Source: Desulfovibrionales bacterium
GTDB lineage: Bacteria > Desulfobacterota > Desulfovibrionia > Desulfovibrionales > Desulfomicrobiaceae
Assembly (NCBI GenBank): GCA_012727715.1
Contig: JAAYGN010000046.1
Coordinates: 1-35,504, forward strand
Reading direction: 5' to 3'
Length of the DNA stretch: 35,504 nucleotides
How positions within the stretch are numbered: the stretch's first letter is position 1; each line of letters opens with the position of its first letter. Positions 1-35,504 of the stretch are shown here, one piece after another. A program made the translations under genes and the position numbers. The notes under the pieces are model-generated. The model was not told where the DNA came from. It ran no database searches and saw nothing but the letters and a program-made list of their open reading frames with translations.

Positions 1-1414
1 CCAATAACTGATTAACCAATCCTGGGTTGGCTTTGCCCCTGGATTTTTTCATAACCTGACCCACAAAAAAGCCGGTCAATTTTTTCTCTCCACCCTTAAA
101 TCGCTCTACCTCTGCTGGGTTTTCCGCCAAAACCTCGTCAACCAAGGCTTCCAGGGCCGAAGAATCGGAAATCTGAATCAGGCCCTTGTTTTTCACATAT
201 ACTTCCGGGTCTCCACCCTGTTCAAACAAGTCCTTAAAGACCCCTTTGGCAATGGTACCACTGATCAGATCGTCATCCACCATTTTGACCAAAGCAGCCA
301 ATTCCTGGGGAGTAATTTTGCATGTAGCCAGGGCAGCCCCTCGGTCATTGAGTTCACGCAGCACTTCACCCATGACCCAGTTGGAAATCTTCTTGGGATC
401 ACCACCAGCCTGGACCGCTGCTTCAAAATAATCTGCCACCTCTTTTTCAGCAGTCAAAACTTCGGCATCATAGCGAGGCAAACCCAGGGCCTCTTGAAAA
501 CGCTGGCAACGAGCTGCCGGAAGTTCCGGGAGTTCACTACGCCAAGTTGTCAGCCACTCTTCTTCAATAACCAGGGGCAAAAGATCAGGATCAGGAAAAT
601 AGCGATAATCCTGGGCTTCTTCCTTACTGCGCATGGACCGGGTTTCTCCCTTGACCGCATCAAAAAGCCGAGTTTCCTGGACTAACTGCCCGCCATCTTC
701 AAGCACATCAATATGGCGTTCCACCTCACAATCAATGGCTCTTTGCACATTGCGGAAGGAATTTATGTTTTTAAGCTCCACCCGGGTGCCAAACTCCTCC
801 TGTCCCACGGGACGAACCGACACATTGGCATCACAACGAAAACTGCCTTCTTCCATGTTGCCATCACAAATATCCAAATACACCAAAATAGCGCGCAAAC
901 TTTTTAAATAGGCCACAGCCTCTTCCGAAGAACGCAAGTCCGGCTCACTGACGATTTCAATTAAGGGAATTCCTGCTCGATTCAGATCCACATAGGAGAT
1001 ATTTTCTGTTGTAGAATGGATATTTTTACCCGCATCATTTTCCATGTGAATGCGGTTGATACCAATTTTCTTTTCTCCCTGGTCCGTGTGAAGAAGAATA
1101 TGACCATGCTCGGCCACAGGCAGATCAAGCTGCGAGATTTGGTATCCAGCCGGCAAGTCGGGATAAAAATAATGCTTGCGCGCAAAAATTGACGTGCGAT
1201 TGATTGTACACTCTACAGCCATGCCCATTTTGGCGGCGTACTCCACAGCCCTGGCATTAAGCACAGGTAAAGCTCCGGGCATTCCCGTACATCCAGGGCA
1301 GGTATTCTCATTGGGACCAGCCCCAAACTCTGTGGAACAGGAACAAAAAAGTTTGCTTTTAGTTTTTAGCTGGGCGTGAACTTCCAAACCGATAACTATT
1401 TCATAATTACGCAT
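1..1414 (-). CDS. gatB: Aspartyl/glutamyl-tRNA(Asn/Gln) amidotransferase subunit B (3' end truncated by window edge)
   Basis: Absent from the ORF track because it runs off the edge. Reverse-strand translation from ATG at 1414 gives [14 protein letters not shown]...[30 protein letters not shown]...CDANVSVRP, typical GatB motifs. Confidence 0.95.
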
Positions 1415-2075
1415 TATTTCTCCCTATCCCAGGGTGTCTGGACTCGCTGGTATATAATTCCGGATTCAGTGCAGGATCATTGTACATCTTAAATTGAAAA
1501 TAGACCTTGGGAGTTTTTATCCCCAAAGCATAGTCATCTATTAATTCCAAAATAGAGGTGGCTAAATCTCGGTGTTGTTCAATGAGCACGTTCAGTTTTT
1601 CCTGGCAACCAAGCACATGATCCTGCGCCACATCCTGACGAACAGTTTGCTCACGCATGTGGTATATCTTTAAGCTTAAAATAGACATACGATCCAAAGC
1701 AGCACCCAAGGTTTCTGTATTATACTTCTTAGAGCAAATTTGTTTTTGGGCAGAAAAATTGGCTATAACCTGAAGTAACCAGGAATCAATCTTTTCCATG
1801 CCGTCATTGCGCTGTTGGTTAAACTGATCAATATCTCGTTTGCACTGAGCAATAATCCTGTCATCCACATCTTTACGTCTGGCCCGATCTTCCACATGCC
1901 ACAGCTTGAAATTTTTTAAATGCTGCTGACGAACCAAAGCCAAAAGCCCTTCTTCAAGGCTCACGACCAAGTCCTGGGATGGTTCCTGATCATGCCAGGT
2001 CTCAACAAGTTCTGTTTGTAATGTCCAAGATTTCTGTAACAAATCTTTAAGTTGTTCTGGGGTCAACTTATTCAT
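1407..2075 (-). CDS. DUF4254 domain-containing protein
   Basis: 222-aa ORF with the pattern [45 protein letters not shown], characteristic of DUF4254. Overlaps gatB start by 8 bp. Confidence 0.8.
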
Positions 2076-2082
2076 GCGTATC

Positions 2083-3285
2083 CTATTTTTTTAAAAGCAA
2101 AAAGACGTGCCCCGGTGCCTTGAGATGCCCTGCTAAAAACTCGGCCCTGGCTCCCGCCCCACAAAAAAGATCAAGGCGTGCCTTTTTAATGGCTCCGCCC
2201 CGGTCTTGGGCCAAGGTCAATAAGGCTGTTTCTTGAAGCTGCCCTGTATCTTGACAAGGCAAGGTAGTATCCAAAGCCAAAAGTGTACCCAAAGGCAGAA
2301 ACTTTGCATCAGTAGCCACGCTGACCATGGGCGTCAATATACGGCCCATGGCTCCCAAAGGCCCTTTCTCTGCCATACGAAAAAAAACATAACTGGGGTT
2401 GCTATCAAGTAATGCTCGCATCTGTTTGGGATGTTTACTTAGGTAGTCACGAATACTCTGCATAGACATTTTATCTGGGGTAAGAAGCCCTTGGTCCATC
2501 ATGGTCTTGCCCAAGGAGACATACTCATGACCATTTTTACCCGCATATAAAACATGCACAACTTGCCCATCTGGCAAGCACAAACGACCTGAACCCTGGA
2601 TGTGCAAGAAAAACACATCTACCGCATCTCTGGCCCAGGCAATGGGCTTTTGCATTGTTTCCAAAGCCCCTTGGCCATCAATTTCATGGCGGGTATAAAA
2701 GGGTATGATTTCAGTGCCCCCCTCTTGATACACCAGGGTCTCTCCTTGCCACCGAGGATGAAACTTCCCTAAATCCACTGTGCGCAAGGTTGGGGGCAAC
2801 CCCCAAATGGGAATAGGATAACCTGGGTTTGGCTCAAGGCTTCCTTGAAGTTCAGGCTCATAATACCCAGTAACCAAAAAATCAGGACGCATTTTGTACC
2901 AGAAAAAATCACGTTCCAAAATCAGTGGATCCCGGGCAAGCTGCGGCAACACCCTTTGAAAATACTCCAAAGTCTCTCCAAGTTGTGCCCAGCTGCAACT
3001 GATACCCGCCAAAGGAAAAACTTGGTCTTGATCAGGACGACTACGCACATACAAAAGACTTTCTTCAATACCCCTGGCCCAAGCAGAACCTTGACTCTCT
3101 ATGTGGGCAACCAAGGATTGAATGAATGTTGGATCAGGATTACAGATTTGAGCATAAGGGGTGCCATCTTCAGGAGTAGCAATGAATTGCTCTGGGATCT
3201 GCTCTGCTTCAGATGTACTTTGCTGAACCTTCCCCGCACAAGCACAAAGAGTAAGCACACAAAAAAGATAAAAAAAACGGGTCAC
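2083..3285 (-). CDS. mltA: Membrane-bound lytic murein transglycosylase A (lipoprotein)
   Basis: N-terminal lipobox-like LCVLTLCACAG; GYYEPELQGSLEPNPGYPIPIWGLPP; C-terminal 3D-like region LAQDRGGAIKKARLDLFCGAGARAEFLAGHLK. Confidence 0.9.
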   Translation of the reverse strand: MTRFFYLFCVLTLCACAGKVQQSTSEAEQIPEQFIATPEDGTPYAQICNPDPTFIQSLVAHIESQGSAWARGIEESLLYVRSRPDQDQVFPLAGISCSWAQLGETLEYFQRVLPQLARDPLILERDFFWYKMRPDFLVTGYYEPELQGSLEPNPGYPIPIWGLPPTLRTVDLGKFHPRWQGETLVYQEGGTEIIPFYTRHEIDGQGALETMQKPIAWARDAVDVFFLHIQGSGRLCLPDGQVVHVLYAGKNGHEYVSLGKTMMDQGLLTPDKMSMQSIRDYLSKHPKQMRALLDSNPSYVFFRMAEKGPLGAMGRILTPMVSVATDAKFLPLGTLLALDTTLPCQDTGQLQETALLTLAQDRGGAIKKARLDLFCGAGARAEFLAGHLKAPGHVFLLLKK

Positions 3286-5051
3286 AGGGAACGGTCCTTG
3301 TCCGTAATGCGCGCATCAAAATATTTGCCCACCCCATATTCCATACGGCGGAAAAAGCGGCGGGGATCAGGTCCAATAATTTGCATTTCTGGATGTTTTT
3401 TTTGCATATCCAAGGCAATATGCATTTCCTTGGTGCAGCCTGTGGAAAAAGTTGAATCCTTACCATGCCATTCTGCTGGCACTACTTCGCCCAAAAGCTC
3501 AAAACTTTCCTCAATGTCACTCACGGATTGAAACCGCCAGACATCAATAAATCCGCTGCGTTGTACCCGCTCCCACATATACATGAGGTCATCGCCATCC
3601 ATACCCTGCACAAAATGTTCAGCTGGATTGATAACCATAAGATTCGCATGTCTGGAACGCAGATTGTCAACAAAGGTACTCACCACCTTCAATGCCACTT
3701 GAGTCTGACCAGGAATACTGCCGATAATCGCACTATAAAACATGACCTGCTTACCATCACTCCGGGCTGCGCGCATACGGTTAATGATGGAGTCTGCCTG
3801 AACCCGGATTTGAAACTCTGTGATTTTGGTTACTCGCGATGATTTTTTCTTAAATATAATCTGGTCTTGTCCTACATCATCACGGTATAGACACAAAATA
3901 TCCCGGGTAAATTGATGCGAATTTTGGATTAGACGACGGTGATGCGGATATCCCTTGGCAATAATCAGGTCAGCTTCCTTCCAGGCTCTGGCAAAGGTGA
4001 CACTGGTTCGCCACAAATTAAGCCGCTCACGAGTTCCATCGGAAATAACCAGCAGGGAGTTTTCACGTTGAGCCTTGAGCAGATCATTTTTAGTCATACG
4101 ACTATTTTCGACAAAAAAAGCATCGGACAAGGCTATTTCCAAAGATTTATCATGCTCCACATCCCAAAACACAGGGTTATCCAAAGAATATCCTTCTTTT
4201 AATGCCAAGATAACTTTATGGCCCAAACGCATCAGAACACGGATAAAACGAAGATCAAAAATAATTTCACCGCTACGATCAGGAAGATATAAAATTTTGA
4301 GCTGTCGAAAACTGCTGTCCGGACCCATAACCTGAGTCATTGTTTGGGAAAATTCAGGCCATGGAGTGCACACATGATCAAAAAAACTGGGATTGGAGCG
4401 AACCTGATCAGGTGTTTCCCAAATTTCTGGGCGCAAAGACAAACGGCACAGTCGTGCCAATTCAAGAAGATCTAATTGCCAGCGTAAATCTTTGATGGAC
4501 AAACAGCCCATGGTGGAATCTGGACAGGTATATAAGCATTGATTCATTGTTGGGCTGGACATAAATTCTTGAGCCCGCTTGTTGGCCTGACGTTTTTCTG
4601 CCCGCTGCGGGTCGTGTACACCACTCATGGCCATAAAAATGGTCACCAGCTGCTTAAGAAACCTGGAAGGAATAAGAAAAGGAGCATGCAGCACTCCTTG
4701 TATTTTGTGGCGGGACAAAGAAAAAATTTTACGTCGCGTATAGCGGTCTGTAATGTTAACATGGACAAGGTGCACCAATTGGCGCCATTTTTCTCGGTAC
4801 TCCAAACGCAGTGCTGAAGTTAGACGTGTGTGCAAAAGATTTTCAAACATAGCATCAGAACAGGGCACAAAAACCTGATCATCATCCAAGTCCACCATAA
4901 AGCGTAATTGTTCTACCTGCGCATTTTCACCAGGGTTTACTGTAGGTTCAATATTGTTTTCGGTCATAAAATGAAGCAACCACGCATCAAGAACAGGATC
5001 TTGACCATAACGCAGGTCTCTCACGCTAGAAATTCTGGGCAGTTTGGGCAC
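3282..5051 (-). CDS. DUF89/ARMT1-like domain protein, divergent, with extra C-terminal region
   Basis: 589-aa ORF. ILYLPDRSGEIIFDLRFIRVLMRLGHKVILALKEG...EADLIIAKGYPH aligns by eye with the DUF89 DNAGE...GH.V...K.G...ADL(I/V)I(S/A)KGQGN pattern. Confidence 0.6.
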   Translation of the reverse strand: MPKLPRISSVRDLRYGQDPVLDAWLLHFMTENNIEPTVNPGENAQVEQLRFMVDLDDDQVFVPCSDAMFENLLHTRLTSALRLEYREKWRQLVHLVHVNITDRYTRRKIFSLSRHKIQGVLHAPFLIPSRFLKQLVTIFMAMSGVHDPQRAEKRQANKRAQEFMSSPTMNQCLYTCPDSTMGCLSIKDLRWQLDLLELARLCRLSLRPEIWETPDQVRSNPSFFDHVCTPWPEFSQTMTQVMGPDSSFRQLKILYLPDRSGEIIFDLRFIRVLMRLGHKVILALKEGYSLDNPVFWDVEHDKSLEIALSDAFFVENSRMTKNDLLKAQRENSLLVISDGTRERLNLWRTSVTFARAWKEADLIIAKGYPHHRRLIQNSHQFTRDILCLYRDDVGQDQIIFKKKSSRVTKITEFQIRVQADSIINRMRAARSDGKQVMFYSAIIGSIPGQTQVALKVVSTFVDNLRSRHANLMVINPAEHFVQGMDGDDLMYMWERVQRSGFIDVWRFQSVSDIEESFELLGEVVPAEWHGKDSTFSTGCTKEMHIALDMQKKHPEMQIIGPDPRRFFRRMEYGVGKYFDARITDKDRSL

Positions 5052-5146
5052 TACAGCTTCCTTAATAATAAATGATCAATGAAGAGGAACAATCTTGGTC
5101 CGAGAATATAAGACATCCTATCCAGGCTTGTCGGTCACGAAAATTG

Positions 5147-5512
5147 CTAAACATTACGCAATCGATCTGCAACTAATTGTTCCAAAGCTGGGTCGTCTTG
5201 TAAGGTAGGCAATACAGAAAACTCAATATCCGGATAGCTCTGACGCCAAGTAGCGATTTCAGCAGGAATATCCTTTTCAATATGAACGCCATTGCACAAA
5301 AAGAATTGCATCACCACAATGTGTGTACAGTCCTGCTGCACCAAAGTTGTAATTTGTTCTCTTAAAGTCGGCTGCCCCAAAGAGAAAAAAGCAGGTAACA
5401 CTGGGCCTTGTGCAAGAATCTTCTCTATGCGCCCCACCATGGCCTTGAAGGCAGCCTCTACTTCTTTGCGCCTGCTGCCGTGCCCCAGTACAATAATCCC
5501 TGTTTTGGGCAT
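5147..5512 (-). CDS. cbiX: Small CbiX-type sirohydrochlorin chelatase
   Basis: 121-aa ORF beginning MPKTGIIVLGHGSRRKEVEAAF, with VVMQFFLCNGVHIEKDIPAEI and a C-terminal LPTLQDDPALEQLVADRL. Single-domain chelatase length. Confidence 0.85.
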   Translation of the reverse strand: MPKTGIIVLGHGSRRKEVEAAFKAMVGRIEKILAQGPVLPAFFSLGQPTLREQITTLVQQDCTHIVVMQFFLCNGVHIEKDIPAEIATWRQSYPDIEFSVLPTLQDDPALEQLVADRLRNV

Positions 5513-5525
5513 AACCTATTCTCCG

Positions 5526-5561
5526 AAAAAGAAAGGGCTATCTGCATTGTGCAGACAGCCC
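5526..5561 (-). terminator. Intrinsic terminator between His-rich gene and cbiX
   Basis: On the minus strand: GGGCTGTCTGCA-CAA-TGCAGATAGCCC (12-bp stem with one G.U) followed by TTTCTTTTT. Confidence 0.8.
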
Positions 5562-5583
5562 CAAAATAATGAATGAACAAACA

Positions 5584-5745
5584 TTAGTGTATATGATCCT
5601 CGTGATCCGGCGCTCCATTAGCCTCATGATTATGTTCATGATCATGAGGATGGCTATGCTTCACCGCACCATGGGTATGTTCATGATCGTGGGAAACTAC
5701 CTTTACCGTGGGCTGACCATGTCCACACGCACAACCTTTGCACAT
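5584..5745 (-). CDS. Small histidine-rich putative metal-binding protein
   Basis: 53 aa from ATG at 5745 with GGGAG upstream: MCKGCACGHGQPTVKVVSHDHEHTHGAVKHSHPHDHEHNHEANGAPDHEDHIH. The listed ORF start at 5898 is probably too far upstream. Confidence 0.7.
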   Translation of the reverse strand: MCKGCACGHGQPTVKVVSHDHEHTHGAVKHSHPHDHEHNHEANGAPDHEDHIH

Positions 5746-5914
5746 AATCATCTCCCTATGCCAACCAGGTAAAATCACATCTTTTTTTGTTGATTGATAC
5801 CTTACCCTAGTATTTCCTTTGTCAAAGGCAAGAAAAATTCTACCTTGCACATCAAGAGTATGCGCGCACAATTCTGCACAACCACCTTCTCTACCCAAAA
5901 CTCATAAAGAATAA

Positions 5915-5934
5915 TTATCTGATATAACAGATAA
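5915..5934. promoter_or_regulatory. Inverted repeat upstream of sigma54-like promoter
   Basis: TTATCTG-ATATAA-CAGATAA, perfect 7-bp arms. Confidence 0.35.
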
Positions 5935-5942
5935 ATTTATCA

Positions 5943-5958
5943 TGGCATGCAACATGCT
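5943..5958 (+). promoter_or_regulatory. Putative sigma54 (-24/-12) promoter
   Basis: TGGCATGCAACATGCT versus TGGCACGNNNNTTGCW: GG-N10-GC spacing exact, 10 of 12 informative positions match. Confidence 0.55.
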
Positions 5959-5968
5959 TGTTGACTGA

Positions 5969-6160
5969 TTAACACAGTGTAATTTCACTTGAAAAAGGAG
6001 TACCTCCAGTGGTGTTGCTACAACACCAACTCCCAATTCCAGCTGTGTGATTGACCGCTGTTATACCGCCCTCCCTCCCTTGAATCTGGTAATGCTTGTA
6101 TCATGCAGGCATTACCTTATACTCCTCACCCCCTGCTTAGTCAGCAGGGGGTTCTTTTTT
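5969..6160 (+). ncRNA. Candidate structured non-coding RNA of unknown family
   Basis: Intergenic, no convincing ORF. Hairpins 6010-6028 (TGGTGTTG-CTA-CAACACCA) and 6088-6116 (GGTAATGC...GCATTACC); possible closing helix AGGAGTA(5996-6002)/TACTCCT(6120-6126); terminator at the 3' end; sigma54-like promoter at the 5' end. Confidence 0.55.
6129..6160 (+). terminator. Intrinsic terminator
   Basis: CCCCCTGCT-TAGTC-AGCAGGGGG followed by TTCTTTTTT. Confidence 0.9.
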
Positions 6161-6332
6161 ACAAATCATAAGTTCTACAGGATATGGTTGTCTTTTCAGA
6201 TAAAAGTTGATTATTTTTATGTTTTGCCCGTGCAAAGAAGTGACTAAAATATTTTTTAACGCAAAGTCCTTGCTCCTCTGCCGACAGACAGTTATTCAAT
6301 AAAAAAATGATCGCAACATTTTGGGGCACATT

Positions 6333-8306
6333 ATGCGCTTTTCAATCCCAGCCTCTATTCGTTTTTGTCTCATTATTCTTATTTTGGTCGCTGTTTTGCC
6401 AGCCTTGGGCATTATGGCTTTTTCCGGCTACACTCTGAAAGAAATTATTGTGGATAATGCAAAAGACAGGACCTTGCGCCAAATTCAAGCCATGGCTGCT
6501 CACCACGAACGTGTCGTTCATAATGCCCAGCTACTTTTGACGTCCTTGTCCAAAGCTCGAGTTATTCAGGAACTGGATGCTGATGCCTGCCAAAATTTGC
6601 TGACCGAAATAGGACAAGGCAACAAAGCATACGCTGCTCTAGCTCTTGCCGATACCCAAGGACAAATTGTGGTCTCTGTACCCCAAGGTGCTTTTACAGC
6701 GATCCAAGACCAAAAATTTTTTTCAGAACTCATGCAACGTATGGATTTTGTCATGGGTGCCTATCATAAATTGCCTGAGAGCCAGCAAGTGGTCATGGAA
6801 TTTGCTCAGCCAGTACTTGATCAAGAAAAAAATCTTGTGGGTGTCCTGGTTGCTTCCTTTGACCTCAGTTATTTTGGACAAATTTTTTCTGATGCACATT
6901 TACCAACAGGCTCGGTTTTTACCCTTACTGATGCTCAAGGTATGCGCTTAACCCGTTTCCCAGAAACTGAAAAATATACCTGGGTGCCAGATTTTGCTCC
7001 CATGCTTAAACATATGACCGGACCACAAGGTGAAGGAACTTTTTTGGAAACAGGCATAGATGGGGTTCTACGATTATACGCCTTTAAACGTCTGCATTTT
7101 GAAAATACCCCCCTGCATCAACTCATGATTCGCGTCGGTCTGCCTGAAGACCTGGCTTTAGCAGAAGCACGGCGAGCTGAACTTCGCAATTTTATCTTCA
7201 TGCTGCTCACCGGTCTTTTTGCCCTGTCCTCTGCTTGGCTGGTGGGTAAATTTGCTATTTTAAACCCCATGCAGCAACTCATTGCAGCTACGGATCTGTT
7301 GGGAGCAGGCAATTTAAAAGCTCGCACCAGACTTGAACACAACCATGGTGAATTGGGACGTTTGGCAGCTGCTTTTGACCACATGGCTGAAAGCCTTGAA
7401 TACCAAGATTATAACCGACGGGTAGCTGAAGAAGAATGTTGCCAACTGAACACAGAATTGGAACAACGCGTTTTAATGCGTACAGCAGAATTGGCCCAAA
7501 CCAATAAAGAGTTACAAACTGCTTTAAAAAATTTGCATCAGGCGCAAGACCAATTGGTTATGTCGGAAAAACTAGCGGCTCTGGGTGGCTTGGTGGCTGG
7601 CATTGCCCATGAAATTAATACACCTGTAGGCGTTGCCTTGTCGGCTACCTCGACCATGGTCGAAAAAACTCGGATGCTGACAGATCTTTTTGTCCAAAGC
7701 GAAATGAAACGTTCGGACCTCACTGCTTATCTGGATGCTTCTCGTGAAGGGATGGAAATGAGTCTGTTAAATCTGCATCGAGCTTCAGATCTGATCCGTA
7801 GTTTTAAAATGGTCGCTGCTGATCAGGTTTCAGGAACGCGACGCAGTTTCAATGTAAAAGAATATATTGATGAGATTCTTTTAAGTTTACGCCCCAAGCT
7901 CAAAAAAACCACCCACAAGGTTGAAGTTGAATGCGATGATGAGCTGGTCATTGAAAGCTATCCTGGTGCAATTTCTCAAATTTTAACCAATCTGATAGTA
8001 AACTCCCTGACCCATGCCTTTGATGCGGAGGAATCGGGATTAATCCGTATTACAGTGAGTACCGATAAAGGGACCATGTGCCTGACCTATGCTGATAATG
8101 GACACGGTATTCCCATTGAAGTACAGAATAAAATATTTGAACCATTTTATACAACTGCTCGATCCCAAGGATCGACAGGGTTGGGACTGCACATAGTGTT
8201 TAATATTGTTCAAAGCACCTTAAAAGGCACCATTACTTTTTGCAGCTCTCCTGAACAGGGAACAACTTTTCAAATATGTATCCCCTTGAATAAAGAGGCC
8301 ATATGA
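6333..8306 (+). CDS. Membrane sensor histidine kinase (extracytoplasmic sensor, HAMP, HisKA, HATPase)
   Basis: Two TM segments; HAMP-like GAGNLKARTRLEHNHGELGRLAAAFDHM; H-box KLAALGGLVAGIAHEINTPVG; N/G boxes LTNLIVNSLTHAF, YADNGHGIP, GSTGLGLHIVFNIV. ORF track starts at an upstream TTG (6321). Confidence 0.9.
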   Translation: MRFSIPASIRFCLIILILVAVLPALGIMAFSGYTLKEIIVDNAKDRTLRQIQAMAAHHERVVHNAQLLLTSLSKARVIQELDADACQNLLTEIGQGNKAYAALALADTQGQIVVSVPQGAFTAIQDQKFFSELMQRMDFVMGAYHKLPESQQVVMEFAQPVLDQEKNLVGVLVASFDLSYFGQIFSDAHLPTGSVFTLTDAQGMRLTRFPETEKYTWVPDFAPMLKHMTGPQGEGTFLETGIDGVLRLYAFKRLHFENTPLHQLMIRVGLPEDLALAEARRAELRNFIFMLLTGLFALSSAWLVGKFAILNPMQQLIAATDLLGAGNLKARTRLEHNHGELGRLAAAFDHMAESLEYQDYNRRVAEEECCQLNTELEQRVLMRTAELAQTNKELQTALKNLHQAQDQLVMSEKLAALGGLVAGIAHEINTPVGVALSATSTMVEKTRMLTDLFVQSEMKRSDLTAYLDASREGMEMSLLNLHRASDLIRSFKMVAADQVSGTRRSFNVKEYIDEILLSLRPKLKKTTHKVEVECDDELVIESYPGAISQILTNLIVNSLTHAFDAEESGLIRITVSTDKGTMCLTYADNGHGIPIEVQNKIFEPFYTTARSQGSTGLGLHIVFNIVQSTLKGTITFCSSPEQGTTFQICIPLNKEAI

Positions 8307-9916
8307 CTGATTCTGATGATATTCTTTTCAAGGAAGAATCCTCTGCAAAGGCTTCATCTTTGCAAAGTACACCCTGGAAGATACTCATTGTGGATGACGA
8401 AGCTGATGTCCATAATGTCACGACCTTCATGCTTTCAGGACAACGATTTCAAAATCGCCCCATGCATTTTCTCCACGCATACAATGGTGAAGAAGCCAAA
8501 AAAATTTTGATGCATGAGCAAGATATAGCCATTATCCTCCTCGATGTGGTCATGGAAACCGATGATAGTGGCCTTAAATTGGTACATTTTATTCGCCAGG
8601 AACTGAAAAACCTGGCTGTGCGCATTATTTTACGTACTGGTCAGCCAGGAAAAGCTCCCGCAGCGCAAGTAATTCTTGATTATGACATTGATGACTACAA
8701 GGAAAAAACAGAACTGACTTTGGAAAAAATGTTGGTCACAGTCATTTCAGCCCTGCGCAGTTATTCCTTTATCACGACCATTGAAATTAATCGTCTGGGG
8801 CTGAAACGCATTATTGAAGCTTCTTCAGATATTTTTGAACGCCAATCCTTGCAAAAATTAAGTAGCGGAGTTCTTACTCAGCTCACGGCCATCTTACAGC
8901 TCAAAGATGATGCCATGTACACCCACACCTCAGGTCTTGCGGCATCTGGCTTCAAGAATAAGCCCATGATCCTTGCAGCTACGGGTGATTTGGCCAAGTT
9001 TATCGGCCACCCCATAGATACTGTAGCTGACAACACCGTACGCATGACCCTGGACAATGCCAAAGCTCAACCCCATGGACTCTATTGTGAAAATGGCCAA
9101 TGCGCCTGGTATTTTCAAAGCAAAACTGATTCGGATAATTTTTTGTATTTTGAAGTGACCAGAAAACTCACAGAAAATGATCATGACCTGCTACAACTGT
9201 TTTTCACCAATGTGTCCTTGGCCTTTGACAATCTTTTCCTGAACAAGGGCATTGAAGATACCCAAAAAGAAATCATCTTCCATATAGCTGAAACAGTGGA
9301 ATGCCGTTCTGCTGAAACAGGCAGCCATGTTCGTCGTGTTGCGGAAATGGCCCATCTTTTGGCCCTTAAGTACGGACTGGGAAAAGAAGAAGCAGAAATG
9401 GTCAAATTGGCTTCCACCATCCATGATTTGGGCAAAATCGGTATTCCTGACTCAATTTTGAATAAACCAGGACCACTCACTGGTGACGAATTTGAAATCG
9501 TTAAAAGCCACGTTCAGCGTGGTTATAATATGCTTTCAGGGTCCACCAGTCCCATCATCCAAGTGGCCGCACAAATTGTTCTTACCCACCATGAACGTTG
9601 GGATGGCCAAGGATATCCCAATGGCTTGTCTGGTGAGGAAATTCACCTGCACGGCCGCATTGTGGCTGTGGCCGATGTTTTTGATGCTCTATCCAGCAAG
9701 CGGGTCTACCACGAGGCCTGGCCCTGGGATGATGTCTTTAATTTTTTTCTGGATCAAAGCGGCCAGCATTTTGACCCCTGTTTGGTAGAAATTTTATTGC
9801 AACACAAGGAAGAGTTCATAAATATCAGTACAACATATCATGACCATGAATCGAGTTGTAGCGGTCAGCAAGACTTGCCTGAAAACCTGCAACCAGGTTG
9901 GGAAATTCGGTGGTAA
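8303..9916 (+). CDS. Response regulator with REC, DUF3369 and HD-GYP domains (putative c-di-GMP phosphodiesterase)
   Basis: REC: KILIVDDEADVHNVT...IILLDVVMETDD. HD-GYP: HVRRVAEMAHLLALKYGL...TIHDLGKIGIPDSIL...LTHHERWDGQGYPNGLSG. ATGA overlap with the kinase. Confidence 0.92.
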   Translation: MTDSDDILFKEESSAKASSLQSTPWKILIVDDEADVHNVTTFMLSGQRFQNRPMHFLHAYNGEEAKKILMHEQDIAIILLDVVMETDDSGLKLVHFIRQELKNLAVRIILRTGQPGKAPAAQVILDYDIDDYKEKTELTLEKMLVTVISALRSYSFITTIEINRLGLKRIIEASSDIFERQSLQKLSSGVLTQLTAILQLKDDAMYTHTSGLAASGFKNKPMILAATGDLAKFIGHPIDTVADNTVRMTLDNAKAQPHGLYCENGQCAWYFQSKTDSDNFLYFEVTRKLTENDHDLLQLFFTNVSLAFDNLFLNKGIEDTQKEIIFHIAETVECRSAETGSHVRRVAEMAHLLALKYGLGKEEAEMVKLASTIHDLGKIGIPDSILNKPGPLTGDEFEIVKSHVQRGYNMLSGSTSPIIQVAAQIVLTHHERWDGQGYPNGLSGEEIHLHGRIVAVADVFDALSSKRVYHEAWPWDDVFNFFLDQSGQHFDPCLVEILLQHKEEFINISTTYHDHESSCSGQQDLPENLQPGWEIRW

Positions 9917-9968
9917 GTCAAATTTTGCATGGTTCCTTTTCATAACCACCAGGTGTCAAGTCAAACAT

Positions 9969-9998
9969 TGTCAATAAAAACGGTATGTTTTATTGACA
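9969..9998. repeat. Perfect 11-bp inverted repeat
   Basis: TGTCAATAAAA-ACGGTATG-TTTTATTGACA in the intergenic region before the 10098 ORF. Confidence 0.8.
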
Positions 9999-10097
9999 GG
10001 TTCTTCTGTAAACGTTTATGTAACTCAGCCCCTGATTGTTCTGTTACATGCCCAACTTTTACTCGAAGATTTATTTGCAGTTATTATGAAATAGACA

Positions 10098-10712
10098 ATG
10101 AAAAATATATTAACCCCTTTAATAGCTGCTGTTGTTGAGCTTGCTGTGCTAACAGCGCTCGCTATAATTCCTTCCATTGTTGTTTATATTGATGTGGGTC
10201 TTATTGGACATCAGATTGGCGAACTTTCTGTTACTGAAATCACTCAAGAAATTTTGTTGTTCTTGACAGCTTTTATTTTTGGATACGGGGCCTGGAATCA
10301 TCCGGGCCAGCGCGGTTTTTTAGTTCTGGGAACAGGATTTTTTAGTTGTGCTTTTATACGAGAACTGGATGGTTTATTCGATCTGGTCTGGCACGGATTT
10401 TGGCTTATTCCTGCAGGGATCACAGCTTTAGTGGCTATCCTCTATGTACTCATCTTTTATCGTCAGTCTGTTATTGATCCCATGCTTGGTTTTCTTAAAA
10501 CCAAATCCTATTATTTTATACTCATAGGGCTCATCATGCTCCTTATTTTTAGTCGCACCTTTGGTAGCGGACATTTGCTGTGGAAAAATATCATGGGTGC
10601 CAGCTACGCTACAGAGTTTAAAAGTGCTGTGCAGGAAGGGTTGGAACTCTTTGGCTATATCCACATCTTTTATGGGGCACTTCTTTTTTGGCGCAAAGAT
10701 TTTCATTCCTAA
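10098..10712 (+). CDS. Hypothetical multi-pass membrane protein
   Basis: 204-aa ORF with several hydrophobic segments; no family recognised. Confidence 0.7.
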   Translation: MKNILTPLIAAVVELAVLTALAIIPSIVVYIDVGLIGHQIGELSVTEITQEILLFLTAFIFGYGAWNHPGQRGFLVLGTGFFSCAFIRELDGLFDLVWHGFWLIPAGITALVAILYVLIFYRQSVIDPMLGFLKTKSYYFILIGLIMLLIFSRTFGSGHLLWKNIMGASYATEFKSAVQEGLELFGYIHIFYGALLFWRKDFHS

Positions 10713-10811
10713 TCACTGTACTTACAACATTCTTGCATCATTCACTAAATTCTCAACATAGACCTCAAGCAACAATCTTTTTCATCAAAGTATTCAAGTG
10801 ACGCCTGAGGT

Positions 10812-11858
10812 TTAAGTTCCAATGCCTTCGGCCAATCTTGTCAAGACAGCTTGGGCCACACGCGTTGGTTCCAAATTTTCCAGGCAGGCAAAATCATCAC
10901 GGCTGCATGTGTTTTGGTTACATGGACGGCATGGCAAATCCATAAAAATATCTTGGTGTGCTTCAGATGGAAATCGCCAACCACTACTCGTTGCTCCAAG
11001 AATGGTTAGGGTTGGACAACCTACGGCCACAGCAAAATGACGTGGCGCTGAACAATTACCCACATGCAGCCGGGCCAATGATTGCACCGCAGCCATTTGG
11101 CGCAAACCAATAACATCTTTGGGGATGACCAGGGCATTGGGATAAGGACAATATTTGGCCACATCCTGAGCTATTTCCTGCTCCCCTGGTCCGTATAACA
11201 CATAAAACCGCACATCAGGACAACTGCTATAGACCTGCCCCACCATGGCTCCAAAATGATGAGCTGGCCATAGTCTGGTCTTACGGCGATGTGTGGGGTC
11301 AAGGGTGATAAAAGATCCCGGAGTCAGGCCAAGGCTGGCCACATGATCTTTTGCCCAAGTTTTTTCTTGTTCAGTAAAAAAAAGTTCCGGAGCCTGATTA
11401 CTCCATGTAATCCCAAGTGGGGCCAAGATACTGGCCCGAAACATGGCCGAATACCCATCCTTGGGCTTGGTGGTATGGGTATACAGTAATCGGTTATACC
11501 AAGGCGGCGGGTAGGAGAGACGCACCTGTGCCCGACTCATTAACGTCACCCAACGACAACGAGGCATTTGTTGAAAATCCACCACCAAATCATACTTTTC
11601 TCGGGCAATGCGTGCATAAAAACTCAGTTCATGAACAAGAGTGGGCAATTTTTCTTTATCCACAGCCCAGACCTGATGCACAAAAGGATTATTTTCCAAA
11701 ACCGGGGTACACTTTTTTTCTGTAAACACGTCCACTGTGGCCTGAGGAAAACGCTCTTTCAAAAGCCTGATGGAAGGGGTGGTCAGCAGGACATCACCAA
11801 TCTGACGCAGCTGACAAACAAGAATTCGCTGGGGAGTAAAAAGATGCAAATTATTCAT
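10812..11858 (-). CDS. Glycosyltransferase family 9 (heptosyltransferase-like)
   Basis: RILVCQLRQIGDVLLTTPSIRLLKERFPQATVDVFTE; C-terminal CRPCNQNTCSRDDFACLENLEP. Confidence 0.88.
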   Translation of the reverse strand: MNNLHLFTPQRILVCQLRQIGDVLLTTPSIRLLKERFPQATVDVFTEKKCTPVLENNPFVHQVWAVDKEKLPTLVHELSFYARIAREKYDLVVDFQQMPRCRWVTLMSRAQVRLSYPPPWYNRLLYTHTTKPKDGYSAMFRASILAPLGITWSNQAPELFFTEQEKTWAKDHVASLGLTPGSFITLDPTHRRKTRLWPAHHFGAMVGQVYSSCPDVRFYVLYGPGEQEIAQDVAKYCPYPNALVIPKDVIGLRQMAAVQSLARLHVGNCSAPRHFAVAVGCPTLTILGATSSGWRFPSEAHQDIFMDLPCRPCNQNTCSRDDFACLENLEPTRVAQAVLTRLAEGIGT

Positions 11859-12964
11859 GCCAATTTCCGAATTACATCTGCGTATGGAGCCAGACCTCGT
11901 GGAGGGGAAAAATCTGTTCGTGCGGTACTTGGGCCATAGCGTAGTTTTTGAATGCGCTTGGCCAGCACAGCGGCATTGCTGGGATCTGACACAACAGCAT
12001 GTTCGTGTAAAAAAATGGAGCTACCGTTGCAAACCGTGGAAATAACCGGCAATCCACTGGCCAAAGCTTCCAGAACAGCATTGGCACAAGCATCATAAAA
12101 AGTATTAAGAACAAATATATCCGCGGCATGGTAAAGATCAGGCATACGCTCCACTCGACCTAAAAAATGCACGCGCTTCTCCAGTCCCAACTCTCTAGCT
12201 ATCCTTAGTAATTCCCGGTTTCCTCGTCCTCCAGCTATCGCCAGATGAAAGTTTTGCGGCAGCAGTGCCAGAGCCTGGACCAAAACATAAATACCCTTAA
12301 GGCGAAAGTTGGTTCCAGCAGTTAAAATAAGGTCACCTTGGCCTGGAAGCCCAAAGTGCTGGCGCATAGCTACTTTTTGCTCTGGAAGGGCTGGAGTAAA
12401 GCGGCTTAAGTCCGGCTCGTTGTAGATCACCGGGATAGCATCTCCATCTAACCAGGGAAAGGCTCTCACTGTCAGGTCCCGCACAAAATGAGAGTTGGCC
12501 ACGAGTACAGGAGTATTCTTAGCCTGAATAATTTCAATAAATCGTGCCAATTGTTTTCCTGGAGACAAAAAACGACCCAGTTGCTTCATCCTTTGTTTCA
12601 CTCCTGGCGCATAGGCACGAATGGAGTATTCCCAAAAAATCTTTGTCGGACCTCCTGACAAACGAAGCATATCCTGAATTAAGGTATTGCCAAGACCCAG
12701 GCAAACATCAAAACGTCCCTTCCGCCTGGCCACCTCCGCTGCCAGGGCAAACCACAAAGTTTTACCCAACTTGCCGGGTAACGGTCGTCCAACCTTTATC
12801 ACCTGTACATTATCAGGGGGTAAACCATCTTGCTGGGCACAAATATAGGTGACCTGAAAATCCTGACTGGGATGAGTGGCCAGGTACTGGGCCAAGCGAT
12901 AGCCAAATTGTTCAGCCCCGCCATAACGGCCAAGTTTGGGCAGCATAAGGGCAACACGGATCAT
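11855..12964 (-). CDS. Glycosyltransferase family 4
   Basis: MIRVALMLPKLGRYGGAEQFGYRLAQYLA; ADIFVLNTFYDACANAVLEALASGLPVIST. Confidence 0.88.
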   Translation of the reverse strand: MIRVALMLPKLGRYGGAEQFGYRLAQYLATHPSQDFQVTYICAQQDGLPPDNVQVIKVGRPLPGKLGKTLWFALAAEVARRKGRFDVCLGLGNTLIQDMLRLSGGPTKIFWEYSIRAYAPGVKQRMKQLGRFLSPGKQLARFIEIIQAKNTPVLVANSHFVRDLTVRAFPWLDGDAIPVIYNEPDLSRFTPALPEQKVAMRQHFGLPGQGDLILTAGTNFRLKGIYVLVQALALLPQNFHLAIAGGRGNRELLRIARELGLEKRVHFLGRVERMPDLYHAADIFVLNTFYDACANAVLEALASGLPVISTVCNGSSIFLHEHAVVSDPSNAAVLAKRIQKLRYGPSTARTDFSPPRGLAPYADVIRKLA

Positions 12965-14058
12965 GATTGTTGATATACAGCCAAGGTTTGTTCCAGAAAA
13001 TTCTGGCCAGAAAGGCTCTTTATGCGTTGTGATTGCGACCTGTGCATTCGGGTTTGCAGATCCTTATTCATTATGACAGAAGCAATAACCTGAGCCAAAG
13101 CCTGCACATCACCAGGAGGCACCAGGGCCTCGTCATCCAGCAGGTCAGGCATAACCCCAACTCTGGTCGCCACAAGAGGTACCCCACAACCCATTATTTC
13201 CAGCGCAGCCCGGGCAATGGTTTCTGACCACAAGGAGGCAATGACTCCCAGGTCCAGCGCATTCAGACAAGAAGAAATATCAGGACGTTTCCCGGTAATA
13301 CGAGTAATGTCTTCTAGCCCATGCTCCACAATCCATTGCTGCACAGTCTTTTGGGATGTGGCTGAGGAAAAACCCAAGAGTAATAACCGCACATGGGTAA
13401 AGCCCTGACTTTTAAGATAGGCCACAGCCTGGATTAATTCCTTTTGTCCCTTAACTCGGTCAAAACGACCCAATAAACCAAGCACAAAATCATGGTTATG
13501 ATATCCAAATTCATTTCGGATGCGCTCTCTGGCCTCTGGATCTGGATAAAAAACATCCTGATCCACCCCACCTAAAATTTGGTGCACCTTGGTTGGAGGC
13601 AAGGCAAAGGCAGTATGAAAATGCGTGGTCATTTTTGAATTTGTGGTGATCACTGCGTCAGCGACCTGATTATGTAACCAGCGATTGACAAAATTATTTT
13701 TGGGCAAACGCTGATCTCCCCGGGTACGAACAAGCCGAAAGCCCCCTATCCTTTTTTTTAGTAGTCCCCACAGAATAAAACTTTCTCCCCTGTGGCAGTT
13801 AACCACATCAGGGCGAAAATCACGCACCAAAGCCTTGAGTTCTTGATAAAGCCTCATTATGCCCCAAGGCGAAGTGGTGTTTAAGTCCAGGGTACATAAA
13901 GGCAGCCCCCATTTTTCCACCATTGCGGCCGACTCGGTTCCAGGTAACCCCAAAACCAAGACCTCATGCCCAGCTTCATGTAAAAGCCGGCTTAAATACA
14001 ACCCATACCAGGCTGTGGCATTAAACCACCGCACATTAATAACCTGGATAATTCGCAT
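12961..14058 (-). CDS. Glycosyltransferase family 4
   Basis: MRIIQVINVRWFNATAWYGLYLSRLLHEAGHEVLVLGLPG; LGLLGRFDRVKGQKELIQA; LWSETIARAALEIMGCGVPLVATRVG. Confidence 0.88.
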   Translation of the reverse strand: MRIIQVINVRWFNATAWYGLYLSRLLHEAGHEVLVLGLPGTESAAMVEKWGLPLCTLDLNTTSPWGIMRLYQELKALVRDFRPDVVNCHRGESFILWGLLKKRIGGFRLVRTRGDQRLPKNNFVNRWLHNQVADAVITTNSKMTTHFHTAFALPPTKVHQILGGVDQDVFYPDPEARERIRNEFGYHNHDFVLGLLGRFDRVKGQKELIQAVAYLKSQGFTHVRLLLLGFSSATSQKTVQQWIVEHGLEDITRITGKRPDISSCLNALDLGVIASLWSETIARAALEIMGCGVPLVATRVGVMPDLLDDEALVPPGDVQALAQVIASVIMNKDLQTRMHRSQSQRIKSLSGQNFLEQTLAVYQQS

Positions 14059-14923
14059 GATCTCAGTTTCCGTAATTCTTCCTACCTATAATCGTGCCCA
14101 TGTCCTGGACCGGGCTATGCAATCAGTCCTTGAACAAACTTGGACTAATTTTGAACTTCTGGTCATTGATGACGGGTCCACTGACCATACCGCACAACTC
14201 TTGGCCAAGTACAGCGACCCTCGTCTTAGGAGAATATATCAAGAAAATAAAGGGGTCAGTGCGGCTCGTAATGTGGGTATTGCCGCAAGCACCGGAGAGT
14301 TCATCGCGTTGTTGGACTCTGATGACTACTGGCTACCCCAAAAAATAGCATCGCAGCTAGATTTCATGTCCCAAGGCCCATGGCAAATTTCTCAAACCAA
14401 TGAAGTGTGGATTCGCAACAATGTTCGGGTTAATCCGGGCAGCAAACATGCCAAACAGGCTGGTTGGTTCTTGCAAGATTCCTTGCAACTTTGTCTCATC
14501 AGCCCATCATGTGTCATGTTTACACGCAAGCTCTGGGATGATTTGGGGCCCTTTGATGAGGGTTTGCCGGCCTGTGAAGACTATAGCTTGTGGCTTCGTG
14601 TGGGGCTTCGTTATCCTGTGGGCTTGCTCCCCAAAAACCTCACCGTAAAAACCGGTGGGCATAACGATCAATTGTCCAGATCATTCATCGGCATAGACTT
14701 GTACCGTATCTATGCCATGCTTGATGTGCTCAAAACCATGCAGATGACTGTAGAACAAAAATCATTGGTTATTTTGGCCTTGCAAGAACGGGTGCGGATC
14801 TATGCCAGGGGTTGCGTCATGCATGGACGAGAAGATGAAGCCAGGCGAGTGTGGGAACTGGCAAGCCCCTATATCAGCCTTGCCCCTTCCGCACCAGGTA
14901 AAAATAAACCCTGCACATTATGA
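14057..14923 (+). CDS. Glycosyltransferase family 2
   Basis: MISVSVILPTYNRAHVLDRAMQSVLEQTWTNFELLVIDDGSTDHTAQLL...LLDSDDYW. True start is ATG 14057, not the ORF-track start 13859. Confidence 0.9.
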   Translation: MISVSVILPTYNRAHVLDRAMQSVLEQTWTNFELLVIDDGSTDHTAQLLAKYSDPRLRRIYQENKGVSAARNVGIAASTGEFIALLDSDDYWLPQKIASQLDFMSQGPWQISQTNEVWIRNNVRVNPGSKHAKQAGWFLQDSLQLCLISPSCVMFTRKLWDDLGPFDEGLPACEDYSLWLRVGLRYPVGLLPKNLTVKTGGHNDQLSRSFIGIDLYRIYAMLDVLKTMQMTVEQKSLVILALQERVRIYARGCVMHGREDEARRVWELASPYISLAPSAPGKNKPCTL

Positions 14924-15400
14924 TTATTTTTTGAGCATGCTGGCTAAAAGACGTAAATGGCTCCGCTCTTCATCAATGCAGGCCTTAACATGCTTTTTCT
15001 CACTTTCAGGAACAAACTCTAGCATTTCCACAAAAAATAAAATGGTGTCTTTTTCAAAGCCCATGGCTGTTTCAATAGCTTCTTTGGGGGTACCCATGAA
15101 TTGCTGCAAATGCTCAACATCACCCAAACGAAACAGGGTATGGGAGTCCAACAGATAGGCAAGATACGCAAGATATTCATCTTCTTCAGCCCAAGCAGGA
15201 AGCACAACAGATCCAACTTTTTCATATAATTTACGAAAAATTTCTCGATGCTTGGCTTCCTCATGAGCTAAAAAGGTAAAGAGTTCCTTTAGCTTTGGGT
15301 CTGAAGTAATATCTATTAAACGATTATAAAAAACTTCGCCCCTGGTTTCTACTTCCTGAGCAGCTAACAAAATATCTGTCGCTCTAAATATTGCGGCCAT
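14924..15400 (-). CDS. Ferritin-like/rubrerythrin-type diiron protein
   Basis: 158 aa with repeated E...EExxH pattern: EVETRGEVFYNRL, HEEAKHREIF, EKDTILFFVEML, DEERSHLRLL; no rubredoxin domain. Confidence 0.8.
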   Translation of the reverse strand: MAAIFRATDILLAAQEVETRGEVFYNRLIDITSDPKLKELFTFLAHEEAKHREIFRKLYEKVGSVVLPAWAEEDEYLAYLAYLLDSHTLFRLGDVEHLQQFMGTPKEAIETAMGFEKDTILFFVEMLEFVPESEKKHVKACIDEERSHLRLLASMLKK

Positions 15401-15408
15401 ACGTTCTC

Positions 15409-16239
15409 CTAAAGTTCTGAAGGCAATTCTTTGAGTTGGGCATAGGTAAAAACAGGACCATCAAGGCACACATACTTTGTGCCAATATTACATCGCCCAC
15501 AAATCCCTACCCCACATTTCATGCGCTTTTCCAATGTGGTAATAATATTTTCATCTTCAAAACCCAACTTTTTCAAGGCTTGCAAGGTGAACTTGATCAT
15601 GATTGGCGGCCCACAAGTAATGGCAAAAGTATCTTTCGGCTTGGGGGCAATATCCAGTAAAACATTGGGAATAAGCCCCACCTGATGCTCCCAACCTTCA
15701 GCTGGATTATCAATGGTCAGCACTGTCTGAACATCTTTGCGGCTTATCCATTCTGGAAGTTCAGCCTTGTACGTCAAATCCGCAGGACTGCGCGCCCCAT
15801 AGAGCAAGGTGATGTTCTTATAGCTTGTGCGGTTGTCAAGCATATATACAAATAACGTTCGCAATGGGGCCATGCCAATACCACCGCCAATAAAGACAAT
15901 ATTCTTGCCCTGCAATGCTTCAATGGGAAAGGAGTTGCCCAAAGGAGCACGTACGCCAATGTGATCACCAGGTTGTAATTGGTGTAATTTGGAAGTTACC
16001 TCGCCCACCCGCATGACACTAAACTGTAAATACTCCATGCGTGTGGGAGAGGAATTAATGACAAAAGTTGACTCACCCACGCCAAAAACCGAGAGTTGCC
16101 CGACCTGACCTGGACGAAAGGTAAAATTCTTCATGCGCTCTTCGTTATTGAGCACGACCCGAAACGTTTTGATATTATGGGTCTCCTGGATGGTCTCAAC
16201 AATAGTCGCCATTTCCGGGAGATAGGGATTCATATTCAT
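15409..16239 (-). CDS. flxA: FlxA-like FAD/NAD(P)-binding oxidoreductase subunit
   Basis: FRPGQVGQLSVFGVGES; IGVRAPLGNSFPIEALQGKNIVFIGGGIGMAPLRTLF; C-terminal 2Fe-2S-type CGVGICGRCNIGTKYVCLDGPVF. Start 16239 has a 4-bp ATGA overlap with the upstream gene. Confidence 0.85.
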   Translation of the reverse strand: MNMNPYLPEMATIVETIQETHNIKTFRVVLNNEERMKNFTFRPGQVGQLSVFGVGESTFVINSSPTRMEYLQFSVMRVGEVTSKLHQLQPGDHIGVRAPLGNSFPIEALQGKNIVFIGGGIGMAPLRTLFVYMLDNRTSYKNITLLYGARSPADLTYKAELPEWISRKDVQTVLTIDNPAEGWEHQVGLIPNVLLDIAPKPKDTFAITCGPPIMIKFTLQALKKLGFEDENIITTLEKRMKCGVGICGRCNIGTKYVCLDGPVFTYAQLKELPSEL

Positions 16240-17261
16240 TGGGCATACTCCTGCGCTGCGTTCACTATCTGCCGGATATCCACTCCAGTTGGACACTGTT
16301 TGATACAGCGACCGCACCCGCAACAAGCCATGATCCCTCCATACAGATCCGGATAATAGCTAAATTTATGCCCTACCCTGTTTTTCAGTCGATGGGCTTT
16401 GGTTGGCCGTGGGTTATGTCCACTGGCTTCCAGAGTAAAGGTGTGGGACATGCAATTGTCCCAGGTACGGATGCGTTGGCTGGTCAATCCCAAATCATTA
16501 TCTGTAATGTTAAAGCAATAACAGGTGGGACACATGTAGGTGCAGGCACCACATGAAATACACTTGGCTGACTGGACTTCCCAAAAGTCCATATCATCAA
16601 ACCGCTCTAAAATTTTAGCAGGAGCTGACGAATAATCGTGAGCTTGACCCATCAGCTCCAGGGCGTGCCCATGCTTGGCTTGGGCTTGTTGTCCCCGATC
16701 TTGAGCATCTTCAAAAAAGGAATGGGTAACTATTTCTTGTCCTTGATCAGAAATAGCCTGAGCTACATAGCCTTCCCCAACCAAAGTCAGCAAAATGTCT
16801 GACCCAGCAGTATCAGCCGGACCACTCCCCACACTGTGACAAAAACAGGTGGTTTCAGGCTGATCACAGGCCAAGGTGATAAAAATACTATTCTCCCGCC
16901 GGTGGATAAAATGCTGATCCCTTATTTTTTCTGTGATAAAGACCGGATCTAAGAGGAGCTTGCCTCTGGCGTCGCAGGGCCTAGCTCCCATGACCAATGT
17001 TTTTCCCTGGGGCAATGTTTCCGTTAACTCGGGCTTTTTATTTTCTTCTACCCTTTGGACCAGAAGCAACGATTCTGTCTGGGGTAAGGTTGCCATTTTG
17101 GCAGAAACAGCAGCCATGCGTGAATGCATGTCCAGGGTCATACCTGGGTGAAAACGACGAAAAGTCACCGTTCCACCTTGAGCAACAGGAGCCAAAACGC
17201 GATAGACGGATGACAATTCCTCCGTCAGGCGTAGTAAATTTTTCTTGGTGATATATTTCAT
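16236..17261 (-). CDS. flxB: FlxB-like 4Fe-4S dicluster protein
   Basis: CISCGACTYMCPTCYCFNI and CCGCGRCIKQCPTGVDI motifs; position within the hdr-flx operon. Confidence 0.75.
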   Translation of the reverse strand: MKYITKKNLLRLTEELSSVYRVLAPVAQGGTVTFRRFHPGMTLDMHSRMAAVSAKMATLPQTESLLLVQRVEENKKPELTETLPQGKTLVMGARPCDARGKLLLDPVFITEKIRDQHFIHRRENSIFITLACDQPETTCFCHSVGSGPADTAGSDILLTLVGEGYVAQAISDQGQEIVTHSFFEDAQDRGQQAQAKHGHALELMGQAHDYSSAPAKILERFDDMDFWEVQSAKCISCGACTYMCPTCYCFNITDNDLGLTSQRIRTWDNCMSHTFTLEASGHNPRPTKAHRLKNRVGHKFSYYPDLYGGIMACCGCGRCIKQCPTGVDIRQIVNAAQEYAQ

Positions 17262-18217
17262 TACCAACCTCGCTCTTTAATGCCCTCTTCTTCAACCTTG
17301 AAGGTCAATAATGGTGGCGTTTGCTCCAGGGCTGTACCAGCCCGATGCTCAAATACATCTTGAACCTGTTTGTTCATATAGCGCCGTAAAAGCAATAATG
17401 GAATATCCACAGGGCAAGCCCGTTCACATTCACCACACTCAGTGCAGCGCCCGGTCAGATGGGAAACATGAATCAATTGAAACATCATGTTTTCACCAGG
17501 AGTATTTTCCTGGCCCAGCCACAAAGGATCGCGGCTGGTTGAGATACAAAAATCTCGGCAAACACACATGGGACAGGCATTGCGACAGGCATAACAACGA
17601 ATGCAGCGGCTCATGGTTTCCTGCCAAAAGGCAAATTTTTCAGCTTCAGATTTGGCTTCAAACTCCTCCTGACAGGCAAGAGTGGTCAATACTTTGGATT
17701 CCTGCGGGCTGCCCACCAGGACATCAGCAATCAAGGCATTGGGATATTGGCATATTTGACACTTGTCCGCTGCAATGTCGGCCATGTGCAGTATTGTTGT
17801 CTGCCCGGATGCAGTAATGCTCAGAGTATCTGTACTGAGGTCCACAGCCTCCACAAATCCTGGGTCCACAGGCAGTGCTGCGCGAATTTTGCGGTGACTG
17901 ACTACACCTGAACAACAAAGCCCAAAGACAACAAGGTCATCTCTGGTGATCAGGTTCTCATTCAACAGCTGGATAACACTGCGACTGTCACAGCCTTTGA
18001 CAATAATACCGACTTTTTTTCCTCGCAGTCCAGGCAAATATGTGGCCAAATTATGCACAGCCAAGGGACCAATAACCAGCCTGTCCAAATCAGCTTCAGA
18101 ACGGATGAAAAGTGGTGTGGCGTGAAGCTGATCGTAGCCCTGTTCCCAGCCAATGACACAATCAAGCTCACCAAGACGACTTTTTATGGCTGTTTTGAGA
18201 TCATCCAATGGGGACAT
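17261..18217 (-). CDS. flxC: FlxC-like iron-sulfur protein
   Basis: CIRCYACRNACPMCVC and CTECGECERACPVDIP; start 18217 preceded by AAAGGAGAATGT. Confidence 0.75.
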   Translation of the reverse strand: MSPLDDLKTAIKSRLGELDCVIGWEQGYDQLHATPLFIRSEADLDRLVIGPLAVHNLATYLPGLRGKKVGIIVKGCDSRSVIQLLNENLITRDDLVVFGLCCSGVVSHRKIRAALPVDPGFVEAVDLSTDTLSITASGQTTILHMADIAADKCQICQYPNALIADVLVGSPQESKVLTTLACQEEFEAKSEAEKFAFWQETMSRCIRCYACRNACPMCVCRDFCISTSRDPLWLGQENTPGENMMFQLIHVSHLTGRCTECGECERACPVDIPLLLLRRYMNKQVQDVFEHRAGTALEQTPPLLTFKVEEEGIKERGW

Positions 18218-18228
18218 ACATTCTCCTT

Positions 18229-18720
18229 TTACCCATGACAGGGACACCCCTGCCCCTCACTGGCCTGCACAGCCAGTTTGTTCCATTCTGTCTCGGAAAC
18301 CGGATTAAAACTTGGCGCTGGTCCCAAGGTATGGATACCACGGGTGAATTCCGTAACCACATGCTGCCAGCGTTGCCCTTCAGAGGCAGAGACCCAGGTG
18401 TATTCAAAACGTCGGTTATCAATTCCAGTTATGGGCAAGAATCGCTTGAGCATTTCCAGACGTCTGCGGGCATAAAAATTCCCCTCGGCATAATGACAGT
18501 CCCGAGGATGGCATCCAGACACAAGCACACCGTCAGCTCCATTCATGAACGCCCGGACAATAAATAATGGATCAATCCGACCAGAACAGGGGACACGAAT
18601 AATACGCAAATCCGTAGGCTGAACAAATCGCCCTACCCCAGCTGTATCTGCCCCTCCATAGGAGCACCAATTACATAAAAAACCAACTATTCGTAATTCG
18701 CGAATATTTTGGGGGGACAT
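18229..18720 (-). CDS. flxD: MvhD/FlxD-like hydrogenase iron-sulfur subunit
   Basis: IVGFLCNWCSYGGADTAGVGRFVQPTDLRIIRVPCSGRIDPLFIVRAFMNGADGVLVSGCHPRDCHYAEGN. Confidence 0.88.
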   Translation of the reverse strand: MSPQNIRELRIVGFLCNWCSYGGADTAGVGRFVQPTDLRIIRVPCSGRIDPLFIVRAFMNGADGVLVSGCHPRDCHYAEGNFYARRRLEMLKRFLPITGIDNRRFEYTWVSASEGQRWQHVVTEFTRGIHTLGPAPSFNPVSETEWNKLAVQASEGQGCPCHG

Positions 18721-20669
18721 AGGGCCTGGACCTCCGCAAGGATCTGGTTATCAGTAAAATGTTCGAGCTGAATAGCTCCCTGAGGACAGGTCACCGTGCA
18801 AATACCGCAACCCTGACAAACCGTGTCAATGACCTCAGCTTTGGGATTACCAAAGCGATCAGCCACTTCCTTAATGGCTCCAAAGGGGCAAGTCTGGATA
18901 CATTTGCCACAGCCCACACAACGCGGCTGATTGACCCTGGCTACAGCTGGGTCAGATTCCAGCTCTTTTTTGGATAAAAGGCCCAGAACTTTAGCGGCAG
19001 CAGCGCTGCCCTGGCTAACAGAAGCCGGGATATCCTTAGGGCCCTGGCAAGCACCAGCCAAATAAACTCCTGCGGTGTTGGTCTCCACAGGCTTGAGCTT
19101 GGGATGGCTTTCGACAAAAAATCCATACTGGTCTGGACAAACCCGTAATTTTTCGCCCAACTGGGCTGCACCAGCTGCTGCTTCAGCACCCACGGCCAGT
19201 ACAACCAAATCTGCCTGGACCTCTACCTGGGTTCCAGCCAGGGTGTCTGCTCCACGCACAAGAAGTTTGTCATCTTGAGGGTAAATCATGGAAACACGAC
19301 CACGCACATAGTGTGCACCGTATTCCTCCATGGCCCGGCGGGTAAATTCATCATACAATTTACCAGGTGAGCGGATATCCATATAAAAAACAAAGGATTG
19401 TGAGTCTGGCAAATGATCCTTGGTCAAGATGGCCTGCTTGGCAGTATACATGCAGCAAAATCCTGAACAATAGGGACGATCCACCGAACGATCTCTTGAA
19501 CCCACACACTGAATAAAAACGATATTTTTGGGCTCCTTTCCATCCGAAGGCCTCTTGATTTGCCCGCCAGTGGGACCAGAAGCAGACAAAAGGCGTTCAT
19601 ACTGCATGCTGGTAATGATATCTGGATAGCGCCCCTGCCCATATTGAGGATACTTGTGCCAATCAAAAAGATCATAACCAGTGGCCACAATCACTGCACC
19701 CACATCCACATCCACCAATTCGTCTTTTTGTTCATAATCAATACATTTGAGTGGACAAACGGTAGCACATATCCCGCATTTACCTTGCGTCAATTTAAGG
19801 CAGGATTGAGGGTTAATGGCTGCCTTTTTGGGTATGGCCTGAGGAAAAGGAATATTGATGGATGGGGCGGTACATAAATTTTCATTAAAGGGGTCTGGAT
19901 GCTTATGGCTGGGGCATTTTTCAAGACATAAGCCACATCCATTACAGACATTCCAATCAACATAGGTTGCCTTACGACGAATGGTTATGTGAAAGTTACC
20001 CACATATCCGCCCACACTTTCAACTTCAGCACAGGCATACAGGGTAATCTTTGGATGTTGGGCAATATCCACCATTTTAGGACCAAGAACACAAGAAGAG
20101 CAGTCCACAGTAGGAAAAGTTTTATCCAGCTTGGCCATTTTACCGCCAATGCTTTGTTCACGTTCAATTAAGACTACTTCCTGACCACCATCAGCACAGT
20201 CCAGGGCGGCCTGAATTCCAGCCACTCCACCACCAATAACCAGGACACGTTTTACGGTTTCAAAACGCTTGGGTATCAGAGGACGGTTGCGACGCAATTT
20301 TTCCACTGCCATGCGCACCAATTCTTGAGCCTTGATGGTATTGTCTTCCATGATTTTTCCAATCCAGGAAACATGCTCGCGAATATTGGCCATTTCAAAC
20401 ATATAACGGTTCAAGCCTGCTCTCTCCACAGCACGACGAAAAGTCTGCTCATGCATACGTGGAGTACAGGAAGCAACCACTACTCCATCAAGCTGTTGTT
20501 CCTTGACTGCGGCAATAATACCATCTTGGCCCGGCTCAGAACAAGCATACATGGTATCCGTAGAAAAAACCACATCTGGGTAGGTAAGAGCTTTAGCTGC
20601 AACCTTTGGACAATCAACAGTGCCAGCAATATTGCTACCACAGTGACAGATGAAAACTCCGATGCGCAT
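18687..20669 (-). CDS. hdrA: Heterodisulfide reductase-like subunit A
   Basis: MRIGVFICHCGSNIAGTVD; FAD motif VLVIGGGVAGIQAALDCADGG; VDCSSCVLGPKMVDIAQHPKI; multiple CxxCxxCxxxCP ferredoxin motifs. Confidence 0.92.
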   Translation of the reverse strand: MRIGVFICHCGSNIAGTVDCPKVAAKALTYPDVVFSTDTMYACSEPGQDGIIAAVKEQQLDGVVVASCTPRMHEQTFRRAVERAGLNRYMFEMANIREHVSWIGKIMEDNTIKAQELVRMAVEKLRRNRPLIPKRFETVKRVLVIGGGVAGIQAALDCADGGQEVVLIEREQSIGGKMAKLDKTFPTVDCSSCVLGPKMVDIAQHPKITLYACAEVESVGGYVGNFHITIRRKATYVDWNVCNGCGLCLEKCPSHKHPDPFNENLCTAPSINIPFPQAIPKKAAINPQSCLKLTQGKCGICATVCPLKCIDYEQKDELVDVDVGAVIVATGYDLFDWHKYPQYGQGRYPDIITSMQYERLLSASGPTGGQIKRPSDGKEPKNIVFIQCVGSRDRSVDRPYCSGFCCMYTAKQAILTKDHLPDSQSFVFYMDIRSPGKLYDEFTRRAMEEYGAHYVRGRVSMIYPQDDKLLVRGADTLAGTQVEVQADLVVLAVGAEAAAGAAQLGEKLRVCPDQYGFFVESHPKLKPVETNTAGVYLAGACQGPKDIPASVSQGSAAAAKVLGLLSKKELESDPAVARVNQPRCVGCGKCIQTCPFGAIKEVADRFGNPKAEVIDTVCQGCGICTVTCPQGAIQLEHFTDNQILAEVQALCPPKIFANYE

Positions 20670-20678
20670 TGTTTCCCC

Positions 20679-21563
20679 CTATTTCACTGGCACGGGTTGT
20701 TTGATCTTACCCAAAACACGATGTGGATCTACACACAACTTGTTCAAGCCCAGTTCAGTTCGATCAAGACCCAAAGCATAGCCCATAAGTTGAGTGTAAT
20801 AAAAAACAGGCATCTGGAAATTTTCTCCCAGGGCCCTGTTTATCTGCCCTTGTCGCAAATCCAAGTTCATCTGACACAAGGGACAAGCTGTAACCAAACA
20901 GTCAGCCCCAAGACGACGAGCAGCATCCAGCAATTTTCCAGATAAACGAGCCACAATATCTCCCCTGGGAATGCCGTAAGAAGCACCACAGCACTCCACC
21001 TTGAGGGGGAAAGGCAGGACTTCCGCGCCCAGGGCGCACATAAGCCTGTCCATGGCCATGGGATTTTCATGATCATCAAAGCGCATTAACACCGGAGGAC
21101 GATTCATAATACACCCATAATAACAGGCAATTTTTATCCCTGTTAACGGATTGACGACCTTGGACAGGATCAGTTGAGGGTCAACCTGCTCATCGAAAAC
21201 CTGCAACACAGACTTGGTTTCCACATTGGTTCGACAGGGAATATCAAGCAAAGCATTGACCTGGTCACGAAAATCCTGATGTGCCATTTTATGCGCAGCA
21301 GTGCGCAAATTCGTCAAACAACTTGGACAAGGTGTCGCCACCTGATCAAGGCCCATACCTTCTACCTGTGCCAGGTTGCGGGCAGATAAAGCTGCAGAAA
21401 GAACATGGTTGACTGTATGCGCCGGACTTGAACCACAGCAGCTCCAATCTTCCACATCCACAAGATCAACCTGTAAAGCTCGGCAGACAGCACGAGTCGA
21501 ACTGTCATACTCCACAGATGTGCCCAGCCCTGAACACCCAGGATAATAAGCAATTTTAGCCAT
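20679..21563 (-). CDS. hdrB: Heterodisulfide reductase-like subunit B
   Basis: Two CCG domains: YPGCSGLGTSVEYD...DWSCCGSSPAH and CYYGCIMNRPP...VECCGASYG. Start 21563 preceded by AAGGAGG. Confidence 0.9.
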   Translation of the reverse strand: MAKIAYYPGCSGLGTSVEYDSSTRAVCRALQVDLVDVEDWSCCGSSPAHTVNHVLSAALSARNLAQVEGMGLDQVATPCPSCLTNLRTAAHKMAHQDFRDQVNALLDIPCRTNVETKSVLQVFDEQVDPQLILSKVVNPLTGIKIACYYGCIMNRPPVLMRFDDHENPMAMDRLMCALGAEVLPFPLKVECCGASYGIPRGDIVARLSGKLLDAARRLGADCLVTACPLCQMNLDLRQGQINRALGENFQMPVFYYTQLMGYALGLDRTELGLNKLCVDPHRVLGKIKQPVPVK

Positions 21564-22116
21564 TGATGCCTCCTTGGCGAAAACGCTCAAATATCCGTGC
21601 TACCTGCTCACGTCCCTGAACAGGATGGGGCTTAAACGGCAATTTGCCGCGCATAAGAGCTGTGGGAGCCAAATCAACATCAGTAAAAATTCGACCCGAA
21701 CGAGTCATATAAGCAACCATAAGACCCATTTCATAGGCTCGGCCATGGCGCTCCACAGACTTTAAAAAGGAATCCACAAAAACCTTTACTGCTCTTTCCG
21801 TAGCATACCCAGCCTCTCGAGCCATATGACGACAAACATCCATGACCAAAGCAACATCAATGAGATTGGGACAGCGTGTTGTACAGGACTGACATGATCC
21901 GCACAGCCACAAGGAGCGACTTTGGAGTACAGCCTCCTTTTGTCCAGCCTGAATTAGGCGCATTATCTGACTGACAGAATAGTCATAGGCAAAGGTGTAC
22001 GGGCATCCCGCCGTACAATTACCGCACTGGTAGCATGTTTTTAGATTCTGATGGCTACGGGACTCGACTTCAGCAATAAAATCCTGGTCAGCTGTAGTCA
22101 GATCAAAAGTTTGCAT
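21556..22116 (-). CDS. hdrC: Heterodisulfide reductase-like subunit C
   Basis: CYQCGNCTAGCPYTFAYDYSVSQIMRLIQAGQKE...LWLCGSCQSCTTRCPNLIDVALVMDVCR. Confidence 0.9.
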   Translation of the reverse strand: MQTFDLTTADQDFIAEVESRSHQNLKTCYQCGNCTAGCPYTFAYDYSVSQIMRLIQAGQKEAVLQSRSLWLCGSCQSCTTRCPNLIDVALVMDVCRHMAREAGYATERAVKVFVDSFLKSVERHGRAYEMGLMVAYMTRSGRIFTDVDLAPTALMRGKLPFKPHPVQGREQVARIFERFRQGGING

Positions 22117-22277
22117 AAGGTACCCACCATGGTAAAAAAAGAATAATGACTGGTTGCTCGTGTATGCTTGACAAGATTTTTTTCAAATATTTATCAATCT
22201 GATATGATTTTGAAACTTTGGTACGATAAAAGTATTCCACCTTTCAAGGAAAAAACCTGTATATTTATACTTAATAC

Positions 22278-23246
22278 TTATCTGTCCTGTCTTTTTTGTG
22301 CCTCTAAATCCTGAGAGTCAAACTCTTCGTCACGAGCTTGTTGAAAACCATAATCCAATAATTTGATGGTTTCTTCATGACGAACTTGGGCAGTAGCAGC
22401 CCCTAAAACCACAGCCAGCAATCGCAGATCACCTCGTTTGGCTGTAGCCACAATGCTGTACCCTGAGGCAGAAACAAATCCGGTCTTAAGGCCATCAAGA
22501 CCGGGATAGCTTCTCAGTAACGTGTTGGGATTGCTATGGGTAGTTCCTTGATAGGTATGGGTAGCCAGGGAATGCAGTGCCAGAGCCTGAGGAAAACGTT
22601 GTATATAGCTCATGGCTAGTTGCGCAAGATCACGGGCAGTCGATATCTGTCCGACAGCTGGCAAGCCATGAACATTTTTAAAAACAGTTTTGGTCATGCC
22701 CAGGGTTTTGGCCTTATCATTCATCTGCCGAATAAACCTGGCAGGATTGCCTTGGGTCAGATACTCACTCATGGCCACACAGGCATTATTGGCAGAAATC
22801 ACACTCATACCTTTGACCAACTCAGCCAAGGCCACTTTTTCTCCTTGGACGAGAGACATATTGGCTCCACCAGTTTGTATGGCCTGAGCACTGATGGGTA
22901 TAGGAGTACCCCAAGAAAGAGCACCATGGTCGAGGGCTTCGTAAATCAAATACAAGGTTACAAGTTTAGTCAAGGAGGCTGGGGCCATACCTTTATCGGC
23001 GTTAAATTCATAATACACCTGCCCTGTAGTCATGTTCACCAAAAATGCAGCCCGTGTACTCAAGTGCAAGGCGTGCTTGGAAGATACTCCCCTTTGCTCT
23101 TCACCCCAAAAAGCAGAGACTACTCTCTTATTTTGATCATGTACTTTTGCTGCCAAGCCAGGTTCGTGGGCAAAACTTACAAATTCTGTGGGCACAGTGC
23201 TTAAGCACAACAACAAAAAAGATAAAATATAAAATAATGTTCTCAT
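22278..23246 (-). CDS. D-alanyl-D-alanine carboxypeptidase (PBP5/6-type)
   Basis: Signal peptide; SxxK in MAPASLTKLVTLYLIYEAL; SxN SANNACVAMSEY; KTG in GLDGLKTGFVSASGYSIVATA. Confidence 0.92.
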   Translation of the reverse strand: MRTLFYILSFLLLCLSTVPTEFVSFAHEPGLAAKVHDQNKRVVSAFWGEEQRGVSSKHALHLSTRAAFLVNMTTGQVYYEFNADKGMAPASLTKLVTLYLIYEALDHGALSWGTPIPISAQAIQTGGANMSLVQGEKVALAELVKGMSVISANNACVAMSEYLTQGNPARFIRQMNDKAKTLGMTKTVFKNVHGLPAVGQISTARDLAQLAMSYIQRFPQALALHSLATHTYQGTTHSNPNTLLRSYPGLDGLKTGFVSASGYSIVATAKRGDLRLLAVVLGAATAQVRHEETIKLLDYGFQQARDEEFDSQDLEAQKRQDR

Positions 23247-23508
23247 AACGTGTTGCCTTGAAAACTTTTTTTAAACTATCTCTTAATCACGTAAAATCAA
23301 TAGCAAGTAACATCATAATTTAATTGATAAAAGCATAATTAGTGCACAAGGCTGTCAAGTAGATGCCAAGTTTATCTTTAACCATCTTTTAAATTGTGCT
23401 TATGAATTTCGACAAATAATATCAGTAAGTTAGAATAATACAAAATAAAAAAATCCGATTACACTCTAGACAATTGCACAACCAACAACGTAAGCATTCA
23501 GGTTCATT

Positions 23509-23553
23509 TGTACTTCAGAGCACAAAAAAAGCTAGTGATAGTCTTGAAGTACA
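23509..23553. repeat. Inverted repeat in mgtE leader
   Basis: TGTACTTCA (23509-23517) and TGAAGTACA (23545-23553), 27-nt spacer. Confidence 0.5.
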
Positions 23554-23631
23554 TTGACAGTTATCTTGGCGCAGGTCTTTTTGCCTGCCTTGGTATTTTA
23601 TCCTTTGTTTGAACCATCAAGGAATATGCTT

Positions 23632-24990
23632 ATGGCTAATCCTCTTTTTGCTCCCGAGCTCTTGGAATTACTTAATGCTGGTGATGCTCAGGCATTACAA
23701 GAGGTCGCCAATGCCTTGCATTCAGCCGAAATGGCTGAATTTATTGCGGCATTGGATGATATTGATATTTGGCGCTTATTGTCCTTGTTGCCCAAGCAAC
23801 ACTCTGCTGAAATTTTCTCTCACTTTGATCTTGATCGACAAGTAGAACTGGCAAGTGATGTTAATCGTCAGGCCATGGCCAGAATGCTGGAAGAACTGCC
23901 CCATGATGACCGGGCCGATCTGGTTAATCGCCTGGATCCCCAAGTGGCAGAACAAATATTACCCCTGGTCGCTCGTGCAGAACGCGAAGATATTCGAAAC
24001 CTCGCCAGTTATCCCGAAGGCACGGTTGGCTCCATCATGAGTAGTGACTACGCCACCTTGCGCCCAGGGATGACCATTAAGGAAGCTTTGGAACAGGTCC
24101 GCATTCAGGCCCCCACAAGAGAGACAGTCTATTATATTTATGTTGTTGATGCTGAACATCATTTAATTGGATTTGTGTCTTTGAAAGACTTAATTTTAGC
24201 CAAGCCCATGCAAACTGTAGGCGAAATGATGAATACAGAAGTTATTCATGCTTTTGCCGATGACAATCAGGATACTGCCGCTCAACCCATTGAAAAATTT
24301 GACTTGTTGGCCTTACCTATCGTTAATACTGAAAACAAACTGGTCGGTATTGTTACTGTTGATGATGTTATGGATGTTCAGGAAGCCGAGGCTACCACAG
24401 ACTTTCACAAAATGGGTGGAACAGATCTGGTGGATGTCAGCCTCAAGGACGCTGGCCTTGCAGTACTCTACCGGGCCCGCATTCCTTGGCTCATGGTATT
24501 GGTGTTTATGAATATTTTTTCTGGTGCAGGCATTGCCCACTTTGAAAACACCATTGCAGCCATGTCATCCCTGATTTTCTTTTTACCTCTTTTGATTGAC
24601 TCTGGTGGAAATGCTGGCTCTCAGGCAGCTACCCTCATGGTTCGTGCGTTAGCCATTGGTGATGTACGTTTACGAGACTGGTTTAGTCTTTTACGCAAAG
24701 AATTTCTTATCTCGCTTCTTTTAGGATTGACCATGGCTATGGGAGCCATGCTGTTGGCTGGTTTTCGATCTCCGGAAATCATTGTTCCCATTGGCCTGAC
24801 CATGGTGGCTATTGTGCTTTTTGGCAGTTTGGTAGGTATGAGTCTTCCCTTTCTCTTGGCTACTTTTCGCTGTGATCCGGCCACAGCCAGTGCCCCCCTC
24901 ATTACTTCCATTGCAGACATTGGTGGTGTGCTCATTTATTTTAGTATTTCTACCTGGTGGCTGCGTGATTTAGTTAACACAGCGGGATAG
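23632..24990 (+). CDS. mgtE: Magnesium transporter MgtE
   Basis: MgtE N-domain repeats (DDRADLVNRLDPQVAEQILPLV), CBS pair (YVVDAEHHLIGFVSLKDLI...VNTENKLVGIVTVDDV), FFLPLLIDSGGNAGSQAATLMVRALAIGDV. ATG 23632 preceded by AAGGA. Confidence 0.93.
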   Translation: MANPLFAPELLELLNAGDAQALQEVANALHSAEMAEFIAALDDIDIWRLLSLLPKQHSAEIFSHFDLDRQVELASDVNRQAMARMLEELPHDDRADLVNRLDPQVAEQILPLVARAEREDIRNLASYPEGTVGSIMSSDYATLRPGMTIKEALEQVRIQAPTRETVYYIYVVDAEHHLIGFVSLKDLILAKPMQTVGEMMNTEVIHAFADDNQDTAAQPIEKFDLLALPIVNTENKLVGIVTVDDVMDVQEAEATTDFHKMGGTDLVDVSLKDAGLAVLYRARIPWLMVLVFMNIFSGAGIAHFENTIAAMSSLIFFLPLLIDSGGNAGSQAATLMVRALAIGDVRLRDWFSLLRKEFLISLLLGLTMAMGAMLLAGFRSPEIIVPIGLTMVAIVLFGSLVGMSLPFLLATFRCDPATASAPLITSIADIGGVLIYFSISTWWLRDLVNTAG

Positions 24991-24991
24991 T

Positions 24992-25837
24992 CTAACTTTC
25001 TCGTATAAAACCTTTGGATTTAAGTTTGTGTGCATAATGGGAGTGCAACGGACGAACCAAAAGCAGGCGTTTTTGTGCTCGAGAGGCGATGACCTTATCC
25101 CCAGTTCGTAAAACTACTCCTGTTTGACCATCCTGGGTGAGATATACCTTGGAGTCTGCTTCCAAGACCTCTACATGCAAATCATCTTCAAAAGGTAGAA
25201 TCATGGGCCGGAAAGCATGCAAAAAAGGACAAATAGGCGTTAAGGCAAAAACATCCAGTTCCGGATAAATGAGAGGACCACCAGCAGAAATGGAATACCC
25301 TGATGATCCGGTAGGGGTAGCCACAATCATGCCATCAGCTCGCACCATCCCCAAATGGTCCCGACCATACCACATATTAAGGCGAATCATGCGTGCCAGG
25401 CTACCACAACTGATAACCAGGTCATTCACAGCATAGCCCTGATAAAACTCCTGCTCGTGACGAAATACCTTGAAACTGACCACCAATCGGGAAGAAAGGG
25501 CATATTGACCAACAACAATGTCCTCCAAAGTACCTTGCCAATCTTCAGGTGACAACTCGGTTAAAAAACCTACCTTGCCCAAATTGAGGCCCAGAACAGG
25601 AATTTCCCGTTCCAATACTCCCCGGGCCACTCCTAAAAGAGTTCCATCCCCGCCCAAGGTCAAAACCATGTCCACATTATCCCAGTCAGCTTCCAGGGAA
25701 GTATTTTTTGTGGCTTGAAAAATAGTGGATATGCACCCATTTTTTCTAAGCCAGTCTTGAATTTCAAGAGCCATTTGTGCGGCCAACTCATTACCGACCA
25801 TATGGACCAACATCATCTGCTTTAGAGTGCTCTTCAT
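24992..25837 (-). CDS. nadK: NAD kinase
   Basis: VLTLGGDGTLLGVARGV; NDLVISCG; RADGMIVATPTGSSGYSISAGGPLI. Confidence 0.93.
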   Translation of the reverse strand: MKSTLKQMMLVHMVGNELAAQMALEIQDWLRKNGCISTIFQATKNTSLEADWDNVDMVLTLGGDGTLLGVARGVLEREIPVLGLNLGKVGFLTELSPEDWQGTLEDIVVGQYALSSRLVVSFKVFRHEQEFYQGYAVNDLVISCGSLARMIRLNMWYGRDHLGMVRADGMIVATPTGSSGYSISAGGPLIYPELDVFALTPICPFLHAFRPMILPFEDDLHVEVLEADSKVYLTQDGQTGVVLRTGDKVIASRAQKRLLLVRPLHSHYAHKLKSKGFIRES

Positions 25838-25865
25838 TTTTTACAATACTATTTTACCACAGGAT

Positions 25866-27218
25866 TTATTTTTGATTATGGCTGGACCGGAAAACCATAC
25901 GCAAAGGCACCTTGTCCAAACGAAAAACCTTGCGCAACTGATTTTCCAGATAACGAACATAAGTGCCGGCAAAAAGTTTTTCGTCATTAACAAAAAAAAC
26001 AAAGGTTGGTGGCTGGGCAGCGGCCTGAGTCATATAATAAATCTTGCCCCGTCGCCCCTTGACTACCGGAGGCTGGTGACGCTCCATAACCAATTTCACC
26101 AGCCGATTTAATTCCCCGGTGCCAATGCGTACCTGGCACTGTTGCCACAACTTTTCTATCAGAGGTATGAGCCCACCCAGGCCAGCCCTGGTAATAGAGG
26201 AAGAATAAAGTATGGGCACATGAGCACAAAAGGCAAAGTCGTGGACCACTTCCTGACGCGCTCTGGCCAATTGGTCTTTGGTTAACAGGTCAATTTTGTT
26301 CATAACAATGATAAAGGGAATTTTTTCTGTATCCAAAAAAGCAAGCAGGCGTTTATCCTGGCTAACGACTCCACCTACAATATCCAATACTAAAACGACA
26401 ACATCTGCTCTTTTGGCGGCCTGAAAAGCACGCACCACACTAAAATATTCTAAAGATTCCGTGACCTTGGGTTTGCGCCGTACTCCAGCGGTATCCACCA
26501 AGGTATAGGTCTTTCCTCCCTGCACAATATTCACATCCACCGAGTCTCGCGTTGTGCCGGCCTGGGGGCTGACGATAAGCCGTTTTTTACCCACCAAGGC
26601 ATTGATAATAGAAGATTTGCCAGCATTGGGGCGCCCTAAAAAGGCAATTTTTCGCCCCGCCTGTACGCCGTCCTCTGCAGACACACCTTCCTTGGGCAAA
26701 GCTTCAGGCAATGCCTGTTCAGGCAAAGCCTCTTCAATGGCGTCGCGCAAGGAGTAGATACCAAAGCCATGAGCTGCCGACACCGCCTGCATGGCAAAAC
26801 CCAGAGCAAAAAACTCACTGCTCAAAATTTCCTCTTGTTCCGGTCCATCAATTTTATTGATGACCAAAAGCACTTTTTGTCCTGATTGGCGCAAAAATTG
26901 GGCAACTTGCTCATCTTGAGGATGCAGTCCGTCACGCCCATCGACCACAAAAAGTATCAGATCCGCACTGCCCATAGCTTCTCTGACCTGCTCAAAAATA
27001 TCCAGTTCCAGCTCATCACTGGTTTGAGGGACAATGCCGCCAGTATCGACCAACATATAGCTGAGCCTATCACCTTGGACCTCATGAAAAATGGAATCTC
27101 GGGTCACCCCAGGCAAATCATGAGTAATGGAGACACGTTTTTTTATCAGACGATTAAATAAGGTGGATTTGCCCACATTGGGCCGACCCACAAGGGCTAC
27201 CAAGGGTAAGGTATTCAT
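25866..27218 (-). CDS. der: Ribosome biogenesis GTPase Der (EngA)
   Basis: Two GTPase domains: GRPNVGKSTLFNRL...VDTGGIVP...NKIDGPE and GRPNAGKSSIINALVGK...VDTAGVRRK...NKIDLL. Confidence 0.96.
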   Translation of the reverse strand: MNTLPLVALVGRPNVGKSTLFNRLIKKRVSITHDLPGVTRDSIFHEVQGDRLSYMLVDTGGIVPQTSDELELDIFEQVREAMGSADLILFVVDGRDGLHPQDEQVAQFLRQSGQKVLLVINKIDGPEQEEILSSEFFALGFAMQAVSAAHGFGIYSLRDAIEEALPEQALPEALPKEGVSAEDGVQAGRKIAFLGRPNAGKSSIINALVGKKRLIVSPQAGTTRDSVDVNIVQGGKTYTLVDTAGVRRKPKVTESLEYFSVVRAFQAAKRADVVVLVLDIVGGVVSQDKRLLAFLDTEKIPFIIVMNKIDLLTKDQLARARQEVVHDFAFCAHVPILYSSSITRAGLGGLIPLIEKLWQQCQVRIGTGELNRLVKLVMERHQPPVVKGRRGKIYYMTQAAAQPPTFVFFVNDEKLFAGTYVRYLENQLRKVFRLDKVPLRMVFRSSHNQK

Positions 27219-27220
27219 AA

Positions 27221-28255
27221 TTATAACTCTTGGCCGATCATCTCGGCTATACTGTGAGAATAAGGAGGATAAAGCACGCCACGTTCGGTGATCAGAGCAT
27301 CAATCAAGGCATGATCCGTAACATCAAAGGCAAAGTTGAACACAGGTACATCTAGGGGAGTAATTTGAGTTGCCCCCACATGAGTCACTTCCAAAGGCGT
27401 ACGCTCTTCAATGGGAATCAAGGAACCATGGCCAATGGTTAGGTCAAAGGTGGAACTGGGGGCGGCCACATAAAAGGGAATGCCATAGTGCTTGGCCAAG
27501 ATAGCTACCCCTGAGGTACCGATTTTATTGGCCACATCACCATTAGCCACAATACGGTCAGCCCCAACCACAACCTTATCCACCATGCCACGCTGCATCA
27601 GCAGAGCGCAGGCATTATCACAAGCAACAGTCACGGCAATGCCATCTTGCTGCAACTCATAGGCAGTAAGGCGGGCACCTTGTAAAAACGGTCTGGTTTC
27701 ATTGGCAATAACTGAAATATTTTTCCCCATATCCACTGCCCCACGAATAACACCAAGAGCTGTACCATATCCGGCAGTAGCCAGAGCGCCGGCATTGCAA
27801 TGGGTCATGACTGTATCCCCATCTTGCAAAAGTTCGCTCCCCAAGCGTCCCATGATTTTATTCATGGCAATATCGTTTTGATGCATTGCTTGAGCCTGAT
27901 CAAGCCAAAGTGTAGCCAGTTTGTCTGGTTCTGTAACCCCTGCTCCTTTAGCGCGCATGGTTTGTACTGCCCAGGTCAAATTTACAGCTGTTGGTCGGGC
28001 CTGGGCCAAAAGATCCAACAAGGATTCAAGCTCAAACATCCAGTTTGCACCAGCCCTTTGCGCCTCCTCAAGAGCAAGACAACATCCATAAGCCGCACAA
28101 ACCCCAATGGCTGGTGCACCGCGCACGACCATGGTTTGTAAAGCAAAGATGACCTCCTGTACTGTCCGGCATACAAAACTCTCCTCAATCAAGGGGAGTT
28201 TACGCTGATCCAAAAGGAGTAACACTCCGTTTTCAAAACGAATATGATCGTCCAT
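27221..28255 (-). CDS. mtnA: S-methyl-5-thioribose-1-phosphate isomerase
   Basis: [74 protein letters not shown]. Confidence 0.95.
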
Positions 28256-28289
28256 AACCCAGACCTCAATATGCTAAAAAGTGTATCGC

Positions 28290-28324
28290 CAATAAAAAAC
28301 CGGACCACAAAGTAGCCCGGTTTT
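28290..28324 (-). terminator. Intrinsic terminator downstream of the mini-parvulin
   Basis: Minus strand AAAACCGG-N13-CCGGTTTT followed by TT. Confidence 0.7.
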
Positions 28325-28347
28325 CAAGTATTCAAAATAAAAAAGGA

Positions 28348-28629
28348 TCAAGAACGTTCGGTTACTTCGACCAAATGATAGCCAAACTGGGTCTTGACCG
28401 GGCCATGGACCACACCCACAGCCTCATTAAAACAGACCTGATCAAATTCGGGAACCATTTGCCCAGGAAGAAAAAAACCCAGATCTCCGCCATTTTTTCC
28501 TGAAGGGCATTGTGAATATTCGCGAGCCAGATCGGCAAAATCCTCACCGTCATTAACAATTTTATCTTTCAATGATTGGCAGACTTCTTCAGTTGCCACC
28601 AAAATGTGTCGCGCACGTGCTTTGGCCAT
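28348..28629 (-). CDS. Single-domain parvulin peptidyl-prolyl isomerase
   Basis: 93 aa: ARHILVATEEVCQSLKDKI...FADLAREYSQCPSGKNGGDLGFFLPGQMVPEFDQVCF...VHGPVKTQFGYHLVEVTER. Confidence 0.93.
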   Translation of the reverse strand: MAKARARHILVATEEVCQSLKDKIVNDGEDFADLAREYSQCPSGKNGGDLGFFLPGQMVPEFDQVCFNEAVGVVHGPVKTQFGYHLVEVTERS

Positions 28630-28790
28630 GGAATTCTCCTTGTTTATTTTTGTGGCCTCCTACCTGGATGCGTACTTCTTGGCAAGTTCAGGAATACCTC
28701 CAGCAGTATACCCAATATGGCCGGGGTTTACGAAACAGGATGAAATCCTTATGCAAGCTTCTATTATTATCAAGGTGAGTTACGTATATC

Positions 28791-30482
28791 ATGCATACCC
28801 CAACACTTGTCATCGGCATTGACACTGGTGGCACCTACACTGATGCAGTCCTTGTCAACCTCAAGACCAAGGATGTGCTGGCCTGGGCCAAGGAACCAAC
28901 CACAACCCACAACCCAGCCCTGGCCATTAAAAAAACTTTGGCCGCTATCCTGGATAAATCCCATATTAACCCAGGTAGTATTGATCTCGTCATTGTCTCC
29001 ACTACCCTGGCTACCAACGCCCTGGTGGAAAATCAGGGCGCAGAAGTAGGACTTTTGGTCATTGGCCATGACCAGCGTCTGGATGTGCCTGTTACAGATT
29101 TTCGCTATATTCCCGGTGGACACAAAGCCAGGCGCATTGAATCTGAACCTTTGGGTATGGACTATTTGGTGCAAGCCATCAGGGCCATGCAAGATCATGT
29201 CGATACGTATGCCATTTGTGCCATGCTCGCCTTTGATGATCCCAGCCATGAGTTGGTGGCTGCCAAAGCCATAGAACTCCTGGACCCCAAACCTGTATTT
29301 TCATCCCATCAGGCCAGTACCAGACCCGGTTTTCGTGAACGGGCCACCACGGCGGTACTCAATGCCCGGCTGTTACCAGTCATGCAAAATTTTTTAACAA
29401 GCATCAGCCAGACCATGATGGAGCTCGGTCTAAGCTGCCCTGTGGGCATTGCTCGAGGTGATTGCAGGGTCATGAGTTTAGATCAGGCTGTGCGTAATTC
29501 ATCTTCCACTGTGGCCAGTGGTCCAGCAGCCACTGCTGTTTTTGGCGCTTCCATTGCGCAAGGACAAACAACTGTTGTTGTGGATGTAGGGGGCACCACC
29601 TCGGACATCACCTTAATTTGTGATGGTCAGCCTGTCATTCGTGAGGATGGCATGGTTGTGGGCTCCTGGTCCACTCATGTGCGCGCTGTGGAAATGCGTA
29701 CTGTGGGCCTTGGAGGAGATAGCCTGATCTCTGTTGAGCATGGTAATTTGAGCATTGGCCCAGCTCGAGTTCTGCCCATGAGCCAGGTCCACGCCCAAGT
29801 CGTAAAGAATGATGATCTGCAAACCTTGGCCAATCCTGTGCTCTGGCTTGGTCCAGGCCTTGACTCCCAATGTCTTGCTCTTGCTCCAGGCCAAGATCCA
29901 GGTACAGATCCTCTACTACTGCAACTGGCCAAGGACGGGCCAAGTACACCCCAAGCGCTACGCCTTACACTGGGTGTGGCTGAGTCCACCTTGAACAAGT
30001 CCATTGCCCGTTTGCAAGGAGCACATAAAATTATCACCTGTGGCTTTACCCCTACAGATGCCCTGCATGTGCTGGGCAAATTGACATTGGGAGACGTACA
30101 GCTGGCTCACAAAAGCGCACTCATTTTGGGCCAGCTTCTGGGTCTTGAAGCTGTAGATTTCTGCCAGCAGATTTTGCTTCAGGCCCAGGATATTCTGGCC
30201 ATGACCCTACTCACTGCCCTGGGTGATCAAGAACTGGGTCCAGTCCTGACCAGGGCCTTACAACAAAAAAAATGGACCTCTTTGCTGGACATCACGATTC
30301 GCCTCAAGCCCCAAATCATCGGTATTGGTGCCGCAGCTCCCTATCTTCTGCCTGATGTGGCTGATAAATTGGGCACCAAAGTACTCTTTCCCGAGTATTA
30401 TCAAGTGGGCAATGCCTTGGGTGCGGCGTACATGGATATTAAAATGATTAACCATAACCAGGACAACCATCATGCACTTTAA
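28791..30482 (+). CDS. Hydantoinase/oxoprolinase family protein
   Basis: VIGIDTGGTYTDAVLVNLKTKDVLAWAKEPTT; VVVDVGGTTSDITLICDGQPV; ASGPAATAVFGAS. Confidence 0.9.
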   Translation: MHTPTLVIGIDTGGTYTDAVLVNLKTKDVLAWAKEPTTTHNPALAIKKTLAAILDKSHINPGSIDLVIVSTTLATNALVENQGAEVGLLVIGHDQRLDVPVTDFRYIPGGHKARRIESEPLGMDYLVQAIRAMQDHVDTYAICAMLAFDDPSHELVAAKAIELLDPKPVFSSHQASTRPGFRERATTAVLNARLLPVMQNFLTSISQTMMELGLSCPVGIARGDCRVMSLDQAVRNSSSTVASGPAATAVFGASIAQGQTTVVVDVGGTTSDITLICDGQPVIREDGMVVGSWSTHVRAVEMRTVGLGGDSLISVEHGNLSIGPARVLPMSQVHAQVVKNDDLQTLANPVLWLGPGLDSQCLALAPGQDPGTDPLLLQLAKDGPSTPQALRLTLGVAESTLNKSIARLQGAHKIITCGFTPTDALHVLGKLTLGDVQLAHKSALILGQLLGLEAVDFCQQILLQAQDILAMTLLTALGDQELGPVLTRALQQKKWTSLLDITIRLKPQIIGIGAAAPYLLPDVADKLGTKVLFPEYYQVGNALGAAYMDIKMINHNQDNHHAL

Positions 30483-30804
30483 GGAACAAAGTTTTGCAGC
30501 AGCCATGGAAGTATGCAGTGAAAATGAACAAGCCCAAGTAGTCCATGCCTGGATTCCGGGTGGGCCGGGCTTTGTGCTCCATGCCTGGGCTGAAATTGAA
30601 GATGCTGTCTATGATTTGACCCACAGCAGGCATCCCGAACGACGCGAGGAGTATTACGCCCGCATGAATGTCAGTGAAAAACTCCTACGCCGCTATGGTC
30701 GGGTCGAATATTTTAGCCTCATGGCAGAAACTGGCAGCATGGGCCCCTTTGACCTGGACTTTTTCTTTGCCCATCAAGTGTCCATGCTCCCAAAAAAAGA
30801 GTAG
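30472..30804 (+). CDS. Small conserved-looking hypothetical protein
   Basis: 110 aa, 11-bp overlap with the hydantoinase-like gene; contains VLHAWAEIEDAVYDLT. Confidence 0.7.
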   Translation: MHFKEQSFAAAMEVCSENEQAQVVHAWIPGGPGFVLHAWAEIEDAVYDLTHSRHPERREEYYARMNVSEKLLRRYGRVEYFSLMAETGSMGPFDLDFFFAHQVSMLPKKE

Positions 30805-30917
30805 TCTTGGCTTTGAATTTTACCTTATCTTCAGGCTAGGTTATGGACTCCCTTTAACAAAAAGATAATATATGCGCTTATTCCTTAACTTAAAAATAAA
30901 TTTTCTCTGGAGGGTAT

Positions 30918-32003
30918 ATGGCTGGTTTTGAAGGAACTCAATGGGCTGAATTTCAAGGCCGTTACATGCTTAAAGGATGCTGTTTTGATCTGGTACCCAT
31001 GGCCGACAAGGTTCCAGCAGTATCCAGGTCCATTCACTACGGTCTTTGTTTGGCTTTTGAGGGTATTCGCTATTTTGTCAGCCCTGACCAAGATGGTGCT
31101 TTGCACGTTCGTTTTTTAAATCTTGAAAAAAACTTGCAGCGCTTTCGCCGGGCCATTTCCTTTAATCTGTCCTCGACCCAACAACTTCTGGTACCCACCG
31201 CTCAGGATCTGGAGGCTCTTTTTCTGGAATATCTTCGAGCTCCGGAAATGAGGGACTTTATCCAGGGTATGGCTGATAACCAGGGCCAGGGCTATTTGCG
31301 TCCCTTTACTGTGGATGAAGCACGTTCCATTGGAGTCACCTTTCCTGACAGCCCATCCATTCGCCTGGTAACCTGTACGTATGAGTCTTATATGGGCGAG
31401 CCCTTTAGTGGAGTGGTAGTGCCTCATTTGGTGCGGGCTATTAGTGCCAATGGTACTGGCTGCCTAAAACTTGGGGTCAATTATCTTTTGAGTGTCAAAG
31501 CCATGGATGAAGCCCAAAGTATTGAACCTGAAGCCAGTTCCGCTCTTTTTCTGGATGATCGTTTGGACCTGCCCTTGTGGGATCGGAAAATTACCGAATG
31601 GGATTCATCCTGCTGTCTGGTAGCCCTGACCAATGGCACAGTCATCAAAATTCCCGATGGCCCCCTTATTCTGCCTTCCGTAACCGTCCAGGGCTTGTGT
31701 GCTCTTTTACAAGATCAGGGAGTACGCGTGGAAGAACGCGATCTTTCTTACGGTGAATTTCGGGCCAAAGCTGAAGCCAGTAAGATTGCAGCTGTCTGTT
31801 CTGTGGGCACAGCCGGCATCCTCAATAGAGCCCAGCGTGTGGTTATGGTTGATGAAAACAATGCTCCTTGTGGAGAATTTCGGGCCCAGACAGACCATGA
31901 AATGTACAAAGTCTTGGGTGACATAAGGAGTAGATATTGGGAAATTTACCAGACCAAAATACCGGTTCCCACAGGACAAAAACTTAGCGTGTACGCACTT
32001 TAA
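30918..32003 (+). CDS. Class IV (branched-chain-type) PLP aminotransferase
   Basis: IHYGLCLAFEGIRYF; GTGCLKLGVNYLLSVKAMDEA (PLP Lys region); ITEWDSSCCLVAL (Glu); LPSVTVQGLCALLQDQGVRVEERDLSYGEF. Confidence 0.8.
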   Translation: MAGFEGTQWAEFQGRYMLKGCCFDLVPMADKVPAVSRSIHYGLCLAFEGIRYFVSPDQDGALHVRFLNLEKNLQRFRRAISFNLSSTQQLLVPTAQDLEALFLEYLRAPEMRDFIQGMADNQGQGYLRPFTVDEARSIGVTFPDSPSIRLVTCTYESYMGEPFSGVVVPHLVRAISANGTGCLKLGVNYLLSVKAMDEAQSIEPEASSALFLDDRLDLPLWDRKITEWDSSCCLVALTNGTVIKIPDGPLILPSVTVQGLCALLQDQGVRVEERDLSYGEFRAKAEASKIAAVCSVGTAGILNRAQRVVMVDENNAPCGEFRAQTDHEMYKVLGDIRSRYWEIYQTKIPVPTGQKLSVYAL

Positions 32004-32066
32004 AATGCCTTGAGCCATTATTATTGACAGGATTTTCAAGAGACCCTATCAGGCATTCCACCTTAT

Positions 32067-32142
<76 letters not shown>

Positions 32143-32149
32143 CGAAAGT

Positions 32150-32183
32150 AAATAACCGCTTGAAATAGAGCGGTTATTTTATT
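32150..32183 (+). terminator. Intrinsic terminator after tRNA-Ala
   Basis: AAATAACCGCT-tgaaatag-AGCGGTTATTT followed by a T-rich tract. Confidence 0.75.
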
Positions 32184-32403
32184 GTATGCCACCTATTCAG
32201 CTTCAGCAAGACACCTGTCTTGATGTTTGCGCAACTATATTCCTAGATGACTTGGCCTAAAATACTTTGGGAATCACGTTTGCTGGCTATTGAACCCGGC
32301 AGGCTGTGCCTTGTGGAAAGTCAAATCATCTTTATTGACCAAAATCAGCTCAAAAAACTTGACGATAAACATATCTGGCAATAGCAAAGACATTCTGCTT
32401 TAC

Positions 32404-32480
32404 GCGCCAGTAGCTCAGGTGGATAGAGCAATTGCCTTCTAAGCAATCGGTCGGGTGTTCGAATCATCCCTGGCGCGCCA
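32404..32480 (+). tRNA. tRNA-Arg (anticodon TCT)
   Basis: 77-nt cloverleaf: acceptor GCGCCAG/CTGGCGC, anticodon stem-loop ATTGC-CTTCTAA-GCAAT, encoded CCA. Confidence 0.97.
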
Positions 32481-32486
32481 GTATTT

Positions 32487-32509
32487 AAGCCCTGTACAGG
32501 GCTTTTTTT
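32487..32509 (+). terminator. Intrinsic terminator after tRNA-Arg
   Basis: AAGCCCTGTACAGGGCTTTTTTT. Confidence 0.85.
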
Positions 32510-32554
32510 CTGCCCAATTTTCATGGATGGCCTGATCCAGACACGCAGCTTTTT

Positions 32555-33355
32555 TTAAGCACGCTCCAAAATACATACTTTTTTATTCATTGGATCCAAA
32601 ACCTCATCCAAAACTGCATCCACATGGGCACGTTGTTGCTGAAAAATATCAGCACAGCAGGCTTCTATGGCAGCTCTAGCCTTCGAATCTATCGGTAAAT
32701 CAGGCAAGTTGGGCAAGTCATAGCTATCAAAATCCAAAGGGGTGAAAGCCAGATCCTGATCCAGGGACCAGGTTTGCTCTCCTCCGCCAGTTATAGATTC
32801 TTTTTGAACCAAAGCCGGGTCCATGCGCTTGGCAAAGGATAACGATTCTGAAGGACGATTGGCTTCATTGAGTTTTAAAATTCGCGCATTAAGCTCAGCA
32901 CATTGCTTACGCACCTGACCATAGTACACTGTAACCAATGTTCGTCCAGGGTGCATGGGGTCGGTATAGGGCTCGCCATGGGCATATTTTTCAATAAGAC
33001 GGGCCAAAGTCTGATATACTTCCCACACTGCCTTACAAAAAAGCCCCTTGCGCGTAAAACTTCGTGGGCGGCGAAACTGGAGGCGACAAGTTGACTCCTG
33101 ATATACACTTTCATGGGAGAACTCTATGCCCACCATGCGAAAAAACTGGCGACTATTTTCTTCCGAGCCCAGTAAGCAATTTATCCCAGCTATCCAGGAT
33201 TGAATTTCTCGGGCCTGGCTGTGTAGCATTGCCACTCGGGACTCAAATACAGTGATTTCATTTTCCAAAGCCTTGCGTGCTCCAAAAAATGTTTCTGCTG
33301 CCTCACGCAACCCTTCTTCCACCAGGGCATCGCCCCATTGATCCATGAGTCCCAT
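32555..33355 (-). CDS. Hypothetical protein, probably helical/coiled-coil
   Basis: 266-aa ORF, no recognised family; extended helical-looking sequence. Confidence 0.75.
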   Translation of the reverse strand: MGLMDQWGDALVEEGLREAAETFFGARKALENEITVFESRVAMLHSQAREIQSWIAGINCLLGSEENSRQFFRMVGIEFSHESVYQESTCRLQFRRPRSFTRKGLFCKAVWEVYQTLARLIEKYAHGEPYTDPMHPGRTLVTVYYGQVRKQCAELNARILKLNEANRPSESLSFAKRMDPALVQKESITGGGEQTWSLDQDLAFTPLDFDSYDLPNLPDLPIDSKARAAIEACCADIFQQQRAHVDAVLDEVLDPMNKKVCILERA

Positions 33356-33489
33356 ATTCCCTCCAGATTGCAGTTACGGCTTAAACACTACCTTTCCCCC
33401 CTGCACCTGACAAGCACACTCTATCTGTCATTGACAGGTGAAAAAGGGAGGGATAGTACTTTGTGAAATATTTTACAGGAGGTTTCGCC

Positions 33490-34161
33490 TTGAATATTCT
33501 CATTTTTGGACCCAATGGTAGTGGTAAAGGAACCCAGGGCTCTTTGGCCAAACAAAAATACAATCTGGATCATATTGAATCTGGTGCAATTTTTCGCAAA
33601 CATATTGGCGGTGGTACAGAACTGGGCAAAAAAGCCAAGGAATACATTGATCGCGGTGAGCTCGTCCCTGATGATATCACCATTCCCATGGTTCTTGATG
33701 TGCTCAAGAATGCCAGTGCCAATGGTTGGCTGCTGGATGGTTTTCCCCGTTCCATTGTTCAGGCTCAAAAATTGTGGGAAGCCCTCAAGGCTGACGGTGT
33801 AAAGCTCAATTATGTTATTGAAATTCTTCTGCCCCGTGAAGTAGCCAAAAATCGCATCATGGGCCGCCGTTTATGCAAAAACGACAACAACCATCCCAAT
33901 AATATCTTTATTGATGCCATCAAGCCCAATGGTGACAAATGCCGCGTTTGTGGCGGCGAACTGTCCTCCCGTGCTGATGACCAGGATGAGGACGCCATCG
34001 ATAAGCGCCACAACATCTACTACGATGCAAATACTGGCACCTTGGCCGCTTCCTACTACTACAAGAACCTGGCCAAAGAAGCTGGCTTCAAATACATTGA
34101 GCTGGATGGCGAAGGATCCATTGAGGATATCCGTGCCACACTCATGGCTCAATTAGACTAA
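33490..34161 (+). CDS. adk: Adenylate kinase with metal-binding LID
   Basis: P-loop NILIFGPNGSGKGTQG; LDGFPRSIVQAQ; LID C-X5-H-X15-C-X2-C. TTG start at 33490 preceded by AGGAGG and a 6-nt spacer. Confidence 0.93.
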   Translation: MNILIFGPNGSGKGTQGSLAKQKYNLDHIESGAIFRKHIGGGTELGKKAKEYIDRGELVPDDITIPMVLDVLKNASANGWLLDGFPRSIVQAQKLWEALKADGVKLNYVIEILLPREVAKNRIMGRRLCKNDNNHPNNIFIDAIKPNGDKCRVCGGELSSRADDQDEDAIDKRHNIYYDANTGTLAASYYYKNLAKEAGFKYIELDGEGSIEDIRATLMAQLD

Positions 34162-34182
34162 CTACCCTTTATCTAAACATAA

Positions 34183-34205
34183 GGCGGGGACGACCCGCCT
34201 TTTTT
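34183..34205 (+). terminator. Intrinsic terminator after adk
   Basis: GGCGGG-GACGA-CCCGCC-TTTTTT. Confidence 0.9.
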
Positions 34206-34212
34206 ATGTACC

Positions 34213-35073
34213 ATGACTTTGCACATCGGCAAAATCGACTATCTGAATATCTGGCATGTTTTTGAGCTCTTGGCCCAAACCTGCCCCCACGGACCGGACT
34301 TTCACTATGTCCCAGGTCATCCAGGTGAGTTAAACCAAGCTCTGGCTACAGGTGATTTGCATCTTTCTCCATCATCATCCTTTGAATACCTGCTTAGGGC
34401 TGAATCCTATACCCTCTTGCCCAATGCGTCCATTAGTGCTCAAAAGGAGGTGCAAAGTGTACTTTTTCTCTCCCCGGTGCCTGTGGAGCAACTGCCGCTC
34501 TGGTTAGTACAAAATCCTGGGCCAGTGTGCCTGACCAATGCCTCAGCCACTTCCACTGCGCTTCTTAAGGTGCTGTGGAGCCAAAAATGGAATCTTGCTC
34601 AACCTCAATGGCAGGATGTTCATCCTGGCCAAGGCTTGAGTACTGGTCGTCCCTTTCTGGAAATTGGCAATTTGGCCTTGCAGCATTTTATTGAGCGTCC
34701 ACCAGGATATTATATCTATGACTTGGCTACAGAATGGAATATGTGGACAGGTCTTCCCTTTGTCTTTGCAGTGTGGATTGTCCGCCGTAACTTGAATCTC
34801 GAACAAAGCAGGTTGGTAGCCCGGCTAGCCCGAGAAATACATACAATTATCTTGCAACTTGATCGTCATTTTACCCACCTCTCCACCTTATCCAGCCGCC
34901 CTCCCTGGCTTCAGGCACAGGACCTGATCCGCTATTGGCAAGCCATGAGCTACGGTCTTGGCCCAAAAGAACAGGCCGGCCTGACTCTTTTTGGAGAACG
35001 CTGCACCCAGGAAGGACTCTTGCCTGGAATGCCTGGACTGATTTGGTTTTCAGAAGAGAAGTATCCCCTTTGA
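34213..35073 (+). CDS. mqnA: Menaquinone biosynthesis protein MqnA (chorismate dehydratase)
   Basis: HIGKIDYLNIWHVFELL; GDLHLSPSSSFEYLLRAESYTLLPNASISAQKEVQSVLFLS; YDLATEWNMWTGLPFVFAVWIVRR. Confidence 0.9.
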   Translation: MTLHIGKIDYLNIWHVFELLAQTCPHGPDFHYVPGHPGELNQALATGDLHLSPSSSFEYLLRAESYTLLPNASISAQKEVQSVLFLSPVPVEQLPLWLVQNPGPVCLTNASATSTALLKVLWSQKWNLAQPQWQDVHPGQGLSTGRPFLEIGNLALQHFIERPPGYYIYDLATEWNMWTGLPFVFAVWIVRRNLNLEQSRLVARLAREIHTIILQLDRHFTHLSTLSSRPPWLQAQDLIRYWQAMSYGLGPKEQAGLTLFGERCTQEGLLPGMPGLIWFSEEKYPL

Positions 35074-35154
35074 ACTACGAGTGCCCTGAGTCATAATTGG
35101 CTGGATAGATACTGATTTTACACTCCCTCACATCATCACTTATGGACGAACAAA

Positions 35155-35504
35155 ATGAAAAGGATCCTCACAGCACTTCTCGTATGTTTACTGGCAAGTA
35201 CAGCCAATGCCACCAGGCAACTTCCGGAAGTGCTGGTGTACAACAACACAACCTACGATATGTACACCGCCCCACTGGAAGCACTTTTTTCAGCAGAAAA
35301 AACCAAAACTTTTATACCACGACCATTCTCAACAGCCTGTGTTCGCGGCTATGTTGGGTCATGGAAGATCGAAAATCATTGGCTGCTCCTTGTTGCCCTG
35401 TACGACGGCACTCCGCATCAAAAGGCCATTGCACTGACCAAAGTTGCCCCAGAGTGGGTCACGCCTGTGAAAGCAGATTGGTTTTCCGGTACTCTGCGCA
35501 TCGG
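35155..35504 (+). CDS. Putative exported hypothetical protein (3' end truncated by window)
   Basis: Absent from the ORF track because it runs off the edge. ATG 35155 gives MKRILTALLVCLLASTANATRQLPEVLVYNNTTYDMYTAPLEALFSAEKTKTFIPRPFSTACVRGYVGSWKIENHWLLLVALYDGTP..., a signal peptide followed by an open frame to the end. Confidence 0.7.
   Translation, partial: MKRILTALLVCLLASTANATRQLPEVLVYNNTTYDMYTAPLEALFSAEKTKTFIPRPFSTACVRGYVGSWKIENHWLLLVALYDGTPHQKAIALTKVAPEWVTPVKADWFSGTLRI

Follow-up and report, generated by a model that had tools for sequence, protein, structure and literature searches.

The window, a 35,504-nt stretch of DNA, comes from a MAG-like assembly (2.5 Mb in 271 contigs, 92% completeness) of a Desulfovibrionales bacterium, which we compared with 15 other genomes of its genus (Desulfomicrobium), hereafter the congeners. 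Between a cobaltochelatase gene and a histidine kinase gene, the window carries features that together resemble a small transcription unit on the plus strand:

5150-5512, minus strand: cbiX (sirohydrochlorin cobaltochelatase), the left neighbour and synteny anchor (Pfam CbiX; congener orthologs 54-65% identical)
5584-5748, minus strand: small His-rich peptide gene, lying between the enhancer and cbiX (congeners have His-rich frames in the corresponding position; no NCBIfam match)
5845-5881, plus strand: triple half-site TTGCACA-N11-CGCGCA-N6-TGCACAA, enhancer-like, resembling a ZraR-type upstream activating sequence (sole match in the genome; alignment)
5943-5958, plus strand: sigma54 -24/-12 promoter TGGCATGCAACATGCT (best matrix score in the window; matched in position by a -24/-12 box in 15/15 congeners)
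5959-6008, plus strand: what remains, in diverged form, of the zraP mRNA leader, with TACCTCCAG (compare CTACCTCCA, common in congener leaders) and an AAAAAGGAG (alignments)
5970-6160, plus strand: predicted RNA of about 190 nt (start placed 12 nt past the GC element; fold z-score; no Rfam family)
6010-6028, plus strand: hairpin 1, TGGTGTTG-CTA-CAACACCA (predicted folds)
6066-6082, plus strand: exposed C-rich, anti-Shine-Dalgarno-like stretch CCGCCCTCCCTCCCTTG, common to zraP 3' UTRs (alignment)
6088-6116, plus strand: hairpin 2, the homolog of the hairpin between zraP and zraS (alignment, compensatory changes)
6120-6126, plus strand: 3' side (TACTCCT) of a closing helix that pairs with AGGAGTA at 5996-6002 (predicted folds)
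6128-6160, plus strand: intrinsic terminator, a 10-bp stem followed by a T tract (terminator scan and fold)
6354-8306, plus strand: Cache-HAMP histidine kinase, downstream, not zraS (domain and ortholog searches)

The -24/-12 motif at 5943-5958 has the exact GG-N10-GC spacing that an earlier note on this DNA had read from the sequence. Scored with a sigma54 matrix made from the 15 orthologous zraP-locus boxes of the congeners, it ranks first in the 35.5-kb window, at 16.5 bits versus 13.0 bits for the runner-up. The runner-up itself lies on the minus strand at 3151-3166, within an MltA-domain gene (2083-3285). Upstream of the promoter, the enhancer at 5845-5881, absent from the earlier note, matches perfectly at both outer half-sites and departs at two positions from the middle one of the congener consensus, TTGCACA-N11-TGTGCA-N6-TGCACA, which the congeners themselves show in varying completeness. 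Within the window, a half-site matrix alone is not specific, whereas the triple pattern is: when up to 3 mismatches were allowed across 22 family genomes, it had a single match in the window's whole genome, at 5845-5881, and its matches in the congeners fell at the zraP promoter with one exception. That exception, in one congener (G001:C2:94392-94428), is a triple site away from the zraP locus; it has 3 mismatches and is a possible further ZraR target.

The predicted transcript is strongly structured. The minimum-energy fold of 5970-6160 reaches -66.1 kcal/mol (z -6.4; 0/200 shuffles as stable), and the fold z is still -4.9 once the terminator is removed; as background, 60 segments of 191 nt drawn at random from the window had a mean z of -0.35 and a minimum of -3.9. 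Both hairpins named in the earlier note (6010-6028 and 6088-6116) appear in this fold, as does the long-range closing helix (5996-6002 with 6120-6126) that it had considered possible. Its very strong terminator was found again in the fold and, independently, by a terminator scan (6128-6152 plus T tract). The claim of about 190 nt without a convincing ORF also holds, in that the plus strand here has no ORF of at least 80 aa; a 13-codon GTG ORF is predicted at 6010, with AAGGAG 8 nt upstream. In the predicted ensemble, 6070-6081 has a mean unpaired probability of about 0.9 or more, and CCTCC at 6003-6007 is likewise unpaired.

The locus can be traced through cbiX, orthologs of which occur in 15/15 congeners. 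BLASTN with the element in 40 relatives gave only short, chance-level matches: a recurring 15-mer (query 88-102) was rejected because, where we looked at its loci, it lies within a conserved protein-coding stretch, and several matches around query 148-165 also seem to be coding sequence. Genuine matches did occur near cbiX, in genomes G005 and G011, and these pointed us to the zraP locus. The right-hand side, where the Cache-HAMP kinase stands with an HD-domain response regulator, is uninformative as a guide, since the kinase orthologs of the congeners lie at another locus. A CbiX scan of genome contigs for a closer relative returned the congeners and more distant bacteria, none closer.

All 15 congeners share one order: cbiX, His-rich peptide, enhancer, sigma54 promoter, leader, zraP, C-rich stretch with hairpin, zraS and zraR (the last read where the locus stretch examined extends that far). 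Their sigma54 box lies about 400-460 nt upstream of cbiX, and that of the window 431 nt. The protein encoded after the box has 156-172 aa in 15/15 congeners and is ZraP-like, one member tested having a Pfam Metal_resist domain, a sub-threshold NCBIfam ZraP match and, as best PDB match, the zinc resistance-associated protein 3lay. The activator is named ZraR-like from context; the NCBIfam cut-offs for ZraR and ZraS are not reached. ZraP is a periplasmic metal-stress chaperone.

In the window, the congener order holds as far as the promoter, and the zraP frame is missing. The genome has no orthologous zraP, its best ZraP match being a 35% identical paralog on contig C81, and we looked for a remnant of the ZraP protein in the RNA and detected none. 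The retained parts are similar to their congener counterparts in differing degrees. Relative to shuffles, similarity is modest in the upstream region (z 2.8) and in the leader (z 2.9), and higher in the C-rich stretch (z 4.3; 0/500 shuffles as high) and in the tail at 6062-6118 (z 7.1; 0/500 shuffles and 0/300 window segments as high). In the congeners, the zraP stop codon is followed by a C-rich stretch, typically CTCCCTCCCTTG, then by the hairpin GGCAAAGGCCG..CGGCCTTTGCC and a run of Ts; the window's genome has retained the CCCTCCCTCCCTTG stretch along with the enhancer, the sigma54 box and the hairpin. Hairpin 2 lacks its T tract here, and a new terminator begins 12 nt on.

Both arms of hairpin 2 have been rewritten, yet 12/12 aligned pairs are standard, four of them with a compensatory change (0/500 shuffles as high); a 13-pair fold gives five compensatory pairs, and the signal is lost when the pairing partners are slid. 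Changes in both arms with pairing kept count for a retained structure, and as all of them are in the window's genome they amount to one lineage's worth of evidence. Conservation in relatives, which the earlier note had proposed as a check, is thus found for the -24/-12 box and the hairpin at 6088-6116; for hairpin 1 we looked for a counterpart in relatives and saw none, and the closing helix AGGAGTA/TACTCCT occurs only in the window's genome.

With the sum of this evidence, we consider it very probable that the RNA unit descended from a zraP transcription unit. The locus is positionally homologous to the zraP locus of the congeners; it has lost zraP, kept the enhancer, promoter, C-rich stretch and hairpin, and has a new terminator. 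The zraSR genes and rpoN are intact elsewhere in the genome. The zraS (65%) and zraR (73%) orthologs lie on contig C193, where transporter genes adjoin them and no zraP stands in front, and the C-terminal part of zraR, with the DNA-binding helices, is the same as in the congeners. ZraR of Escherichia coli is a sigma54-dependent regulator with links to zinc and to the response to envelope stress, and it activates zraP (PMC7657598).

As the enhancer and promoter have been kept, the most economical interpretation is that the signal which formerly gave the ZraP mRNA now yields this RNA. In the explanation we favour, the zraP reading frame was lost in a Desulfomicrobium relative, leaving a stand-alone structured RNA. 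Metal or envelope stress would act through the ZraS-like kinase on the ZraR-like sigma54 activator, which, bound at 5845-5881, would switch on sigma54 RNA polymerase at 5943-5958; the product would be an RNA of about 190 nt, ending at 6160, that retains the C-rich stretch and hairpin of the ancestral mRNA 3' part. Sequences like the C-rich 6070-6081 and CCTCC are complementary to Shine-Dalgarno sites, and the RNA would most likely act in trans, its exposed CCCUCCCUCCC and ACCUCC loops masking ribosome-binding sites, as a stress-response arm comparable to CpxQ from the cpxP mRNA. That the unit is transcribed, that it depends on ZraR, that its product works as an sRNA and that it does so by base pairing are our inferences. 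That the unit is a functional regulatory RNA under ZraR and sigma54 seems to us probable by a modest measure, and we lean to the same degree towards the explanation as a whole, a zraP unit that shed its reading frame to become a ZraR/sigma54-controlled, structured, trans-acting sRNA. The earlier note's independently transcribed sRNA under an enhancer-binding protein survives in part: the unit is terminated, structured and probably sigma54-dependent, and its likely activator can now be named as ZraR-type. Its origin, as the remains of a protein gene's transcription unit, was missing from that account.

A complement search of the genome for targets of the C-rich stretch returned 10 near-complements, one of them the element itself, versus 5 in the control, and no convincing ribosome-binding-site target; the best of the other near-complements was ruled out, as it lies within a reading frame. 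Hfq (PF17209) was found in none of 22 Desulfomicrobiaceae genomes, and five control genomes, for example those of E. coli and Bacillus subtilis, matched. An Hfq-type sRNA like CpxQ is thus unlikely, and any pairing action of the RNA would proceed without Hfq or via another helper.

The main rival to a functional sRNA is a decaying relic: zraP would have been lost recently, the promoter, enhancer and 3' element would be still uneroded, and any transcript would be functionless. We regard this as doubtful but serious. The loss of zraP is not datable, so the conserved parts may stem from the earlier protein-coding state; moreover, the ZraP frame is gone to the point that a protein remnant is undetectable, the leader has diverged, one enhancer half-site is degraded, hairpin 2 lacks a T tract of its own, and the sRNA reading covers one genome, a MAG. 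Decay sits less well with a hairpin altered in both arms in which every pair is kept, with an intact sigma54 box, with a strong terminator and compact fold (z -6.4), or with zraSR genes that are intact despite having no zraP nearby. The fragmentation of the MAG into 271 contigs also admits an assembly artefact, a deletion or chimeric join that removed zraP and brought in the Cache-HAMP kinase, and identical ATTTTTTAACGCAAA words on the 5' side of both the window's kinase and the C193 zraS suggest that a rearrangement junction may be near. Such an error is nevertheless very unlikely, given that the stretch from promoter to C-rich sequence does not read as zraP cleanly cut short, a new terminator is present, hairpin 2 no longer has the congener sequence, and the C193 zraS has its own, different upstream region.

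Two further readings concern the nature of the transcript. It might encode a very small protein, or be a dual-function RNA, through the GTG ORF at 6010, which the Shine-Dalgarno-like AAAAAGGAG at 5992-6000 precedes; we consider this quite unlikely, as the ORF overlaps hairpin 1, the predicted ensemble has the AGGAG base-paired within the closing helix, and the frame has neither a counterpart in relatives nor similarity to ZraP. The other reading, that the RNA belongs to a known sRNA family or a 6S-like one and has diverged from it, is extremely improbable. The Rfam search that the earlier note had suggested gave two tRNAs as the only gathering-level matches in the window and no family at gathering score for the RNA, so that "unknown family" is correct as regards Rfam. 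The best sub-threshold match, a weak resemblance to suhB/mmgR (RF00519; 21.9 bits versus 41 needed), covers only a generic hairpin plus the terminator, and descent from the zraP mRNA accounts for the parts of the RNA. Qrr, GlmY and 6S RNA are absent from the Rfam matches up to E 5; nothing points to the divergent 6S RNA that the earlier note had kept in play, and its remark that the RNA does not resemble Qrr is borne out.

The favoured reading, a ZraR/sigma54-controlled sRNA derived from the zraP unit, has several partial counterparts. The Vibrio Qrr RNAs are sigma54-dependent sRNAs, and the window's unit shows what that class would lead one to expect (a sigma54 promoter, a terminator, and structure without a long ORF); it differs in originating from a protein gene's transcription unit and in having no Rfam match. 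GlmY of enterobacteria is an sRNA with a sigma54 promoter and upstream activating sites of an envelope-related two-component regulator (QseF/GlrR; PMC6075780). The window's RNA would share that arrangement and has no match to GlmY in Rfam, a different enhancer and different neighbours. With the zraP mRNA of the ZraSR sigma54 regulon, the unit has in common its position by cbiX, the sigma54 promoter, the upstream enhancer and the downstream C-rich stretch and hairpin, and differs in that the zraP reading frame is absent, zraSR has moved away and the terminator is its own.

The periplasmic stress proteins CpxP and ZraP are related to each other, and the comparison with CpxQ, from the cpxP 3' UTR, is one of arrangement rather than of any sequence relation shown. 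The 3' element of CpxQ is reported to be more conserved than the coding part of cpxP (PMC9438474; PMC4817254). The congener zraP loci are alike in this: the C-rich stretch with hairpin has a mean identity of 80.5% versus 67.1% for the zraP frame and is the better conserved in 89/105 congener pairs, figures with an upward bias, since conserved words served to anchor the segment. Unlike the window's unit, which has no reading frame and belongs to a family in which no Hfq was found, CpxQ is cut from its mRNA by RNase E and uses Hfq. If functional, the unit would be a clear case of an mRNA becoming a stand-alone sRNA gene, and 15 related species would still show the ancestral state; it would also suggest that the zraP 3' end carries a regulatory RNA of its own, a CpxQ counterpart in a separate family of sulfate reducers in which Hfq was not found. 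In a broader proposal, a stress-response mRNA would have shed its coding sequence and become a gene for a regulatory RNA, with enhancer, sigma54 promoter and 3' element preserved, and this element would already be an sRNA in all Desulfomicrobium zraP mRNAs, in bacteria without Hfq. We put this forward tentatively, as possible rather than probable. Even as a relic, the locus shows a sigma54 unit after the loss of its protein, and it supplies a defined ZraR-type enhancer with one candidate inducible promoter.

Additional observations concern the zraP loci themselves. The word ATTTTTTAACGCAAARTCC is near-identical at 6251-6269 of the window, before the Cache-HAMP kinase, and at 4842-4860 on the minus strand of the C193 locus (L148), before zraS; its core was found in no other locus examined. 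It may be a trace of rearrangement, left at the former junction where zraSR parted from the RNA unit, or possibly a shared control element. Across the 15 congener species (L062-L076), the stem GGCAAAGGCCG/CGGCCTTTGCC of the zraP-zraS hairpin shows almost no variation, and the terminators after zraR vary; such constancy exceeds the need of a plain terminator or attenuator. The zraP 5' leaders of these species also conserve CTACCTCCA, or a near variant of it, ahead of the Shine-Dalgarno site, which it could mask, or it could bind a regulator.
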